The position numbers and the translations under genes are program-made. DNA of 64,000 nucleotides from Lactobacillus huangpiensis (GTDB lineage: Bacteria; Bacillota; Bacilli; Lactobacillales; Lactobacillaceae). The DNA is taken from assembly GCF_019972815.1 (NCBI RefSeq), contig NZ_BPPA01000005.1, forward strand, positions 1 through 64,000. Reading direction: 5' to 3'. This document shows positions 1 to 64,000 of this stretch, piece by piece. Every line of letters starts with the position of its first letter. Within the stretch, counting starts at the first letter, position 1. Under the pieces are notes generated by a model. The model had not been told where the DNA came from. It saw only the letters and a list, made by a program, of their open reading frames with translations, and made no database searches.

Positions 1-14
1 AAAACAGCTTTTTT

Positions 15-43
15 ATTTTCCCAGATTCAGTCCCTTTTGTCAA
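15..43 (-). promoter_or_regulatory. Stable-RNA-type promoter P2, reading out of the window
   Basis: On the minus strand a perfect TTGACA (38-43) is followed by a 17-base spacer and GAAAAT (15-20). It lies about 77 bases downstream of a second promoter with the same spacing. Closely spaced tandem consensus promoters with no gene start behind them are typical of rRNA or tRNA operons in lactobacilli. The transcript would start near base 8 and run off the left edge. Confidence 0.7.
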
Positions 44-91
44 GCACTTTTTTCTGGGATCTTTTTGCCGTCTTCCCTGACAGCGTTTATT

Positions 92-120
92 ATCTTACTA
101 AAACAGCTCGTTTTTGTCAA
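92..120 (-). promoter_or_regulatory. Stable-RNA-type promoter P1, reading out of the window
   Basis: Perfect TTGACA (115-120), 17-base spacer, TAAGAT (92-97) on the minus strand. It forms the upstream member of a tandem pair with the promoter at 15-43. A third weaker candidate (TTGACG at 206-211, 17 bases, TAAGGT at 183-188) lies further upstream. The rest of 121-365 is AT-rich and holds no gene that I can see. Confidence 0.7.
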
Positions 121-365
121 CTGCTTTTGCTCGATTTATGTTGAACTTGTTATTTGTCGTAACTCGCTCAGACACATGTAATACCTTACTCTTTTTGTAT
201 TCATTCGTCAAATTAATCATTTTGTTCGTTATTTAAGTAAAATTGATTTCAAATTAGTTTTCACTAATACCTGTCAGACCAGTTTTTTTACTTTTTAGAC
301 TAGACCAATTAACCAATTATTCGTAATTTAGTCATTTTAGACACTTTTATTAACAAAAATTTGGG

Positions 366-399
366 CAAAAAAATTTCGCAAGTTTATTCAACCTGCGAA
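366..399 (-). terminator. Rho-independent terminator of serS
   Basis: The minus strand reads a ten-base stem TTCGCAGGTT / AACTTGCGAA (one G-U pair) around a GAATA loop, followed by ATTTTTTT. It starts about 20 bases past the serS stop codon. Confidence 0.85.
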
Positions 400-420
400 A
401 TCATAACGAAGTACTACTTA

Positions 421-1728
421 TTAAATCAAAGTTTCTTCCTTAGTAATCTTTGTCATTCCATTCATATAAGGAACCAAAACTTCTGGTACGGTAACTGTTC
501 CATCTTCATTTTGATAGTTTTCTAAAATTGCGGCCACAGTTCTACCAACAGCTAATCCGGAGCCGTTAAGAGTATGTGCCAAATGCAGTTTGCCATCATC
601 ATCACGGTAGCGAATTTGCGCACGACGAGCTTGAAAGTCAGTACAGTTAGAGCAACTTGATATTTCACGGTATTTGTCTTGAGCTGGCATCCAAACTTCC
701 AAGTCATATGTTTTGGCACTGGTAAAACTGGCATCCCCAGTAGACAAAGCTACAACGTGGTATGGTAAATCAAGTTTTTGCAACAAGTGCTCAGCATTAT
801 GAGTTAGTTTCTCTAATTCATCCCAAGAATCTTCCTGCTTGCAAATTTTAACCATTTCAACTTTTCTAAATTCATGCATTCTAATCAGCCCGCGAGTATC
901 ACGTCCAGCTGAACCAGCTTCACTTCTAAATGCTGGAGACAATGCAGTTACATTGATTGGCAGCTTCTCACCATGAATAATTTCGTCACGGAAATAGTTA
1001 ACAAGCGGAACTTCAGCAGTTGGAATCAAAGTTAAATCACGTGGCTTGTCAGGGTTGTCGTTATCAACAATGGTGTACACATCTTCACGGAATTTAGGAA
1101 ATTGTCCAGTGCCCTGCATTGATTCATCGTTAACCAAATATGGCGGAATTATTTCGGTATAGCCTTCTTTAGTGTTTTCATCTAAGAAGAAGTTAAAAAC
1201 AGCCCGCTCAAGTAAAGCACCAGCACCTTTATAATAGACAAAACGAGCACCAGAAACTTTAGCTCCTCTGTCCCAATCCAAAATATCAAGATCAGTACCA
1301 ATATCCCAATGTGCCTTAGGCTTAAAGGCTAACTTAGTCGGTTCATGCCACTTGCGAACTTCTTCATTATAACTTTCATCAGGTCCAATTGGATCAGAAT
1401 CGTCCGGGAAATTAGGCAGTCTTAACAAGATGTAATCTTGCTTTTCAGTCAATTCAGCAACTTTATCATCAAGTTCCTTAATTTCCTGTCCTACTTCACG
1501 CATTTTTTTAACTGCAGCAGAAGCATCTTCTTTGTTTCTTTTAATTTCCGCAATTTTCTTTGAAACTGTATTGCGTTCAGCTTTTAATTGTTCACTGCGG
1601 TTCAATTCTTCACGCCGATCGGCATCAATTTTAACCAGTTCATCAAGCTCTTCCGGCTTAACGCCACGTCTGCCAAGCTTATCCTTGGCCCAGTCAAGAT
1701 TCTCGCGAATCACCTTTATATCCAGCAT
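421..1728 (-). CDS. serS: Seryl-tRNA synthetase
   Basis: Cytoplasmic class II aminoacyl-tRNA synthetase that charges tRNA-Ser. The 435-residue length is normal for the bacterial enzyme. The N-terminal ~105 residues are charged and helical, fitting the tRNA-binding coiled-coil arm. The catalytic domain shows motif 2 ([15 protein letters not shown], about residues 270-285) and motif 3 (GSGLAVGRT, about 389-397). The start has a GGAGG-type ribosome site in AGGTAAAAAG just upstream. The gene stands alone between its own T-box leader and terminator, so expression should follow the charging level of tRNA-Ser. No irregularities seen. Confidence 0.98.
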
Positions 1729-1740
1729 CTTTTTACCTCC

Positions 1741-1970
1741 ACAAAAAAAGCCAACTCATCCCACAAGATTGGGACGAATTGGCTCATACATGGCTTCGCG
1801 GTACCACCCAGTTTCAGCTAAATATTTAGCTGCACTTCATTAAATCGGCGATAACGATGCCGCGTGCCGTGTAATTATTAATTACCCACATTAATGGAAT
1901 CTGGAAACGACATCTATTCGCTTGCACCAAGATGCGAACTCTCTGAATCAGTCTGAGGATTCCGTGTTTG
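1741..1970 (-). promoter_or_regulatory. T-box leader (serine) of serS
   Basis: The minus strand contains the conserved T-box sequence TGGGTGGTACCGCG (1797-1810). It is followed by a strong terminator stem, GAGCCAATTC paired with GAGTTGGCTTTTTTT (1743-1785), directly upstream of serS. A Stem I is closed by GGAATC and GATTCC. The bases TTTCCA on its 3' side suggest a UCC serine specifier, but I did not fold the RNA, so the specifier is tentative. Uncharged tRNA-Ser would stabilise the antiterminator and allow serS transcription. Confidence 0.93.
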
Positions 1971-1976
1971 GATATT

Positions 1977-2005
1977 ATTTTAAGCTATTATGCTTTTTTT
2001 AGCAA
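1977..2005 (-). promoter_or_regulatory. Promoter of the serS T-box transcript
   Basis: TTGCTA (2000-2005), 17-base spacer, TAAAAT (1977-1982) on the minus strand, placing the start just before Stem I of the T-box. Confidence 0.6.
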
Positions 2006-2059
2006 ACAATATTTAATGTTTTTATAATTATTTTTAAAAAATATTTTCTCAAATTTAAA

Positions 2060-2590
2060 TCACTTTTCTCTTTTAAGCCAGTCTGCCTTTTTCAGCAAAA
2101 AATAATCTTCCTGATATCGAAATAGTGTACTTACCATACTCATATCAACTGAATAAATATATTTAAAGCCAAGTCGAGTAAGTAAACTTTGTGAGCGAAA
2201 ATTATTTTTAAAAGTTCCAGCCCAAATTTCAGATTGATTGAGCTTTTTAAACGCATAATTTAAAAGTAAATTTAAGGCTTCAGTCATATAACCTTGACCA
2301 GAAAATTTTTTATCAAGTAAAAAACCAATTTCCTTGGTATGTAATAATTCTTCTTCGCTTGTCCCTCTATTATATAGTTCAGCTAAGCCAATTAATTGCT
2401 GGGTATTTCTAAGACAAATTGCATAACTATACTTTCTTGCGGCATACTTTCCTGCAGCAACCTCAGCTTCCGCCAGATTGTGATAATGTTCAAAACCAGC
2501 TAAACGTCGATAATATTGATCTTGTCCCCATTTCAGCAAAGTAGGTGCATCTGATAGTTTAAAAGGACGCAAATAAATTCGGCTGTCCAT
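2060..2590 (-). CDS. GNAT-family N-acetyltransferase (RimJ/RimL type)
   Basis: A 176-residue protein of the acetyl-CoA-dependent GNAT_3 (RimL-like) family. It has the usual opening, IYLRPFKLSDAPTLLKWGQD. The acetyl-CoA region sits around IGFLLDKKFSGQGYMTEALN (residues about 93-112; the loop is G-Q-G-Y), and AGTFKNNFRSQSLLTRLGF follows. The substrate (ribosomal protein N-terminus, antibiotic or metabolite) cannot be told from sequence. Its ATG overlaps the stop of the upstream membrane-protein gene in a TAATG arrangement, so the two are probably translationally coupled. No clear terminator is seen downstream. Confidence 0.85.
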   Translation of the reverse strand: MDSRIYLRPFKLSDAPTLLKWGQDQYYRRLAGFEHYHNLAEAEVAAGKYAARKYSYAICLRNTQQLIGLAELYNRGTSEEELLHTKEIGFLLDKKFSGQGYMTEALNLLLNYAFKKLNQSEIWAGTFKNNFRSQSLLTRLGFKYIYSVDMSMVSTLFRYQEDYFLLKKADWLKREK

Positions 2591-3195
2591 TAATGACCAG
2601 TCAATCTAAGCAGCCAGTCCATGCCAAATTCCAGCGCAAAACTGTATGCTGCAATAGTCCAGGGTTTGCCCAATATGATAATCCAAAAATAGGTCCAAAA
2701 TTTCATATCAGTTAAACCTGCCAAAAGACATAAAACATCATCTGGTGCCATTGGAGCCACAATGCAGATTGCAAAAAACCAGTTGAATTTCCGCTGGTTT
2801 TTAGTCCACTTCATATATTTATCAAGAGTTTTTTCAGAGACAATATGAAGAATAAAAGGTCTGCCGTAAAAACGTGCTAAAAAGAAGTCAATAATTGATC
2901 CAATACAAATTCCCACGTAGTTGTAAATAAAACCAGCTACAGGTCCAAAGAAAATAACTCCACCCAAAAGTGAAACGCCACCAGGAATAATAGGAATAAC
3001 AACCTGAATTATCTGAATCAAAACAAAAATAATCGGTCCGATTATTTTCTTGTCAGCCAAATATGCTTTCATTTTGGCTTGACTGGTAAATATTCCCAAT
3101 CTATACCAATATATACATAACAAAATGATAATAATCCCGCTGACAACGGTCAAGATATTAATCAGTCTTCGACTAGCTTTAGCAGACAGATGCAT
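2590..3195 (-). CDS. VTT/DedA-type membrane protein (TVP38/TMEM64 family)
   Basis: A 201-residue integral membrane protein with several hydrophobic segments. The first is at residues about 10-30. The VTT-domain signature region G-G-V-S-L-L-G-G-V-I-F-F-G-P lies at about 70-85. Family members act in membrane lipid scramblase or transport functions; the precise role here is unknown. A GGAGGTAAGCT ribosome site supports the start. It forms a two-gene unit with the acetyltransferase that begins on its stop codon. Confidence 0.85.
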   Translation of the reverse strand: MHLSAKASRRLINILTVVSGIIIILLCIYWYRLGIFTSQAKMKAYLADKKIIGPIIFVLIQIIQVVIPIIPGGVSLLGGVIFFGPVAGFIYNYVGICIGSIIDFFLARFYGRPFILHIVSEKTLDKYMKWTKNQRKFNWFFAICIVAPMAPDDVLCLLAGLTDMKFWTYFWIIILGKPWTIAAYSFALEFGMDWLLRLTGH

Positions 3196-3391
3196 AGCTT
3201 ACCTCCAATGTTAAGCCTAATTTTACCAAAAAATAAGCATAGTGATTACTTTTTAAGTCATTAAATAATAATAATTAAAATTTTTTAATTATTTTTTCTT
3301 AAAGTAAAAACAAATTGGGTTTTTAGCAAAAACCGACCTTTAATTACATTATAATAGATATTAAAAATACAATTTTTGGGAGGAAAATCGG

Positions 3392-4174
3392 ATGGCAGAA
3401 ATTATCAATGATGTCACTTATGATGAACAAAGAAAACTTAAGGCAGATATTTATAAGCCGGACAAAGTCGGTTTTGGTGACAAAATATTGCTGTTTTGGC
3501 ATGGTGGTGGCTGGTTTCGGGGAGATAAAAACAGTATTAAAGACTTATGTCAAAAAATTTCTGATAAAGGTTTTACTGTTTTTGCACCTAACTATTCTCT
3601 TGCTCCACAGCATACTTTTCCAGCCGCACACCAAGACAGTATTAACTTTGTTAAATGGCTAATGCAAAGCGATTATGTAATTAATAAAAAAGTTGACATT
3701 ACTCAAATTGGTGCCAGCAGTGGTGGCACCATGGCACTAAATATTGCAGGCAAGTATGGTTTCCCAACAGTGACATGGTCTGCTCCTGTCAGTTATTCTG
3801 CTTGGATGAAAGACCACCAGAACGTCACGCCTGCAGTTGATGGTCATAAAGAACTAGGCTTGAGCAACCAACATGATATTAACAACGCTTTTTATAAATA
3901 TTTTACTTTAGCATATGCAGGCTCTGAAGATGAAATGGCGTTAAAAAGGATTGACGCAGATTCATATGATTACAGCAATCTACAACAATTATTAATGATC
4001 AATTCTGCAGACGAGTTGGCACCTATTAGATATTTACTTAATTTTATTGACTTTTTGGCTCAAAATAATCACGCTATAGACCTTAAACTAATAGCGGGTA
4101 ATCGGCATGCAATGACTTATGCTGCTCAGTATTTAGAGGAATCATTAACTTATCTTTTAAATGCAATAAAATAA
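3392..4174 (+). CDS. Alpha/beta hydrolase (carboxylesterase/lipase-like)
   Basis: A 260-residue cytoplasmic hydrolase of the Aes/BD-FAE-type alpha/beta hydrolase group. The oxyanion motif H-G-G-G-W is at residues about 38-42. The nucleophile elbow G-A-S-S-G-G lies at 107-112 with the likely catalytic serine at 109. An acid (NSADELAP) and a late histidine (NRHAMTY) complete the triad. No signal peptide is present. GGGAGG sits eight bases before the ATG. It is probably an esterase on short acyl substrates; the natural substrate is unknown. It is transcribed away from the preceding operon and may be a single-gene unit. Confidence 0.85.
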   Translation: MAEIINDVTYDEQRKLKADIYKPDKVGFGDKILLFWHGGGWFRGDKNSIKDLCQKISDKGFTVFAPNYSLAPQHTFPAAHQDSINFVKWLMQSDYVINKKVDITQIGASSGGTMALNIAGKYGFPTVTWSAPVSYSAWMKDHQNVTPAVDGHKELGLSNQHDINNAFYKYFTLAYAGSEDEMALKRIDADSYDYSNLQQLLMINSADELAPIRYLLNFIDFLAQNNHAIDLKLIAGNRHAMTYAAQYLEESLTYLLNAIK

Positions 4175-4297
4175 ATCTTTATTTTTACTTACTAATTATT
4201 AGTAAAATATTCTATATGTGCTATAATGATTAATGAAAACGTTTTATATTGATTTTGAGAAAAATCTATCCTGATTAAAATTTAAGGAGATAATATT

Positions 4298-5674
4298 ATG
4301 GCTAAATATCAATCTATTAATCCATATACTAATGAAACTTTTGCCAGCTATGACAATCCTACAGCTGAACAAATTGAAGACGCTTTAAACTTGACCGATG
4401 CACTTTACAACAAGTGGCGTAATGAAGGCCCTGAAACCCGAACAGCAACATTACACAAAGTAGCAGACGGTTTACGCAAGCATAAAAAAGAAATGGCAGA
4501 AATCATGACTCGTGAGATGGGCAAAATGATTGGAGAATCTGAAGGTGAAGTTGATCTTTGTGTATCTATTTGCGATTACTTTGCCGACAAAGGTCCTGAA
4601 TTGTTAAAACCAGAACCAATTGATTCCAAATTAGGCGATGCATATTACCTAAAGCAGGCAACTGGCGTGATCATGGCCTGTGAGCCATGGAATTTCCCTC
4701 TTTATCAAGTAATCAGGGTATTTGCTCCAAACTTTATTGTTGGTAATCCTATTATTTTGAAGCATGCCCACAATGTTCCAGGCTCTGCAGCTTTGATTGC
4801 TAAAATTATTAAACAGGCAGGTGCTCCTGAGGGAAGTTTGATTAATATGTATCCAAGCTACGACCAACTTGATCAAATGATTGCTGATCCTAGAATTCAG
4901 GGCGTAGCGTTGACTGGTTCGGAACGGGGTGGTTCTTCAGTTGCTGAAAATGCTGGTAAAAATCTGAAGAAATCTACTATGGAGCTTGGAGGTAATGATG
5001 CCTTCATTATCCTTGATGACGCTGATCCTGAAGTTTTAAAGCAGGCGCTTAGTTCAGCCAGAACTTATAACGACGGACAGGTATGTACTTCTTCCAAACG
5101 CATTATTGTTGTTAAGTCTCGCTACGAAGAAACATTGCATGAATTAAAAGAGGTCTTTTCTAGTTTGAAGCCTGGAGATCCACTTGACCCAAGTACTACC
5201 TTGCCGCCAATGAATTCGCAGAACGCAAAGGAAAAACTAACTAAACAATTAGATAGTGCCCTTGCGGGAGGAGCAAAAATTTTCTACCAATATCCTGAAA
5301 TTGATTCAGATGGTGCATTCTTCCGTCCAACTATTCTAACCAATGTTGATCGTGATAATCCGGCATTTGACCAGGAGTTCTTTGGTCCGGTTGCTACTGT
5401 TTACGAAGTCGAAGATGAAGACGCCGCTATTGCTTTAGCAAACGATTCTAGTTATGGTTTGGGCTCTTCTGTTATCAGTTCCAACATTAAGCGTGCTCAA
5501 AATGTAGCTGCACAAATTGAAACTGGTATGAGCGTAATCAACGGCACATGGATTAGTTCCGGTGAATTACCATTTGGTGGTGTTAAGAAGTCTGGCTATG
5601 GTCGTGAACTTAGTGATTTAGGTTTGATGGCATTCGTAAACCAGCACTTAGTAATATCAATGCCAACCAAATAA
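4298..5674 (+). CDS. NAD(P)-dependent succinate-semialdehyde dehydrogenase-type aldehyde dehydrogenase
   Basis: A 458-residue aldehyde dehydrogenase that oxidises an aldehyde to its acid. The substrate-stacking motif CEPWNFP, catalytic Glu (MELGGND, E229) and catalytic Cys ([11 protein letters not shown]263) are all intact. The length and sequence resemble the short succinate-semialdehyde dehydrogenase (GabD/Sad-like) group common in lactobacilli. No GABA transaminase lies nearby, so the physiological aldehyde is uncertain. The AAGGAG ribosome site is well placed. A bidirectional terminator follows. Confidence 0.88.
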
Positions 5675-5695
5675 CTCATCACTAAGACATAAATT

Positions 5696-5748
5696 AAAAA
5701 GCTGATAAACTGCGTTACTATATAAGAACGTTGATTTATCAGCTTTTT
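5696..5748. terminator. Bidirectional terminator between converging genes
   Basis: AAAAAGCTGATAAA and its complement TTTATCAGCTTTTT form a stem around a roughly 25-base loop, with T-runs on both strands. It serves the aldehyde dehydrogenase from the left and the zinc-ribbon gene from the right. Confidence 0.8.
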
Positions 5749-5749
5749 A

Positions 5750-6769
5750 TTATTGCTTTTGACGGTGACGAAATAAATTATACCCTGTCAGTCCAGTCGT
5801 CATCACGCTAGCTAAAATTAAGAAATAAGTTGAAGCGCCAATTGAAACTGCGTATAAAAGCAGTTGACTGGTAATGCTGTGTAAAATACCATGATTAGAC
5901 AGTGTACTATTAGACATTCTATAAATGATGTAAATTAGAAAAATAGTTTCAATCAAAGAAAGTAAAAATGCGATCAACCTGCTCTTTTTAGAATCTTTCA
6001 ACGTGTGATAAATGATAAATAGCGGAATCAAAACAATTATTAACCATATTACACAAAGTAAGACACCTGAAAACAGTGTGGCATTTGAAGAAAAAAGTCT
6101 GCCAGCAAGTCCAAAGACAACCCTGGTAATTGACATTTTTTGACCGTAAGTCATGTCTAAAACAGATGCACCAGATCCAGTAAATAAAACTATCAGGTTT
6201 ATTACTGCCACCAAAACAATTAGAAGCTGCACATACGTAAAGTGCTTCTTTACCTGAACATTTTCTTTATATTTCATACCCTTCTGAGCTAATCTGCTTT
6301 TCGATTTAACTTTTTCTTTCGATTCAGCCACATCATTGAACATGTTGGAACCCAATTGATTGATTTTTTGTGTTAAGCGCTCATCCACGGTATAACGATC
6401 AATTTTTTCTTGACGACTGCAAACAATGTAAAGCCAGACAAGCAATGCAAAAAAGCAAATCCAACCAAAGCTGCGGGAGAAACTCATGAGAATTAGTAAA
6501 GCAATTCCCAATAGAAAAACAATCATGCTGTTAACATGAATCCATTGCAACATTCGCTCGATAACCGAATTTTGCTTTTTCGGATAAAATTCTTGCCGGT
6601 ATACCTTGCGACTGGCTATTTTTTTACCGGCTTCTTCATCTTCATAGTTTGCCTTCTGATGTTGGTCAGTGAAAAAAGTCTCACGGTATTTTTGTAAATC
6701 AAAATGGCAGTTAGGACAGGTAACATCCGCATCATTAATGGGACGGCCACAGTTTGGACAAGTAGTCAT
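5750..6769 (-). CDS. Zinc-ribbon multi-pass membrane protein of unknown function
   Basis: A 339-residue protein. It opens with a zinc ribbon made of two C-x-x-C knuckles (CPNCGRPINDADVTCPNC, residues about 4-21). A charged linker follows, then six or so hydrophobic segments (about 90-130, 175-200, 215-260, 270-330). Such zinc_ribbon_2 plus membrane proteins are widespread in lactobacilli, and I know of no experimental function. It is monocistronic between the converging terminator and the ABC-F gene. Confidence 0.7.
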   Translation of the reverse strand: MTTCPNCGRPINDADVTCPNCHFDLQKYRETFFTDQHQKANYEDEEAGKKIASRKVYRQEFYPKKQNSVIERMLQWIHVNSMIVFLLGIALLILMSFSRSFGWICFFALLVWLYIVCSRQEKIDRYTVDERLTQKINQLGSNMFNDVAESKEKVKSKSRLAQKGMKYKENVQVKKHFTYVQLLIVLVAVINLIVLFTGSGASVLDMTYGQKMSITRVVFGLAGRLFSSNATLFSGVLLCVIWLIIVLIPLFIIYHTLKDSKKSRLIAFLLSLIETIFLIYIIYRMSNSTLSNHGILHSITSQLLLYAVSIGASTYFLILASVMTTGLTGYNLFRHRQKQ

Positions 6770-6814
6770 AAGAAACTTCCTTTAATCAATAATTATTAAT
6801 AGCTTAATCATAAA

Positions 6815-6853
6815 ACAAAAATAGCGATAAGGAAAACTCTTTATCACTATTTT
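6815..6853 (-). terminator. Terminator of the ABC-F gene
   Basis: The minus strand reads AAATAGTGATAAAG and CTTATCGCTATTT as a stem, followed by a T-rich stretch, about 10 bases past the stop. Confidence 0.75.
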
Positions 6854-6864
6854 AATACAGCTTT

Positions 6865-8430
6865 TTATTGTAAATTTTGAATTTGTTCCTTAACCCGTTT
6901 TATTTCAGAAATTGAAGTCTGGGAGTCAAGCATTAATTGATCAAGCTTGAATTTGAGCAATTCTAATTCATTATCATTGCTTTTTCTAGACCTTTTCCTT
7001 TGGGATGCGGAAGTTATTAAGCATCTGTCCTTAATTTGCCATTTTACAGCTTCAAGTTGCTTGATAAATGCCTGATCGTGCGAGACGAGAATCATGGCAA
7101 AGGGATAAGCAGTGACAAATTCGGCTAAGGCATTAACCGATGGAATATCTAAAAAGTTAGTCGGTTCATCCAGCAGCAATAAATTATATTGACCTGTAAG
7201 TATCTTAGCTAAGTTGAAACACACCAGCTGCCCACCGCTAAGATCACTTATTTTATGCTGTCCGTATTGACGTAAATGTAGATCACCTAAAACCTGCATA
7301 GTTGAACTATCATCAAATATACTGGTAGCAAAAAGAGAATCTAGCAGGGTTTTATCAGTTTGACTAGTAACAATATTCTGGTTAAAATAACCTATTTTCA
7401 ATTTAGAATTATAAAAACCGGTTAACTGTCTATTCTTGATTTTTTTCAAAAAAACAGTCTTGCCAATCCCGTTTTGCCCAGTTAAAACTACTTTTGAGCT
7501 ATAAGTAAGATTTGCTTCCTGAGTAATGCTAAACAGCTTTTGACCATATGCATTAACTGGCTGTTTCTCCAGCCGTAATGCCTTGCTTTTAGGTGAAATT
7601 GATAAATCAGTTATTGCATTGTTGCCATTTTTTAAGGTAATCGCATAATGATAATGCATTTGCGGCTTCTTTATTTCTGCTTTTTCCTTATTGATGCGGT
7701 TGGCGAGATTCTTACCCGCTCTTATAACATTATTTACAGTTTTTTGTTTTCCCATTGACTTTGACCGCCAATCAGATGAGGAAAGTCCCTTTTTGTTGTG
7801 AGAGAAAGTTCTGGCCTTATTAAAATGCAGATTATAACTTCTCTTTAACTGCTCAAGGTGCTTTTTATTTTGCTCATAAGTCGTTTCTGCCCGTTTTCGC
7901 TGACCTTCGCTAAAGCTGCGAAACTCTTCATAAGTCCCTGAAAAATTGTGTACTTCTTTATTTTGAATATACCAGATTGAATCACAAACTTTGTTCAAAA
8001 AATTCTGGTCATGACTGATAATTAAACAGGCAATTTTGCTTTTACTTATTAACTTTATTAACCATTGTTGCTGCGTAATATCCAAATTAGAAGTGGGTTC
8101 GTCCAAAAGCAGCAAACCGTTAGGCATATTTTTTAATTGGTTGACGGCCTTATTGAGAGCCAATTTTTCCCTTTGTCCACCGCTCTTATCCCCAGCATCA
8201 AGCAATTGTGAAACATAAGCAAAATTACAATTGCTGGAAACCCTACCTTTAAAAGTAAATGAATCTGTTAATTTTTCTTGAGCAAGTATTCGCATTAAAG
8301 TTGTTTTACCGGCACCATTGTTGCCAATTAAACCAATTTTTTGCCCAGAATTGATGCTCAAATTTGAGACAGTCAGCAGTTTAGAAGCTGCCACGCCAAT
8401 TTGTAAATAATCTATTTTAATTAATTCCAC
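6865..8430 (-). CDS. ABC-F family ATPase (ribosome-protection type)
   Basis: A 521-residue soluble protein with two ABC ATPase domains and no membrane segments. Domain 1 has Walker A GNNGAGKTT, signature KSGGQRE and Walker B LLLLDEPTSNLD. Domain 2 has Walker A GQNGIGKTV, signature LSGGQLV and Walker B LLLLDEPTNFLD. A long basic helical linker (about 180-260) between them fits the ABC-F domain that enters the ribosomal E site. The length and short domain 1 resemble the antibiotic-resistance ABC-F proteins (Vga/Lsa/Msr-like) more than EttA/Uup. Whether it confers resistance cannot be told. The gene is monocistronic with a 215-base leader carrying a possible regulatory peptide. Confidence 0.85.
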   Translation of the reverse strand: MELIKIDYLQIGVAASKLLTVSNLSINSGQKIGLIGNNGAGKTTLMRILAQEKLTDSFTFKGRVSSNCNFAYVSQLLDAGDKSGGQREKLALNKAVNQLKNMPNGLLLLDEPTSNLDITQQQWLIKLISKSKIACLIISHDQNFLNKVCDSIWYIQNKEVHNFSGTYEEFRSFSEGQRKRAETTYEQNKKHLEQLKRSYNLHFNKARTFSHNKKGLSSSDWRSKSMGKQKTVNNVIRAGKNLANRINKEKAEIKKPQMHYHYAITLKNGNNAITDLSISPKSKALRLEKQPVNAYGQKLFSITQEANLTYSSKVVLTGQNGIGKTVFLKKIKNRQLTGFYNSKLKIGYFNQNIVTSQTDKTLLDSLFATSIFDDSSTMQVLGDLHLRQYGQHKISDLSGGQLVCFNLAKILTGQYNLLLLDEPTNFLDIPSVNALAEFVTAYPFAMILVSHDQAFIKQLEAVKWQIKDRCLITSASQRKRSRKSNDNELELLKFKLDQLMLDSQTSISEIKRVKEQIQNLQ

Positions 8431-8577
8431 TTATAAAACCTCAACGTGCACACATAATACACTAAATAGACTGCAGTTCATTGAATTGCAAAAATTACTC
8501 TATCTGCTAAAGTGATTCGCTCTACGTTAGGTTCAAAATTAAAAAAGTGATTAATTATTTAAAACTTTAACGAGAGC

Positions 8578-8604
8578 TTACTGATTATTTACTTGTCTTG
8601 ACAT
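8578..8604 (-). CDS. Candidate 8-residue leader peptide upstream of the ABC-F gene
   Basis: ATG followed by seven sense codons and TAA (peptide MSRQVNNQ). It is preceded at eight bases by AAGGA (8613-8617) and lies about 30 bases after a strong promoter. Resistance ABC-F genes are often controlled by ribosome stalling on short leader peptides, so the position is suggestive. Possible pairing downstream (CTCTCGTTA with TAACGTAGAG) was seen, but no clear terminator was found. Translation is not proven. Confidence 0.45.
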   Translation of the reverse strand: MSRQVNNQ

Positions 8605-8645
8605 TCCAGTATTCCTTACTTTCTGCTTAAAATTTAATTAAAAAT

Positions 8646-8675
8646 ATTATACTATAATAAATCAACTTTTGTAAA
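8646..8675 (-). promoter_or_regulatory. Promoter of the ABC-F transcript
   Basis: TTTACA (8670-8675), 18-base spacer, TATAAT (8646-8651) on the minus strand. The transcript would begin near 8639, giving an untranslated leader of about 210 bases before the ABC-F start. Confidence 0.65.
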
Positions 8676-8703
8676 CCTGTCAGAAAACATATTTCACTAA
8701 CAG

Positions 8704-8738
8704 AAAAAGCTGAAACTCTCTGAATGAGAATTTCAACC
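8704..8738 (-). terminator. Terminator of the MMPL transporter gene
   Basis: The minus strand reads GGTTGAAATTCTC and GAGAGTTTCAGC as a stem with G-U pairs, followed by TTTTT. Confidence 0.75.
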
Positions 8739-8754
8739 TTTTAATTAAGTTCAA

Positions 8755-11700
8755 TTAATTTTTAGCACGCTTATTCTTATGCCAATGAACACCTTCATAG
8801 GTCAACTTGACAGCAGCAGACAAAGTGATCGGCATAATAAAGACCAAGATTATCAGTCCGATAATCACTGCCAAGGCCACTTCAATCAGAGTTGGAATCC
8901 CTGAAGGGATTAGCGCAGCAAAAGTACCACCTAAAATGATAGCAGCTGAAACTACAACTGTGCCGATAATGCCACAGGCCTTGAGCATTCTTTGACTTGG
9001 CTTACCGTCTTCAAGTTCACGATAGCGAGTCATTAAGAAAATACTGTAGTCAACGCCCAGGGCAATTAACATGATGAAGCCAAAGAACGGTGTGTTCCAG
9101 GTCAGCATGGATTTGCCTAATGCAGCTTTAACTACCCATTCCGTAATTGATAATGAACAGAAGTAGGCAATCAAAAGAGTACCCAAGATATAAACTGGTT
9201 GCAAAAGTGAACGAGTTACAAAAATGAGGGCAATTCCAATACCAATCAACATTATGGCGGCAGTTCTAATAAAGTCTCTGTTGGCAATATCTTTGATGTC
9301 AGCAATGTTAGAACTCTCTCCGCCCATTGCTACTGTAGCCTTTTTGAGTCTGGTTCCTGCTAAAGACTTCTTAGCCATTAAACTCAAATCTTGCGCCTTC
9401 TTGGTTGCTTTAAGACTACTTGGATTTGACTTAAAGACAATCATAAGCATTGCTGACTTCTTATCAGGACTCAGGTAATTTTTAATTGAGGTTTGGAAAG
9501 TATCGTTTTTAATAAATTCCTTCGGGATATAGAAAGTATCTGCGGCTGAGGAACTAGCTAAACCATTAAGATAAGCTGCACCTTGACCAAGTCCGCTATT
9601 AACTTCATCTACTCCGCTGGTAATCTTGGGTGTACTTGAAGCCAATTTCCCTGCACCAGTATTTAGTTGACCAACACTGGAATTCAATTGGCCTATGCCT
9701 GAGCTTAATTGACCAGTACTGGAATTAACTTGACCAATACCTGAGCTTAATTGACCTGCACTGGAATTAAGTTGACCAATGCCGCCAGTTAGAGTAGAAG
9801 CACCGCTATTTAATTGACCAGAAGCAGTAGTCAATCTGCCGACACCAGATTGAAGCTGACCCATTTGGCCAGATACATCTGGCATTGAAGCAGAAGCTTC
9901 TGCCCATGATTTTTCTAAAGCAGCACCAGCAGCTTGCATGGCAGCCATCTTCTGTTGCTGAGTTAAACCGGGTATACTATTAATACTCTTTGATAGGTTA
10001 GCTTTATAGCTCTTTTCTAAAGCAGCCTTAGTATTTTTCTGCGCATTTGCGATACCAGCACTGCCACTTGCCAATTGAGAATTCAACTGGTTAAGGCCAC
10101 TGGTCATTTGCTGGGTTCCGCTCTGCAGACGACTTGCGCCACCTTGCAGTTGACCAGTACCATTTTGCAAACGGCTGGCACCATTTTGCAGCTTACCCGT
10201 ACCAGCTTGCAATTTGCTTGCGCCATCTTGGAGTTGACTAGTACCATTTTGCAACTGGCTTGTTCCATCAGCCAACTGACTTGCACCCGCAGTAACTTTT
10301 TTGCTTGCCTTACTCAATTTACCTAAACCTGCACGTGCTTGATCAACACCTTGGTTGACAGTATTTAACTGGTTATTGACGTAAAGCTGATCAATGCTTT
10401 CACCATAAGGCTGAGTTACAGAAGTGACAAAAGCTACATCTCCAGATGCCTGGAGTTGTCTGGTTAATTGATCAATTAACCGCAAATCTGCTTCATTATC
10501 AAGTTTATGGTTACTCTTAATATAAAGTGTTGAAGGTTCAGCCATCCCTTTTGAAAAGTGATCTTCGACAACTAGCATCCCTGCTTTAGCTGAAGCACTA
10601 TTATCAATCTCATCAGTGTCATCATAATTCAAGTGACCAGTATACATAAGACCAAAAGGAAGCACAACCACAGCTAATACAATTAAGTAAATAATTGGGT
10701 GAGCAAGTGTCGCTTTGGAAATACCATGCCATAATTTATCTTCATGCTCACCGGTAAACTTCTTCACTGGCCAGAACATTTTTTCTCCCAAAACAGCCAT
10801 GAAGAAAGGATTGAGTGTCAGCAGCACTATTAATAAAACAGCTACGCCGACTGCAACACCAACTGCTGAGCGATAAATTGAAAAGTTAGCTAAACTTAGT
10901 GCCGAAAATCCAATTAATATTGAAGAACCTGAATACAGAATGGTTTTACCAGCGACTTTTAAAGCACTATTCATCGCCTCATAGCGATTCATTCCTTTAC
11001 CGAGGTCTTCTTTGAACTTGTCATACAAGAGGATGTTATAGTCTGTTCCGATACCAAACAACACGATAATCATAAAGACTTGTGTAAAGTTAGAAAACGG
11101 GAAGTTCTGGTATTTAACTAAGTTAGTAACAATCGCAAACGATGTAATAAAGGAAACCCCAACAGTCAGCAATGAAATCAGGGGCACAATTGGTGACCTG
11201 AAGACAATCACTAACACGATGAAAATAAAGATGACGGTAATTACTTCTGTTTTCTTAATTCCCTCTTGAATAGCATTTGAGAAGGCATTTTGTAAAACAT
11301 CAGCACCAGTAACGTAAGTTCTGATGCCGGCAGTTTTGACTGCTTTATTCAACTCAGACTCAACATCATTAACCGGTCCGTGCTTTTTAGCCACATTCAA
11401 CTGCATTATCCAGGTTGTATTATCCTTTGACTGCAGCTTTTTCTTAGTAGCAATATTATCATCTGGGCCTAAAATCATTTTAATGCCGTATTGATCCTGA
11501 TCATTTTTCAATCTGTCAATAGTTTCATTAATGGCATTCTTATCATCGGAAGTCAGTTTGCCTTTTTGCTTATTAAAGACCACTGCAATCTGATAGGTAT
11601 TTTTTTGTTTAGGGCCCCAATCATTTTGGATTGATTTTGCAACTTCACTTTGAACGTCAGACGGTAAGGAAATATTTGAGTGCTCACGGGTTAACCCTGT

Positions 11701-11787
11701 AACGTCCGGCAAAGCCACAACAGAAATGATTAAAATTAAAATCCATGCAATTAACGAGAAAATATGATTTTTTACTAGTTTATGCAC
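8755..11787 (-). CDS. MMPL/RND-superfamily transporter with coiled-coil repeat insert
   Basis: A 1010-residue membrane protein built as two MMPL halves. An N-terminal transmembrane helix is followed by an extracytoplasmic domain and a block of helices (about 180-370). A large second extracytoplasmic domain follows, then a final helix block (about 825-1000). The second external domain contains two runs of short repeats of the type (S/G)-x-L-Q-x-G, about residues 495-560 and 645-735. These are predicted to form a long coiled coil, as in YhgE/Pip and YdgH-like proteins. It probably exports a lipid or other hydrophobic compound. It overlaps its TetR regulator by eight bases. Confidence 0.88.
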   Translation of the reverse strand: MHKLVKNHIFSLIAWILILIISVVALPDVTGLTREHSNISLPSDVQSEVAKSIQNDWGPKQKNTYQIAVVFNKQKGKLTSDDKNAINETIDRLKNDQDQYGIKMILGPDDNIATKKKLQSKDNTTWIMQLNVAKKHGPVNDVESELNKAVKTAGIRTYVTGADVLQNAFSNAIQEGIKKTEVITVIFIFIVLVIVFRSPIVPLISLLTVGVSFITSFAIVTNLVKYQNFPFSNFTQVFMIIVLFGIGTDYNILLYDKFKEDLGKGMNRYEAMNSALKVAGKTILYSGSSILIGFSALSLANFSIYRSAVGVAVGVAVLLIVLLTLNPFFMAVLGEKMFWPVKKFTGEHEDKLWHGISKATLAHPIIYLIVLAVVVLPFGLMYTGHLNYDDTDEIDNSASAKAGMLVVEDHFSKGMAEPSTLYIKSNHKLDNEADLRLIDQLTRQLQASGDVAFVTSVTQPYGESIDQLYVNNQLNTVNQGVDQARAGLGKLSKASKKVTAGASQLADGTSQLQNGTSQLQDGASKLQAGTGKLQNGASRLQNGTGQLQGGASRLQSGTQQMTSGLNQLNSQLASGSAGIANAQKNTKAALEKSYKANLSKSINSIPGLTQQQKMAAMQAAGAALEKSWAEASASMPDVSGQMGQLQSGVGRLTTASGQLNSGASTLTGGIGQLNSSAGQLSSGIGQVNSSTGQLSSGIGQLNSSVGQLNTGAGKLASSTPKITSGVDEVNSGLGQGAAYLNGLASSSAADTFYIPKEFIKNDTFQTSIKNYLSPDKKSAMLMIVFKSNPSSLKATKKAQDLSLMAKKSLAGTRLKKATVAMGGESSNIADIKDIANRDFIRTAAIMLIGIGIALIFVTRSLLQPVYILGTLLIAYFCSLSITEWVVKAALGKSMLTWNTPFFGFIMLIALGVDYSIFLMTRYRELEDGKPSQRMLKACGIIGTVVVSAAIILGGTFAALIPSGIPTLIEVALAVIIGLIILVFIMPITLSAAVKLTYEGVHWHKNKRAKN
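9560..10326 (-). repeat. Repeat-coded coiled-coil region inside the MMPL gene
   Basis: Within the MMPL gene, two blocks (about 9620-9860 and 10090-10300) are made of degenerate 21-24-base units coding for units such as SQLQDGASKLQAG and GQLNSSAGQLSSG. The repetition is visible at the DNA level and creates spurious open frames on both strands. Confidence 0.8.
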
Positions 11788-12367
11788 TCTGATTTTCCTT
11801 TCTATTTTTTTGCAATAATTTCTTAGGCTGAACCAATTGAATAATTAATTCATGATAACCTTGGTCAGCCTCTTCACTAGTTTCTTCTTTAAAAGAATCA
11901 GATACATCTAAAAAAACGTATCCTAGTACTGCCCCAATTAAGGAATGGAGCGAAACCGTGCTGTCACTTTTCAAATTTAGTTTATCAGCCAAAGCTATTA
12001 TCTTTAAAATTTCCTGAGTAATAGCATCGTCTTTTTGGTATTCGTTCAGATGGTAGAGAATACTAATTAATGCAGGATCGTCCAAAATAAAGTTACGGAC
12101 AATATCCGCAAATTTAAGTAAAGCCTCTTCACCCGAAATTCCGATCAAATTATCAACTAATTTTTTACCTAAAATTTTAATTCTGCTTGCACCGACAAGC
12201 GACAACAATTGCTTTCGACCTGAAACATAATGGTAAAGTGACTGTGAACGAACGCCTAACTCTTTGGCTAGGTTCGGCAGAGTGGTCGCGGAAAGTCCCT
12301 TTCGTCCAATCAGCTCCGTCGCCTTCGCAATCACCTTATCCAAATCAAGGTTTCTTTTTCTAACCAA
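11780..12367 (-). CDS. TetR-family transcriptional regulator
   Basis: A 195-residue regulator with an N-terminal TetR helix-turn-helix (residues about 5-50; LSATTLPNLAKELGVRSQSLYHYVSG). A variable C-terminal ligand and dimer domain follows. I place the start at a TTG (12365-12367) because AAGGAGG lies seven bases upstream. The longer reading from 12427 has no ribosome site and adds 20 unlikely residues. Its stop overlaps the MMPL gene start, so the pair is an operon. By analogy it represses itself and the transporter until an inducer, probably a toxic hydrophobic compound, binds. Confidence 0.85.
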   Translation of the reverse strand: MVRKRNLDLDKVIAKATELIGRKGLSATTLPNLAKELGVRSQSLYHYVSGRKQLLSLVGASRIKILGKKLVDNLIGISGEEALLKFADIVRNFILDDPALISILYHLNEYQKDDAITQEILKIIALADKLNLKSDSTVSLHSLIGAVLGYVFLDVSDSFKEETSEEADQGYHELIIQLVQPKKLLQKNRKENQSA

Positions 12368-12457
12368 TTTCACCCCTCCTTCTGACAGCATACTGAATAA
12401 TATAGCACTACAACATGAAGAATACAATCTACATGCTGTAAATTATTTTATATTAAT

Positions 12458-12496
12458 AAAAAAGCCCTAAAACATGGATTTTATTAGGGCAAAAAA
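12458..12496 (-). terminator. Terminator of the beta-lactamase-fold protein gene
   Basis: GCCCTAA paired with TTAGGGC around a 13-base loop, flanked by A/T runs on both sides. It lies about 35 bases after the upstream gene's stop on the minus strand. Confidence 0.8.
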
Positions 12497-12528
12497 TTTA
12501 AGATTTGGTAAAGTATACGTCAAAAATG

Positions 12529-13452
12529 TTATTTAAAAAAGCTGTTGACTGCCTTTTCCAGTTTAACAAATTCATGGTCATTATTGCTCCAAACGCTGAC
12601 GCAATAAGCATTACCATTAGACTGGACAAGTGCAACATTGGCTTTACTATCCCCAATAGCATAAATTAAACCCTTATTATTACGGATAATCTTAGGCTTA
12701 GTTTTGTTAGCATTCAGTGCTCCTAAAACTTGATTGGAATATTGTCTGCTTAAAATCTGATCATGGTATAGACTCACCATAATTTTATTCAAATCATTTG
12801 CAGTAGTATAACCTGCTGGTTTAGCTGAAAATTTTCCTTTAATGGCGGTTTCTTCAGCGCCAGTTCTTCTGATAATTGAGTTGACTTTTGCAGGCTTAAC
12901 TACGCGCAACAAAGCGTTGGCCGCAGTTTTGTCACCTTGCATCATTAATTGCTTCAAATAAGTTGCATTATATGCAATTCCTTTTTGAAGGACCTTTTCA
13001 CCTTTAACGTGATCTGCTTTTTTAATTTTGACAGCTTTATTTATATTTAACTTCCCTTGTTGTTCTTCATAAGTTAAAGCAACAAGCAAAAATAAGCGAC
13101 TAATAGTATTTACACCATGTCTTTGGCTAGTGTTAGAAACACGGACAAATTTATTATTATTGAGATCTTGAACACAAACTTGATAGCTCTGATCCTTTCC
13201 CATCACCTGTACAATTTTTTCTGCCCATTTTTTCTCACTGCCGGAAGCAATTTTAATGTGATTTGGATACTCCATAGTCGCAACTTTTGGTTCACGGGCA
13301 GAGTTTTTTCCTTTTTTATTTTTGACAACTTGTTCCTGTCCTTGACCCACAATTTTCAGGCTGCTGTTCTCTACTTTTTTAAGATTGACAGAATAGAGCA
13401 TAAAAGCAATAAGTGCTGTGATTAATGAGCCTATCAAAACTTTATTTTTCAT
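12529..13452 (-). CDS. Membrane-anchored class A beta-lactamase-fold protein with degenerate catalytic motifs
   Basis: A 307-residue protein with an N-terminal membrane anchor (residues about 5-22), a basic linker and a C-terminal domain that follows the class A beta-lactamase/PBP-like serine hydrolase pattern. The expected S-x-x-K before L-F-L reads T-I-S-R (116-119). The S-D-N loop reads G-D-K (173-175, before T-A-A-N). No K-T-G is seen before the final strand. All three catalytic motifs are therefore altered. It is likely a non-enzymatic cell-surface protein, perhaps binding wall material. It lies 14 bases downstream of corA. Confidence 0.65.
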   Translation of the reverse strand: MKNKVLIGSLITALIAFMLYSVNLKKVENSSLKIVGQGQEQVVKNKKGKNSAREPKVATMEYPNHIKIASGSEKKWAEKIVQVMGKDQSYQVCVQDLNNNKFVRVSNTSQRHGVNTISRLFLLVALTYEEQQGKLNINKAVKIKKADHVKGEKVLQKGIAYNATYLKQLMMQGDKTAANALLRVVKPAKVNSIIRRTGAEETAIKGKFSAKPAGYTTANDLNKIMVSLYHDQILSRQYSNQVLGALNANKTKPKIIRNNKGLIYAIGDSKANVALVQSNGNAYCVSVWSNNDHEFVKLEKAVNSFFK

Positions 13453-13466
13453 TTATTTGCCTCAGT

Positions 13467-14384
13467 TTAAAAGAAGTGATGTCGTTTCATTAGCACAATC
13501 AACCATACCATCAAAAAGATCGTTATTACAGTAATAGCAATCCAGTCAGACGAGCTGTGTCCAACCGGGAGGCTGACGTTCATACCATAAAAGCCGGTTA
13601 AAATTGTGGGAATGGTTAAGACCAAAGACCAGACTGTAAGGAACTTCATCGTATCATTTAGATTATTGTTCATCATGTTATTAGAAGTTGCAGACAAAGT
13701 TTGGGTTACCTGTTGCGAAATTTTTACCATTTCTGCAGATTGATTTGATTCAATTAAAACATCATCTAATCGTTCACGTCCAGACTTGGTGAAGTTCAAC
13801 TGAGACATTTTTAAACTGTGCAGCATCATTAGGTTAGTCTGAATTGAGCTAGACAAATACACCAGACTTTTCTCAATATTGGACAGCTCTACCAAGTCCT
13901 TGTTATTAATGTCACCAGAAAGTTTTTGATCTAAACTATTGCGTTCCGCATCAAGCTGAGTAACAGCTCGCTGGAAATACTGCGATGAATATAGTAAAAA
14001 CTTCATTAAAAGTTCAGTAACATCTTGTGCCATTGATAGCTCTCTTCTCGTAGCAGCATCATTAAACTCATCAAACACATAGCTGGTCGATTGAGTATGA
14101 AAGGTAAAGATGTTTTGCCCAGATATTAAAAAAGTTACTGGATGGGCTGTAAAATGCTTGATGGTTTTAGTTGGCCAAATAGGTACATCATAAACCAGCA
14201 AATTGATATGCGTATGCGTATCATAATCATAGTGGGGTCGTTCATGTCGGTCTGAAATATAGGTAATCATGTCAGGAGTAAAATGAAAATCTATTTGCAG
14301 CTTATTACTGTCTTCTTCACTCAAATTGCTGATATCATACCATTTATAATTAGTTTCTACTGGAAACTTTTGTTCTTTGATCAC
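13467..14384 (-). CDS. CorA-family divalent cation (magnesium) transporter
   Basis: A protein of about 305 residues with the CorA layout: a long soluble N-terminal domain with a helical bundle, then two C-terminal transmembrane helices (about 245-265 and 280-300). The hallmark YGMN motif lies after the first helix (FYGMNVSLPVG). It forms homopentamers that admit Mg2+ or related ions. I prefer the GTG at 14384 because AGGGG lies seven bases upstream. An in-frame GTG at 14402 has no ribosome site. The beta-lactamase-fold gene follows closely and may be cotranscribed. Confidence 0.88.
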   Translation of the reverse strand: MIKEQKFPVETNYKWYDISNLSEEDSNKLQIDFHFTPDMITYISDRHERPHYDYDTHTHINLLVYDVPIWPTKTIKHFTAHPVTFLISGQNIFTFHTQSTSYVFDEFNDAATRRELSMAQDVTELLMKFLLYSSQYFQRAVTQLDAERNSLDQKLSGDINNKDLVELSNIEKSLVYLSSSIQTNLMMLHSLKMSQLNFTKSGRERLDDVLIESNQSAEMVKISQQVTQTLSATSNNMMNNNLNDTMKFLTVWSLVLTIPTILTGFYGMNVSLPVGHSSSDWIAITVITIFLMVWLIVLMKRHHFF

Positions 14385-14475
14385 GTTTTCACCCCTGGCC
14401 ACTGTATTTAGCTGGCGTAGCTACCAGCTTTTATATGCCAATATTATCTTACCATTGAAGAGAAAAACGACAAAT

Positions 14476-14502
14476 AAAAAAACAGGTCAAGACCTGTTTT
14501 TT
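14476..14502. terminator. Terminator after the first Ugp-type binding-protein gene
   Basis: AAAAAACAGGTC AA GACCTGTTTTTT is an almost perfect symmetric hairpin with T-runs in both directions. It ends the leftward transcript. Confidence 0.88.
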
Positions 14503-14518
14503 AATTTTTATCACATTT

Positions 14519-15820
14519 CTATTGTTTCCAAGCGGCATCAAATTTATTTTTACCTGTTGTAATGGCTTTTTCAACATTACGGTTCTTTTGTGCGGCAGAT
14601 AAGATTGACTGCATAATTGGGGTTAATTGACTAAATGTAGCACTAGAGTCCTTAATTACAGGAACACTGTATAGCGAGTTGGCATTAAGAATGTCTTCCA
14701 ATTTGGCCGGCAGTTTAAAGTCTTTATTCGACTTATATTCATCAGACTTTGTGGCACTGTCACTAACTGGAATATAGCCGGTTTCTTTAGCCCACTTAAT
14801 TTGACTATCTTTAGAAGAAAGATATTTCATAAATTTGAAAGCAGCAGCTTTCTGCATCGCGCTGGCGTGGCTGAACATATAAATGTCGGTACCTTGTGAC
14901 ATTGTATATTTGCTTGGCCGAGCTGCAACTTCATAATTGAAGCCTTTCTTAGCTGCCTGTTTGATCCATGTTTCAGTTGATGAAGATGTAACAAACATTG
15001 CCAATTTTTTGTTAGTAAATGGAATGTACAAGTATTTATCAGAACCTGGCATTCTAAAGTAGCCTGCTTTTTCCCCGTCGATAAAGTAATTGAGCAACTT
15101 TTTGGATTTAGCACCAGTAAAGTCAATTTTACTGGAGAAATTTTCACCTTGGTTCTTCATACCCAAAACGTAGTAGTTGTCAAGATCATCAAAGCCTGCA
15201 CCAACTACTTGATGGTTGCTCTTTTGGTAAATAGTCTGTGCAGCCTTCTTAACCTCAGCCATTGTTGCAGGAACTTTGGTAATGCCATACTCCTTAAACA
15301 TCTTTGGGTTATAAATTAAAACTTCAATTGACTTGTTAAAAGGAATACCATACTGGGTGCCCTTAATTTGCGCACCATTTAGCATGTCTTCCTTAATACC
15401 AGATGCTGAGGTACTGCCCCAGCCTACATTTTTATCATTAATGTATGGTTTAAGGTCAACCAACATCTTATTCTTAGCGGCACTTTCAAGCCAACCTGGA
15501 TAAGCCTGAGTGATTGTTGGTAAATTTTTAGGTGATTGCAGAGTCGAAGTGATTTTTGACTGCAAGTTATCGTAATCACCTTGTTGTTCAAGCTTGATTT
15601 TTATTTTAGGATTTTTATTTTCAAAGTCCTGAGCTAAACTTTTCAGTGTTTTTTCCTGAGAGCCCTGCATCCCATGCCAAAAAACAACTGTAGTTTTTTG
15701 AGTTACCTTTGGTATTTTAGAACTTGAGGATGATGAACTGTTGCTTTTTGAACAAGCTGCAGTTCCAATTAATGCCAAGCCGGCTGCCGCAACAGCTGCC
15801 AGCTTTTTACCGAAATTCAT
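14519..15820 (-). CDS. Extracellular solute-binding lipoprotein, Ugp-type (paralogue 1)
   Basis: A 433-residue ABC importer binding protein of family 1 (UgpB/MalE-like). The N-terminal signal peptide ends in a lipobox (I-G-T-A-A-C, Cys at about 23) and is followed by a serine-rich linker. Conserved patterns include VFWHGMQGSQEKTLKSL and GTQYGIPFNKS. It is about 60 percent identical by eye to the next protein upstream. A terminator separates the two genes, so this copy probably has its own promoter near 15880-15910. It should feed the permeases encoded upstream; the substrate is probably glycerol-3-phosphate or a glycerophosphodiester by homology only. Confidence 0.88.
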   Translation of the reverse strand: MNFGKKLAAVAAAGLALIGTAACSKSNSSSSSSSKIPKVTQKTTVVFWHGMQGSQEKTLKSLAQDFENKNPKIKIKLEQQGDYDNLQSKITSTLQSPKNLPTITQAYPGWLESAAKNKMLVDLKPYINDKNVGWGSTSASGIKEDMLNGAQIKGTQYGIPFNKSIEVLIYNPKMFKEYGITKVPATMAEVKKAAQTIYQKSNHQVVGAGFDDLDNYYVLGMKNQGENFSSKIDFTGAKSKKLLNYFIDGEKAGYFRMPGSDKYLYIPFTNKKLAMFVTSSSTETWIKQAAKKGFNYEVAARPSKYTMSQGTDIYMFSHASAMQKAAAFKFMKYLSSKDSQIKWAKETGYIPVSDSATKSDEYKSNKDFKLPAKLEDILNANSLYSVPVIKDSSATFSQLTPIMQSILSAAQKNRNVEKAITTGKNKFDAAWKQ

Positions 15821-15850
15821 GATATCTTTTTTCCTCCAAAATTTTTTAAG

Positions 15851-15874
15851 TGCTCAATAGTGATAGTTTGAGCA
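15851..15874. repeat. Inverted repeat upstream of binding-protein gene 1
   Basis: TGCTCAA and TTGAGCA flank a 10-base spacer, about 30 bases before the gene start. It may be an operator or a 5' leader hairpin. No partner regulator is known. Confidence 0.4.
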
Positions 15875-16031
15875 TTAATACTCATTTATTGTATAGCAAA
15901 TAATGCAAGATTACAATAAATTTAGACACAAAAATTCGGCTTTATTTGTATATTTTACTTTATTTGTAATTATAGTTAGCTATATTCCGAACATTTTTTC
16001 GATGACCTTTATTTTGTTCCATTTTGGGCAT

Positions 16032-16061
16032 AAAAAAGAACTTGCCTATTATGGCAAGCTC
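16032..16061 (-). terminator. Terminator of the main Ugp-type operon
   Basis: The minus strand reads GAGCTTGCC and GGCAAGTTC followed by TTTTTT, about 25 bases past the stop of the second binding-protein gene. Confidence 0.82.
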
Positions 16062-16086
16062 TTTAATAAAAATTGCTATTTAGTTT

Positions 16087-17397
16087 TTATTGCTTCCAAG
16101 CAGCATCAAATTTTGTTTTGCCCGATTTAATAGCGTCATCAACATTTTGCTTCTTTTGAGCAGCAGCTAAAATATTTTGCATAACTGGATTCAAATTACC
16201 GTATGCAGCTCCAGCATTTTTGATAATTGGCACACTGTATAAGTTTGCCATTGCATCTTCAAGTTTAGCTGGCAATTTAAGCTTTTTAGTATCCTTGTAT
16301 TCAGCTGAATCAGCAGCACTCTGGTTAACAGGAATGTAACCAGTAGCATTTGCCCATTCAAGTTGACTTGCTTTTGAGGTCAAGAACTTAATGTAAGTAA
16401 ATGCTGCAGACTTTTGGTCAGCTGAAGCATGCTTGAACATGTAAATATCAGTACCTTGTGACATAGTGTATTTACCTGGACGAGGTGCAACATCGTAAGT
16501 GAACTTGTTGCCTACACCTTGTTTAACAAAGCCTTCACCAGCAGAAGTACCAATGTACATTGCTACCTTTTGGTTAGCAAATGGTCCAGACAGATAGTGT
16601 TCTGAACCAGCTACTCTGAAGTAGCCATCTTTGATTCCATCTGCATAAAAATTAATAACCTTCTTTGAAGTATCGCCGGCAAAGTCAATTTTACTTGAGA
16701 AGTCAACGCCTTCGTTCTTCATGCCTAAAGTGTAGTAGTTTGATAATGAGTCAAAACCGGCTCCAACAACTTTATGATTACTCTTTTTATAAATAATTTG
16801 TGAATCTTTCTTCAGTTCATCCATTGTTGCAGGAGCTTTTTTAATACCGTATTTCTTTAACAAGTCTGCGTTATAAGTCAAAACTTCAATTGATTTGTTA
16901 AAAGGAATACCGTATTGTTTGCCATTAATCTTAGCGCCATCAAGAAGTTCAGACTTGATGTCAGAAGCTTTACTGCTTCCCCAGCCAACTTCTTTATTGT
17001 TAATGTATGGCTTTAAATCAACCAGCATGTTTTTGCTAGCAGCATTAAAGAGCCAGTCAGGATATGCCTGAGTAATGGTTGGCAAGTTATTAGGCGATTG
17101 CAAAGTTGAATTAATTTTGGCTTGTAAGTCATTATAAGCACCTTGATTCTCCAACTTGACCTTGATTTTAGGATTTTTGCTTTCAAATTCCTGTGTCAAT
17201 TTTTTCAAAGTCGATTGTTGCACACCTGTCATACCATGCCAAAAAACAATATTGGTTGTCTTTTTGACTTTGGCAATTTTTTCTGAACTTGAAGATGAGG
17301 AAGAATTAGAATTGCTTCCGCCATTTGAACAAGCTGCAGTACCAACAAGAGTTAAACCAACAGCAAACGCAGCGGCTAACTTTTTACTAAACTTCAT
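16087..17397 (-). CDS. Extracellular solute-binding lipoprotein, Ugp-type (paralogue 2)
   Basis: A 436-residue family 1 binding protein with a signal peptide and lipobox (V-G-T-A-A-C) followed by a serine-rich linker. It closely resembles paralogue 1 throughout (VFWHGMTGVQQSTLKKL, GKQYGIPFNKS). It is the last gene of the operon ATPase-permease-permease-hydrolase-binding protein, 49 bases after the hydrolase. It captures substrate outside the membrane and passes it to the two permeases. A recent duplication with loss of linkage best explains the two copies. Confidence 0.9.
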   Translation of the reverse strand: MKFSKKLAAAFAVGLTLVGTAACSNGGSNSNSSSSSSSEKIAKVKKTTNIVFWHGMTGVQQSTLKKLTQEFESKNPKIKVKLENQGAYNDLQAKINSTLQSPNNLPTITQAYPDWLFNAASKNMLVDLKPYINNKEVGWGSSKASDIKSELLDGAKINGKQYGIPFNKSIEVLTYNADLLKKYGIKKAPATMDELKKDSQIIYKKSNHKVVGAGFDSLSNYYTLGMKNEGVDFSSKIDFAGDTSKKVINFYADGIKDGYFRVAGSEHYLSGPFANQKVAMYIGTSAGEGFVKQGVGNKFTYDVAPRPGKYTMSQGTDIYMFKHASADQKSAAFTYIKFLTSKASQLEWANATGYIPVNQSAADSAEYKDTKKLKLPAKLEDAMANLYSVPIIKNAGAAYGNLNPVMQNILAAAQKKQNVDDAIKSGKTKFDAAWKQ

Positions 17398-17446
17398 TTG
17401 GTTAAACCTCCCAAATATAAAAACTAAACAACATTTTTTTGATTAA

Positions 17447-18742
17447 TCAAAACGCAATTGTTTGGTTACGTTTTGGTAAAATCCTGTTACCATAAGGGTT
17501 TTCCACCAGCTCCGGATGCAATGTGTGCACAGGAATAAGTGTTGGTGGTTGAACCCAAGCAATAATTTGTTTTAGTTCTTGCTCGTCAGCGTGACCAGAA
17601 CAACGCAACGTCTGAACTTCAATATTTTGCTCAGCGAGATTTTGCAAAAAAGGCTTGTATGCTGGGTCAAAATCTCCTAATGGCTCTGCATTAGAGTGAA
17701 TATACAAACCACCTTTTTGCAAGTGGTCGAAATCAGCAACTGCTTGCCAGAGGAATTCGTGATCATCATTTAGCAGATCATCGTAATGAACAGCTAGTTC
17801 CGGTTTCAGATCAACGAATTTCTGCTCCCCTGGCAAGTAATAATAAGGAAAATCTTGATTTAAACTTTCCTTGAGCAAATGAGCTCTTGCGGCATGCAAA
17901 ACAACTTTACGCGGTGAATCAGAAATAATGCGCAATAGCCGCTCAACGTTGGTAGGATAAGTATTAAAAGTAATTTGCCGCTTAGGGTTGTCATTTTGCA
18001 ATTGTACAAATTTGGCAGTCAGTTCATCCTCATTTTTAGGACCAGTAAATTCTTCGCTATTTTCTTCATGCTTTTCTTCTGGCCAAGAAAACCCGGTTGC
18101 TTCAGTAATTAAAACATCACAGTCTTTAGCTGCTGCCAAAAATTTTTTAACCCAGTCAGGATGATAACCATGAAGACGAATGTCGCCAGTATAGGCAATT
18201 GCCAAGTCTGGTGTTCTCACTATCAGACCAGTTGCACCATAAGCATCGTGGTCACTTGGCCACACCGTCATCGTTATATCGCCGATTTCTATTGGCTTTT
18301 GATACTCGGCTGCAAAAATTGGGCGTGTATAATTCGCCTCATGTCCGGCAGCAGGCAGTAAAAAGTCTCCTTTTTCATTTAAAGCAGGCAACATCTTAGC
18401 TGTTATTGACCCTGCATACAAAGGTATTTCTGGAGCCAAGAAATTCATGGCCTTGCTGTGATCAAGGTGCAGGTGGGACATATAAGCTGCCGCATATTCC
18501 CAACGTCCATGATCAATTGCTTTACCAGTTAGTTGGGGATCATAAAAGTTCGGTACATCACCAATCAGCTCATTTTGCACTAAAGTCTGATAATTTTCGT
18601 CAGGCAAATTGAGCTCAGGTCGGTAGACTTCACCCAAATCAAACAAAATGTGCGATTTGTGATATGCCACCTCCATCATTGGGCCGCCAATAGTATTTAA
18701 ACCATTGTAAAACGTAATGGTGGTTCTATCCTTTAAGATCAT
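17447..18742 (-). CDS. Metallo-beta-lactamase-fold hydrolase in the Ugp-type operon
   Basis: A 431-residue cytoplasmic MBL-fold hydrolase. Metal-ligand motif H-L-H-L-D-H is at about residues 90-95. A later GDIRLHG strand follows, and late motifs resemble the beta-CASP group (RCSGHADEQE and PVHTLHPE). It could be a phosphodiesterase or nuclease. It overlaps the upstream permease gene by 17 bases and has AAGGGGG nine bases before its ATG, so it is cotranslated with the importer. No UgpQ-type phosphodiesterase is present. I infer that this enzyme may process the imported substrate. Confidence 0.8.
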   Translation of the reverse strand: MILKDRTTITFYNGLNTIGGPMMEVAYHKSHILFDLGEVYRPELNLPDENYQTLVQNELIGDVPNFYDPQLTGKAIDHGRWEYAAAYMSHLHLDHSKAMNFLAPEIPLYAGSITAKMLPALNEKGDFLLPAAGHEANYTRPIFAAEYQKPIEIGDITMTVWPSDHDAYGATGLIVRTPDLAIAYTGDIRLHGYHPDWVKKFLAAAKDCDVLITEATGFSWPEEKHEENSEEFTGPKNEDELTAKFVQLQNDNPKRQITFNTYPTNVERLLRIISDSPRKVVLHAARAHLLKESLNQDFPYYYLPGEQKFVDLKPELAVHYDDLLNDDHEFLWQAVADFDHLQKGGLYIHSNAEPLGDFDPAYKPFLQNLAEQNIEVQTLRCSGHADEQELKQIIAWVQPPTLIPVHTLHPELVENPYGNRILPKRNQTIAF

Positions 18743-19550
18743 TACGAACCACCCCCTTAATAATCTGTTTTCTAAAGATTAGGTACAAGACTAAAATTGG
18801 TAAAACAGTCAGGGTAGCAGCAGCCAGTTGCAATTGCGTTTCACTACCGGCATCGGATGCAAAGGCAGATAAACCATTATTTAGCAAACGCATGGTATCT
18901 TCATTTGTAACCAGTAACGGCCAGAGAAATGAATTCCAGCCAGAGATGAAGCTTAAAAGACCAACTGTAAACAAGCCGCCTTTTGACATCGGTACTAAAA
19001 TTTTCCAAATGTAATCCCAATCACTGGCGCCATCAATCATAGCTGCTTTATAAATCGTATCTGAGATTGAACCAAAATAGCTCTGCAAGTAATACATGTA
19101 GAAAATCGAAGTTAGGAATGGCAAGACCAGTCCTACATAGGTATTAAGCAAACCCATATGTGCAATCGTATTGTAATTAGTAAAAATAATTGCTTCACCA
19201 GGTACCATCAATAGTGACAAAAGCACCATTTGGATTAGACCCTTGCCCTTAAAGCGCAGGTTAACCATGGCAAAAGCGCCAAGCAATGAATTAAACAAAC
19301 TGACAAGCGTGGTGATACTGGCTGTTAAAACCGTATTGAAGAAGTAGCGACCAAAAGGTGCACGGGCAAATACTTTTGCGTAGTTAGACCACTCAAAATG
19401 ATGCGGGATTAATGTTGGCGGAATAGAAGTTGTTTCCTGAAAACTCATCAAACCACCTAAAATCATATAAATGAATGGAAAAACAGTAATGATGGCAAAG
19501 ATAAATAAAATAATGTAACTGAATAAAACTCCTAGCCGAATTCGTTTCAT
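18726..19550 (-). CDS. ABC sugar/glycerophosphate permease, UgpE/MalG type
   Basis: A 274-residue membrane protein with six hydrophobic segments. The conserved EAA loop (YKAAMIDGASDWDYIWKILVPMSKGG) contacts the ATPase. It is the second permease of a family 1 (CUT1) importer. The gene follows the first permease with no gap, and its end overlaps the MBL hydrolase gene. Confidence 0.9.
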   Translation of the reverse strand: MKRIRLGVLFSYIILFIFAIITVFPFIYMILGGLMSFQETTSIPPTLIPHHFEWSNYAKVFARAPFGRYFFNTVLTASITTLVSLFNSLLGAFAMVNLRFKGKGLIQMVLLSLLMVPGEAIIFTNYNTIAHMGLLNTYVGLVLPFLTSIFYMYYLQSYFGSISDTIYKAAMIDGASDWDYIWKILVPMSKGGLFTVGLLSFISGWNSFLWPLLVTNEDTMRLLNNGLSAFASDAGSETQLQLAAATLTVLPILVLYLIFRKQIIKGVVRNDLKG

Positions 19551-20417
19551 TTAATTCTCTCCTATCTTCTTCATCATTTTCCGTTGCAAGAACGTCGCAA
19601 ACAGAATTATCAGGAACAAAATTACCGTTGCCGCCATCGCAACTCCCGGAGTGCCGACAATTTGGAACTTATTGTAAATATAGAACACGGCAGTTGTTCC
19701 CGAATTACCCACTCCGGCTTGCCCGTTAAAGAGTGCGTAAACAGAAGTATAGATTTTAAAGGCTCCAATCACATTCATTGTTAGCAGAAAAGCAATAGTA
19801 GGAACCAGCTCCGGCATAGTAATGCGCCAAAACTTATCGCGCCCGCTAGCACCGTACATGTCAGCAATTGTATAAAAATTCGGGTCAATATTACGCAGTG
19901 CTCCCATTAATATGACAATGTTAAAAGCCAGTGACGACCAAATACCAAAGATAATAATGGTAGTTAAAGACATTGCTGGATCATCAATCCAGTCAGGAGC
20001 AGGCAGATGCAAACATCTAAGCAAAAAGTTCAACATCCCGTAATCACCATTAAAGATGTAACGGAAAACAATCCCTATGGCAATTGTTGAAGTAACATAT
20101 GGCATAAAAAACGTTGTTTCAAAGAATGACTTATGCTTCACCTTGTCAAAAATTATCCACGCCAGCATAATTGAAATTATTAAGCCGATAGGTACTGAAA
20201 TAATTGCATATAGCACCGTATTCTTGATAGCCAGCCAAAATTCCGGGTCGTTGAAAATATACTGATAATTACTAAAACCATTCCAGTGTAAATCAATTAA
20301 TGAACCACTTTGAAAGCTCATACCAAAAGCACGTAAAATGGGATAAATACTAAACAAAGTGACAAAGATAATAGTTGGTGCTAAAAAAAGCCAAGCCTTC
20401 TTTTGATTTGTCTTCAT
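19551..20417 (-). CDS. ABC sugar/glycerophosphate permease, UgpA/MalF type
   Basis: A 288-residue membrane protein with six predicted helices and the EAA-type loop (DMYGASGRDKFWRITMPEL, about residues 185-203). It is the first permease of the CUT1 importer and forms the heterodimer with the following gene product. Its start codon overlaps the stop of the ATPase gene by one base. Confidence 0.9.
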   Translation of the reverse strand: MKTNQKKAWLFLAPTIIFVTLFSIYPILRAFGMSFQSGSLIDLHWNGFSNYQYIFNDPEFWLAIKNTVLYAIISVPIGLIISIMLAWIIFDKVKHKSFFETTFFMPYVTSTIAIGIVFRYIFNGDYGMLNFLLRCLHLPAPDWIDDPAMSLTTIIIFGIWSSLAFNIVILMGALRNIDPNFYTIADMYGASGRDKFWRITMPELVPTIAFLLTMNVIGAFKIYTSVYALFNGQAGVGNSGTTAVFYIYNKFQIVGTPGVAMAATVILFLIILFATFLQRKMMKKIGEN

Positions 20418-21502
20418 TAGTAAACTCGCTCTCCTTCAGGTGTAAAAAGAAATACCCGATTTAATCGCATTTTAAGTTTAACTTGATCGCCTCTCTTAAT
20501 TGGAGTTTCAAGGTTAATTAGTGAACGAACCTGTTCATTATCAAATGTAAATTTCAGTATACGTTCACGTCCAATTAATTCAATATCATCCACCGTGGTC
20601 TCGAAAAGACCCTCAGGATCTGGAATAATATTCTCAGGTCGAACAGACAAGATATACTCACCATCTGGCAATTCCCGTTTAAAACGAGACTGTTCCAGAT
20701 CAGCAAGATCTATCGTAAATTGGCTTGACTTTAATTCATTTGCAGTTTTAGTTATTTTAAAATTATCAATTACTGGATTGCCGACAAAATTGGCTACAAA
20801 ATAATTATTAGGCTCCAAATAAAAGTTTTGGCCTAAATCGTCTTGTTGTATAACACCATCATTAAAGAGGATGATTTTATCACCAATAGACAATGCTTCT
20901 TCTTGGTCATGAGTGACAAAAAGCGTGGTAATGCCAACAGATTTGACTAATGAACGAATTTCTTCACGAATCTTTAAACGCAGTCTGGCATCCAAATTGC
21001 TCAAAGGTTCATCCATGAGCAGAATTTGAGGTTCTTGTACCAAAGCACGAGCAATTGCCACTCTTTGTTGCTGACCACCGGATAAATTGCCAGGCTTTTG
21101 ATCAGCCAACTCGGTAATCTGCGTTAATTCCATGTACTTAGTAGCAATCTTTTTGGCTTCTTCTTTAGGTTTTTTATTAGCCCCTACAATAAGTGGAAAC
21201 ATTACGTTTTGCAAAACAGTCATATGAGGATACAATGCATAGTTTTGAAAAACGTAGCCAATATGGCGATCTTTAGGTGCAACCTTTACCACCGACTTGC
21301 CATTAAATAAGATGTCTCCTTCTGTGGGATTAAGCAGACCAGCCAGTATATTTAAAATAGTTGTTTTTCCACAACCGGATGGCCCTAATAAACACACCAA
21401 ATCTCCTTTTTTAACGGAAAAGCTGACGTTTTTTATAGCTTCATGACCATTGTCATAAACTTTTTGCAGGTTTTTCACTTCAACAAATTTATTGTTATCC
21501 AT
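20417..21502 (-). CDS. ABC importer ATPase, UgpC/MalK type
   Basis: A 361-residue ATPase. Walker A GPSGCGKTT is at about residues 38-46, signature LSGGQQQR at about 137-144 and Walker B LLMDEPLSNLDARLR follows; the switch His is in VTHDQEEA. A C-terminal OB-fold (TOBE) regulatory domain occupies residues about 235-361, as in MalK and UgpC. It is the first main gene of the operon. Its own ribosome site is weak (AGTGGTG). A ten-codon minicistron ends on its ATG, suggesting coupled translation. Confidence 0.92.
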   Translation of the reverse strand: MDNNKFVEVKNLQKVYDNGHEAIKNVSFSVKKGDLVCLLGPSGCGKTTILNILAGLLNPTEGDILFNGKSVVKVAPKDRHIGYVFQNYALYPHMTVLQNVMFPLIVGANKKPKEEAKKIATKYMELTQITELADQKPGNLSGGQQQRVAIARALVQEPQILLMDEPLSNLDARLRLKIREEIRSLVKSVGITTLFVTHDQEEALSIGDKIILFNDGVIQQDDLGQNFYLEPNNYFVANFVGNPVIDNFKITKTANELKSSQFTIDLADLEQSRFKRELPDGEYILSVRPENIIPDPEGLFETTVDDIELIGRERILKFTFDNEQVRSLINLETPIKRGDQVKLKMRLNRVFLFTPEGERVY

Positions 21503-21534
21503 TAAATCGCACCACTATAATCTTTATTTTTCAT
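21502..21534 (-). CDS. Candidate 10-residue leader ORF coupled to the ABC ATPase gene
   Basis: ATG with ten sense codons (peptide MKNKDYSGAI) whose TAA shares its last A with the ATPase ATG (TAATG). A GAGAG sequence lies shortly upstream. The main gene lacks a good ribosome site, so ribosomes finishing this ORF could reinitiate. It is very short, and no homology is claimed. Confidence 0.4.
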   Translation of the reverse strand: MKNKDYSGAI

Positions 21535-21547
21535 TTTTACTCTCTTA

Positions 21548-21576
21548 ATTTTATGATAAAAAAAGTCAGAACACAA
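21548..21576 (-). promoter_or_regulatory. Promoter of the Ugp-type operon
   Basis: TTGTGT (21571-21576), 17-base spacer, TAAAAT (21548-21553) on the minus strand, just upstream of the leader ORF. The remaining intergenic sequence to 21829 is AT-rich, and I see no other gene in it. Confidence 0.55.
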
Positions 21577-21829
21577 CCTAATTTGCTTAATTAAAATTCG
21601 TAATTATCTTATCATAATCAAGCTTTTAAGTTAATTATTCGTATTTGTTGTTTAAATTGTTAATTATTATCCGGAAATTGCTTTTATTGTTCTCTTTTTA
21701 AAGTTTTGCCTTAAGAAAAAAGCGACAGTAAATGTTACTACCACTCTTTTTAATCTCTGTATATATTAACTATTATTTTATCCGAACATTTGGTTATTCT
21801 TTAAAGCTGATTTTGCCAGCAACTACTGG

Positions 21830-22702
21830 TTAGTAATTATCTTTCACAAAAATCTCATGATTTACTTTGGCTCGTCCATTGTTATAGTTAAAAGAGTAAC
21901 CAGGCTGAACGTTAAACAGATAAACATTAAAATCAAGTTCTCCGTCAGTTGAGACTGCCTGCAAGTTAATACCACGTGCCATTAATTCGTCTCCTCGAAA
22001 AATCGGCGTAGCTTGATAAATCACTTTTTTATTTTGCCTTAAAGCAACACGAATACGGCTTTCAAACATTGTTTGAATTCTTTGATTGGAAAAAGCAGAC
22101 TGTGTGAACAAATTTTTAGGGTTATTTTGATCACCTGAATGATTGCGGGGATTGAAGTTGCCTTCAAAGTCAATACCGGCAGAAACTGAATACGCAATGA
22201 GGTGTCCACGATTATAAATTTGTGTGCCGTTGCGCCGGTTATAATGCCAACCAGTTGGTTCAACGAATTGGCGAACCCTCAAACTATCGTTAGCAACATT
22301 GCGCTTTTGTAAAAAGGCTGTATTCGAATGAGATGTACGATTTAAACTATCCAAATCAGAATAAATAACCCGATTAACGCGCCAGGCATTTTTGATTAAC
22401 GTGGAATGATCATTATTAACAGTAATATAAGAAGAACTTCCACTTTTAAAGTTTAAATTAGCCAGTTTTTGGTAGTCTTCATGCGACAAGCCACCGTATA
22501 CTTTAGCAGCAGGCTTGGCCTTATCAATTTGATTGCGTTTCTGGCGGTCACTGCGCGTGATCCTGTTCATTGTCTGGTGTCCACTTGGGTCTGAGCCACC
22601 CTTAGTAGAAACAAACCACAACAAGAACAAGATAATAATGACTATTGCCCAAAAATCTCCGTTAGTTGTTTTAGTTTTTCGTCTGCTCCTCCTGCGTGCC
22701 AT
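21830..22702 (-). CDS. DNA/RNA non-specific endonuclease, membrane-anchored (EndA-like)
   Basis: A 290-residue protein with a basic N-terminus and one hydrophobic signal-anchor (residues about 16-33). A linker follows, then the beta-beta-alpha metal NUC domain. The motif normally D-R-G-H reads N-R-G-H (YNRGHLIAYS), keeping the catalytic His. The metal-ligand Asn is present in the N-x-x-N region (DQNNPKNLFTQSAFSNQ). It is probably a surface nuclease for nutrient acquisition or DNA uptake, similar to EndA of streptococci. The ribosome site AAAGGAG is good. The gene appears to be monocistronic. Confidence 0.88.
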   Translation of the reverse strand: MARRRSRRKTKTTNGDFWAIVIIILFLLWFVSTKGGSDPSGHQTMNRITRSDRQKRNQIDKAKPAAKVYGGLSHEDYQKLANLNFKSGSSSYITVNNDHSTLIKNAWRVNRVIYSDLDSLNRTSHSNTAFLQKRNVANDSLRVRQFVEPTGWHYNRRNGTQIYNRGHLIAYSVSAGIDFEGNFNPRNHSGDQNNPKNLFTQSAFSNQRIQTMFESRIRVALRQNKKVIYQATPIFRGDELMARGINLQAVSTDGELDFNVYLFNVQPGYSFNYNNGRAKVNHEIFVKDNY

Positions 22703-22769
22703 TCACATTGCTCCTTTTTAATAATAATTAAGTATAGCTAATCGAACTGTTGTTTGCAACAGGAACAAT

Positions 22770-22796
22770 AAAAAAGCAAGGTCAATGATCCCTTGC
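22770..22796 (-). terminator. Terminator of the exonuclease operon
   Basis: GCAAGG and CCTTGC pair around a 9-base loop, followed on the minus strand by TTTTTT, just after the exonuclease stop. Confidence 0.78.
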
Positions 22797-22804
22797 CTCT
22801 AATT

Positions 22805-23758
22805 TTAACTTCTGGCCCATTCATCCAGCATATTCAAAAAATAGCTTTCAGACAAGCGCTTAATCTTGCTGCCTGCATGATTAAATTCTTTTGCCTTCAA
22901 TGCTTCTGGATTATTTTTACTGAAAAAGCCGTCATCACTCATAATTAAATAATCTGTATCAGCTTTGACACCAGTTTGGGCTATGCCATTCATATTATTA
23001 ACCATTTGAGCAGCTTCAGTGCCGTTTATTTCTACCTCAGGAGCAAAAGCAATCTTTTTATTATTAACCGGATTACGAAATCCTAATTCCCAGACTTCCA
23101 GTTCTTCCTCCAGCAAATCAATGTTTTTCAGTTTGCCTTGTGCTTTTTGCAATAGTTCTGGCGTAAAATGCTGGCGAAAATCATCATAAACTTTTTTAGT
23201 ATCAAGGGAATCTTCCAGACCATGATGCTGTTCTACTTGTGCAATACCTGCGCGCTGAATGCAGTCAAGCAAGCGATTGTGCTGCTGCGGATAATATACT
23301 CGAGCTAAACGCAACACATCGACATAATCGTTACTAAGCTCCGGCAAATGAAATTTTCGTGCTAAATCATACAAAAAATTGAGATCGAAATTGACGTTAT
23401 AGCCAATGATAATATCGTCACCAATAAACTTGCGAAAAGCCGTCATTGCCTCTTTTACCGGCTTTCCTTCTTTAAGAAGCAGTTCTTCAGTAATACCATT
23501 TAACTTAGTGATAAAACTCGGCACATGATTTGACCGTGGATAAACAACCAGTTGACTAAACTCATCTACCACTTTGTTAGCACGCACTTTAACTGCACCA
23601 AGTTCAGTTACATGATCACGATATGGGTTTAAGCCCGTAGTTTCAATATCGAGCATAGTGTAGTCGGAAATGAAGTCAGGCCATTCCTGACCCTTGCCGC
23701 GGATCTTATCTTGAACCCCAGAAACATGCAGTACGCCATTTTTTACGTAAATACTCAT
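22805..23758 (-). CDS. DEDDh 3'-5' exonuclease (DNA polymerase III epsilon-like) with C-terminal BRCT domain
   Basis: A 317-residue protein. Exo motifs are D-I-E-T-T-G (residues about 37-42), YNVNFDLNFL and the final H-x5-D (HHGLEDSLDT), so the DEDDh active site is complete. Residues about 230-317 read like a BRCT domain (KIAFAPEVE start, TDYLIMSDDG centre, SKNNPEALKAKEF end). It probably acts in DNA repair or turnover rather than replication proofreading, since PolC has its own exonuclease. The sirtuin-like gene ends nine bases upstream, so they are cotranscribed. Confidence 0.88.
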   Translation of the reverse strand: MSIYVKNGVLHVSGVQDKIRGKGQEWPDFISDYTMLDIETTGLNPYRDHVTELGAVKVRANKVVDEFSQLVVYPRSNHVPSFITKLNGITEELLLKEGKPVKEAMTAFRKFIGDDIIIGYNVNFDLNFLYDLARKFHLPELSNDYVDVLRLARVYYPQQHNRLLDCIQRAGIAQVEQHHGLEDSLDTKKVYDDFRQHFTPELLQKAQGKLKNIDLLEEELEVWELGFRNPVNNKKIAFAPEVEINGTEAAQMVNNMNGIAQTGVKADTDYLIMSDDGFFSKNNPEALKAKEFNHAGSKIKRLSESYFLNMLDEWARS

Positions 23759-23767
23759 TGAAATCAG

Positions 23768-24589
23768 CTACTCCATCACCAAATTATTGATTAAACTTGC
23801 TGCATCCGCGTTTGTACCAGCGCTGCGTTCTTGAATTTCCGGTAATAAATTTTCCTGCTTGAAGTCAGCAGCCACATAGGACCATTGCGGAAATTCTGCT
23901 ACCAAATGTTCAATTGGTTCCCGTAATTGCGGGCTCGTTTCGTCAACTCCTAATTCCAAAAAAACAGTGTTTTTATCTTCATTACCGGTTAAAAACCAGC
24001 GGAAACGAGTGTTAGCTTCAGTATCTGGATAAAAATGCTCATTAAGTGGCATATGTATTTCCAGTGGCTGACCACATACATCACATTTTGGTACCAATTC
24101 TTCTATGTTGGTATCGGGCTTTTTCCCAGCAATCTTTTGAACGACAGACTGACAATTCTTAAGTCCATGATTGATGCCGCTGGAACACTGCGCTTTAGTC
24201 CAGTCGCCAAACACATTAAAAATGCGGTTTTCATTAAAGCCGGCAGTTTCAAAAAAGTGACCAAATGCAGAGGTAGCAATAAAATACTGCTTGTCATCAA
24301 TTAATTGCTTCAGTTTTTGCAATGTTTTACTAGGATGATAATCAAGTGAATACCTTTGAATAAGGTTTGACCATAACTGCCATTTCTCAGCCCATGAAAG
24401 CTTGTGCTCATCAAGAGCATATCCTACTGAATGAACATCATATTTTTGAACAATAGTGGGAAAATCACGTTCAAAATCTTCCTGACCCAAAAGGTCAAGT
24501 CCTTCAGTTTTAGCTAAGCCATTACCGGCAACCACTATTACAGTATCAGCATTTTGCACTAACTGTCGTGCCTTATTCAAATTTTCCAT
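23768..24589 (-). CDS. Divergent Sir2-like (sirtuin-fold) protein
   Basis: A 273-residue protein with the outline of Sir2 NAD-dependent deacylases. The N-terminal Rossmann start V-V-A-G-N-G-L-A (about 19-26) replaces the usual GAGxS. A zinc-binding C-x-x-C pair is present (PKCDVCGQPL) with two earlier cysteines (KAQC, LKNC). The usual T-N-x-D reads T-S-A-F before GHF, and the catalytic His position reads Gly in VFGDW. It therefore resembles the SirTM/macrodomain-linked group but has lost standard catalytic residues. The function is uncertain. Confidence 0.72.
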   Translation of the reverse strand: MENLNKARQLVQNADTVIVVAGNGLAKTEGLDLLGQEDFERDFPTIVQKYDVHSVGYALDEHKLSWAEKWQLWSNLIQRYSLDYHPSKTLQKLKQLIDDKQYFIATSAFGHFFETAGFNENRIFNVFGDWTKAQCSSGINHGLKNCQSVVQKIAGKKPDTNIEELVPKCDVCGQPLEIHMPLNEHFYPDTEANTRFRWFLTGNEDKNTVFLELGVDETSPQLREPIEHLVAEFPQWSYVAADFKQENLLPEIQERSAGTNADAASLINNLVME

Positions 24590-24602
24590 TTAATTACCTT
24601 TT

Positions 24603-25238
24603 CTATTTTTGATTATAACCAGTAAATGAAACTTGGCCATCTTCAAATTCTCCTAAGAAAATATCACCAGTATCATCATAGCCAGCTTGTTTGACCTGCT
24701 CTTTTAGCCAGTCTTCATCCTTATTAATAGATTCAAGCACATCTTGGTTGATTTGACCATCATTAATTAACGGAAAACGTACATTCTTCTCATCTTTTTT
24801 AATTACCGTTAATTGACCGTTCTTTTCAAAAATACAGTTTTTCACTTTATCAACAGAATAAATTCCTTGACTGCGCAATTTAAACATTAATTCATTAGCT
24901 GAAAGTCCAGCAGATAAACAATTTCGAGGCAAAACTTGACCATTTTTAATTATTTGAATTGGTTTGCCATCAATTAGGCTGCGAATAAAGTTGCTGTGCT
25001 CTCTGGCAAATTTTAGGATAAAGACCACTAAAGTCCAGACAATCAAAACCAGCAAAAACTGTAATACGGAAATATTGGCATTATAAATAACGCCTCCTAT
25101 AATACCACCCAAAACATAGTTTTGCAGTTGATCCAGAGCCGTTGTGGGAGCAATATTGCTCTTGCCAAACACATTTATTTGAAAAATTAAAGTTAACACA
25201 CCTAATACGAATTTAATAAAAAGCTGCGTATAATTCAT
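24603..25238 (-). CDS. DUF421 (YetF-like) membrane protein
   Basis: A 211-residue protein with three N-terminal hydrophobic helices (about 5-25, 38-55, 58-80) and a cytoplasmic YetF-type domain. That domain carries the family pattern G-K-P-I-Q-I-I-K-N-G-Q-V. The pair DUF3290-DUF421 is a standard two-gene unit in lactobacilli. Its role is not established, though stress or envelope functions have been suggested for YetF relatives. It lies 13 bases after its partner. Confidence 0.85.
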   Translation of the reverse strand: MNYTQLFIKFVLGVLTLIFQINVFGKSNIAPTTALDQLQNYVLGGIIGGVIYNANISVLQFLLVLIVWTLVVFILKFAREHSNFIRSLIDGKPIQIIKNGQVLPRNCLSAGLSANELMFKLRSQGIYSVDKVKNCIFEKNGQLTVIKKDEKNVRFPLINDGQINQDVLESINKDEDWLKEQVKQAGYDDTGDIFLGEFEDGQVSFTGYNQK

Positions 25239-25251
25239 TATTATTTTCCTC

Positions 25252-25701
25252 CTAATTCTTTACGTCGACCGTGTGGTTAATCACGTGGGCCTGCTTTAAA
25301 GAATATGAATTGTTATCGTCATTTAGTTCCAGTTGATAGTCAATGTCTTTGGAATCAACTCTGACAATTAGACCGTTTTGCAAAGTTGTAGAACTAACCA
25401 TGACGTCCGAAACCGGAACCTTATGATCTTTAGCAACTGATTTAATAAAAGGCGCAATCTGCTCGGATTGGGATTTTACCACATTGGTTTGCACGTATTT
25501 TTCGTATTGTGTTCCCATAAATAAAAGCAAAAACAAAAGTGCAATAATGCCCAGGTCTCGGTAGCGCGTATCGAATCTATGCCTGAGATAAAGAACTGTA
25601 AAAGCAATCATCGTTAAAGCCGCAACCGCAATCAGTACATAGAGAATGGTTTTACTTGTATTTTGATTTTGCTCAATATATTTAAGTGTGTAAAAAGTCA
25701 T
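25252..25701 (-). CDS. DUF3290 membrane protein
   Basis: A 149-residue protein with two N-terminal transmembrane segments (about 18-40 and 48-65) and a small extracytoplasmic or cytoplasmic domain. It matches the DUF3290 family by layout (FYTLKYIEQNQN opening) and by its invariable DUF421 neighbour. Function unknown. First gene of a two-gene unit; the ribosome site GAGG lies before ATG. Confidence 0.8.
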   Translation of the reverse strand: MTFYTLKYIEQNQNTSKTILYVLIAVAALTMIAFTVLYLRHRFDTRYRDLGIIALLFLLLFMGTQYEKYVQTNVVKSQSEQIAPFIKSVAKDHKVPVSDVMVSSTTLQNGLIVRVDSKDIDYQLELNDDNNSYSLKQAHVINHTVDVKN

Positions 25702-25871
25702 GACATAATTACCTCTATAAAAAACAATTTATTCTATTTTACTGTAGTCAATACTTTTTAAGAAATTTCATATTAACTACCTTAATTATTACCAAATATA
25801 GCTAAAACATTTAATTCCTCCCAGAAGCTTACTTCAACTGTGTTTATAAGCTCATCTATTATCAGTATAAC

Positions 25872-25901
25872 AAAAAAGTAGTTAGAAGCTGTCTAACTAC
25901 T
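25872..25901 (-). terminator. Terminator of the PAS-protein gene
   Basis: AGTAGTTAGA and TCTAACTACT pair around CAGCT on the minus strand, followed by TTTTTT. Confidence 0.85.
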
Positions 25902-25924
25902 GCTTATTAATATTCAATTTATTT

Positions 25925-26671
25925 CTAGTTTTGAGAAGCACCCGTTGCTGCATCAGACTCAGTTTCTGCTTCAGCCTCTTCTTTTGCCGCTTCAGCTTTA
26001 GTTGACGCACCTGTCTTAGCATCAGGATCTGAATTGCGTCTATATGTCGCACCGGTTGTCACATCCGGATCAACGACCAACTTTTGTCCTGTAGTTTCAC
26101 AGAAATATTTTACTAATGGATAAAGATCTTGTACCCATTCATAAATACCGGCATAATTGCCCTCATCATCTTCAACGCGTTTATAATAATGCAAAACCAG
26201 TTCCTTAAGATTTCCAGTAGGTACTGGCATATATACAGTATCATGCCCACTCTCTTTAGTGCGCAGTGCATGAACAACTTTTTTAGCTTCCGGAATTACT
26301 TCACGCACATCCGGATGAACTTCGCCCATTGTGTTCCCTACTTGCGCAGGAACTCTTTTGGCCTTCATCTTCACATTAGGATCAACCGGACGATTGTACC
26401 ATAAGAACTGGTTATTATCATCCACAAAGGTTAGTTCTCCAATCGTGTTGCGTAGCATCCAGTTTATTTGGTTAACTGTTAACAGCCCACTATCAAGCTT
26501 AACATAATCATCTCCTGTAGCGGCGTGAGTTTTTTCTGCTGCTTTGTCAAGCCAATCTGGGTCTTTCTTATCAAGCCCTTCTACTGTATAGCGACTTTTG
26601 CCTTTTGCATCAAAATCTTCTTTTAAATACTCGCTAGCATCCATGTCTTTTAACCATTTGGGTTCAGCCAT
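25925..26671 (-). CDS. PAS domain-containing cytoplasmic protein
   Basis: A 248-residue soluble protein. Residues about 65-190 read as a PAS fold of the PAS_10 type (GELTFVDDNNQFLWYNRP start, NTMGEVHPDVRE centre, YAGIYEWVQDL end), as found in DUF438 proteins and lactobacillal haem- or redox-sensing homologues. The N-terminus is acidic. The C-terminal 50 residues are low-complexity and acidic, with repeats of A-T-G-A-S or T-G-A-S. No output domain is attached. Monocistronic. Ligand and partner unknown. Confidence 0.7.
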   Translation of the reverse strand: MAEPKWLKDMDASEYLKEDFDAKGKSRYTVEGLDKKDPDWLDKAAEKTHAATGDDYVKLDSGLLTVNQINWMLRNTIGELTFVDDNNQFLWYNRPVDPNVKMKAKRVPAQVGNTMGEVHPDVREVIPEAKKVVHALRTKESGHDTVYMPVPTGNLKELVLHYYKRVEDDEGNYAGIYEWVQDLYPLVKYFCETTGQKLVVDPDVTTGATYRRNSDPDAKTGASTKAEAAKEEAEAETESDAATGASQN

Positions 26672-26836
26672 TTTCGTTCTCCTTAATCTTCATCTAACAT
26701 ACTAAACTAATTGTAACATGTAATCGCTTAATTTTAGGCATTACCTTAAATTACTTTTCATTTTTGGGATTTGTTTTTCTTTCTATTATAATGAGCTAAA
26801 ATAGAGACTAGTTGATAACGATTAAAGGAGAGAAAT

Positions 26837-27751
26837 ATGAAAACAGGTACCAAAATTATTACGCTGGATAATGGCTATCATTTATGGACAAACACTCAGG
26901 GTCAAGGCAAAATTCATTTACTGGCTCTACATGGAGGCCCCGGAGGAAACCATGAATATTGGGAAGATACTGCCGATCAATTAAAAAAGCAGGGCTTGGA
27001 TGTGCAAGTAACGATGTATGATCAGCTTGGTTCCCTTTATTCCGATCAACCCGATTATTCTGATCCGGAAATTGCTAAAAAGTATCTAACATATGAATAC
27101 TTCCTGGATGAAGTTGACGAGGTACGTGAAAAACTGGGTTTAGACAATTTTTATTTGATTGGTCAAAGCTGGGGCGGACTTCTGGTACAAGAATATGCCG
27201 TTAAATATGGTCAGCACCTGAAAGGAGCAATTATTTCCTCAATGGTGGACGATATTGATGATTATGTTAAAGCCGTGAACCGACGTCGCCAAGAAGTTTT
27301 GCCCCAAACTGAAATTGACTTCATGCATGAATGCGAAAACAATAACGATTATGGCAATGACCGCTATCAAGAAGATGTCAACATTCTCAACATTAACTTT
27401 GTTGACCGCAAACAGCCGTCTAAGTTATATCATTTAAAGGATATTGGTGGTTCTGCTGTATACGAAGCCTTTCAGGGTGACAATGAATTTGTGATTACTG
27501 GCAAACTAAAAGACTGGCACTTTAGAGACCAACTTAAAAATATTAAAGTACCAACTTTGTTAACCTTTGGTGAAAATGAAACAATGCCAATCGCTACGGC
27601 TAAAATTATGCAAAAAGAAATTCCGAATTCCCGCTTAGTTACAACTCCTGATGGTGGCCATCATCATATGGTTGATAACCCTGATGTTTATTACAAGCAC
27701 TTAGCAGACTTTATCTGTCAAGTTGAAGCAGGGACTTTTAAAGGAGAATAA
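26837..27751 (+). CDS. pepI: Proline iminopeptidase-type aminopeptidase
   Basis: A 304-residue alpha/beta hydrolase of peptidase family S33. It releases N-terminal proline from small peptides in the cytoplasm. Oxyanion motif H-G-G-P-G-G lies at about residues 36-41, nucleophile G-Q-S-W-G-G at about 112-117. The late acid is in GENETMPI and the His in GGHHHMV. The length is close to lactobacillal PepI (about 294). A paralogue with other aryl-amidase specificity is possible, so the symbol is provisional. GGAGAG precedes the ATG, and the gene is flanked by its own terminator. Confidence 0.82.
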   Translation: MKTGTKIITLDNGYHLWTNTQGQGKIHLLALHGGPGGNHEYWEDTADQLKKQGLDVQVTMYDQLGSLYSDQPDYSDPEIAKKYLTYEYFLDEVDEVREKLGLDNFYLIGQSWGGLLVQEYAVKYGQHLKGAIISSMVDDIDDYVKAVNRRRQEVLPQTEIDFMHECENNNDYGNDRYQEDVNILNINFVDRKQPSKLYHLKDIGGSAVYEAFQGDNEFVITGKLKDWHFRDQLKNIKVPTLLTFGENETMPIATAKIMQKEIPNSRLVTTPDGGHHHMVDNPDVYYKHLADFICQVEAGTFKGE

Positions 27752-27787
27752 CAAGTCCGAATATTTTTATGTAAGTAAAAGTACCCG

Positions 27788-27817
27788 AAAAACAAGCACG
27801 CAGCTGCTTGTTTTTTT
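27788..27817 (+). terminator. Terminator of the iminopeptidase gene
   Basis: ACAAGCA and TGCTTGT pair, followed by TTTTTT. The rest of 27818-28187 is a very AT-rich gap before the glycosyltransferase, in which I see no ORF or RNA structure. Confidence 0.85.
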
Positions 27818-28187
27818 GTTCACTTAAAAAAAGCTTTCTTACTAATTACTTTTTGCAAATATAATTATTTTTTACTATATTTTAATCATGTATAAAATAA
27901 CAGTTTACAATGATATGCCTTTTTTAAAAAATAATAATAAAATATTTTTCTTCACTCATGAATTTACAACAATAAAAAAACTATATTAAAAATAATCCAG
28001 TATACTTTTCACTTATTTAAATTTTAAGTTTTCCGTGATTAAAGCAATGTCTATAAGGGTATATATTTTTTATTAAAGTTTAAACTTATAAATTTTAAAA
28101 GAATATATTTTTAGTCTAGACCAATTTATGTTATTATAAAGTTAACATATATTTAGAATACGGAATAAATAACTTGGAGAAAATAAA

Positions 28188-29435
28188 ATGAACTTATTAA
28201 TAGTCATCATTTTAATTTTAGGTGGCTGTTCGTACATTTTTGATTTAATTTGGACTCTTTATCTGACATTTAGCAATAATGTAAAGCAAGATAATTACGG
28301 CGAGCGCTGTCGAGATTTCGATACTATGTTCTTGTTAATCCCAGCAATGAATGAATTTCAATCCTTACGAAAAAACATTCCTTATTTAATGGAATTACAA
28401 AAACAATGTGAGAGTTTTATCAAACTCAAGCTGGTCTTTATTGATGATGATTCTAGTGATGGTACCACTACTTTATTACAAAAATATGCTTATCATCCTA
28501 ATGTCATAGTTGTACACCGCGTAAAACCTAATGCTCAACAAGGTAAGGGGCCAGCATTACAGGATACAGCCAAACGCATTGCCAAAATGAATTTTCCTGA
28601 AGAAAAAACTATTATTGGCGTCATAGATGCTGATAGCCACTTAGATGCAAATTACTTAAGGCAAGTCGTATATGCTTTTAATCATTCTAATTGTGATTTG
28701 CTTCAAACAAGAGTAAATATTTATAATCTGGAGCATAATATCGCAGCAATGCAAAATTTTGAATTCACTATTTATAATTCTCTTCTACAAATGGCAAGAA
28801 CTGATTGGGGTTCATCTTTAGCTTCCGGCAATGGTCAATTCATGACCTTAAAAATGACCAATAACGTTGGCTGGTCATCATCATTATTGGAAGATTGCGA
28901 ATTCTCCTTAAAAGGCTTATTAAAGGGTTACCGTGGTACATTCTTAAATACCGTTAGCATTGGACAAGAGGGAGTTACAAAATATAAAAAGCTGATCAAG
29001 CAACGTACTCGCTGGTGCCAAGGCGGTTTTCAATGTTTAGGCAAATATAGCAAAAAGATTGTTAAATCTAAATCTATTCCTTCAATGGTTAAAACTTTTG
29101 TACTGCTCTTTCTGCTTATTCCAGTATTTTCAATGGTCACAACCCCAGCATCCGCAATTTCATTTATAGTTTTACTGCTTTATATGAAAACGAATGCCTG
29201 GATTAGCATTTCAATTATTGCAATTTTGCTAATAATAGAATATTTGACAAATACATTGTTAATTCTAAAGCAATGGCGTGAAGCTAAGTTTGATGAACCG
29301 CTAAAATTTTCATATTTGCTAAAAATATTGTTTTTGATTGATTTTTACAGATGGTCGTTAGCCATAGTTCCATATAAAGCTTTGGCACGAATTTTAGTTG
29401 GCAATCAGTCCTGGTCAAAAACTTCTCATACTTAA
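28188..29435 (+). CDS. Membrane family 2 glycosyltransferase (processive synthase type)
   Basis: A 415-residue protein: one N-terminal membrane helix, a cytoplasmic GT-A domain, then three or four C-terminal helices (about 300-345 and beyond). Motifs of processive beta-glycan synthases are all present: IDDDSSDGT, the D-x-D (VIDADSH), an acceptor E-D (LLEDCEF) and Q-R-T-R-W. PgaC, HasA and cellulose synthases share this set. The product could be a surface polysaccharide. No export or modification partner is adjacent, so the product is unknown. TTGGAG ribosome site. A bidirectional terminator follows. Confidence 0.88.
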   Translation: MNLLIVIILILGGCSYIFDLIWTLYLTFSNNVKQDNYGERCRDFDTMFLLIPAMNEFQSLRKNIPYLMELQKQCESFIKLKLVFIDDDSSDGTTTLLQKYAYHPNVIVVHRVKPNAQQGKGPALQDTAKRIAKMNFPEEKTIIGVIDADSHLDANYLRQVVYAFNHSNCDLLQTRVNIYNLEHNIAAMQNFEFTIYNSLLQMARTDWGSSLASGNGQFMTLKMTNNVGWSSSLLEDCEFSLKGLLKGYRGTFLNTVSIGQEGVTKYKKLIKQRTRWCQGGFQCLGKYSKKIVKSKSIPSMVKTFVLLFLLIPVFSMVTTPASAISFIVLLLYMKTNAWISISIIAILLIIEYLTNTLLILKQWREAKFDEPLKFSYLLKILFLIDFYRWSLAIVPYKALARILVGNQSWSKTSHT

Positions 29436-29481
29436 CAAGGCAGAAAAAGGAATTAACTTCTATTTTTAAATATTTACATTC

Positions 29482-29531
29482 AAAAAGACTAATAAATTTG
29501 TGTATTGATAACCCAATCTATTAGTCTTTTT
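29482..29531. terminator. Bidirectional terminator between glycosyltransferase and ThyX-like gene
   Basis: AAAAAGACTAATA and TATTAGTCTTTTT flank a 24-base loop. Confidence 0.78.
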
Positions 29532-29571
29532 CTTTCTGCAAATTTTATATAATTAGACACAGTTAATTGTC

Positions 29572-30729
29572 TTACTGTTCTCTATTTTCAATGACTCTTC
29601 TAAATTGCAGCCAGCTCTCACTAAAATTTGAAGTCAGCGAACCAGCTATCTTGTCGGGTGGGCAATCAGGATGCTTTTCAAGTAAATCCGTCATCCTTTC
29701 TTTTAATGCGGGAACTTTTTTCCAGTCACTGCTTTTAGCTGACCATGCTATATGTTCAAACGGGCTCATATGCTTTTCAGCAAGCAATCTTTTACCCAAA
29801 TTTGAGCCATTTCTATTTTTCATTTTAGAGCGATCATGATACGAAATTCTGGCACATTCTGAAGCCGATTGCAGAAGCACTGGCTCAAGCCTTTCCCATG
29901 ATAACAGATCATTTTCTTCAACCTCGATAAAGGGAACATGAAATATTCTCTTTTTCAATGTTCCATACTTGGGACTTGCTTTAAGAACAGCTTTAATCAA
30001 AATTGCAATAGTTTCCATTTCCGGCTGGACGCCAGCAGCAATTCGCAAATCCAGAAAATTTTGCCAATAAGTTGACGTTACCAGAGTTTCATGCCACATC
30101 CATGGTTCAATCAATCTGTTGCAGTCTTGTTTATGAGCATCATTCCATGAAGCTGGAACTGCATCATTTTTATATGCTTCATCATACTTGTCAGCAAATT
30201 TTTCCCAGTCACTAGCTTCAGCATCGTAAGGGACTTCTTCTTCATTCATTAGCTGTCGAAACATACCCAGAACTGCTTCATCTCGGGAGTGCAACCAATT
30301 TGCAGTAGATCTTTTTGCCCTTTCTGAATCAGCAAATGGCCCTGTCATGCCCTTGTGATTAATAGTCCAAAGTGGAATCACAGGTTGCTCCATTACTGGC
30401 TTGACGGTAGTCTTTATGCTTCTGGCTCTTGAAGAGGCACTGTTTCTGCTGAAAACCCGGTGAGTATTCCACTCGGGAAGAATAAATCTGGGAAACCTGA
30501 CAATCATAGTTGTGACTCTGTCTGGTGTAATTAAGTTTTCATTCTCAGTAAACTCTCTGTTGATTGAATCTTTTACAATTACAGCAGAATAGCCTCTAAG
30601 AACTGGATCCTTATACCTTGCGCAAATGGTCTTGGCACTATTTTGGGACCAGGGCATTTGCTCTTCTTCCACAATCACTGAAGACCAATCTGGTTTAGCT
30701 TCACGACTATTATTATGCAGTGTAGTCAT
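29572..30729 (-). CDS. Large ThyX-like (flavin-dependent thymidylate synthase superfamily) protein
   Basis: A 385-residue protein carrying the ThyX signature in the form H-R-V-F-S-R-N-S-A-S-S-R (residues 90-101; canonical R-H-R-x7-S). It keeps H90, R91 and the serines. The C-terminal pattern ASECARISYHDRS ... MSPFEHIAW also fits ThyX-type folds. It is much longer than cellular ThyX (about 220-250) and resembles the enlarged phage versions. It may methylate dUMP or modify a related pyrimidine with folate and FAD. Monocistronic with a GAGGAG ribosome site. No other phage gene is nearby. Confidence 0.75.
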   Translation of the reverse strand: MTTLHNNSREAKPDWSSVIVEEEQMPWSQNSAKTICARYKDPVLRGYSAVIVKDSINREFTENENLITPDRVTTMIVRFPRFILPEWNTHRVFSRNSASSRARSIKTTVKPVMEQPVIPLWTINHKGMTGPFADSERAKRSTANWLHSRDEAVLGMFRQLMNEEEVPYDAEASDWEKFADKYDEAYKNDAVPASWNDAHKQDCNRLIEPWMWHETLVTSTYWQNFLDLRIAAGVQPEMETIAILIKAVLKASPKYGTLKKRIFHVPFIEVEENDLLSWERLEPVLLQSASECARISYHDRSKMKNRNGSNLGKRLLAEKHMSPFEHIAWSAKSSDWKKVPALKERMTDLLEKHPDCPPDKIAGSLTSNFSESWLQFRRVIENREQ

Positions 30730-30821
30730 TTATATATCTCCTCATTAATTTATTAAGTCACAGACTATAATCATTATTAATCTATCTGTTACTTTAAACA
30801 AATTACCTGCATATATAAACA

Positions 30822-30862
30822 AAAAAAGAATTTATAGTTTCCCAACCTGCCTATAAATTCTT
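30822..30862 (-). terminator. Terminator of the MFS gene
   Basis: AAGAATTTATAG and CTATAAATTCTT pair around a 13-base loop, with TTTTTTT following on the minus strand. Confidence 0.82.
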
Positions 30863-30894
30863 GCTTTTTACTATTTTTGCCCAAATTTTTGATG

Positions 30895-32136
30895 CTAAGA
30901 CTCGTTATCATGCTTTATTTCAGATGACAGTAAAAAAATACTAATTGCTGTAACTAGCAAAAGTTCAATGGCTGAAACTCCAATGCCTGATCTTGAGCCT
31001 ATTTTTTTAGCAACAAGACCGCCTAAAAGATAGCCCAAAGAGTTTACTCCAATTAGCACTGTTTTATAGATACTCGTAACCCGCCCAAGATATTTTTGTT
31101 CAACTTGCTGTTGCCTATTCGTGATGATACTAATATTAATAATTGATTCAATTATAGAAACAAATGCAATGGCCAGAACCATTATTGGTACATTTTGGTA
31201 CAGCGCAAAAAGGGCACGAAAAAGAGCACCTGCAAAAATCAGCAATACAAACAATAGATTAAACTTAATGTGCCTATTCAACCAATTGACCACAAAAGTA
31301 CCAATTAAGGCACTGACAGCTGCAATCGCTGAAATTATTCCAATATTTTGAGAGGAAAGTTTTAATTGCGTACGTAATATTATGAGGCTGTCATTATCAA
31401 AATTAGCTGACACAATATTAACTAGTGCAGCTAATATTAACGGATACAAAACAGAACGAAGATTAAGTGTATATTGCAGACCCTCCTTTATATCTGTTTT
31501 TACCGTTTTAAGTGCAGATTTGAGAGCTGTATAGCCGGTAAAAGCAGTAGATTTAGTTTTCAGGCTGATCTTTTTTTCCAGTAAAAGGCTAATTAGGTAG
31601 AAAACTGCACAAATAACAATTAAAAGACTATGCGAAATATATTGATATAATATTCCACCTACAATAGGCAATGCAAAATTAGCTGCATATTGTATGCCAT
31701 AAACCAGACTGTTTAATTCTGAAAAATCCTTCTTTTCTACTAAAAAAGAAACAAAAGTAATTTCTGACACGGTATTAATTGTGTTTGTCACGCTGACGAC
31801 AAGTGATACCGCATAAATAATTAAAATCATGCAATTCACTGTTAACTGGAATGCAAATGATGCGGAAAGAATCAAGTAGCTGATTAATCTAATCAAATCA
31901 CTAAAAATGAGAATCTTTTTAACATCTAATTTATCCGTTAGAGCTCCTGCCGGAAGACCTAAAACCAAAATAGGCAATGTTTCAATAATAGAAATTATTG
32001 ATAAGTGAATACCATTTTTAGTGATATCAAGTACCATCAACGGCAACGCAAATGACATTAAAGAGCTACCCAAGTTATCTGTGATCACTGACAAAAGGTA
32101 TAGTTTGTTGTTGTTACTTTTTAGTATGTTTTTCAT
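30895..32136 (-). CDS. MFS transporter (drug efflux / MefA-like group)
   Basis: A 413-residue twelve-helix permease. The loop 2-3 motif G-x-L-T-D-K-L-D (PAGALTDKLDVKKIL) and a duplicated six-helix layout mark the major facilitator superfamily, in the group with macrolide efflux (MFS_3/Mef-like) proteins. I start at the ATG 32136. The longer frame begins at a TTG that is actually the -35 box of the promoter. The substrate is unknown. Confidence 0.85.
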   Translation of the reverse strand: MKNILKSNNNKLYLLSVITDNLGSSLMSFALPLMVLDITKNGIHLSIISIIETLPILVLGLPAGALTDKLDVKKILIFSDLIRLISYLILSASFAFQLTVNCMILIIYAVSLVVSVTNTINTVSEITFVSFLVEKKDFSELNSLVYGIQYAANFALPIVGGILYQYISHSLLIVICAVFYLISLLLEKKISLKTKSTAFTGYTALKSALKTVKTDIKEGLQYTLNLRSVLYPLILAALVNIVSANFDNDSLIILRTQLKLSSQNIGIISAIAAVSALIGTFVVNWLNRHIKFNLLFVLLIFAGALFRALFALYQNVPIMVLAIAFVSIIESIINISIITNRQQQVEQKYLGRVTSIYKTVLIGVNSLGYLLGGLVAKKIGSRSGIGVSAIELLLVTAISIFLLSSEIKHDNES

Positions 32137-32144
32137 GTGAACAA

Positions 32145-32172
32145 ATAGTAGCCTTTCTTTAATTAGTGTCAA
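32145..32172 (-). promoter_or_regulatory. Promoter giving an apparently leaderless MFS mRNA
   Basis: TTGACA (32167-32172), 16-base spacer, TACTAT (32145-32150) on the minus strand. The ATG is only eight bases after the -10 box. Transcription would start within about two bases of the start codon, leaving no room for a ribosome site. Confidence 0.6.
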
Positions 32173-32189
32173 TTTCTTAAAATATTAAA

Positions 32190-32535
32190 GTATAATTTAT
32201 ATTTATTAAAATTAAATCTACATCAATTTTAAAAGCTTCAAAATCTTTGACTGGTGTATGCTATTAAAAATTACCACGATACTTAACAATGTGGTATATT
32301 ATCAAAAATATTTTCTCCAGCAATCTTAAGCGCCATTTTCTACGCTTGAGCCGCCTTCTGGTAGTCCTAAAACCACGCCGATCTGCAGCAGTATGCCCTT
32401 CATCAAATAAATGTGAGCCAATTGCTGTTTTTCCTCTTAGTTTTAATAAGTTATTTTTTTATCAGTTACGGCCCAGCCGCAAGAGTTGGTCCCGATATCA
32501 AGACCTAAAATATAATCTTCATTAATCTTGCTCAT
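32190..32535 (-). pseudogene. cas9: cas9 pseudogene (type II CRISPR nuclease, N-terminal fossil)
   Basis: Reading the minus strand from ATG 32535 gives a Cas9 N-terminus with RuvC-I motif GLDIGTNSCGWAV. After a one-base deletion in an A-run (32454-32460) the next frame continues with LLKLRGKTAIGSHLFDEG and the arginine-rich bridge helix RRGFRTTRRRLKRRKW. This joins directly to HIVKYRGNF, a motif that normally lies about 70 residues further on. After another frame slip it continues as TPVKDFEAFKIDVDL. The remaining ~85 percent of the nuclease is absent. An AAGGGG ribosome site survives before the ATG. No cas1, cas2, csn2, tracrRNA or repeat array was seen nearby. The MFS promoter now occupies its end. 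Confidence 0.9.
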
Positions 32536-32613
32536 GATTTTTCCCCTTCTAAGTATTCATTACTATAAGAATACCCCTTATAACAATAGAATTCACTATC
32601 TTTTTCATATAAT

Positions 32614-32645
32614 AAAAAAATGATGATCTTTGTGACCACCATTTT
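32614..32645 (-). terminator. Terminator of the L-hydroxyacid dehydrogenase gene
   Basis: AATGGTGGTC and GATCATCATT pair (two G-U) around ACAAA on the minus strand, followed by TTTTTTT. Confidence 0.78.
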
Positions 32646-32670
32646 TACTAAATAACTAAATAAACTAGAA

Positions 32671-33579
32671 CTATTTGTTTGCTTTTTCTTTAATTGTTTC
32701 TGCAGATGCCTGTAATTTCTTTTCTTCTTCATCTGTCAGTGTCAATTCAACGGTTTGAACAATACCATCGCGACCAACAATTGCCGGGTAAGATAAGTAG
32801 GTACCATATTTTTCCTGGTAATTTGAAACTGGCATTTCAGTGTGAGCATCGCTTTGAATGGTTTCTACCAAACGAGTTACAGCAGCTGAAATACCGTAGT
32901 TGGTATATTGTTTGCCTTTATAAACTGTTTGACCACCAAATTTAATTTCATCGTTTAAGTCTTCAAGCTTAAGATGTTTTGCTTCAGCTACTTCAGTAAT
33001 TGGTTTTTCCAAAACTTTAACAGTTGACCAAGCAGTAAATTGTGAATTACCGTGCTCACCCAAGTTAAAACCTTCAACTGAACGAGGATCTACATTCATC
33101 CGTTCACCAACAGCACGCTTCATACGAGCCGTATCTAATAGAGTACCGGTACCAATGACATGTTTGCGCGGTAAACCAGTTAGTTCCTGGTACATATTAG
33201 TAATTGCGTCAACTGGATTGGTAATGGCAACCAAAATACCATTGAAGCCACTCTTCTTGATTGACTCCGCAATGTCTCCAATTCGCTCACGGTTATAATT
33301 CAATTCTGCAAAACGCTCACCGCCTGCTTCCAACTCAATATTTCCAAAAGCACTAATGACAATGTCTGCATCCTTGAGGGCGGAATAATCATTGATCGTA
33401 ATAGTAGTGTGATGCTTCAAATTTGCCATCGCGTCTTGAAAATCAAGCTGATCTGCTCTAACCTTTGCTTCATTAACATCAATCATAACGAGGTCATCTA
33501 CTAAACCCGTTAATATTAACTGCTGCGCTACCGTACTGCCAACGTGACCGTCACCGATAACTCCTATTTTATTACTCAT
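32671..33579 (-). CDS. L-2-hydroxyisocaproate dehydrogenase (L-lactate dehydrogenase family)
   Basis: A 302-residue NAD-dependent oxidoreductase that interconverts 2-keto acids and L-2-hydroxy acids. The Rossmann motif is GDGHVGS. The catalytic His is in G-E-H-G-N-S-Q-F-T-A-W-S-T-V, a form typical of L-HicDH of lactobacilli rather than of the main lactate dehydrogenase. The substrate-binding Arg is in TGTLLDTARM. It likely reduces branched-chain or aromatic keto acids to regenerate NAD+. I start at ATG 33579, where GGAGGG is seven bases upstream; the longer frame from 33606 has no ribosome site. Confidence 0.88.
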   Translation of the reverse strand: MSNKIGVIGDGHVGSTVAQQLILTGLVDDLVMIDVNEAKVRADQLDFQDAMANLKHHTTITINDYSALKDADIVISAFGNIELEAGGERFAELNYNRERIGDIAESIKKSGFNGILVAITNPVDAITNMYQELTGLPRKHVIGTGTLLDTARMKRAVGERMNVDPRSVEGFNLGEHGNSQFTAWSTVKVLEKPITEVAEAKHLKLEDLNDEIKFGGQTVYKGKQYTNYGISAAVTRLVETIQSDAHTEMPVSNYQEKYGTYLSYPAIVGRDGIVQTVELTLTDEEEKKLQASAETIKEKANK

Positions 33580-33765
33580 AATTTTCCCTCCTACTTGTTT
33601 TTTCAAAATTATGTAATATCTATTATATACAAAATAATGATAAAAATAAAATTATTTTTAAAAAAATATTAGGTTTTTTGCAATTATTGCTAAATATAAA
33701 TTAAAACTCCCTGTTTTTAAATTTTTGCCTCTAAGAAAGCGTATACTAAAGAAAGGAGGTACATT

Positions 33766-34707
33766 ATGAGAAAAATTAAAATTGGCAACACCAACTTTTC
33801 TGGTTCAGCCATTGCACTCGGAATTATGCGCATGAATAAACTGACTGTTGATGAAGCTGTCAAGGCATTAGAAACTGCCCATGAAACTGGTATTAACTAT
33901 ATTGATTCAGCTGATGTTTATGGTCATGGTAAATCTGAAGAAATTTTCGGAGAAGCATTACAAAAATCAACCTTAAAACGCGACGATTTTTACATTCAAT
34001 CAAAGACTGGAATTTATGAAAATCCTGAGTTAGATTATAAAACTACCAGGTATGATTTTTCTAAGAAATATCTGATTAATGCTGTGGATGGCATTCTTTC
34101 TCGCATGAGAATTGATTACTTAGACAGTTTGCTGTTGCACAGACCGGATGCTCTGATGGATCCTGCAGAAATCGCTGCTGCCTTTGATGAATTACAAAGA
34201 GACGGCAAAGTGCGTCACTTTGGCGTTTCCAACTTCAACCCGATGCAAGTCGATTTACTGCAGAGTGGAGTTAGTCAAAAACTGTTAATTAATCAACTGC
34301 AATTAAGTGTCATGCATACTGGTCCAATTGACTTCAATATTCACACTAATATGACGGATGAGCGGAGTATTGATCATGACCGTGGCGTTTTAGATTACTC
34401 ACGCTTGCACAATATGACCGTTCAGGCATGGTCACCTTTCCAATACGGTCAAATTGAAGGCAATTTCATTGGAAATCCTAAGTTTCCGGAGGTTAATGAT
34501 GCCTTGCAAAAAGTAGCTGAGCAAAAAGGTGTTTCTAAAAATGCTGTTGCTGCTGCATGGATTTTAAGGCATCCGGCAAATACACAAGTTATTATCGGTA
34601 CGATGACACCAGCTCATATCATCGACAGTGCCAAGGGAGCAGATATTTCACTTACTGCTCAGGAATGGTATGATATTTATCTTGCTGCAGGTAATGATTT
34701 GCCTTAA
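33766..34707 (+). CDS. Aldo/keto reductase (YdhF type)
   Basis: A 313-residue NADPH-dependent TIM-barrel oxidoreductase. It carries the family tetrad: Asp (YIDSADVYGHG), the Tyr in the same segment, Lys (IQSKTGI) and His (LLLHRPD). The C-terminal cofactor motif is seen in QVIIGTMTPAHI. The substrate is unknown. AAAGGAGG lies seven bases before the ATG. Single gene ending at a shared terminator. Confidence 0.88.
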   Translation: MRKIKIGNTNFSGSAIALGIMRMNKLTVDEAVKALETAHETGINYIDSADVYGHGKSEEIFGEALQKSTLKRDDFYIQSKTGIYENPELDYKTTRYDFSKKYLINAVDGILSRMRIDYLDSLLLHRPDALMDPAEIAAAFDELQRDGKVRHFGVSNFNPMQVDLLQSGVSQKLLINQLQLSVMHTGPIDFNIHTNMTDERSIDHDRGVLDYSRLHNMTVQAWSPFQYGQIEGNFIGNPKFPEVNDALQKVAEQKGVSKNAVAAAWILRHPANTQVIIGTMTPAHIIDSAKGADISLTAQEWYDIYLAAGNDLP

Positions 34708-34724
34708 GAATTAGCTGATAACAC

Positions 34725-34761
34725 AAAAATCCTAGCGCAATTTTACGTTAGGATTTTTTTT
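34725..34761. terminator. Bidirectional terminator
   Basis: AAATCCTAGCG and CGTTAGGATTT pair, with a T-run on each strand. It lies between the aldo/keto reductase and the RpoN-like remnant. Confidence 0.85.
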
Positions 34762-34768
34762 GCCAATA

Positions 34769-35050
34769 TTAATCAATTGACTTGGATTTTCTGCTGTAAC
34801 TATTAGGTATATTGAGCTTTTTACGGTATTTAGCAATTACTCGTCGACTTAAAGTCACATCATGCGCTGCAAAAATTTCTACTAATTGCTGATCACTTAA
34901 GGGAGCACGGACATCTTCTTTCATGGCATTTATTAAATCATGAGTACTATAAGAAAGACTGGTTAAATTCTGCTTTAATTTTAGTGACAAAAAAAGCTGT
35001 GTCACTAACTGCTCTTTTGGCTTTAATACCATTTTTTGCAATCGTGTCAT
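34769..35050 (-). pseudogene. rpoN: Internally deleted sigma-54 (RpoN) remnant, 93 residues
   Basis: The open frame is intact, with an AGGAGG ribosome site. The C-terminal part is clearly sigma-54: PLSDQQLVEIF followed by the RpoN box S-R-R-V-I-A-K-Y-R (68-76, consensus ARRTVAKYR) and LNIPNSYSRK. The N-terminal ~43 residues, rich in Q, L and K, fit region I only loosely. A normal RpoN has about 430 residues, so the core-binding domain and most of the DNA-binding domain are missing. It is most likely a deletion pseudogene. A small DNA-binding protein that survives by function cannot be excluded. Confidence 0.75.
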
Positions 35051-35248
35051 CGGCTTTTCCTCCTCTTACTTAAGAATGACTGTCAATTTAATTATACTAC
35101 ACCTATCAGTCCTAAAAAGATTGACAATTGAGTTAAATTATTTGACGTTAAATATCATTAATTTCATTTGCTAACTTGGGACTGATAGCAAAACTAGTTT
35201 CAGAAATTAGCGGAATATCTTTCATCAACAATAAAATTAAATTAAGCC

Positions 35249-35277
35249 TTGACTTTAATTTCTTATTTTTTTATAAT
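35249..35277 (+). promoter_or_regulatory. Promoter of attenuator unit 1
   Basis: TTGACT (35249-35254), 17-base spacer, TATAAT (35272-35277). It is matched base for base in layout by the promoter of unit 2. Confidence 0.85.
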
Positions 35278-35305
35278 TCGGTTATTGAAGTTGGAGGTAA
35301 GGGTA

Positions 35306-35371
35306 ATGATTCAATTTAGTCAAAAAGAAAATCAACTAAATAATCGTTATTATCTTAGCTACTATAGATAA
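35306..35371 (+). CDS. Aromatic-rich leader peptide 1 (21 residues)
   Basis: A short ORF with GGAGG eight bases before ATG, beginning about 20 bases after the predicted transcription start. The peptide ends LNNRYYLSYYR, with four tyrosine codons in the last seven sense codons. A second copy with different DNA but the same C-terminal pattern (LNNRYYFSYFR) stands before the next binding-protein gene. This conservation, despite diverged upstream residues, argues for a regulatory peptide whose translation is sensed. Confidence 0.75.
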   Translation: MIQFSQKENQLNNRYYLSYYR

Positions 35372-35546
35372 GAGTTTGGGTTCATCTAGGTGGATTCAAA
35401 CTAAACACAAGTTTGAATTTATCTATGATGGCTAAGACTCTTTTAGTTTGGTTAGCCACATAGCTTTCTAAGTGGCTGACCACATTCAATCGTTTTTGGC
35501 AATAAAAATTTTTGTGTACCCGCTTAGAAATAAGTGGGTATTTTTT
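35364..35546 (+). promoter_or_regulatory. Transcription attenuator 1 upstream of binding-protein gene 1
   Basis: Mutually exclusive stems are visible. The leader end ATAGATAA (35364-35371) complements TTATCTAT (35419-35426). GTTTGGGTTCA (35374-35384) pairs with TGGATTCAAAC (35391-35401). ATTCAAAC alternatively pairs with GTTTGAAT (35411-35418). GGTTAGCCAC (35450-35459) pairs with GTGGCTGACC (35472-35481). TTTCTAAGTGG (35465-35475) alternatively pairs with CCGCTTAGAAA (35520-35530). The last is incompatible with the terminator TACCCGCTTA-GAAA-TAAGTGGGTA plus TTTTTT (35517-35546). The order fits leader-peptide attenuation. Confidence 0.8.
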
Positions 35547-35559
35547 ATGGAGGCAGAAA

Positions 35560-36528
35560 ATGCATTTCAAGAAATTGATCACAGGAATTAGTATTGTCGG
35601 ATTAATGGCACTGGGAGGGTGCAGCAGCAAAAAAGCCAGCAAGGCGCCTGAGGTTAAACATGTTGGTGTTTTACAAGTAGTGCAGCACCCTTCTTTAGAT
35701 AAGGCATACAAAGGTTTTAAAAAGGGACTAAAAGAAAGTGGTTTTGTTGAAGGTAAAAATCTTAAAATTGACTACCAGAATGCGCAAAACAATCAAGACA
35801 ATCTGAAAAGTATGAGTGAAAAACTGGTTAATGAAAAATCAGATTTGATTTTGGGTATTGCCACTCCGGCTGCACAGAGCGTTGCTAATGCGACCCAAAA
35901 AATACCAACTGTTGTTACTGCTGTAACTGACTTGAAAGCAGCCAAGTTAGTTGATTCAGATGCTAAACCTGGCAGAAACATTACGGGAACAACAGACATG
36001 GTTTCAATTAAAAGACAAATTAAATTATTGCTATCAATCGTACCCAAGGCAAAAACTGTAGGCATTATGTACAATGCCGGTGAATCAAACTCTAAAATAC
36101 AAGCCGATTTAGCTACGGCTGCACTGAAAAAAGCAGGAGTGAAAGTTTTGATTAAAACTGCAAATACAACTAATGATGTCCAGCAAGTAACTGAAACGCT
36201 TGCGTCTAAAGTTGACGGTATTTTCGTTCCTACCGATAATACTTTCGATTCAGCTGCTTCTGTAGTTGGAAAAGTAGTTAAAGAAAAGAAAGTTCCCCTG
36301 GTAGCAAGTTCCGTCGATCAAGTTAGAACAGGTGGTTTGGCCTCAATCGGAATTGATTACGAATTATTAGGAGAACAAACTGGCAAAATGGCTGCTAAAA
36401 TCTTATCTGGAAAAGCAAAGCCAGCTAACATGCCGGTTGAAAGAGCACATGATATGAAATTAGTTGTTAACAAGAGTATGGCTAAAGCACTGGGAATTGA
36501 TCCTAAATCAATTAAAGCACCCAAATAA
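35560..36528 (+). CDS. ABC substrate-binding lipoprotein, TrpX-like (copy 1)
   Basis: A 322-residue binding protein of the ABC_sub_bind family (PF04392), as in TrpX of streptococci. The signal peptide ends in a lipobox (A-L-G-G-C, Cys about 22). Typical segments are HVGVLQVVQHPSLD and GIATPAAQSVANAT. I start at ATG 35560 after GGAGG; an upstream in-frame start lies inside the terminator hairpin. It is about 80 percent identical by eye to copy 2. It has its own promoter and attenuator, and a weak terminator follows, so it may be expressed separately. The leader peptide suggests an aromatic amino acid or derivative as ligand. Confidence 0.88.
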   Translation: MHFKKLITGISIVGLMALGGCSSKKASKAPEVKHVGVLQVVQHPSLDKAYKGFKKGLKESGFVEGKNLKIDYQNAQNNQDNLKSMSEKLVNEKSDLILGIATPAAQSVANATQKIPTVVTAVTDLKAAKLVDSDAKPGRNITGTTDMVSIKRQIKLLLSIVPKAKTVGIMYNAGESNSKIQADLATAALKKAGVKVLIKTANTTNDVQQVTETLASKVDGIFVPTDNTFDSAASVVGKVVKEKKVPLVASSVDQVRTGGLASIGIDYELLGEQTGKMAAKILSGKAKPANMPVERAHDMKLVVNKSMAKALGIDPKSIKAPK

Positions 36529-36542
36529 TTTTAAGTTGATAT

Positions 36543-36618
36543 AAAAAGGCCACTGAACAGTGAAATAAAAAGCAAAAGTGAAAAGCTTTGTTGCTTATTT
36601 CAAATGGGTGACCTTTTT
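36543..36618 (+). terminator. Weak terminator-like structure after binding-protein gene 1
   Basis: AAAAAGGCCAC and GTGACCTTTTT can pair (one mismatch) around a 54-base interval that holds a smaller AAGC hairpin. It would at least partly separate copy 1 from the following unit. Confidence 0.5.
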
Positions 36619-36681
36619 ACTTAGCCTTTGCTTTAAGTGATCATAATTATTATTATTTTTACAAGCTAAATTTATTATTTC

Positions 36682-36710
36682 TTGACTTTTTCTTCTTTAT
36701 TTTTTATAAT
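36682..36710 (+). promoter_or_regulatory. Promoter of attenuator unit 2
   Basis: TTGACT (36682-36687), 17-base spacer, TATAAT (36705-36710), the same boxes and spacing as unit 1. Confidence 0.85.
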
Positions 36711-36739
36711 CTTCTCATTAAGGTTGGAGGTAAAGTTTT

Positions 36740-36805
36740 ATGAAATATAATTTAATACGAGTCTCACAACTGAATAACCGTTATTACTTTAGCTATTTTA
36801 GATAA
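36740..36805 (+). CDS. Aromatic-rich leader peptide 2 (21 residues)
   Basis: GGAGG lies nine bases before ATG. The peptide has the same length as leader 1 and ends QLNNRYYFSYFR: three Tyr and two Phe in the last seven codons. The first nine residues differ from leader 1, so only the aromatic C-terminus and the downstream RNA stems are conserved. Confidence 0.75.
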   Translation: MKYNLIRVSQLNNRYYFSYFR

Positions 36806-36976
36806 GGTTTGGGTTCATCTAGATGAATTCAAACCAGACTCAAGTTTTGAATTTATCTATGATGGCTAAAGTCCTTTAATTGCGGTTAGCCACATAACTT
36901 TCTAAGTGGCTAATCACAAATGATTATTACTAATAATTCTTGTATATCCACTTAGAAATAAGTGGATATTTTTTTA
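36797..36976 (+). promoter_or_regulatory. Transcription attenuator 2 upstream of the TrpXYZ-like operon
   Basis: Same order of stems as unit 1, often with compensatory changes. TAGATAA at the leader end complements TTATCTA (36853-36859). GTTTGGGTTCATCT is self-complementary with AGATGAATTCAAAC (36807-36834). GGTTAGCCAC (36884-36893) pairs with GTGGCTAATC (36906-36915). TTTCTAAGTGG (36899-36909) is a perfect 11-base match to CCACTTAGAAA (36948-36958). The terminator is ATATCCACTTA-GAAA-TAAGTGGATAT followed by TTTTTTT (36944-36976), an 11-base-pair stem with a GAAA loop. Confidence 0.82.
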
Positions 36977-37004
36977 CAGTCAGCAGTATTACGGAGGAAC
37001 GAAA

Positions 37005-37973
37005 ATGCGAATCAAGAAAATTATTATGGGAATGGCTTTAACTAGTCTGTTGCTGCTTAGTGGCTGCAGCAACAAGAAATCAGGAAGTACAGCAACTGTT
37101 AAGCATGTGGGTATATTGCAAGTAGTACAGCATCCCTCGTTAGATGAGGCTAACAAAGGTTTCAAAGAGGGCTTGAAAGAGAATGGCTACGTTGAAGGCA
37201 AGAATCTAAAAATTGATTATCAAAATGCCCAAAATAGCCAAGACAATCTGAAAAGTATGAGTGAAAAACTAGTCAATGAAAAATCAGATTTAATTTTGGG
37301 AATTGCTACGCCGGCAGCGCAAAGCGTAGCAAATGCTACTGAAGATATTCCTATTGTAGTAACTGCAGTGACTGATCTAAAAGCTGCTAAATTAGTAAAT
37401 TCAGATGCAAAACCTGGCAGAAATGTTACTGGAACTACTGACATGGTTTCAATTGATAAACAAATAAAATTGTTATTATCAATAGTGCCTAAAGCTAAAG
37501 CAATTGGCATCATGTACAATGCCGGTGAGGCCAATTCTAAAATTCAAGCGGATCTAGCTGTCAAAGCACTTAAAAAAGCCGGCGTTAAAGTTTTAATTAA
37601 GACAGCTAACACTACTAATGATGTCCAGCAAGTCACTGAAACTTTAGCTGGAAAAGTACAAGGAATTTACGTACCAACAGACAACACATTTGCTTCTGCT
37701 TCCTCAATTATTGGTAAAGTTGTTAAGGAAAAGAAAATCCCACTGGTAGCCGGTTCAACTGACCAGGTTAAAACTGGTGGCTTGGCTTCTATTGGAATAG
37801 ATTACGAGGCGCTTGGTAAACAAACCGGTAAAATGGCTGCTAAAATTTTAGACGGTAAAGCTAAACCTAAAGATATGCCTGTTGAAAGGGCAACTGATTT
37901 GAAATTGGTGGTTAACAAGAAAATGGCAAAGGCACTTGGAATTGATCCTGCTTCAATTAAAGCACCTAAGTAA
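37005..37973 (+). CDS. ABC substrate-binding lipoprotein, TrpX-like (copy 2)
   Basis: A 322-residue paralogue of the preceding binding protein, with signal peptide and lipobox (L-L-L-S-G-C). It shares HVGILQVVQHPSLDEA and the late ATDLKLVVNKKMAKALGIDP segment. It is the first structural gene of the operon that encodes permease and ATPase. CGGAGG lies seven bases before the ATG. It delivers the ligand to the permease. Both copies appear intact, so they may differ in affinity or ligand. Confidence 0.9.
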   Translation: MRIKKIIMGMALTSLLLLSGCSNKKSGSTATVKHVGILQVVQHPSLDEANKGFKEGLKENGYVEGKNLKIDYQNAQNSQDNLKSMSEKLVNEKSDLILGIATPAAQSVANATEDIPIVVTAVTDLKAAKLVNSDAKPGRNVTGTTDMVSIDKQIKLLLSIVPKAKAIGIMYNAGEANSKIQADLAVKALKKAGVKVLIKTANTTNDVQQVTETLAGKVQGIYVPTDNTFASASSIIGKVVKEKKIPLVAGSTDQVKTGGLASIGIDYEALGKQTGKMAAKILDGKAKPKDMPVERATDLKLVVNKKMAKALGIDPASIKAPK

Positions 37974-38003
37974 ATTAAAGAAAGGCAGCGTGAATCAATA
38001 GTT

Positions 38004-38921
38004 ATGTTGAATACATTTTGGGAGTTATTACTTTCATCTACTTCTCAAGGATTACTTTGGTCATTAATGGCAATCGGTGTTTACTTAACTTTTCGGATAT
38101 TAGATCTAGCCGACATGACAGCTGAAGGCAGCTTTCCATTAGGGGGAGCCGTTGCAACGATGTGCATTATTAAGGGAATTAATCCTATTTTGGCAACTGT
38201 TGCCGCATTTGTTGGCGGTTTGATTGCTGGCTTAGTTACTGGTATTTTGAACACTAAATTGCGTATTCCTTCCTTACTAGCAGGAATTATTACAATGACT
38301 GGCTTGTACTCCATTACTTCCAGAGTAATGCAAAACGCTGCTAATGTTTCATTGCTGGGCAAAGATACAGTTTTTACAATTGCGCAAAATTGGGGATTAA
38401 GTCGTAACAATGCAGTAATTGCGATGGGATTGATAATTGCACTTTTGGTTATACTATTATTAGTTGTTTTTTTCAAAACTGAAATTGGCCTGGCTATGAG
38501 AGCTACAGGCGACAATCCTCAAATGAGTGCCGCAAATGGTATCAAAACTCAAGGAATGAAAATTTTAGGCTATATGATTTCTAACGGGTGCATTGCCCTG
38601 TCAGGTGGACTTTTAGCACAAAATAACGGCTTTGCCGATCTTAACTCTGGTGTTGGTACTCTGGTTATTGGATTAGCTTCAATTATTATTGCAGAAGTAC
38701 TTATCAGGAATCTGCCAATTGGCGGTCGTTTACTTACTTTAGTTGTAGGTGCCATCATTTATAGGCTGATTTTAGCCCTAGTGTTCCAGATGAATGTAGA
38801 ACCATCTGATGCAAAATTAGCTTCAGCTTTAGTTTTAGTTGTGTGCTTAACTTTGCCGAATTTCCACTTGCCACGCAATCTTAAAGGAGGAAAGCAAAAT
38901 GCCAGAAGTACTAAAAATTAA
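38004..38921 (+). CDS. ABC permease, TrpY-like (branched-chain type fold)
   Basis: A 305-residue permease of the BPD_transp_2 family with eight or nine hydrophobic segments. The segment GLAMRATGDNPQMSAANGI matches the EAA-like loop of this family. It lies 30 bases after the binding-protein gene, and its end overlaps the ATPase gene by 23 bases. The ribosome site is weak. Confidence 0.9.
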   Translation: MLNTFWELLLSSTSQGLLWSLMAIGVYLTFRILDLADMTAEGSFPLGGAVATMCIIKGINPILATVAAFVGGLIAGLVTGILNTKLRIPSLLAGIITMTGLYSITSRVMQNAANVSLLGKDTVFTIAQNWGLSRNNAVIAMGLIIALLVILLLVVFFKTEIGLAMRATGDNPQMSAANGIKTQGMKILGYMISNGCIALSGGLLAQNNGFADLNSGVGTLVIGLASIIIAEVLIRNLPIGGRLLTLVVGAIIYRLILALVFQMNVEPSDAKLASALVLVVCLTLPNFHLPRNLKGGKQNARSTKN

Positions 38922-39702
38922 AAATTTGCATCAAACTTTTGAGCAAGGAACTGTCAATGAAAACCGTGTTTTACGTGGTATTGACCTTAATTTAGAAGCC
39001 GGGGATTTTGTGACTATCATTGGTAGTAACGGAGCCGGTAAGTCTACCCTGCTCAATAGTATTGCTGGAACGCTGCCTATTCAAGAGGGTCAGATTATTT
39101 TAAAAGGTACCGATATTACAAAAATGCCTGTTACTAAGCGAGCAAAAAATATTAGTCGTGTATTTCAAGATCCTAAAATGGGAACAGCGGTCAGATTAAC
39201 AGTTGAAGAAAATTTGGCTTTAGCCATGAAACGAGGCCAACGACGCGGTTTTCGCCCTGGAGTTAAAAAACAAGATAGAAAATTTTTCAAAAAACAGTTG
39301 GCACAACTTAACTTAAATCTGGAAAATCGTCTGGAAACTGAAATTGGACTTCTTTCCGGTGGTCAAAGACAAGCCATTACTCTTTTAATGGCGACTTTGC
39401 AGAGACCAGACTTGATTTTACTGGATGAACATACTGCGGCTCTTGATCCGCAAACCTCGATTACAGTCATGCAATTAACTGAAAAGTTAATATCCGAACA
39501 GCATTTAACAGCTTTTATGGTTACTCACAACATGGAAGATGCTATACGATACGGTAATCGATTGATTATGTTGCATCAAGGTCGTGTGGCAATTGATTTG
39601 GCCGGTGAAGATAAACAAAACTTGACGGTGCCTAAACTGATGGAACTATTCCAAAAGCATGTTGGTTTGGGGCTTGAAGATGATGCTATTTTACTGGCAT
39701 AG
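38899..39702 (+). CDS. ABC importer ATPase, TrpZ-like
   Basis: A 267-residue ATPase with Walker A GSNGAGKST, signature LSGGQRQ, Walker B LILLDEHTAALDP and switch His in VTHNMEDA. The Walker B segment has E-H-T where most ABC proteins have E-P-T; this H is common in the TrpZ group. It energises the preceding permease. AAAGGAGG sits inside the permease gene end. Confidence 0.9.
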   Translation: MPEVLKIKNLHQTFEQGTVNENRVLRGIDLNLEAGDFVTIIGSNGAGKSTLLNSIAGTLPIQEGQIILKGTDITKMPVTKRAKNISRVFQDPKMGTAVRLTVEENLALAMKRGQRRGFRPGVKKQDRKFFKKQLAQLNLNLENRLETEIGLLSGGQRQAITLLMATLQRPDLILLDEHTAALDPQTSITVMQLTEKLISEQHLTAFMVTHNMEDAIRYGNRLIMLHQGRVAIDLAGEDKQNLTVPKLMELFQKHVGLGLEDDAILLA

Positions 39703-39724
39703 CATCTAATTTAAAAAACATTAA

Positions 39725-39763
39725 ATGAGTCCCGAAGGTGATCTAACCTTTCGAGACTCATTT
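39725..39763. terminator. Bidirectional terminator between TrpXYZ-like operon and rpiB
   Basis: ATGAGTCCCGAAGG and CCTTTCGAGACTCAT pair with a short loop. T-rich tracts follow on both strands. Confidence 0.8.
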
Positions 39764-39821
39764 CTTATATTATTTCGAATTTTTTAGTTACACTTGAACC
39801 TTCAAAGTGACACTGCCATGA

Positions 39822-40334
39822 TCATTTTTCTTTGCCATCAAATTCTTTGGAGTGCTCCAATTCATCAAACTTTTGTTCATCATCACTTTCGATTGCTGCT
39901 AATTCTTCTACCCTTCTTTCATGACGACCGCCAATATATTTGGCTTCTAACCAATTTTTGACGATCATCTTGGCTAACTCTGGACCAACTACGCGAGAGC
40001 CGAAGGCTAATACATTTGTATTGTTATGCATTCGCGAGAGTTTAGCTGAATAGCAGTCACTGCATACACAAGCTCGAATGCCTTTTACCTTGTTTGCTGC
40101 TAAGGAAATGCCTACACCAGTGCCACAAATTACGATTCCCAGATCATAGTCTCCGCTAGCCACGGCTTTACCAACCTTTTGCCCGTAAATAGGATAATCA
40201 GTTTTCTCATTACTCTTAGTCCCAAAATCATAAACTTCATAGCCCAAACTTTTAACATATTCCATAATTGTTGGCTTCAATTCCAAGCCGACATGATCTG
40301 ATCCAAAAGCTATTTTTATTTTCTTTGCAACCAT
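39822..40334 (-). CDS. rpiB: Ribose-5-phosphate isomerase B / LacAB-type isomerase
   Basis: A 170-residue cytoplasmic isomerase for ribose-5-P and ribulose-5-P. The N-terminal segment IAFGSDHVGLELK and the catalytic Cys region GIVICGTGVGIS are typical. ACVCSDCYSAKLSRMHNNTNVLAFG contains the conserved phosphate-binding residues. Paired with rpe two bases upstream, it links pentose phosphates in the non-oxidative pathway. A role on another aldose phosphate (RpiB accepts allose-6-P) is possible. Confidence 0.9.
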   Translation of the reverse strand: MVAKKIKIAFGSDHVGLELKPTIMEYVKSLGYEVYDFGTKSNEKTDYPIYGQKVGKAVASGDYDLGIVICGTGVGISLAANKVKGIRACVCSDCYSAKLSRMHNNTNVLAFGSRVVGPELAKMIVKNWLEAKYIGGRHERRVEELAAIESDDEQKFDELEHSKEFDGKEK

Positions 40335-40336
40335 TT

Positions 40337-40993
40337 TTACTGATTTTCCTTTCTGATTTGAGCAATTGTTTCCTGATAAGAAACTGGCTTGTTAAATAGT
40401 GCCGAAGTTCCGAGAATAAAATTATCAACACCTTTTCTATGCAGTTGATTAATTCTTTCTCGTGTAACTGCTCCGTCAATTCCTAAGACAAACTCATACT
40501 TTTCTTTTGCTGTGATAAACTGATCCAGCTTTGGCATTACAAAATCTTGAAATGGCTGTCCAGCAAATCCTGGATGAACAGTCATTACTAAAACATAGTC
40601 TGCGTTAGGTAAAAGTTCTTGAACTGTAGTGAAAGACGTTCCCGTATCTACTGCAATTCCAGCTTTTTTACCCAAAGCGTGAATATCATCAATCGTCCTT
40701 GCAGGTTGCTTTTCAGCATCTGGGCAAAAATAAATAATGTCTGCTCCCAAATCACTAAAGAATTTAATGTAAGAACGAGGATTTTCAATCATCAAATGAG
40801 CATCCATAGGCTTCTTCGTCAAGGAACGGATTGTTTGATAATCTTCTGGTCCTAATGCAAAATTCGGAACATATCTACCATCCATTACATCCATGTGATA
40901 CATATCGACTCCAGCGTTATTCAGCTTTTCAACTTCTTGTTTTAAATTACTAAAATCTGCGCACATCATTGACGGGCTTAGTATTAAAGACAT
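40337..40993 (-). CDS. rpe: Ribulose-phosphate 3-epimerase
   Basis: A 218-residue TIM-barrel enzyme that interconverts ribulose-5-P and xylulose-5-P. It carries the metal and acid residues in MYHMDVMDG, DAHLMI and the late LGIDGAV. The MTVHPGFAGQ phosphate-binding motif is also present. I start at ATG 40993, which has AAGGAGG; the upstream in-frame ATG at 41026 lies inside the operator palindrome. It forms an operon with rpiB, divergent from a LacI-type regulator. Confidence 0.92.
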   Translation of the reverse strand: MSLILSPSMMCADFSNLKQEVEKLNNAGVDMYHMDVMDGRYVPNFALGPEDYQTIRSLTKKPMDAHLMIENPRSYIKFFSDLGADIIYFCPDAEKQPARTIDDIHALGKKAGIAVDTGTSFTTVQELLPNADYVLVMTVHPGFAGQPFQDFVMPKLDQFITAKEKYEFVLGIDGAVTRERINQLHRKGVDNFILGTSALFNKPVSYQETIAQIRKENQ

Positions 40994-41007
40994 TTTCTCC
41001 TCCTTTT

Positions 41008-41025
41008 TGAGTAATCGTTTACTCA
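41008..41025. promoter_or_regulatory. LacI-family operator-like palindrome next to rpe
   Basis: TGAGTAATCGTTTACTCA is an 18-base palindrome with a central CG and one mismatched pair, typical of LacI/GalR sites. Related half-palindromes lie at 41063-41079 (TTGTAAACGTTTTTC, overlapping the rpe -35) and 41101-41114 (GCAATCGTTTAACC). They sit in the divergent region between rpe and the LacI gene. Confidence 0.7.
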
Positions 41026-41176
41026 AATTAACATACTGCTATTATTGCACTTAATTTTTTATTTGTAAACGTTTTTCTAAATAATAAGTTATAAAATAGA
41101 GCAATCGTTTAACCACAAAAAGAACTTAAATTTTTATTTTAATGATATAATTAGGCAATAAATGAAGGAGTAGGTA

Positions 41177-42163
41177 ATGAAGCAATATTCAATTAAAGAC
41201 ATTGCAAAATTATGTAATGTTTCAACTGCAACAGTTTCACGGGTAATTAATAATAATGGCAGGTTCTCTGAAAAAACCAGACAAAAGGTTTTAGATGTTA
41301 TTGAACAAACTGGCTATAAAATCGATAACAATGCCCGTAGTTTGCGTACGAATATTACATTCACTATCGGAATCCTTGTTCCAGACATTAAAAATCCCTT
41401 TTTTGCCGATTTGGTTCAAAAAATTGAAGAGTTGCTTTTTACCAAAAATTATTCCACCATTATTTGTAATACTGATAAAAATGAGCAAAAAGAAAAAGCA
41501 TACTTACGTATGCTTGAAAACAAAAAGGTTGATGGCATTATTGTAATTTCCGGATCTTATCAACATGGTTTTAAATTTCAAAGTTCTCTAAAAGAAATTC
41601 CCTACATTTGTATTGATCGTGAACCAGAAAATTTTCATAATACAGTTTTTATTTCTTCTAATCACTATCAAGGTGCCCTAGATGCAACTAATTACTTATT
41701 TCAAAAAGGAGCAAAATCTCCAGTTGTCGTGGTCAAAAAGGTTGGCACCTCAATTATATCTAGAATTGACGGTTTTAAAGAAAGTTTGAAAAATCATTCT
41801 CTTAAATTCCTCAAGTCGCGCCATGAACTTAAATTGCAAAGTCAATCTTCATTCGCCAAATTTTTGCAAAAAAATCCCAATACTGATAGTTTATTTGCCG
41901 TCGATGACGGAATTGCAATGGAATTACTCAAATATCTTAAAAATCTTGGTTACCAAGTTCCACAACAAATTCAAGTTATAGGTTTCGACGATGTACCTGC
42001 AGCTAACATAGTTACACCAAAGTTAACAACCATCCAGCAAAATACCAGAAAAATTGCACAAACAGCTGTTACCAGCATGATGCATGCCATCAATAAACAA
42101 AATGAAAAAGGAAGTCAATTTCTAATTCCAACTAAATTAATAATCAGAGAAACCACAAAATAG
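41177..42163 (+). CDS. LacI/RbsR-family transcriptional regulator
   Basis: A 328-residue repressor. The N-terminal LacI helix-turn-helix (IKDIAKLCNVSTATVSRVIN, residues 4-23) is followed by the hinge and a periplasmic-binding-protein-like sensor domain. The RbsR-like segment GILVPDIKNPFFADLVQ starts the sensor. It probably binds a sugar or sugar phosphate. By position and by the CG-centred palindromes, it should control the divergent rpe-rpiB genes and itself. GAAGGAG ribosome site. Confidence 0.9.
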   Translation: MKQYSIKDIAKLCNVSTATVSRVINNNGRFSEKTRQKVLDVIEQTGYKIDNNARSLRTNITFTIGILVPDIKNPFFADLVQKIEELLFTKNYSTIICNTDKNEQKEKAYLRMLENKKVDGIIVISGSYQHGFKFQSSLKEIPYICIDREPENFHNTVFISSNHYQGALDATNYLFQKGAKSPVVVVKKVGTSIISRIDGFKESLKNHSLKFLKSRHELKLQSQSSFAKFLQKNPNTDSLFAVDDGIAMELLKYLKNLGYQVPQQIQVIGFDDVPAANIVTPKLTTIQQNTRKIAQTAVTSMMHAINKQNEKGSQFLIPTKLIIRETTK

Positions 42164-42190
42164 CCAAGTAAAAACTTAGCTATTTTGTTT
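42157..42190 (+). terminator. Terminator of the LacI-type gene
   Basis: AAAATAGCCAAGT and ACTTAGCTATTTT pair (one mismatch) around AAA, followed by GTTT. Confidence 0.75.
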
Positions 42191-42254
42191 AAAGATGCTG
42201 TTTCATTTCATTGTTATAACGACCATTTGCGGCTAAAATATTTTCACTAACTAT

Positions 42255-43244
42255 TTACAAGTTAACTACGCTATTTACTTCTCCTCCGGAAATAATTGTT
42301 TTGGCATCGTTCAAAGCAATTTCAATACTGTTTTTAACAGCTAGTTTCGTGAAGAAAGCAATATGCGGGGTGATTAATACCTGTGGCATTGCTTTTAGTT
42401 CTTTATAATCTTCCGGAAGGGAATTCAGCATATTCTTTTTATCATAAAAATCTGTTTCATCGGCTAAAGTATCCAAGGCTGCAGCAGAAATTTGTCCATT
42501 TTTAAGAGCCGCAATTAAAGCTTGTGTGTCAACCAAGCCTCCACGAGCTACGTTAATCAAAATAGGCTTTTTCTTCATTTTATCAAAAGCAGTTTTGTCA
42601 ATCATGTTTTTAGTACTTGCTAATAACGGCGTATGCAAAGAAATAATATCGGATTCAGCAAGAATCGTATCAAAGTCGGTATAAGTGAGGTAAGGTTCCA
42701 GAGATGCGTCATAAACCGGATCACAAGCCAAAACTTTAGCGCCCAATGCGCTGTATAGGTGTGCACTGGCTCCACCAATATGACCAGCGCCAACTATACC
42801 GACAGTGCAATTAAAAATTTCAGTACTAATTGTACTTTTATCATAAGTAAAATCACCATGATCCATTCTGTCTTGATATATCCCAATTTTGCGCAGTAAG
42901 TACATTGCATCGGTTACACCGAGTTCGGCAATGGCTCTTGGTGAATAAGCTGCAACGTTTGTAATTTTAATACCATTCTTTTTTGCGGCTGCTACATCTT
43001 GATTATCAACTCCAACCTGCCGCACGGATAATTGCTTAATACCATATTGCTTAAATTTTTCGTAGACACTGGCACCGACTGGAAGATTTCCTTCAGAACT
43101 CACTCCGTCAAAACCTTGTGCTAAATCAGCATTATCTGCAGACAAGTCATCGTGGACGATCTTTATTTCAACTTGGTTTTTTTGAGCCCAGTTTTCAATA
43201 ATGCTTTCTTCCATCTTAATTACACCATAACAAATAATTTTCAC
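42255..43244 (-). CDS. D-2-hydroxyacid dehydrogenase (D-lactate / D-hydroxyisocaproate type)
   Basis: A 329-residue NAD-dependent oxidoreductase. The Rossmann motif is G-A-G-H-I-G-G (about 151-157). Substrate Arg is in NVARGGLVD, acid Glu in the LADETDFY region and catalytic His in LITPHIAF. The length and pattern fit lactobacillal D-HicDH and D-LDH. It reduces keto acids to the D-hydroxy acids. The start is a GTG with GGAGAG upstream. Twenty-one further sense codons follow the stop in frame, possibly an eroded extension or a neighbouring gene fragment. Confidence 0.88.
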   Translation of the reverse strand: MKIICYGVIKMEESIIENWAQKNQVEIKIVHDDLSADNADLAQGFDGVSSEGNLPVGASVYEKFKQYGIKQLSVRQVGVDNQDVAAAKKNGIKITNVAAYSPRAIAELGVTDAMYLLRKIGIYQDRMDHGDFTYDKSTISTEIFNCTVGIVGAGHIGGASAHLYSALGAKVLACDPVYDASLEPYLTYTDFDTILAESDIISLHTPLLASTKNMIDKTAFDKMKKKPILINVARGGLVDTQALIAALKNGQISAAALDTLADETDFYDKKNMLNSLPEDYKELKAMPQVLITPHIAFFTKLAVKNSIEIALNDAKTIISGGEVNSVVNL

Positions 43245-43316
43245 TTTTTATCTCTCCTATTCTTGCTTATAAAAATTGATAATCTTTGTTTTTAAGTTTG
43301 ACATATCCTATTAAGC

Positions 43317-43515
43317 CTAATTTACGGTATCTCTAATGCCAGAAGACGTATCTTTATCATATTCAAGACCGCAAATGCAGGCTAGAGGCATATTGACACC
43401 CCGTTGTCCCATTACTAATCCCGTAGCTGCTACTAGCAAGTCACAAACTTTAGAAATTACGGGTACGCCACGCAAGCTACTAATTGTAGTCATAGGTTCT
43501 CCCCACTTATTAAAT
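43317..43515 (-). pseudogene. CofE-like (F420-0:L-glutamate ligase family) C-terminal remnant
   Basis: The minus strand encodes a 58-codon open frame from ATG 43493 to TAG 43317. It contains LRGVPVISKVCDLLVAAT, GLVMGQRGVNMPLACICGL and SGIRDTVN. This order fits the C-terminal end of CofE/PF01996 proteins, which several lactobacilli carry. The frame continues upstream as K-W-G-E-P before a stop, so the ATG is probably an internal Met. The first ~80 percent of the gene is missing. It is a decayed gene, not a small functional one. Confidence 0.65.
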
Positions 43516-43643
43516 TAATTAAAAAACATAGTATCTTAATTATAAAGGTTTAGTTATACAGTGAGAAAGTAAATTTTTAAAATTGCCAACAAAAAAATGT
43601 ACTGTTATCCAAAATAACAATACATTTTTATATTACTGATTAA

Positions 43644-45491
43644 TTATTCAACTTTTACAATTTCATTTACAAATTCATCATACGTTTTACTGGCAGTTAA
43701 CTTAGAAACTTTATTATCATTAATGATAACCTCAGATAGTTCATCAAAAACTTTACGGAATTTCTTCTCATCCTTCTTGCTCGAAGCCAACGTAATAATT
43801 AAATAAACTAACTGATTTCCCCATTTTATTCCCTTAGGGTTAATATAAATAAACCACTGGCTCTTCTCGGCATCATAATCAATAGGGTGCGGAATTGCAA
43901 CTGATCCAAAAGCTGTACTAGAAAGCTTTTCTCTTTCTAAAATCTTTTTTTCAAAATCCTGACCAACAATTTTTTCTTTAATAAATTGCGTAGAAATGCA
44001 GTGAATAATTTCTGAAGCACTCCGACTGCCACTTTCTCTGACAAAATTATTTTTAGATGTAAATTTTGCCAGACCACGTTTTAATTCTTGAGATAAATTT
44101 GCATCCTTAATCTGCTTAATTGCTTTTTGAATTTTATTAATGTCATTAGGTAACAGAAAACTAGAGATTTGCACAAAATTATGATTTTTTATAATTTGTT
44201 TTGAGTCTGCCACAATTACCAGTTGCGTTTCATCTAAAATATCAGATTCATCGGTAATAGTATTAAGTAAAGCCATATCATTATTAAATTTTTGATCAAT
44301 AATGTCTACAGTGTCTTTAGCATTACCATGATATTCCGGCATAAACAACTGACCGATAACTTTATTTTCATTCCTAATTTGCTCGGTAACGATATTACCT
44401 ACATGCAAAGCAATAAAAGCAATTTCTTCTTCACTAACTGAAATACCTAACACATTATTTATTTCATATGCTATTAAAGTAGCACATTCATATATTGTAG
44501 GTGAAGAGTTTTTTATATTTTTTGCCAAGGGATTATGAATTGTATCATTATTTTTAAAACGATCTATTAAACGTAATAAATGTGGCAAAAATCTTTTCTT
44601 AAATAATTCTTCGTCGAGATCTAAGTCATAGGTTTTTCTCACAAACAACACGATTCTCTTAAATAACTTATTAATTTGTGACTTTTTGGGTACTTCAATC
44701 TTATGATTACCTATTAATAATTCCGACATATTTACCAGTTGCTTAACATCATATGCGGATAAGCAATAGTCAGTTTTATTATTAATCTCTTCAACAAGTC
44801 GATGTACTAAAACATTATCAATTTTATTAACATCCGGCTTTTCTATTGTTTCATCAGAACGATCAATCATAATCACCAGGTGTAATAAGAAATTGCTAAA
44901 ATTAAAAGAATCTAATTTTGTCTTAGTTTCAGAAATACTTTGACTTAAAATTTTGCTGATTAAATGAACTTTAACATCAGGAAAATATTCTTGAATTGCT
45001 TTTTCATTTAACAGAGTCCCGTTCAATTCATGATATATGATTGATGACAATATTTTCCTTTTATTTTCTTCTTTTCCTTCAACATGATAAAAATCACCAG
45101 AACGAACTAATTTCAGATCAAAATTGGAAAACTCATTGCTTAAATTTTTTATTTCTTTTCTCAGCTCCACATCATTAATGTAAAGTTGACCAGACAAATC
45201 ATAAATATTGATTGGTTCTTCCGCCATAATCAATTTTCGTATCAGCCAAGAGCTTCTTTGATTGACGGTTATAGGTAAGCTGCTATTTTTTACCTGGGTT
45301 TCATTACTACCTTTAAATTTATAACCTTTTGGTCCACTTTCAATTTCAATATTGTTTTGACGTAGCTGAGCTATTCTATTTTTCACCGTTCTTTCCGAAA
45401 TTGCCAGTTTCATTGCAAGAGTTTTCGCAGTGATCCAAGATTCATTATTTTGTCGTAAAAAATCTAATAAATCTCTGTTGCCACCCATCAT
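43644..45491 (-). CDS. PRD-containing PTS regulator (BglG/MtlR type) with EIIA domain
   Basis: A 615-residue activator. An N-terminal helix-turn-helix (about 15-40, ITAKTLAMKLAISERTVKNR) is followed by a second helix-turn-helix region. Two PRD domains follow (about 190-290 and 300-400; conserved His in LLHLVIMID, LPHLLRLID and ALHVGNIV). An EIIB-like segment follows, then a C-terminal fructose/mannitol-type EIIA domain (about 480-615) with the phosphorylatable His in VAIPHPID. It is the last gene of the PTS operon and should activate it when the PTS is busy transporting. Confidence 0.9.
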   Translation of the reverse strand: MMGGNRDLLDFLRQNNESWITAKTLAMKLAISERTVKNRIAQLRQNNIEIESGPKGYKFKGSNETQVKNSSLPITVNQRSSWLIRKLIMAEEPINIYDLSGQLYINDVELRKEIKNLSNEFSNFDLKLVRSGDFYHVEGKEENKRKILSSIIYHELNGTLLNEKAIQEYFPDVKVHLISKILSQSISETKTKLDSFNFSNFLLHLVIMIDRSDETIEKPDVNKIDNVLVHRLVEEINNKTDYCLSAYDVKQLVNMSELLIGNHKIEVPKKSQINKLFKRIVLFVRKTYDLDLDEELFKKRFLPHLLRLIDRFKNNDTIHNPLAKNIKNSSPTIYECATLIAYEINNVLGISVSEEEIAFIALHVGNIVTEQIRNENKVIGQLFMPEYHGNAKDTVDIIDQKFNNDMALLNTITDESDILDETQLVIVADSKQIIKNHNFVQISSFLLPNDINKIQKAIKQIKDANLSQELKRGLAKFTSKNNFVRESGSRSASEIIHCISTQFIKEKIVGQDFEKKILEREKLSSTAFGSVAIPHPIDYDAEKSQWFIYINPKGIKWGNQLVYLIITLASSKKDEKKFRKVFDELSEVIINDNKVSKLTASKTYDEFVNEIVKVE

Positions 45492-45503
45492 TTATCTCCT
45501 CAC

Positions 45504-46055
45504 CTATTCAAGATTAGAGTGTACTGAACGTAATTGACTTGCTGTAACCAAATTAGTATGAAGAGCTCTTAATACCAAACTGTCAAACAATAGTAAAGAA
45601 GATTGTTCATACAAACTTCCCATAGGCTGAATTGAAGAGCCAGCTGTATCCTTGTCTTGGGCCTCAATTAATACAGTCACATCACTTTTTTGATTAAGCG
45701 GTGCCTTTTTATTAGCTGTAAAAACTATAATTTTTGCTTTTGCTTTTTTAGCACTTTCTTCTTGCGAAATTAGAGTTGATGATTTACCACTAGCAGAATT
45801 AAAAATTAATAAATCATCTTTGCCAATCGCCGGTGCTGTTATCTCAGTGACTAGATGTACTCTAAGGCCAAACTGCGTTAACCGATTTGCAAGAGCATTT
45901 ATCATTAAGCCACTTCTGCCTTCACCCGAAAGAAAAATACTTTTGGCATTCAAAAACATTCTTAAAATTTGGTCAGCTTTTTCATTTGTGAGATCACAAT
46001 TTATATTGCTAAGTTCACTAATAATTTGATCAAATTCGTCAATCATTTCTGACAT
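45504..46055 (-). CDS. SIS-domain isomerase, HxlB-like (6-phospho-3-hexuloisomerase family)
   Basis: A 183-residue SIS-fold protein. The sequence runs GEGRSGLMINALANRLTQFG, TAPAIGKDDLLIFNSASGKS and QPMGSLYEQSSLLLFDSLVL, which is the pattern of HxlB (PHI) enzymes that convert arabino-3-hexulose-6-P to fructose-6-P. No HxlA (hexulose phosphate synthase) is seen; the distant epimerase homologue is the nearest TIM-barrel candidate. It overlaps the preceding SIS gene by 17 bases. Confidence 0.85.
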   Translation of the reverse strand: MSEMIDEFDQIISELSNINCDLTNEKADQILRMFLNAKSIFLSGEGRSGLMINALANRLTQFGLRVHLVTEITAPAIGKDDLLIFNSASGKSSTLISQEESAKKAKAKIIVFTANKKAPLNQKSDVTVLIEAQDKDTAGSSIQPMGSLYEQSSLLLFDSLVLRALHTNLVTASQLRSVHSNLE

Positions 46056-46644
46056 CCTTTGCTAGTCGCTGTCCCACTTTACCAGAAGGATGATTTAATA
46101 AAAAGGCTTTTTTGGTAAAATTTTCATCTTTCATTAGTATTGTTGCTATAACATCAAATAGAGAAATGACAGCCAAAGTACTGGTAGTAGCCAGCATATT
46201 AAACTCATCCAGTTCTTTTTCAACTTTAACTTTTACAACCAAATCTGCATTTTTTGCCAAAATCGAATCAACATTTTCAGTTACAGTGACAATTTTTGCC
46301 TGTTTTTCTTTAACATTTTGGTCAAAACTAGTTAATTCTTTAGTAGAACCACCTTTTGATATAAAGATGACAGTATCGCCTTTTTTCACTTGTCCTAAGC
46401 CGCCATGAACAGCATCTGACGGATTAAGATAAAAAGCTGAGATACCTACAACATTTAATGTGTGGGTTGCTTTGCGAGCTGCCATTGCTGAAGTACCACA
46501 ACCAGTGAGAAAAACATTATTAGTATTTTTTTCTATGGTTTTTAGTAAATGAGTAAAATCTTCTTCACTAATGCTTTGGCCAAGCTTAATAATTTCTTCG
46601 CCTTCAGCTTGGAAAAGTGCGGAATAATTATTCATCTGTTTCAC
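46039..46644 (-). CDS. SIS-domain sugar-phosphate isomerase (KpsF/KdsD-like, no CBS domains)
   Basis: A 201-residue SIS-fold protein. It has the entry loop LTGCGTSAMAARKATHTL, the DAVHGGLGQVKKGD turn and a second binding loop ISKGGSTKEL. This resembles arabinose-5-phosphate isomerases (KdsD/KpsF/GutQ) without their CBS pair. It probably isomerises an aldose and ketose phosphate. The gene overlaps both neighbours, so it is fully part of the PTS operon. Confidence 0.85.
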   Translation of the reverse strand: MKQMNNYSALFQAEGEEIIKLGQSISEEDFTHLLKTIEKNTNNVFLTGCGTSAMAARKATHTLNVVGISAFYLNPSDAVHGGLGQVKKGDTVIFISKGGSTKELTSFDQNVKEKQAKIVTVTENVDSILAKNADLVVKVKVEKELDEFNMLATTSTLAVISLFDVIATILMKDENFTKKAFLLNHPSGKVGQRLAKDVRND

Positions 46645-47152
46645 CTAGAATTATGATTTCAATTTTTCTTTTTCTTGCTCTAGTTTGATCAAAATCTGCA
46701 AAAAAGATCTGACCAACTGAACCTAAAAGTAGCCTATGCTGCTTAACTCCCAAGGTAACGCTTGACCCAAGGAAATCTGATCTCAAATGACCATCTGTAT
46801 TTAACATCGTCCATTTAACCGCCGGATAATTAGGATCAGTCTTTTTCATTCCATAAGCAATATGCTCTGGACCAGGACTAAGATAGGGATAATTTTCTGA
46901 CTGCTGACGAGGAACTATCTTGTCTAATACATTAGTTAGATCAACTTGCAGGAAATCATCATCATAGTAATTTTTGTCATGCATATACTCGTCAAAATAG
47001 ACAGAACATGTTGTATGCGTAGTTTGCACTAAACAAATGCCATTAGCAATATTACTTTTGTTAACAGCGTCCTTTACTTGCTCCGTAATCATATGATAAG
47101 AAGGTCTGCCTTGAACTGTTTCTAGCTCTAATTCATCAAAATAGAAACTCAT
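46628..47152 (-). CDS. YjbQ/UPF0047-family protein
   Basis: A 174-residue protein of the YjbQ family. It has the conserved HTT motif (QTTHTTCSV) and the NTDGHLRSDFLGSS segment carrying metal-binding residues; the C-terminus has RARKRKIEI. Some members have weak thiamine-phosphate-synthase activity, but the family is often found in sugar operons, where its role is unknown. It overlaps the IIB gene by four bases and the SIS gene by 17. Confidence 0.85.
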   Translation of the reverse strand: MSFYFDELELETVQGRPSYHMITEQVKDAVNKSNIANGICLVQTTHTTCSVYFDEYMHDKNYYDDDFLQVDLTNVLDKIVPRQQSENYPYLSPGPEHIAYGMKKTDPNYPAVKWTMLNTDGHLRSDFLGSSVTLGVKQHRLLLGSVGQIFFADFDQTRARKRKIEIIILGETDE

Positions 47153-47439
47153 GATTCAATAGCTGCCTTTACTTTGTCCCATACTTGATCTGTACCAATA
47201 CCTGTCAAAAGAGCTACACCATTAATTACCTTGTCTTTAATTTCATCAGGAACTATCGTAGTTGAAATAACAATATCATAATTGCCATTTTGAATGTTCT
47301 CAACTTCTTGACTAACAGCAGATTGCTTAATTTCAACGTCATTTTCAAAGCCATTCTCTTTTAGCCAGTCATTAACTTTTGCGTGGACAATGGTTGAAGT
47401 AGCATGTCCAGCACCACACATAATTAACATTTTTTTCAT
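47149..47439 (-). CDS. PTS galactitol-type EIIB subunit
   Basis: A 96-residue protein starting MLIMCGAGHATSTIV, where Cys is the phosphorylated residue of GatB-type EIIB. It accepts phosphate from EIIA and passes it to the sugar bound to IIC. It lies two bases after the IIC gene. Confidence 0.92.
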   Translation of the reverse strand: MKKMLIMCGAGHATSTIVHAKVNDWLKENGFENDVEIKQSAVSQEVENIQNGNYDIVISTTIVPDEIKDKVINGVALLTGIGTDQVWDKVKAAIES

Positions 47440-47441
47440 GA

Positions 47442-48794
47442 TTATTCACCTTCCTCTGCACTTGGACCAGCATTAAATTTCTTAATTACATTTAAGTAGT
47501 ATAGAAGGCCAAGTAAAACAACTATCAAAACACCCAAACCAATAACACCGAAGTTTTGCGTCATCCAAACGAAAATTGAATTTGTCCATAATCCAGACAG
47601 TTCGAACGAAAACGCACCTTTCGTATTAATACTGTAATTGGCCAACTTGAAACTCTTCATTACTAATGGTGAAAGCCAAGTAGACAAATACAGCATTGGT
47701 ACCGAATAGATGACTGCTCCTATTAAACTTCTGATAATATTGCCTTTAAAAGCACCAACTAATAGAGTAAATACATAAACATAAAGTGTTAAATCTCCTA
47801 GAGGCAAAACTTTATTACCAGGTAAAATTGTGGCTAAGAACAGTGAGATTGGAATCATTAAAACACTAGTAGCGATCACAGCTGGATGACCAACAGTTAA
47901 AGCAGCATCCATACCAATGTTTACTTTTTTGCCGTGTAAATGCTTCTTAGTAAACTCTTGGGTTGCTGAAGAAATTGGAGTTAAACTTTCCATGAACATT
48001 GAAATCATTTTTGGCATGATTTTCAAAGTTGCACCCATTTCAACTCCAAGTTGCAAAATACCAGAAACATCAAAGCCAGCTAGTAGTCCGATACCAACTC
48101 CTACAATAAAGCCAATAACTAATGGATCACCTAAAACGCCAAACCGTTTTTGAATTTTTTCTGGACTTGCGTCTAATTTGTTAAATCCTGGAATTTTATC
48201 AAATAACCAGTTTAACGGTACAGCTAAAATTGTGGCTGAAAGAGCCATTGTATGAGTTACAGCAATACCAGGCAAGTTGAAAAACTTTTCCGTAATTGGC
48301 TGCATCAAGTCTGCTAAAAACAATTCCAGTAGAAAGCCACCAGCTAAAGCAATTATGCCGTATACATAATTACCTGAAACTGCCCATACCAGCAAACCAA
48401 TAAATGTTGGTTGCCATAAATTCCAAATATCAACATTCAGTGTTCTCGTTAAACCAATCCACACTAAAACCAGATTTATTAAAATAGTTAGTGGAATTGC
48501 CAAAACACCTAAAGAACTTGAAAAGGCAAGTGGACCTCCGACTCCACAACCAACATCCATAATACTTAACGACAAATGATATCTTGCAACCATCAATTTA
48601 ATTGCAGGTTGCAAGTTAGTAGCCATCATGTTAACTACCATGTTCATTCCAATAAAACCAGCACTTAAGGTCAAGCCAGAAATCAGTGCTTTAGATGGTT
48701 TTAAACCGACAATTAGACCCAAAATAATGATAATAATTGGTATACCAACTGTTGAGCCTAAGTTTAAGAACCAATGTATGGCCTGTACAAACAT
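47442..48794 (-). CDS. PTS galactitol-type EIIC permease
   Basis: A 450-residue membrane permease of the GatC family with about ten to twelve helices (opening GSTVGIPIIIIILGLIVGLKP; conserved MMATNLQP and GVGGPLAFSS regions). This family transports galactitol, pentitols and other polyols or sugars; the substrate cannot be told here. Fourteen bases separate it from the IIA gene. Confidence 0.92.
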   Translation of the reverse strand: MFVQAIHWFLNLGSTVGIPIIIIILGLIVGLKPSKALISGLTLSAGFIGMNMVVNMMATNLQPAIKLMVARYHLSLSIMDVGCGVGGPLAFSSSLGVLAIPLTILINLVLVWIGLTRTLNVDIWNLWQPTFIGLLVWAVSGNYVYGIIALAGGFLLELFLADLMQPITEKFFNLPGIAVTHTMALSATILAVPLNWLFDKIPGFNKLDASPEKIQKRFGVLGDPLVIGFIVGVGIGLLAGFDVSGILQLGVEMGATLKIMPKMISMFMESLTPISSATQEFTKKHLHGKKVNIGMDAALTVGHPAVIATSVLMIPISLFLATILPGNKVLPLGDLTLYVYVFTLLVGAFKGNIIRSLIGAVIYSVPMLYLSTWLSPLVMKSFKLANYSINTKGAFSFELSGLWTNSIFVWMTQNFGVIGLGVLIVVLLGLLYYLNVIKKFNAGPSAEEGE

Positions 48795-48808
48795 TTTTTA
48801 CCACTCCT

Positions 48809-49267
48809 TTAATTCAATCCGTATTTCTTCAATATTTGATCTGCTTGATCAATTTCAGATGCTGACATCAACTCTTTAATAGCCGTTTTATTTTGGCAGA
48901 AAGTCATTAAATTGCTTAATAACTGCGCCTGTTCATGCGGCTTGCTCATTGCAATCATAAAGACAATGTTAACTTTGACATTGACAGATTTATTTACCAT
49001 GCTTTTAAAATGAACGGGGTTTTTTAAAGTTGCTAGAGCTATCTGTGAAGTATTGACATATGCCGAATCTGTGTGAGGGATTGCCACTCCAAATCCCTCT
49101 TCAAGTTCTAACCCAGTTGGAAAGTCGGTTTCCCGTTTTAAAACATGTTCCAAATAACTATCTTTAATTACATCCCTTTCTTTCAGTGCTTTAGCCATTT
49201 TGGTAATTATTTCTGTGCTATTTCTTGCATCAACATCTAGCTTGATTATTCTTTTATCGAAGAACAT
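48809..49267 (-). CDS. PTS EIIA subunit (fructose/mannitol/GatA type)
   Basis: A 152-residue EIIA with phosphorylatable His in FGVAIPHTDSAY (about residue 66). It receives phosphate from HPr and is the first gene of the leftward operon. A well-placed AAGGCGG ribosome site lies eight bases upstream of the ATG. Confidence 0.92.
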   Translation of the reverse strand: MFFDKRIIKLDVDARNSTEIITKMAKALKERDVIKDSYLEHVLKRETDFPTGLELEEGFGVAIPHTDSAYVNTSQIALATLKNPVHFKSMVNKSVNVKVNIVFMIAMSKPHEQAQLLSNLMTFCQNKTAIKELMSASEIDQADQILKKYGLN

Positions 49268-49330
49268 TCCTTCATCCGCCTTTCTTTATGTCACAATATT
49301 AAGCGCTTTATTTATTAAAGGAAAAAGCAA

Positions 49331-49351
49331 TTTTGCACCGCAAGGTGAAAA
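49331..49351. repeat. Hairpin in the divergent PTS/epimerase intergenic region
   Basis: TTTTGCACC-GCAA-GGTGAAAA forms a short stem with a GCAA loop (one bulged G), about 65 bases upstream of the IIA gene. A second self-complementary stretch, GCAAAA-ATTA-TTTTGC, lies near 49382. Either could be an operator or leader structure. Confidence 0.35.
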
Positions 49352-49443
49352 TAAAAGGAGCATAACTTTCACTCTTACTGGGCAAAAATTATTTTGCAAT
49401 AAAAGAGCGTGTTGGCTATAAGTTATATTAAGGAGGAGATAAA

Positions 49444-50088
49444 ATGGTCGAAGTAGCCGTATCTTTACATAGTGGTCCTAAAATCAATCTAGCAAAAACA
49501 CTAACTTTATTAGAAAAAGGAGGAGCTGATTATTTTCATATTGACGTAATGGATGGTACTTTTGTTTCTGAAATTGATTTCGGCGAAAATCTGGTTAAGG
49601 AAATTAGTGATTACTCTTCAGTCCCACTTGATATTCATATGATGGTAAATAATCCAGAGAAATTAATTAACCACTACTGTTGCAAAACTACGAAAGTAAT
49701 TGGCATACATGTAGAATCAACACAGCATATTCATCGTGCTCTATCATTAATTAAACATGCAGGCAAAAAAAGCGAAGTTATTATTAATCCTGGTACCCCT
49801 GTCAATGCCATAACTCCTGTTCTCGATTTCGTTGATCAAGTTATGGTCATGTCAGTTGATCCTGGAACAAGTGGTGCCAAATTTATCCCTAATACTATTA
49901 ACAAAGTTAAAGAACTGGATGATCTGAGACAAATTAATCATTATCATTATCAAATTGAAGCCGATGGCAGCATTAGCAACCAAAATATTAGTGAACTAAA
50001 AAAAGCAGGACTTGATATTGCAGTTTCAGGTTCTTACATCTTTAAAGGCGATTTTAAAAAACAAATTCAAACATTAAAAAATATATAA
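49444..50088 (+). CDS. Ribulose-phosphate 3-epimerase family protein (second copy)
   Basis: A 214-residue TIM-barrel epimerase. Metal and acid positions are kept: YFHIDVMDGT, LDIHMMV and QIEADGS. It is distant from the rpe product encoded at 40 kb. It is divergent from the galactitol-type PTS operon. By context it may act on the PTS-derived ketose phosphate (pentulose or hexulose, as in allulose-6-P epimerase). AAGGAGGAG ribosome site. Confidence 0.85.
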   Translation: MVEVAVSLHSGPKINLAKTLTLLEKGGADYFHIDVMDGTFVSEIDFGENLVKEISDYSSVPLDIHMMVNNPEKLINHYCCKTTKVIGIHVESTQHIHRALSLIKHAGKKSEVIINPGTPVNAITPVLDFVDQVMVMSVDPGTSGAKFIPNTINKVKELDDLRQINHYHYQIEADGSISNQNISELKKAGLDIAVSGSYIFKGDFKKQIQTLKNI

Positions 50089-50121
50089 AAAAGCTATTTC
50101 CTTAATGGAAATGGTCTTTTT
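50087..50121 (+). terminator. Terminator of the second epimerase gene
   Basis: ATTTCC and GGAAAT form the core stem, flanked by AAAAAG and CTTTTT. A further hairpin AAAGGTCGTTTC / GAAATGACCTTT lies at 50171-50204. Confidence 0.7.
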
Positions 50122-50266
50122 ATCCCTTTTGAAAGCCAATTTTAAATACAATTTAATTTTGCATATCGAAAAAGGTCGTTTCAAGTAAAAGAAATGACCT
50201 TTTGTGTTACTTTTGGTGCCAGCAAAATTTCTACATGTTACGCTTCTCATTATACAAAACGAAAGC

Positions 50267-51469
50267 GTGGCAAAATTGGACAATAATAACTTTCTCAGCC
50301 GTAATCAAATATTATTACCTTTAATCAATTTTTTGACGAATTTTAGCAGCATCTTGGTTGGAATTGGCGGTTCACTAATTATCCGTGAATATTCAGATAA
50401 TATCGTTATTAACGGCTTGATCTCAAGTATCAGTTCATTAGCACTTATTGTGAGTGTTTTATTTATCGGTTCCAAGCTTGATAACACTGACAAGAGGCGC
50501 ATGCTTATCTGGATGTATATTTTACTGAGTTTATTTTTATTACTACCTTTTACTTTTCCACAAAAATACTTTGTACCTTTATACATTATGGTTGACCTTT
50601 GTATAACAATGTTTAGCTTAGTAGAAGGGTTATCTTTCACTGGGAATTTAAAGTCACTTCTTTCAGAAAATGTCCTGGAGCGAACTATTAACCTTAATTC
50701 CATTGCCGGACTTATTGGTAATATTGCCAGTGTGGCAGCGATGGCAGTTTTAATTTTTACTACTCGCAACTATTTGTCTTTTCTCTTAGTAGCAAGCGGC
50801 GGCTTTTTTATAAACATCTTTCTCTCTATTGCTTTACACCAAAGGCACTTTACTAAAAACCAAAATAGTTTTAAAACCTTACCTCATCTTGTGACAGTTT
50901 GGCACAACATAACTGCTAGCAAAGGCTTACGCGCCTCAATTATCGTTGCCATTTTTACCAGTGCTCTCCAATCAGTATTTAACGGGTTGATGATCTATTT
51001 CTGGAAAGCGATTGATCCTAACTATAGTCACGTTTACTGGCTACTAGTTGCCGTAGTCAGTGGTCTTTTCTTAGGTGCTGTTCTTATACGCTTTGATAAT
51101 ACATTTTGGCTACTTAGTGCTTTAGTATTTATTACCACCCTGGCTTTAGGAATTTTCTTTTTAAACCAAACAATCGTTACTATGAGCGTTATTACTGTAC
51201 TGATATATGGCGAAACTTTACCAATCGCTAATTGGTGCAATAAAACCAGAATTAAAAGAACCGGTAAAGAGGTGCAGTCTTCGCAATCAAGTTTCTTGCA
51301 GCTGGGGAGTTCTCTATTGAATATCTTTTTTACTGTCGGAGTATCTGCAATTGCCAATGCTTGCCACCAACCAGCTCTTACTTTACTTGCTGCTGGAATT
51401 GCCCTTTTACTTGTTTTTATACTTCTAGGCAATAATGTGCAGCGGTACCGCTTAGAAGAGATTAATTAA
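50267..51469 (+). CDS. MFS transporter
   Basis: A twelve-helix permease of about 400 residues. The loop after helix 2 reads GSKLDNTDKRRML, a form of the MFS motif A, and the two halves repeat. I place the start at GTG 50267 because the stretch upstream (from 50204) overlaps a hairpin. The ribosome site is poor for any start, so the N-terminus is uncertain. The substrate is unknown; similar proteins are drug or metabolite exporters. It converges on ribH. Confidence 0.8.
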   Translation: MAKLDNNNFLSRNQILLPLINFLTNFSSILVGIGGSLIIREYSDNIVINGLISSISSLALIVSVLFIGSKLDNTDKRRMLIWMYILLSLFLLLPFTFPQKYFVPLYIMVDLCITMFSLVEGLSFTGNLKSLLSENVLERTINLNSIAGLIGNIASVAAMAVLIFTTRNYLSFLLVASGGFFINIFLSIALHQRHFTKNQNSFKTLPHLVTVWHNITASKGLRASIIVAIFTSALQSVFNGLMIYFWKAIDPNYSHVYWLLVAVVSGLFLGAVLIRFDNTFWLLSALVFITTLALGIFFLNQTIVTMSVITVLIYGETLPIANWCNKTRIKRTGKEVQSSQSSFLQLGSSLLNIFFTVGVSAIANACHQPALTLLAAGIALLLVFILLGNNVQRYRLEEIN

Positions 51470-51489
51470 AAGCATTGAAGTGAAGGTAT

Positions 51490-51524
51490 AAAAAACCACC
51501 TCTATTTCTAGAGATGGCTTTTTT
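51490..51524. terminator. Bidirectional terminator between MFS gene and ribH
   Basis: AAAACCACCTCTA and TAGAGATGGCTTTT pair around TTTC, with T-runs on both strands. Confidence 0.8.
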
Positions 51525-51566
51525 CGTTATTAGTGGCGCCCAATAGCGATGATGCACTTAATTAAA

Positions 51567-52040
51567 TTATAATTGCTTTATTTGCTCTTCTATATTTAAA
51601 ACTTCTAAGACATCTGTAGCACATTCTGCACCTTTGTTGCCAGATTTGCCGCCGGCACGATCAGTTGCTTGTGCCACTGTATCAGTCATTAACACGCCAA
51701 ACATCACTGGCACTTTGCCATTTGCTGATGCAGCCGCTAATTGTGAAGTAGTGCCTTCACAAACATAGGTAAAGTGAGCAGTTTCGCCCCGAATTACTGC
51801 GCCTAGAGCAATAATGCCATCGACTTTGCCACTCTTTGCCAAGCAGTTGACTGTGCGGGCAATTTCAAAGGCACCGGGTACTCTAACAATCACAATATTT
51901 TCATCTTTCACGCCCGATTTTTTTAATTGTGACACTGCTCCAGAAAGTAGTCGGTCTGTGACCACACCATTAAACTGAGCAACAACAATCCCAATCTTTT
52001 TATCTTGTCCTTGAGCAATGTTTCCGTTAATTTCTTTCAT
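51567..52040 (-). CDS. ribH: 6,7-dimethyl-8-ribityllumazine synthase
   Basis: A 157-residue protein that condenses the ribityl pyrimidine with 3,4-dihydroxy-2-butanone 4-P. It shows VRVPGAFEIA, ALGAVIRGETAHF (catalytic His) and the late GGKSGNKGAECA. I start at ATG 52040 after GAGGTGG. The gene closes the rib operon one base after ribBA. Subunits assemble into icosahedral or pentameric shells in the family. Confidence 0.95.
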   Translation of the reverse strand: MKEINGNIAQGQDKKIGIVVAQFNGVVTDRLLSGAVSQLKKSGVKDENIVIVRVPGAFEIARTVNCLAKSGKVDGIIALGAVIRGETAHFTYVCEGTTSQLAAASANGKVPVMFGVLMTDTVAQATDRAGGKSGNKGAECATDVLEVLNIEEQIKQL

Positions 52041-52041
52041 T

Positions 52042-53268
52042 CTAATCCACCTCATTTAAAATATGATTCATTTCATGTTTTTTAGTAGCCAAGTATTTCT
52101 TATTCTCTGCCGTCATGCCCACTTCAACTGGAATGCGTTCAGTAACTTTTATACCGTAATTTTCTAATTGCGCTACCTTATCAGGGTTATTAGTCATTAA
52201 TTTAACTTCACTAACGCCCTTTTGTCTTAAGATTTCGGCTGCGACATTGTAGCGGCGAGCATCAACTGGCAAGCCTAGATGCTGGTTAGCTTCTACCGTA
52301 TTCATACCCTCATCTTGCAGCTTATAAGCACGCAATTTATTCTCAAGGCCAATTCCCCGACCTTCTTGACGTAAGTATAAAACCGCTCCTGAACCATTTT
52401 GCTCAATTTTAGTTAGTGCTTCTGCAAGTTGAGCGCCACAATCACAACGCTTAGAACCAAACACATCCCCTGTCAAACATTCACTGTGAAGCCGCAACAA
52501 AAGTGGTTCACCTTTTTTAATTTCGCCTTTGCTAATTAACAAAGTCGGTTGCTTTGCGGGATGCTTTGTATCTCTAAAACCTTCAAGTTGGAAGTGACCG
52601 TATTTTGTGGGAAAATCAACCTTAGTAAAAGATTCAATCCCCAAATCTTTGTTTTCCTGATTTTTACGGTATTCAATTAACTCTTCAATAGTCAAATAAG
52701 GAATGCCTAGTCCTTCCGCTAAAGCTTTCAAGTCTTTGCGTCTGGCCATTGTTCCGTCTTTTTTAATGCATTCGCAGATAAAGCCAACTGGAGCAACTCC
52801 GGCCAATCTGGCTAAGTCTAAGGCTGCTTCGGTGTGACCAGTACGTTCCAGTACGCCACCTTCTTTAGCTACTAACGGAAAAACATGACCAGGATGGTAA
52901 AAATCAGCCCATTGGCTATTAGGATCTGCCAATTTTTTAATAGTCTTTGCCCGGTCAAAAGCTGAAATTCCCGTCGTAGTTTCAGTGGAATCAACACTAA
53001 GAGTGAAAGCCGTGCCAAAAGTATCGTTCGAACCCGTTTCAATTGGCTTCAACTGCAAACGGTCGGCATAGGCTTTGCTCATTGGTACGCACAATAATCC
53101 ACGAGCCTTAGTGATCATCATATTAACAGCTTGTGGCGTGACTTTTTCTGCTAAACCAATCATATCCCCTTCAGACTCACGTTGTGGTGAATCAGCCACA
53201 ATTACCAATCCACCATTTAGCATGTGCTGTAATACTTTTTGTATTTTTTCATTCAATTGTTCTGTCAT
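52042..53268 (-). CDS. ribBA: Bifunctional DHBP synthase / GTP cyclohydrolase II
   Basis: A 408-residue fusion protein. Residues 1-205 make dihydroxybutanone-P from ribulose-5-P (VADSPQRESEGDM; GHVFPL; TGHTEAA). The remainder opens GTP (LRLHSECLTGDVFGSKRCDCG, with three zinc Cys; RQEGRGIGL). Both active sites look intact. I start at ATG 53268 with GGAG upstream. It lies 11 bases after ribE. Confidence 0.95.
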   Translation of the reverse strand: MTEQLNEKIQKVLQHMLNGGLVIVADSPQRESEGDMIGLAEKVTPQAVNMMITKARGLLCVPMSKAYADRLQLKPIETGSNDTFGTAFTLSVDSTETTTGISAFDRAKTIKKLADPNSQWADFYHPGHVFPLVAKEGGVLERTGHTEAALDLARLAGVAPVGFICECIKKDGTMARRKDLKALAEGLGIPYLTIEELIEYRKNQENKDLGIESFTKVDFPTKYGHFQLEGFRDTKHPAKQPTLLISKGEIKKGEPLLLRLHSECLTGDVFGSKRCDCGAQLAEALTKIEQNGSGAVLYLRQEGRGIGLENKLRAYKLQDEGMNTVEANQHLGLPVDARRYNVAAEILRQKGVSEVKLMTNNPDKVAQLENYGIKVTERIPVEVGMTAENKKYLATKKHEMNHILNEVD

Positions 53269-53279
53269 TTTTTTCTCCA

Positions 53280-53885
53280 TCAAAATTCTTTTTTCCAAGC
53301 CTGAATCTGCTTAACTGCGTAGCGACCAATCATATCCACTTCAATATTTGCTCTATCGCCTATCTGGTAGTGAGCAAGCGTAGTATTTTGGATGGTATAA
53401 GGTATTAAGCTTACTCCAAAATGATCATTCTCTGCCATCGTGACTGTTAGACTAATACCATCAATAGCAATTGATCCTTTTTCAACAATAAAGGGATCAT
53501 ACTTATGTGGTACTTGAAATTCCAATTCAATAGAATTTTCGTTTTCAACTCGTTTTACCAGCTCGGCTGTTGTATCAATGTGTCCTGCAACAATATGTCC
53601 ATCAAGTTTGCCGTTTAGCGCCAGTGAAGGTTCCAAATTTACCAGGCTACCTTTTTGCAACTTGCCTAGATTAGTTCTTTTCATTGTTTCTGGCATTACA
53701 TCAACTGCAAAGTCTTCTTCGCTCCAGTCAGTAATGGTTAAACAAATGCCGTTCACGGCAATACTTGCTCCCAAAGGCAAATCTTTTTGTATCAGTTCAG
53801 GTGCACAAATACCTAGTCTTGCATGTTGCGCACTAATTTCCAAGCGGGTAATCGTACCCGTTGTTTGAATTATTCCTGTAAACAT
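53280..53885 (-). CDS. ribE: Riboflavin synthase, alpha subunit
   Basis: A 201-residue enzyme made of two similar lumazine-binding domains (MFTGIIQTTGTI start; repeated V-N-G-I-C-L-T and I-D-G-I-S-L-T-V). It dismutates two lumazines to riboflavin. It overlaps ribD by 16 bases. The length is normal. Confidence 0.95.
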   Translation of the reverse strand: MFTGIIQTTGTITRLEISAQHARLGICAPELIQKDLPLGASIAVNGICLTITDWSEEDFAVDVMPETMKRTNLGKLQKGSLVNLEPSLALNGKLDGHIVAGHIDTTAELVKRVENENSIELEFQVPHKYDPFIVEKGSIAIDGISLTVTMAENDHFGVSLIPYTIQNTTLAHYQIGDRANIEVDMIGRYAVKQIQAWKKEF

Positions 53886-54931
53886 TCTTTTCTCCTCACG
53901 CGAATTCTTACGTCTTGACTTAAACTTTTAACATCCAATAGTTGGTAGTGACTTATTTCTGTTAAAGCCTGTCCGTACACAGCAGGCAGTGCTGTGCCAC
54001 CCAACACCAGAGGGGCAATATATGTTACTATTTCATCCACCAAATCAGTTGCTATAAACTGGGCCTGTACATTGCTTCCACCTTCAACTAACAACGATTG
54101 AATTTCATGTTCAGCCAAAAGCTGGATTACCTTTTGGGGTGTCCATTTGCTAGCAGTATAACAGCACACATTTTCTCCAACATTTTGAGTTAAGTTTGTT
54201 TCACTCAGTAACCAAATTTGACCGCGAGTCTTAAATATTCGACTGGTAAAGTCTAACCGATTGGCATCCTTAGTTAAAACAATCCTAATAGGTGGATGTG
54301 GTAAGTTTTTTATTCTGACAGTTAAAAGCGGATTGTCGATGCGTAATGTGTTTGCACCAATTAAAATGGCTTGATTTTGCAACCGCAATTTTTGTACATC
54401 AAGTTGAGCCGCGTCCCCAGTCAAAAGTGTTCTTCTTTTGCCCGCGGCATTAATTTTGCCATCAATAGACATTGCATATTTAAGTGTCACAAATGGTCTT
54501 TCTTGCTGATAAAAAAAGTTATACGCAACATTTAAATTCTCAGTGCCACCAATGACTTCAGTTTGAACCCCATGACTTTTAAGATATTTAATGCCTTTAC
54601 CTGCCACAATTTGATGAGGATCGACCTGACCGATAACAACTTTTTTTATTCCGGCCTCGGCTACTTTTTTGCAACAAGGTGGCTGTTTACCATAATGACT
54701 GCAAGGCTCCAATGTTACATACAAAGTTGCTCCCCGAGCTTGTTTGGGATCTGCTAAGTGCGACAGTGTATTTACTTCCGCATGTTCTTTGCCAAATTGA
54801 TGGTGGTAGCCAGTTGCTAAAACCTGATCATCTTTAACCAAAACTGCACCAACTAATGGGTTTGTCCAAGTCATTCCCTGGGCTTTTAAAGCTTCTTGGA
54901 CTGCCATTTGCATATAATCTCTATCCTGCAC
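53870..54931 (-). CDS. ribD: Bifunctional pyrimidine deaminase / reductase
   Basis: A 353-residue protein. N-terminal deaminase zinc motifs are HAEVN and PCSHYGKQPPCC (about 50-85). The C-terminal reductase part follows (LKYAMSIDGKI to VEGGSN). It catalyses the second and third steps from GTP. First gene of the rib operon, about 20 bases after the riboswitch terminator. Confidence 0.95.
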   Translation of the reverse strand: MQDRDYMQMAVQEALKAQGMTWTNPLVGAVLVKDDQVLATGYHHQFGKEHAEVNTLSHLADPKQARGATLYVTLEPCSHYGKQPPCCKKVAEAGIKKVVIGQVDPHQIVAGKGIKYLKSHGVQTEVIGGTENLNVAYNFFYQQERPFVTLKYAMSIDGKINAAGKRRTLLTGDAAQLDVQKLRLQNQAILIGANTLRIDNPLLTVRIKNLPHPPIRIVLTKDANRLDFTSRIFKTRGQIWLLSETNLTQNVGENVCCYTASKWTPQKVIQLLAEHEIQSLLVEGGSNVQAQFIATDLVDEIVTYIAPLVLGGTALPAVYGQALTEISHYQLLDVKSLSQDVRIRVRRKECLQE

Positions 54932-54951
54932 TATTTCACTTCCTAAGCATT

Positions 54952-55190
54952 AAAAAAACCTCGTTGATAAAATCAACGAGGCTTATTTTTTATTCATCAA
55001 ATAAGATTTCAGCGAAGTTTAATAACGACGCGAGTTTTCTGTCTAATCTTGTTTGTTCTTCTCCCATCCAGACTTTAACTGTCGGTACTAGACTTACACT
55101 AGTTCCACCGCAAAACGCGGGTCACGGACTTCAATCATTAATTGTCACCGTCGGTAAGGAATTACACCCTGCCCCGAAGAAACCGTATTC
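54952..55190 (-). promoter_or_regulatory. FMN riboswitch (RFN element) with terminator
   Basis: The minus strand carries the conserved RFN blocks: TTCGGGGCAGGGTG (about 55167-55180), TTCCTTACCGACGG, GACCCGCG and GTCTGGATGGGAGAAGAA near 55055. It ends with a perfect terminator stem CCTCGTTGAT-TTT-ATCAACGAGG and TTTTTTT (54952-54981). FMN binding should stop transcription before ribD. Confidence 0.95.
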
Positions 55191-55200
55191 AACTGTTTTT

Positions 55201-55229
55201 AGTATAATATAGTTATGCTCTATCGGCAA
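55201..55229 (-). promoter_or_regulatory. Promoter of the rib operon
   Basis: TTGCCG (55224-55229), 17-base spacer, TATACT (55201-55206) on the minus strand, just upstream of the riboswitch. Confidence 0.65.
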
Positions 55230-55296
55230 TAGTAAATTTATTGTTTTATATAAAATATATATATATAATAAGATCAAACTTGAATAAAATTATTTC

Positions 55297-55491
55297 TTAA
55301 AGCTTCCAATCAGACAAATGGAGGGGAATATTATTGTTTTTACCAAAATATTTTTTAAAGGCAATGAAAAATGACAAATGATCTTTAAGATGATTGCGAT
55401 AAGCGTCTCTGATACTCAAAATTGCTGTCACTGCCAAATTAGTAGTCACAATTATCAGTATGCCAATAAATATATATAAAAGATATAACAT
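55297..55491 (-). CDS. Small membrane protein, 64 residues, unknown
   Basis: A single N-terminal hydrophobic helix (residues 1-28) is followed by a basic, aromatic tail (RDAYRNHLKDHLSFFIAFKKYFG). An excellent GGAGGG ribosome site lies five bases before the ATG, which supports a real gene. I recognise no family. It is isolated between the rib promoter and the racemase gene. Confidence 0.55.
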   Translation of the reverse strand: MLYLLYIFIGILIIVTTNLAVTAILSIRDAYRNHLKDHLSFFIAFKKYFGKNNNIPLHLSDWKL

Positions 55492-55565
55492 TTAGCCCTC
55501 CTATTTTCTGTATTACTTTTCTAATACACTACTATCTAATGGTAACATTGTCAATACTTTTTGGA

Positions 55566-55610
55566 AAAAATAAATAGACTAACAATCAAATTGATTACTA
55601 GTCTATTTTA
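55566..55610. terminator. Terminator of the racemase/murE unit
   Basis: AATAGACTAACAATCAA and TTGATTACTAGTCTATT pair almost completely, and the minus strand continues T-rich. It follows the racemase stop by about 27 bases. Confidence 0.78.
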
Positions 55611-55636
55611 ATTTAATATGTAAAACTTACGTTTTA

Positions 55637-56383
55637 TTAATACATATATTTCTTTATAGCTGCTTTTGGATCCATTCCCGCACGTATTTTCAGTTCCAGT
55701 TCAATTGCTACGTCAGCCAAGATCACCTGTGGATCGATAACATTATAAGGATGATCTGGAGCTTTTTCCTGAGCCAGCGACAATTCAGTACAGCCAAGTA
55801 AAATCACATTGCACCCATATTGATCATGCATTGTTTGCAATATGTGGTGGTAAAGTTCGCCATTAACCACACCTTTTTCCTTGATATTTGAATAAATCAG
55901 TTCAGTAACCATTGGCTGAATCTCAGATCCTCCAAGTTCAACCTCGCGCCCTACTTCTTTAATCTCATCTTCATACAAATGATCGTAAATTGATCCTTCG
56001 GTGGCAATTAAACCAATTTTTTTCTCTTGTGGATAATCGGTTATAAACTTGTGAACAGCAATACGCATCATATGCAAAAAAGGTATGTCTGTCAGTTTTG
56101 CCAAGTCATCATAACAATAATGAGCCGTATTACATGGCATTACAAAAAAATCAGGCTTTAGTTGTGCTTGCTGGAGCACATCCTCACGCAAAGCAGTGAA
56201 GAAATTAGGCTTGCTGGGATCTTTGATATATGCTGTACGATCAGGAACTTGTGCATCATTAACTAAAATATAATTTAAATAATCCTGATCTTTAGTAATT
56301 TTGATACGATGATTAATCATCCGGACATAACTTTCAGTCGCAATAGTGCCCATACCGCCAATAATACTAAAAAAATGTTTCAT
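55637..56383 (-). CDS. racD: Aspartate/glutamate racemase family enzyme (probable aspartate racemase)
   Basis: A 248-residue cofactor-independent racemase. The N-terminal GGMGT loop and both catalytic cysteines (VMPCNTAHY and LLGCTEL) are present. Neighbouring murE suggests it provides D-aspartate for the D-Asp cross-bridge attached to L-Lys in lactobacillal peptidoglycan. I start at ATG 56383, 13 bases after murE; the longer frame from 56437 overlaps murE. The substrate is inferred from family and context. Confidence 0.85.
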   Translation of the reverse strand: MKHFFSIIGGMGTIATESYVRMINHRIKITKDQDYLNYILVNDAQVPDRTAYIKDPSKPNFFTALREDVLQQAQLKPDFFVMPCNTAHYCYDDLAKLTDIPFLHMMRIAVHKFITDYPQEKKIGLIATEGSIYDHLYEDEIKEVGREVELGGSEIQPMVTELIYSNIKEKGVVNGELYHHILQTMHDQYGCNVILLGCTELSLAQEKAPDHPYNVIDPQVILADVAIELELKIRAGMDPKAAIKKYMY

Positions 56384-56396
56384 TATACCTGCTTTT

Positions 56397-57968
56397 CTAA
56401 CTTCTAAAGTGTTCTTTTTTGCCTTCAAGCTCATCAATTACCTGTTGAGCAACCATAATATCAGATGGATATGGTGTATCTACACCACGAATTTTTTGAA
56501 AACCGTCTGCACCTTTACCGCAAATCAGGACAATATCACCTTTTTTCGATAAATTAATGGCATCATATATGGCCTTCTTACGATCTAGTTCTATTGTTAC
56601 ATCAACTTTAGAATGATCAATTCCTGCATCAATTTCCTGTGCAATTTCTTTTGGATCTTCAAATCCTGGGTCATCAGTAGTTAAAAAAGCCTTATCCGCA
56701 TATGCATTTAAACTGTGACTAAAACCGGGACGGCGAGAGACACCCTTATCACCTGGAGCACCTACAACAACAATGATTTTTGGATTATTAAATTCACGTT
56801 GCATAAAGCCCATAAGTGCCATCATGGAAGCTTCGTTATGTGCATAATCTACAACCACTACACCATGGTCTTTGGTCACTTCTGTCTGCATCCGTCCAGG
56901 AACTGTTACTTGACTAATTCCTTTAGCAGCATCGTCATGGTTCATTCCGGCCAGTCCGGCTCCAATTACTGCAGCCGTACCGTTTGATTCATTAAAGTCA
57001 CCCAGCATCTTTAACTGGTAATCACCAGCTATTTTAAGCTGCTTTGCTTTGTCACTGACACATAATACCTGGAATTTAGTCTGAGCCATATCAAGTTTTT
57101 CGGTTGCAAAGCGAAAATCAATTGTCTGTTTTAGGTTCGGATTGGTAAATTTTTCGTCAGCAAACAAGTAGATACTGTCTGGATCAGTAGTAGTCGTGGC
57201 AGCAGCATAAACTTCGTCAAAATGGTCAGTCTGAGCGTTAATAATACACTTGCGCGCATTAACCAATAATTGCAGTTTACAGTGCAGATAATCAGCAAAG
57301 TTAGGATGCTCATTAGGTCCAATATGATCGGGTGAAATGTTTAAGAAAAAGCCTAAATCATAAGTTAGTCCAAACACCCTGTTTTTCTTATAAGCCTGAC
57401 TGGAAACTTCCATAACCATGTGCGTCATACCATTGTCCACAGCCGTTCGCATATCACGAAACAAATCAAGTGATTCAGGAGTGGTTAAGCTGGATTTAAA
57501 AGTATCATCTTTTCCCTGACCCACAACTGTGTTGACAGAAGAAATCAGTGCTGTTTTGCCACCATTGACTTGATCCAGCATTCCTTTTAGAAAATAAGCA
57601 GTAGTGGTTTTACCTTTAGTACCAGTAATAGCAATTAAATATAAATCATCTTGAGGAAAGCGGAAAAAGGCTGCAGATAATAGAGCCATTGCCTTAGAAA
57701 CATTGCGCACAATCAGTGCATGCATTCCCTTGCCTTCTGGATATGGTTGCTCTGCTACATAACAGTTGGCACCATTTGCTTTTGCCATTGACAAAAAGGT
57801 AGGACGAAAGCCAGCACCTTTACAAAAGAACAGTGTATTGGTTTGAACATCCCGTGAATCATATGACACATATTCCATTTTAGATGGGACGGTGTCCTGA
57901 ACAGCACTCGATTTAAGCAGATGGTGCTCTTTTAAAATTAAAATACAGGTATTTAAAGAAATACTCAT
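56397..57968 (-). CDS. murE: UDP-MurNAc-L-Ala-D-Glu ligase (MurE; probably L-lysine adding)
   Basis: A 523-residue Mur ligase. ATP loop GTKGKTTTAY is at about 115-124. The carbamylated Lys region is SPDHIGPNEHPNFADY, and a C-terminal domain starts near VVDYAHNEASM. The amino-acid selecting loop reads T-D-D-P-G-F-E-D-P, lacking the D-N-P-R that marks diaminopimelate-adding enzymes, which fits L-Lys. It builds the peptidoglycan stem peptide in the cytoplasm. AGAGGAG ribosome site. Confidence 0.9.
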   Translation of the reverse strand: MSISLNTCILILKEHHLLKSSAVQDTVPSKMEYVSYDSRDVQTNTLFFCKGAGFRPTFLSMAKANGANCYVAEQPYPEGKGMHALIVRNVSKAMALLSAAFFRFPQDDLYLIAITGTKGKTTTAYFLKGMLDQVNGGKTALISSVNTVVGQGKDDTFKSSLTTPESLDLFRDMRTAVDNGMTHMVMEVSSQAYKKNRVFGLTYDLGFFLNISPDHIGPNEHPNFADYLHCKLQLLVNARKCIINAQTDHFDEVYAAATTTTDPDSIYLFADEKFTNPNLKQTIDFRFATEKLDMAQTKFQVLCVSDKAKQLKIAGDYQLKMLGDFNESNGTAAVIGAGLAGMNHDDAAKGISQVTVPGRMQTEVTKDHGVVVVDYAHNEASMMALMGFMQREFNNPKIIVVVGAPGDKGVSRRPGFSHSLNAYADKAFLTTDDPGFEDPKEIAQEIDAGIDHSKVDVTIELDRKKAIYDAINLSKKGDIVLICGKGADGFQKIRGVDTPYPSDIMVAQQVIDELEGKKEHFRS

Positions 57969-58012
57969 GCTATACTCCTCTATTTAATATCTCAGTCAAA
58001 ATTATACCACAG

Positions 58013-59167
58013 CTATGCTGGAGTTTTTTCACTCTTTAGGTTCAAAGGCAGACAAATAATGAAACGTGTCCAATCTTTATCAGATTCACAACGAATTTTG
58101 CCGTGATGAAGATCAACAATGCTTTTGGTAATTGATAGACCCAGTCCTGTACCACCTGTTTTAGTATTCCGAGATCCTTCTACTCTATAGAACCGTTCAA
58201 ATATTTTTTTTAACGACTCTTCAGGAATTTGGGCACCATTGTTTTCTACCCGTAATTCCACTTCATTGTTGTTGACCAAATTAGCAATCAAATTAATTTG
58301 TGTTGCCCCTGTACCATATTTCAAAGCGTTAGTGATGAGATTATTGTAAACACGTACTAACTTTTCTGCATCGGCTTCAATCGTTAAATTCTTAGGTCTT
58401 GCTTCAATATTAAATACTATCCCTTTTTCTTGACCTTCAAATTCAAATCCCGCTGCCACCTGTTCCAGCATAGAAAAAATATGTAAAGAAGACAGATTTA
58501 GTTTGGTACTTGTTGATTTTAACGTTGTATACTCAAGCAGATCATGAGCCAGAGACTTCATTTGTTCAGCTTTCATATACGCGATATTAAGATATTTTTG
58601 CTGATCTGCTGGATCTGACACCCCCGATTTAAGTAATCCTAAATATCCAATGATAGAAGTTAAGGGCGTTCTGATATCATGAGAAACATTACTGATCAGT
58701 TCATCTTTAGATTTTTCAATCGCCTTTTCTTCATTGATTGCGTTGACTGTACTATCAACTAATGAATTAATCGAATCAATTACTTTTTGTAAGTCTGTTT
58801 TGACTTTAAAAGAAATTGTATGATCAAAATGTCCCTTTGCAATATAATGCAGTTCAGAAATAACGTGTCTTAACTGCATTTGATGATAACGCCGAATTAA
58901 GCGCCAGTAGAGCACGATTAAATCGCCAATACCCATAAAAATAATAAAGGTATTTTGCCAAGACCATAAATGGCGTCCACCAGCAAAAGTAATGGTCTTT
59001 TTTAAAAAATAAATACCGTTAACCAGGTTTTTATTTTGTAAAATTGTCAAGTTGATTAAAATAATCACCGATAGGTTTAACAATAACAGCAAAATAACCG
59101 TTATAACGCCTTCAGCAAACAACTCGCTTTTTTCAGCAGCTGTCAGCTTGACCCTTTCTTTTTTCAT
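58013..59167 (-). CDS. Sensor histidine kinase (VanS-like)
   Basis: A 384-residue kinase with two membrane helices (about 20-45 and 72-92) around a short extracellular loop, then a HAMP-like linker. H-box is SNVSHDIRTPLTS (about 167-179), N-box NNLITNALKYG, and the G-boxes end in GTGLGLSI. The short sensor loop suggests intramembrane or membrane-stress sensing. It is coded four bases after its response regulator. Confidence 0.9.
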   Translation of the reverse strand: MKKERVKLTAAEKSELFAEGVITVILLLLLNLSVIILINLTILQNKNLVNGIYFLKKTITFAGGRHLWSWQNTFIIFMGIGDLIVLYWRLIRRYHQMQLRHVISELHYIAKGHFDHTISFKVKTDLQKVIDSINSLVDSTVNAINEEKAIEKSKDELISNVSHDIRTPLTSIIGYLGLLKSGVSDPADQQKYLNIAYMKAEQMKSLAHDLLEYTTLKSTSTKLNLSSLHIFSMLEQVAAGFEFEGQEKGIVFNIEARPKNLTIEADAEKLVRVYNNLITNALKYGTGATQINLIANLVNNNEVELRVENNGAQIPEESLKKIFERFYRVEGSRNTKTGGTGLGLSITKSIVDLHHGKIRCESDKDWTRFIICLPLNLKSEKTPA

Positions 59168-59171
59168 CTAG

Positions 59172-59858
59172 CTAAGCCTCAACTTTATAGCCTACACCCC
59201 AAACAGTCTGAATAATATCTTCGCCGCCTGTGGCCGTTTGAATCTTGTCACGCAAGTGCGAAACATGCACCATAACGGTTTTAGCAGAAACTATCGATTC
59301 CTGTTGCCAAACCCGTTCAAAAATTTCATCAGCAGAAAATACACGATTAGGGTGACTGGCAAGAAGATACAGAATACCGAATTCCAAAGCAGTTAACTGA
59401 ATATCTTTGCCATCAATTGTTTTAACTTCATGTGAATCACGGTTAATAATAAGCGGTCCAACTTCAAGAATGTCAGGTTCATCATCTTTGACCTGTTTTT
59501 GACTGCGACGTAAAAGCGAACGAACTCGCGCCATAACCTCTAATGGATTAAATGGCTTTGACACATAGTCATCCGCACCCGTAATCAAACCCTGGATTTT
59601 ATCCATGTCCCCCGTCTTAGCAGACACAATGATAATAGGAATGTCAGAATCTTTACGAACTTCCTTGATAACATCAATCCCACTCATATTAGGCATCATG
59701 ACATCTAAGATCATCAAAGCAATATCCGGAGTGGTAGTTAATTTCGTAATTGCTTCCTTGCCACTATATGCAACAACCGGGGTATAACCTTCATTTTTGA
59801 GATAAATACTTAACAGTTCGACGATTTCTTTATCGTCGTCAACAACTAAAATTTTCAT
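59172..59858 (-). CDS. OmpR-family response regulator
   Basis: A 228-residue regulator. Its receiver domain has acidic pocket VDDDKE, phospho-Asp in LDVMMPNMSG (about 52) and Lys in SKPFNP (about 102). It is followed by a winged-helix domain (LTALEFGILYLLASHPNRVF). It is cotranscribed with the kinase; targets are unknown. Confidence 0.92.
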   Translation of the reverse strand: MKILVVDDDKEIVELLSIYLKNEGYTPVVAYSGKEAITKLTTTPDIALMILDVMMPNMSGIDVIKEVRKDSDIPIIIVSAKTGDMDKIQGLITGADDYVSKPFNPLEVMARVRSLLRRSQKQVKDDEPDILEVGPLIINRDSHEVKTIDGKDIQLTALEFGILYLLASHPNRVFSADEIFERVWQQESIVSAKTVMVHVSHLRDKIQTATGGEDIIQTVWGVGYKVEA

Positions 59859-60006
59859 AGGGCTAATTTCCCTTCTTTTTACTTATTGATTATATTCGTT
59901 TTGTTTTTCTATTCTACTAAATATAGTGTAGCAGAATCTATGTCTAATATTTTAGACAATTTTGTAACAAACTACTAATATTCAAGCATAACTTTATTAT
60001 TTTATT

Positions 60007-60030
60007 AAAAAAGCTGGATTTTTCCAGCTT
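60007..60030 (-). terminator. Terminator of the OpuC-type operon
   Basis: AAGCTGGA-AAAA-TCCAGCTT followed by TTTT on the minus strand, directly after the ATPase gene. Confidence 0.88.
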
Positions 60031-60036
60031 GCTTTC

Positions 60037-61005
60037 TTAGTTTAAATTACTAATACCATTTAAATACTCCACTATCCACTGCCGATCAATATATCCTAAA
60101 AGTTCCTTATTTTGATTTTGCACTGCCACTGCTTCATGATCGCACAACAGCTGCAACAACCTGGCGATAGTTTCTTCTTCACTAATTACCATCATATCAG
60201 GTAGTGACTTTAAAGCATCTTTTTTATATTTATTAAATAAAGCCGCCTGCCTCAAAGGCGTTTCGTATAAGTTATTGCCCAAACTGCCTTTAAAAAAGTC
60301 TCTTACAAAGTCATTTGCAGGATGTCTTAAAATCTCTTCTGGTTTGTCCACCTGCAATAATTGCCCATCTTTCATAATACCAATCCTGTCCGCTAAAAGC
60401 AGCGCCTCATTCATATCATGAGTGACAAATATAATGGTGTTATGAAGCTGTTGATGCAAGTCAACAACCAGTTTTTGCAAATTTGCCCTTGAAAGAGGAT
60501 CAAGGGCACTAAACGGTTCATCCATTAAGACAATTGGCGGCTTAGAAGCAATTGCCCGCAGTATTCCAATCCTCTGCTGCTCCCCACCAGATAATTCACG
60601 CGGATATCTTGAGGCATATTCTTGCGGATTCAGCCCCACTTTTTCTAATAGCCTTGCAGCTGTTTCATCAAGGTTTTTGCTCTTACCCTGGATCGCTGGA
60701 ATCAGAGTAATGTTTTGAGCAACTGTCATATTGGGAAAAAGTGCAATTTGCTGCAAAACATAGCCAATTTGCCAGCGCAGTTTTTGCACATCATATTCTG
60801 TAGTAGGCCGTTCATTAACTAAAACCAGGCCAGAATTTGGGTCTTCCAAACGGTTAATCATTTTAACAGATGTAGTTTTCCCACTACCGGAGTTGCCAAC
60901 TAAAACAAACAATTCACCTTGCTGAACATCGAGATTAAGGTTATTTACTACTACTTTATCAGCAAACGATTTTTTTACATGATCAAATTTTATCGCTGAA
61001 GTCAT
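60037..61005 (-). CDS. Glycine betaine/choline importer ATPase (OpuCA-like)
   Basis: A 322-residue ATPase with Walker A GNSGSGKTTS, signature LSGGEQQR and Walker B IVLMDEPFSALDP. A short C-terminal CBS-like tail (about 250-322) probably senses ionic strength. It overlaps the permease gene stop almost exactly (one-base gap) and forms the ATPase part of an osmoprotectant importer. Confidence 0.88.
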   Translation of the reverse strand: MTSAIKFDHVKKSFADKVVVNNLNLDVQQGELFVLVGNSGSGKTTSVKMINRLEDPNSGLVLVNERPTTEYDVQKLRWQIGYVLQQIALFPNMTVAQNITLIPAIQGKSKNLDETAARLLEKVGLNPQEYASRYPRELSGGEQQRIGILRAIASKPPIVLMDEPFSALDPLSRANLQKLVVDLHQQLHNTIIFVTHDMNEALLLADRIGIMKDGQLLQVDKPEEILRHPANDFVRDFFKGSLGNNLYETPLRQAALFNKYKKDALKSLPDMMVISEEETIARLLQLLCDHEAVAVQNQNKELLGYIDRQWIVEYLNGISNLN

Positions 61006-61006
61006 C

Positions 61007-62533
61007 TTACTTCTCCTTAAGCAAATGCTGTTTTACTAAAAAATTATGTGCAACTTGTCCCGGATCCATATTTTTAACGTTTACTTCATAGTTCATTTCC
61101 TGCATTTGCTTTTCAGTAATTCTGCCTGCTAATTTATTTAAACTATGCACAATTTGGGGATGCTTATTTGCAAAGTCATTACTCATTAAGGGAGCACCTT
61201 GATAAATAGGGAAGTTATGTTTGTCATCCTTTAAAATACTTAGATGATACTGTCGCAACTCACTGTCAGTTGAATATGCATCGACTACGTTAACTTTGTT
61301 CTGGTTTATTGCTTGATAGCGCAGGGCCGGCTCCATCGATTTAACCGGAAAATCAATTTTGTATAATTTCTTGATCCCTTTAAAACCATCCCCACGGTCA
61401 ATGAACTCTAAAGTCATGCCACCTTTTAACTGATTAGTAATATTAGCCAAATCACTGATTTTCTTTAAATGATTTTTATTTTTAAAAGAGGTTTTGACAG
61501 CTAAAGCATAAGTATTATCATACGCCATAGGTTTAAGCAAAGTTAGTTTATCTTGCTTATACATTAATTTTTTAGCTTTTTCATAAGTCTCTTTTTCGCT
61601 TAGACCTGCCGTTTTGACTGGAGATTTGGCAAAAGTTTCCAAAACGGTCCCTGTAAATTCAGGATAAATATCAATCTTGCCATTTTTCAAAGCACTGTAT
61701 AAAAAGGTCGTTTTACCAAAATTGGGTTTCAGAGTCACCTGCACATGTGAATCGTCTTGCTCAATTAAATCTTTATACATATTGATCAAAATCTCTGGTT
61801 CAGAACCCAACTTGCCAGCAATAGTAACAGTTTCTTTTTGACTGGTAACCGCTTGGTAAATACCACTTCCGGCCAAAAATATGATGCTGACACTTAAAAT
61901 TCCTAAAGCAGTTTTAACCGATGCATGCTCCAGCCACTTAATCAAAGCACTTAACGTGATCGCTAAAATCCCTGAACATACTGCTCCTATAACAATTAAC
62001 GCGGTATTATTACGGTCAATTCCCAATAGAATAAAACTACCAAGACCACCTGCACCAATTAAAGCCGCCATAGTGGCAGTTCCAATAATTAAAACCAGTG
62101 CTGTCCTGATACCCGAAATAATTGTTGGCATAGCTAAAGGCAATTCTACTTTAAGCAACTTTTGCAAACGAGACATGCCGAATGCGTCTGCAGCTTCTTC
62201 AAGAGCAGGATCAATTTCAGTTAAGCCCAGATAAGTATTTTGAAAAATTGGTAATAAGGCGTATACAACTAGAGCAATAACAGCAGGTATTGTCCCTATT
62301 CCAACAAGGGGAATTAGCAAACCCAACAGTGCCAATGAAGGGATTGTCTGCAATATACTAGCAATTTGTAATAAAAATTCTGCAGCCCCGGTGTGTTTTA
62401 CTGCCCAGAAAGCCAGAGGCATTGCAATTATCATTGCAATCAGTAACGAAACTAACGATATTTGCAGGTGTTGCAATAAGGCAACGCCCAAATCTCCCCT
62501 GCGTTCGCTTAAAATTTGGATAATTTGATTCAT
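61007..62533 (-). CDS. Fused permease/substrate-binding protein for quaternary amines (OpuC-type)
   Basis: A 508-residue fusion. Residues 1-205 form the permease with several helices and the EAA loop ([26 protein letters not shown]). Residues about 230-508 form the binding domain anchored behind a helix ([21 protein letters not shown] start). This fusion is common in lactobacilli for glycine betaine, carnitine or choline uptake. The downstream gene supplies the ATPase. Confidence 0.9.
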
Positions 62534-62675
62534 CGCTTAATTCCTTTACTACTGCTTTCTATCATTAAATTTACTAAACAGATTATATTAATAGCATTAA
62601 AATGATCAATTTCTTTTGCTTTACCATAACACAAACTGGTATTTTAAAAGCAATTATTGCTTAGAGATATTACTT

Positions 62676-62714
62676 AAAAAAATATTCCCAGCCAATAAGG
62701 CTGGGAATATTTTT
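62676..62714. terminator. Terminator of the ABC exporter operon
   Basis: AAAAATATTCCCAGCC and GGCTGGGAATATTTTT form a perfect 16-base stem around AATAA. Confidence 0.92.
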
Positions 62715-62721
62715 AAAAGCT

Positions 62722-64000
62722 CTATTCAATTTCTTTTTTACCAGTATACAACTCGTAGTAGTAACCCTTTTTCTTTAGGAGCTGTTCATGGTTACCTGCT
62801 TCAATAATATGGCCATGATCAAGTACCAGGATTAAGTCAGAGTTAACAGTTGTAGACAAGCGGTGCGCTATGACAAAGCTGGTACGTCCGGCTAGTAAAT
62901 TATCCATGCCTGCTTGCACAAGTTTTTCTGTTTGCGTATCAATGCTTGATGTTGCTTCATCTAAAATCATTACCGGTTCATCCGCAATCATTGCGCGGGC
63001 AATGCTAAGCAGTTGCATTTGTCCTTGAGACAAATCGCCTCCATTGCCATCGATAATCGTCTTATATCCTTCATCTAAGCGATGAATAAACTCATCGGCA
63101 TGTGATAAATGTGCTGCTTGATAAACATCATCATCGCTTGCTTCAGTATTACCAAAACGAATGTTATCCATCACGGTGCCAGTAAACATATGAGTATCCT
63201 GTAAAACGATTGATAAGGAATGGCGCAAATCATCTTTCTTTATTCTGTTGATAGGAATACCGTCATAAGTAATTGTACCCGAATTGATTTCATAAAAGCG
63301 ATTAATCATGTTGGAAATGGTCGTCTTACCGGCACCGGTTTCACCAACCAAGGCAACTTTCATACCAGGTTTAGCATCAATAGAAATATTGTACAAAATT
63401 TGTTTATTTGGCTCATAGCCAAAATTAACGTGATCAAACACAATATGTCCCTTAACGGTAACTTTCTTTACTGAACCATCCTTTTGTGGGACGTTCCAAT
63501 GCCAAGCACCCTTAACATTTTCATCCTTGGTAATAGTAACATCACCATCATCAACTTCAACAGGCTGATCTTCTAACTTGAAAATTCTGTCCGCACCAGC
63601 TAAAGCCATTACAATAGAATTTAACTGTTGTGAAATTTGAGCTATCGGCATTGCAAACTGCTTAGATAACTGTAAAAACGCACCGATGACACCCAGTGAA
63701 AGTGGTGCAATTTTATTAATTGCCACGGCTCCGCCTAAAACAGCAATTAAGACGTAAAGCAGGTTACCCATGTTACCCATGATAGGGAATAAAATAGTAG
63801 CGTAAGTGTGGGCTTTGCCTGATGCTACTTTCAGCGATTCGTTATAAGCATCAAAGTCTTGTTCAACTTCAGGTTCGTGGCTAAATACTTTAATTACCTT
63901 GAGTCCATTCAGCATTTCTTCATTGTAGCCGTTGACTTCACCCAATTCCTTTTGTTGCAGTTGAAAGTAGTGAGAAGAGCGAACTGTCAAAAAGCGCACA
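62722..64000 (-). CDS. ABC exporter subunit, fused membrane and ATPase domains (5' end outside the window)
   Basis: The visible 425 residues hold the last helices of an exporter membrane domain (LFPIMGNMGNLLYVLIAVLGGAVA) and a complete ATPase. Walker A is GETGAGKTT, signature LSQGQMQ, Walker B VMILDEATSSID and switch His in IAHRLST. The type resembles the heterodimeric multidrug exporters (LmrD/BmrD-like), whose partner normally lies directly upstream, outside the window. The true start is beyond the right edge. Confidence 0.88.
   Translation of the reverse strand, partial: VRFLTVRSSHYFQLQQKELGEVNGYNEEMLNGLKVIKVFSHEPEVEQDFDAYNESLKVASGKAHTYATILFPIMGNMGNLLYVLIAVLGGAVAINKIAPLSLGVIGAFLQLSKQFAMPIAQISQQLNSIVMALAGADRIFKLEDQPVEVDDGDVTITKDENVKGAWHWNVPQKDGSVKKVTVKGHIVFDHVNFGYEPNKQILYNISIDAKPGMKVALVGETGAGKTTISNMINRFYEINSGTITYDGIPINRIKKDDLRHSLSIVLQDTHMFTGTVMDNIRFGNTEASDDDVYQAAHLSHADEFIHRLDEGYKTIIDGNGGDLSQGQMQLLSIARAMIADEPVMILDEATSSIDTQTEKLVQAGMDNLLAGRTSFVIAHRLSTTVNSDLILVLDHGHIIEAGNHEQLLKKKGYYYELYTGKKEIE

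Follow-up and report, generated by a model that had tools for sequence, protein, structure and literature searches.

A leader RNA that occurs twice in a 64,000-nucleotide stretch of the Lactobacillus huangpiensis genome (contig NZ_BPPA01000005.1, positions 1 to 64,000; hereafter the window) very probably acts, in each copy, as a ribosome-sensed transcription attenuator for tyrosine/phenylalanine. In many lactic acid bacteria, this device most likely switches genes of aromatic uptake and synthesis on when Tyr/Phe is scarce. We observed the parts of the element, their conservation and covariation, their gene context, and a match between leader codons and the pocket of the transporter.

Leader elements of the window and their distribution

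The preliminary description of this DNA reported two leaders, each with a promoter, competing stems, and a terminator, located before duplicated binding-protein genes. Our analysis confirmed this observation, and the parts are as follows.

35249..35277, + strand: promoter of copy 1, TTGACT-17-TATAAT (consensus match only)
36682..36710, + strand: promoter of copy 2, TTGACT-17-TATAAT (consensus match only)
35306..35371, + strand: leader ORF of copy 1, MIQFSQKENQLNNRYYLSYYR* (last seven codons with four Tyr and no Phe)
36740..36805, + strand: leader ORF of copy 2, MKYNLIRVSQLNNRYYFSYFR* (last seven codons with three Tyr and two Phe)
35353..35370, + strand: segment A of copy 1, the 3' end of the leader (alignment A1; would pair with C when the ribosome is absent)
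36787..36804, + strand: segment A of copy 2
35374..35401, + strand: hairpin B of copy 1 (B5' 35374-35385, B3' 35390-35401; the 5' portion of C is an alternative partner of B3')
36807..36834, + strand: hairpin B of copy 2 (B5' 36807-36818, B3' 36823-36834)
35415..35437, + strand: segment C of copy 1 (C5' 35415-35424, C 35420-35437; possible partners A, B3', or D5')
36849..36871, + strand: segment C of copy 2 (C5' 36849-36858, C 36854-36871)
35454..35477, + strand: hairpin D of copy 1 (D5' 35454-35463, D3' 35464-35477; D3' is the antiterminator strand)
36888..36911, + strand: hairpin D of copy 2 (D5' 36888-36897, D3' 36898-36911)
35516..35541, + strand: terminator E of copy 1, GAAA loop and T tract (in the read-through form, E5' pairs with D3', with one G-U)
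36944..36969, + strand: terminator E of copy 2, GAAA loop (in the read-through form, E5' pairs perfectly with D3')

Both promoters match 11 of 12 consensus letters and are the top two among eight promoter-like sites. Because such sites are as frequent in shuffled sequence (mean of 7.2) and thus not more common than chance, the evidence for the promoters lies in their quality and placement. Terminator-like sites on both strands numbered 4, versus 1.1 in shuffles, and TTGGAGG precedes each of the two leader ORFs. The antiterminator of copy 2 pairs TTTCTAAGTGG perfectly with CCACTTAGAAA, while that of copy 1 pairs with CCGCTTAGAAA through a single G-U, as the preliminary description had proposed (wobble in copy 1, perfect pairing in copy 2). 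Both elements fold far more strongly than their dinucleotide shuffles (z of -8.6 and -10.3). A covariance-model search of the same genome retrieved these two copies only, at 129.8 and 123.9 bits, with both copies being part of the model's training set.

The element was said not to be a T-box, and indeed RF00230 matched nothing in the window when scored at the Rfam gathering threshold. It was also said to correspond to no described element, which holds only in part. The RNA is catalogued in Rfam as RF02863, "Enterococcus sRNA 2410," where it is listed as an sRNA. The best window match is the following.

36789..36951, + strand: match of copy 2 to RF02863, sRNA_2410 (64.3 bits; gathering cutoff, 61)

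By this score, RF02863 and the window element are the same RNA. Copy 1 (35355-35523) scored 52.0 bits, under the cutoff of 61. Among 395 Lactobacillales genomes, 215 contained RF02863 matches, 99 of them over the cutoff; within the window's genus, the element was found in 12 of 37 genomes, the same 12 that encode a binding protein of at least 82% identity. In the entries and passages of open-licence PubMed Central papers that we consulted, we found no description of the element as an attenuator and no match to YFSYFR. Rfam types RF02863 as an sRNA gene, whereas the window element forms a 5' leader that includes a coding part. A trans-acting small RNA, as the Rfam label implies, is in accord with the 195-nt RNA, detected as two Northern-blot transcripts, reported for Enterococcus faecium (PMC5593968), but a terminated leader would likewise appear as a short RNA. 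Moreover, 119 of 120 elements precede a TrpX-family or aromatic-pathway gene, and the RNA has a coding leader and a covarying antiterminator; we therefore consider a trans-acting role very unlikely. Read as an attenuator, the "sRNA" of Rfam gains a proposed function.

Leader codons and alternative RNA structures

An in-frame, YFSYFR-like aromatic end was present in all 120 elements read, including 13 that were missed by our script and read by eye. Twelve of these 13 have a stop shifted downstream, and one (L027) is one residue shorter. A start codon and a Shine-Dalgarno-like site were found, by a loose test, in 79 of 82 nonredundant elements (exceptions: L023, L025, and L085). Aromatic codons fill the five positions of the run in 72, 81, 80, 82, and 81 of the 82 elements, versus 0 to 3 for the seven positions preceding them. 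The fourth codon of the motif, which is unpaired, encodes Tyr or Phe in 82/82 (TAT, 52; TAC, 21; TTC, 6; TTT, 3). Before prephenate dehydratase, the aromatic run consists of Phe alone (FFFSDFR*; L275 and L281). At the sequence level, the elements thus appear to carry a short leader that could be translated and that contains a series of regulatory codons, as an attenuator would use. The sequence QLNN is conserved ahead of the aromatic run and is unaccounted for by the attenuation model.

The strong conservation of the YFSYFR end across genera, including Ser in 81/82 and Arg in 81/82, might also be read as the mark of an arrest peptide, in which the nascent chain itself serves as the sensor and stalls the ribosome in response to a free metabolite, as in TnaC and SpeFL. 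However, the codons for Ser (AGC) and Arg (AGA) sit in paired strands, and RNA pairing can therefore explain their conservation. The unpaired codons, meanwhile, interchange Tyr and Phe (YYYSYYR, FFFSFFR, and FFFSDFR) in step with the regulated gene, and a sister element carries Trp codons in the same place, again tracking the gene. Such swaps are not expected to be tolerated by an arrest peptide, which we regard as improbable.

We instead favor attenuation, in which we infer stalling caused by tRNA charging, read-through, and three states of the ribosome. While the leader is free of ribosomes, A would pair with C around hairpin B, D would close on itself, and E would form, leaving the gene off. 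A shortage of charged tRNA-Tyr or tRNA-Phe would make the ribosome stall on the aromatic codons and cover A. Hairpin B would then remain, C would take D5', and the freed D3' would take E5', such that no terminator forms and the transporter gene is on. With both charged tRNAs plentiful, the ribosome would reach the stop codon and cover A and B5'; B3' would capture C5', D would close, and E would terminate transcription.

Both alternative structures covary, although the C:D5' helix does so weakly. In the off structure, 95.3% of cells are paired and 26 of 41 pairs changed on both sides, compared with 89.6% and 13.7 pairs in shuffles; the observed value was reached by none of 500 shuffles on any of the five measures used. 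In the on structure, 90.2% of cells are paired and 14 of 27 pairs changed on both sides, against 88.7% and 6.0 pairs in shuffles, with 0/500 shuffles as high on four measures and 9/500 for the number of pair types. The elements are related in sequence; therefore, these shuffle counts are not probabilities. A strand's own partner was better than the mean of other elements' partners in most of the 82 elements (A:C, 67; B, 81; B3:C5, 63; D, 73; D3:E5, 76; E, 82). For C:D5', the own partner was better in 58/82, and 2 of 2,000 permutations were as good, the weakness arising because neither strand shows much variation. Permutation was likewise exceeded by two pairings that the model does not include, D5:E3 (0/2,000) and, slightly, B5:C5 (49/2,000). 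Mutually exclusive terminator and antiterminator structures are thus both conserved. Tyr codons and compensatory pairs in relatives had been named among the points on which the idea could fail, and both are conserved. Stalling on Tyr/Phe codons, with a resulting shift of the stems and control over aromatic uptake, is the best-supported reading.

The switch was modeled by folding across the 82 elements. Each RNA was ended at E5', and its 5' part was removed as if covered by a ribosome; edges were equated with ribosome positions via an assumed footprint and, for elements with a displaced stop, were measured from where the stop normally lies. With A present, the read-through form was predicted in 22/82 elements. 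Relative to the stop, edges from -9 to +3 gave 46 to 52 and edges from +6 to +12 gave 26, and the number climbed again at +15 to +24 (31, 38, 44, and 58). For the window copies, the switch was not reproduced in copy 1, for which 13 of 15 edges gave the off form and just two, +21 and +24, the on form, and not cleanly reproduced in copy 2, which was on at 14 of 15 edges, even with A present. When the whole RNA was folded, E formed in 82/82, both in the presence of A and after removal of A and B5'; therefore, read-through would have to be kinetic.

Downstream genes, binding pockets, and a Trp-codon sister element

The gene downstream of 119 of 120 Tyr/Phe elements encodes a TrpX-family binding protein (n = 91), AroE (n = 23), 3-deoxy-D-arabino-heptulosonate 7-phosphate (DAHP) synthase (n = 2), PheA (n = 2), or AroC (n = 1), with one representative of each enzyme class confirmed by Pfam; the remaining element precedes a family-3 solute-binding protein. 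In named genomes, the element also precedes genes for AroB, AroK, and SNF-family transporters. Loci L120 to L246 contain 126 motif occurrences, of which 19 received no class by BLAST. These comprised five AroB-like and four SNF-like genes, five without an ORF before the locus end, and one each of shikimate kinase, permease-like, AroE (L136), insertion-sequence-like (L145), and unclassed (L156); the Pfam check covered L181, L203, L148, L164, and L232. The regulatory codons match the pathway presumed to be controlled, and a leader-peptide system appears to control aromatic amino acid uptake and synthesis across much of an order.

The transporter genes of the window are listed below.

35560..36528, + strand: binding-protein gene 1 (PF04392, ABC_sub_bind; Ser/Tyr in the pocket)
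37005..37973, + strand: binding-protein gene 2 (PF04392; 6hni is the solved chain nearest in sequence)
38004..38921, + strand: permease gene (PF02653)
38899..39702, + strand: ATP-binding protein gene (PF00005)

The label "TrpX-like" given earlier to the two binding proteins proved misleading because Gln-284, which confers Trp binding on SP1069 (PMC6816091), corresponds to Tyr in both. They scored 331.9 and 335.3 against the NCBIfam TrpX model NF041285, below its cutoff of 390, and Trp specificity was rejected on the basis of these scores and the pocket Tyr. Judged by their predicted pockets, these proteins should rather be named Tyr/Phe type. Among distinct proteins encoded downstream of Tyr/Phe leaders, 133 of 135 have Tyr at the Gln-284 position, and 32/32 proteins behind Trp leaders have Gln, a contrast that lies mostly between two protein groups (median identity of 0.41 between and 0.51 and 0.62 within, in sampled pairs). 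Gln is likewise found in 16/16 Trp-type paralogues of the genus to which the window belongs, and the leaders of these paralogues contain Trp; upstream of these 16, no T-box was detected at the gathering score or at an E value of 0.1. This codon-to-pocket match offers a simple route to predict transporter specificity from the leader. The position of CD0873 Glu-263 was rejected as a Tyr/Phe discriminator, with no clear trend among the 153 of 163 entries with a parsable leader (Ser, 135; Ala, 10; Phe, 4; Asp, 3; Glu, 1).

Model R1, built from Tyr/Phe elements, also retrieved four loci with Trp codons (L271 to L274; 58.4, 43.6, 38.7, and 34.2 bits), and the same four match the trpB motif, RF04312. 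The leader of this sister element ends in Trp codons (WQNWRR*). RF04312 had no match in the window. It gave 4 matches, 1 over the cutoff, in 299 genomes of the phylum, and one match below the cutoff (Lactococcus lactis) in 14 control genomes; the three weak matches from the phylum (L314 to L316) are without a Trp leader and look like chance. The trpB motif has A, B, C, and D blocks in common with the Tyr/Phe element and is thus a sister scaffold, but its codons are Trp and D is itself the terminator, making it one step shorter.

The 2024 publication of the trpB motif ranks it as a strong candidate for a riboswitch and leaves room for a protein factor or a classic attenuator (PMC11109978). That listing, together with the strong conserved structure, would be in line with a metabolite-binding riboswitch that does not need translation. 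Yet conservation sits in the leader codons and competing strands, and the identity of the leader codons follows the gene; a riboswitch is thus highly improbable for the Tyr/Phe element. Within the scaffold, the codons would set the sensed amino acid, with Phe alone before pheA and Trp before Trp-type transporters. RF02863 and RF04312 are probably two branches of one scaffold in which codons and pocket change together (Tyr/Phe, Phe only, and Trp), forming a modular aromatic regulon of the Lactobacillales with Clostridium and Staphylococcaceae outliers; on the same reasoning, the trpB motif would be a ribosome-sensed attenuator and not a riboswitch. This would give a concrete answer to the printed question of whether that motif is a riboswitch, a protein target, or a classic attenuator. 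The Tyr, Phe, and Trp versions also constitute a natural set of codon swaps.

Comparison with known attenuators

The trp, his, and pheA leader attenuators of enterobacteria employ regulatory codons, three ribosome states, and a terminator/antiterminator pair. The device proposed here would follow the same logic of leader codons, ribosome states, and terminator/antiterminator, but the relay in the window is longer (A, B5', B3', C, D5', D3', E5', and E3') and its hosts are Gram positive. According to PMC2965389, from 2010, leader-peptide systems had been demonstrated only in Proteobacteria and Actinobacteria until a His leader in bacilli. The leucine-rich attenuator peptide of Staphylococcus aureus (PMC5794164) is also a case of leader-peptide attenuation in a Firmicute, although it concerns branched-chain amino acids rather than Tyr/Phe. 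Similarly alike by description is the uORFC-13-1 motif upstream of aroF in Acholeplasma, a leader with one or more Phe codons proposed before DAHP synthase; its 24 representatives come from Acholeplasma and unassigned environmental sequences (PMC8632094). In Streptococcus suis, a related transporter is controlled through premature termination at a Trp T-box ahead of trpX, but, unlike the window element, this T-box is a tRNA-binding RNA that lacks a leader peptide (PMC9382623).

Two leader RNAs and their Rfam family

The two leaders lie at the places given in the preliminary description, and their parts map as follows (window positions, forward strand):

35249-35277, promoter, copy 1
35306-35371, leader ORF, copy 1
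35516-35541, terminator, copy 1
35560-36528, binding-protein gene 1
36682-36710, promoter, copy 2
36740-36805, leader ORF, copy 2
36944-36969, terminator, copy 2
37005-37973, binding-protein gene 2, followed by a permease gene and an ATP-binding gene

Both leader RNAs fold far more strongly than their shuffles (z of -8.6 and -10.3). An Rfam search of the window identified copy 2 as RF02863 (sRNA_2410), with copy 1 under the cutoff. The Enterococcus faecium sRNA_2410 is a 195-nt RNA with two observed transcripts, and the available portion of its description gives no cis role (PMC5593968). An FMN riboswitch also lies in the window at 55052-55185, minus strand (107.2 bits).

RF02863 matched 27/60 relatives and 215/395 Lactobacillales genomes (99 over the cutoff), and 0/14 control genomes in either search. 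R1, a covariance model built from 82 nonredundant Tyr/Phe elements, matched 36/398 genomes of the class and 4/398 of the phylum at an E value of 0.001 or better; in the window's own genome, its matches were confined to the two window copies. A pattern scan across named genomes retrieved at least 119 stretches. Among the 80 matches listed, Enterococcus and Streptococcus predominate, Vagococcus, Tetragenococcus, Alkalibacterium, Atopobacter, and Alloiococcus also occur, and Clostridium, Eubacterium multiforme, and Aliicoccus are outliers. Within the window's genus, the element is present in 12/37 genomes, exactly those encoding a binding protein of ≥82% identity.

Leader codons and competing RNA stems

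We consider it very probable that the element is a ribosome-sensed attenuator, a mechanism of known kind; the literature searched yielded no description of this scaffold as an attenuator. We read 120 RF02863 hits (59 best-match loci, 60 picked for spread, and window copy 1) from longer match lists. All 120 leaders have an in-frame aromatic end, 13 of which were recognized by reading rather than by script (12 resembling YFSYFRSCL* and one, L027, YFYSYF*). Among the 82 nonredundant elements, the aromatic motif positions are Tyr or Phe in 81, 80, 82, and 81 cases, the motif Ser and Arg are each kept in 81, and the preceding codon is aromatic in 72. The fourth motif codon, which lies within an unpaired loop, is TAT (n = 52), TAC (n = 21), TTC (n = 6), or TTT (n = 3) and no other, a usage that points to decoding, and not the shape of the RNA, as what selection acts on. 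QLNN is frequent ahead of the aromatic run (Q 44, L 46, N 62, and N 36 of 82). The leaders at L275 and L281, before prephenate dehydratase genes (assigned by Pfam and by likeness, respectively), end in FFFSDFR*, the aromatic run being Phe only. Those at L276 and L277 end in YYYFGWFS* and FYYYFGFFR*, the latter upstream of a class I/II aminotransferase.

Along the RNA, the segments run A (leader 3' end), B5', B3', C, D5', D3' (the antiterminator strand), E5', and E3', where B and D are hairpins and E is the terminator. In the off form (A:C, B, D, and E), 95.3% of cells are paired and 26/41 pairs show changes on both sides; sliding the partners by 1 to 3 columns lowers pairing to 29 to 42%. The on form (B3:C5, C3:D5, and D3:E5) is paired in 90.2% of cells (31 to 44% with slid partners), with both-side changes in 14/27 pairs; the D3:E5 columns of this form were set in the transporter-type register, which underrates 20 enzyme-type elements. 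These 20 of 82 (18 before AroE, plus L103 and L113) carry an extra base in E5' and a D3':E5' register shifted by one, with each pair kept in 16 to 20 of the 20; the antiterminator is thus kept by a matched insertion. This insertion is absent from the enzyme-gene loci L022, L090, and L092. At L029, a Phe-to-Tyr change in A is matched in C (TTT/AAA to TAT/ATA). Own-versus-cross duplex energies favor A:C, B, B3:C5, D, D3:E5, and E and back C:D5 weakly. The control pairings A:D3, C:E5, and A:E3 show no gain; D5:E3 and, slightly, B5:C5 also gain.

Folded whole, all 82 RNAs form the terminator, so under this model the choice between forms must be made during transcription. We also folded RNAs ending at E5' after removing the 5' part as though covered by a ribosome, with edges numbered from the stop. 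The read-through form appeared in 22/82 elements with A present; in 26 when the edge was at -15 and 28 when it was at -12; in 46 to 52 at edges -9 to +3; in 26 at edges +6 to +12; and, climbing again, in 31, 38, 44, and 58 at edges +15 to +24. Given a ribosomal leading edge about 13 bases past the decoded codon, the counts with A present, at edges -9 to +3, and at edges +6 to +12 would fit the pattern expected for no ribosome, a stalled ribosome, and a ribosome at the stop, respectively. Window copy 1 departs from this pattern, being off at 13/15 edges; copy 2 is on at 14/15.

Downstream genes and predicted transporter specificity

The genes downstream of the 120 elements encode TrpX-family binding proteins (n = 91), AroE (n = 23; 22 by clustering and L013 by reading), DAHP synthase (n = 2), prephenate dehydratase (n = 2), chorismate synthase (n = 1), and a family-3 solute-binding protein (n = 1; L066). 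Pfam checks covered one member per class (L002, L113, L090, L103, and L066) and, for the TrpX family, the window's own proteins. Among further loci, 3-dehydroquinate synthase is encoded behind L181 (by Pfam) and four others (by likeness), and shikimate kinase behind L203; an SNF-family transporter is encoded at L148 (E. multiforme), L164 (Clostridium sartagoforme), L232, and L280. The solved chain nearest to the L164 protein is 4us3, which we take to be MhsT. At L145 of Tetragenococcus halophilus, the first ORF past the leader resembles an IS200-type transposase.

Six tandem pairs were read (the window, G017, G018, G019, G022, and G029); G1163 and G1164 have such pairs as well. In all six read, the last seven codons of the first leader include Tyr without Phe (YYLSYYR or YYYSYYR), while those of the second include both (YYFSYFR), which suggests a division of labor between the copies.

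Among relatives of known structure, the ligand is Tyr for CD0873, Phe for VC_1101, and Trp for SP1069; Gln-284 contributes to Trp binding in SP1069, and Tyr occupies that position in the other two (PMC6816091). Behind Tyr/Phe leaders, this residue is Tyr in 161/163 entries (133/135 distinct proteins), including both window proteins; the exceptions are one gap and one Phe. All 34 proteins read behind Trp leaders (32 distinct, as two places entered the set twice) have Gln. Of 27 listed paralogues of 36 to 45% identity in the window's genus, 16 were fetched; each has the pocket Gln, and no T-box matched upstream of them. Their upstream regions hold Trp leaders (15/16 by script and L343 by reading). 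Judged by sequence, a single genus thus places Trp leaders on Trp-type proteins and Tyr/Phe leaders on Tyr/Phe-type proteins. One paralogue of the window proteins (G010:C16:58982-59947) contains an in-frame TAA.

The Trp-codon sister element and the trpB motif

R1 also gave weak hits in genomes already carrying Tyr/Phe copies; the leaders at these hits end in WQNWRR* or WQTWRR* and are followed by another TrpX-family gene. The pattern TGGCANNNNTGGCGTAGATAG occurs in 50/395 Lactobacillales genomes, and its reverse in none of the 395. Each of 30 distinct Trp elements shows the A:C pairing, and 29 of the 30 have a T run directly behind D3'; D is therefore the terminator of this sister element, and C:D5' is likely its antiterminator. 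The genus leaders end in RWQFQH*, RWQNQH*, RWQGQ*, WWQN*, SWQGQHD* and similar ends, or RWQVR*. In 14/15, the leader 3' end found its best partner in segment C; in L332, the partner was D3'. Loci L329-L344, about 600 nt upstream of genes for Trp-type binding proteins, combine Trp-codon leaders with a terminator and a relay resembling CCAGCAC/GTGCTGG; L343 has a compensatory CCGG/CCGG change.

Four Trp loci (L271-L274) match RF04312, the trpB motif, just above its cutoff (59.8 to 68.7 versus 59); 11/16 genus paralogue upstream regions match below it. The available portion of PMC11109978 presents this motif, with >900 members, as a strong riboswitch candidate and leaves room both for a protein factor and for classic attenuation. 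The Trp codons upstream in trpB-motif loci argue for the classic attenuator. The significance of the element would lie in its breadth, in the match between leader codons and transporter pocket, and in the reassignment of two Rfam families.
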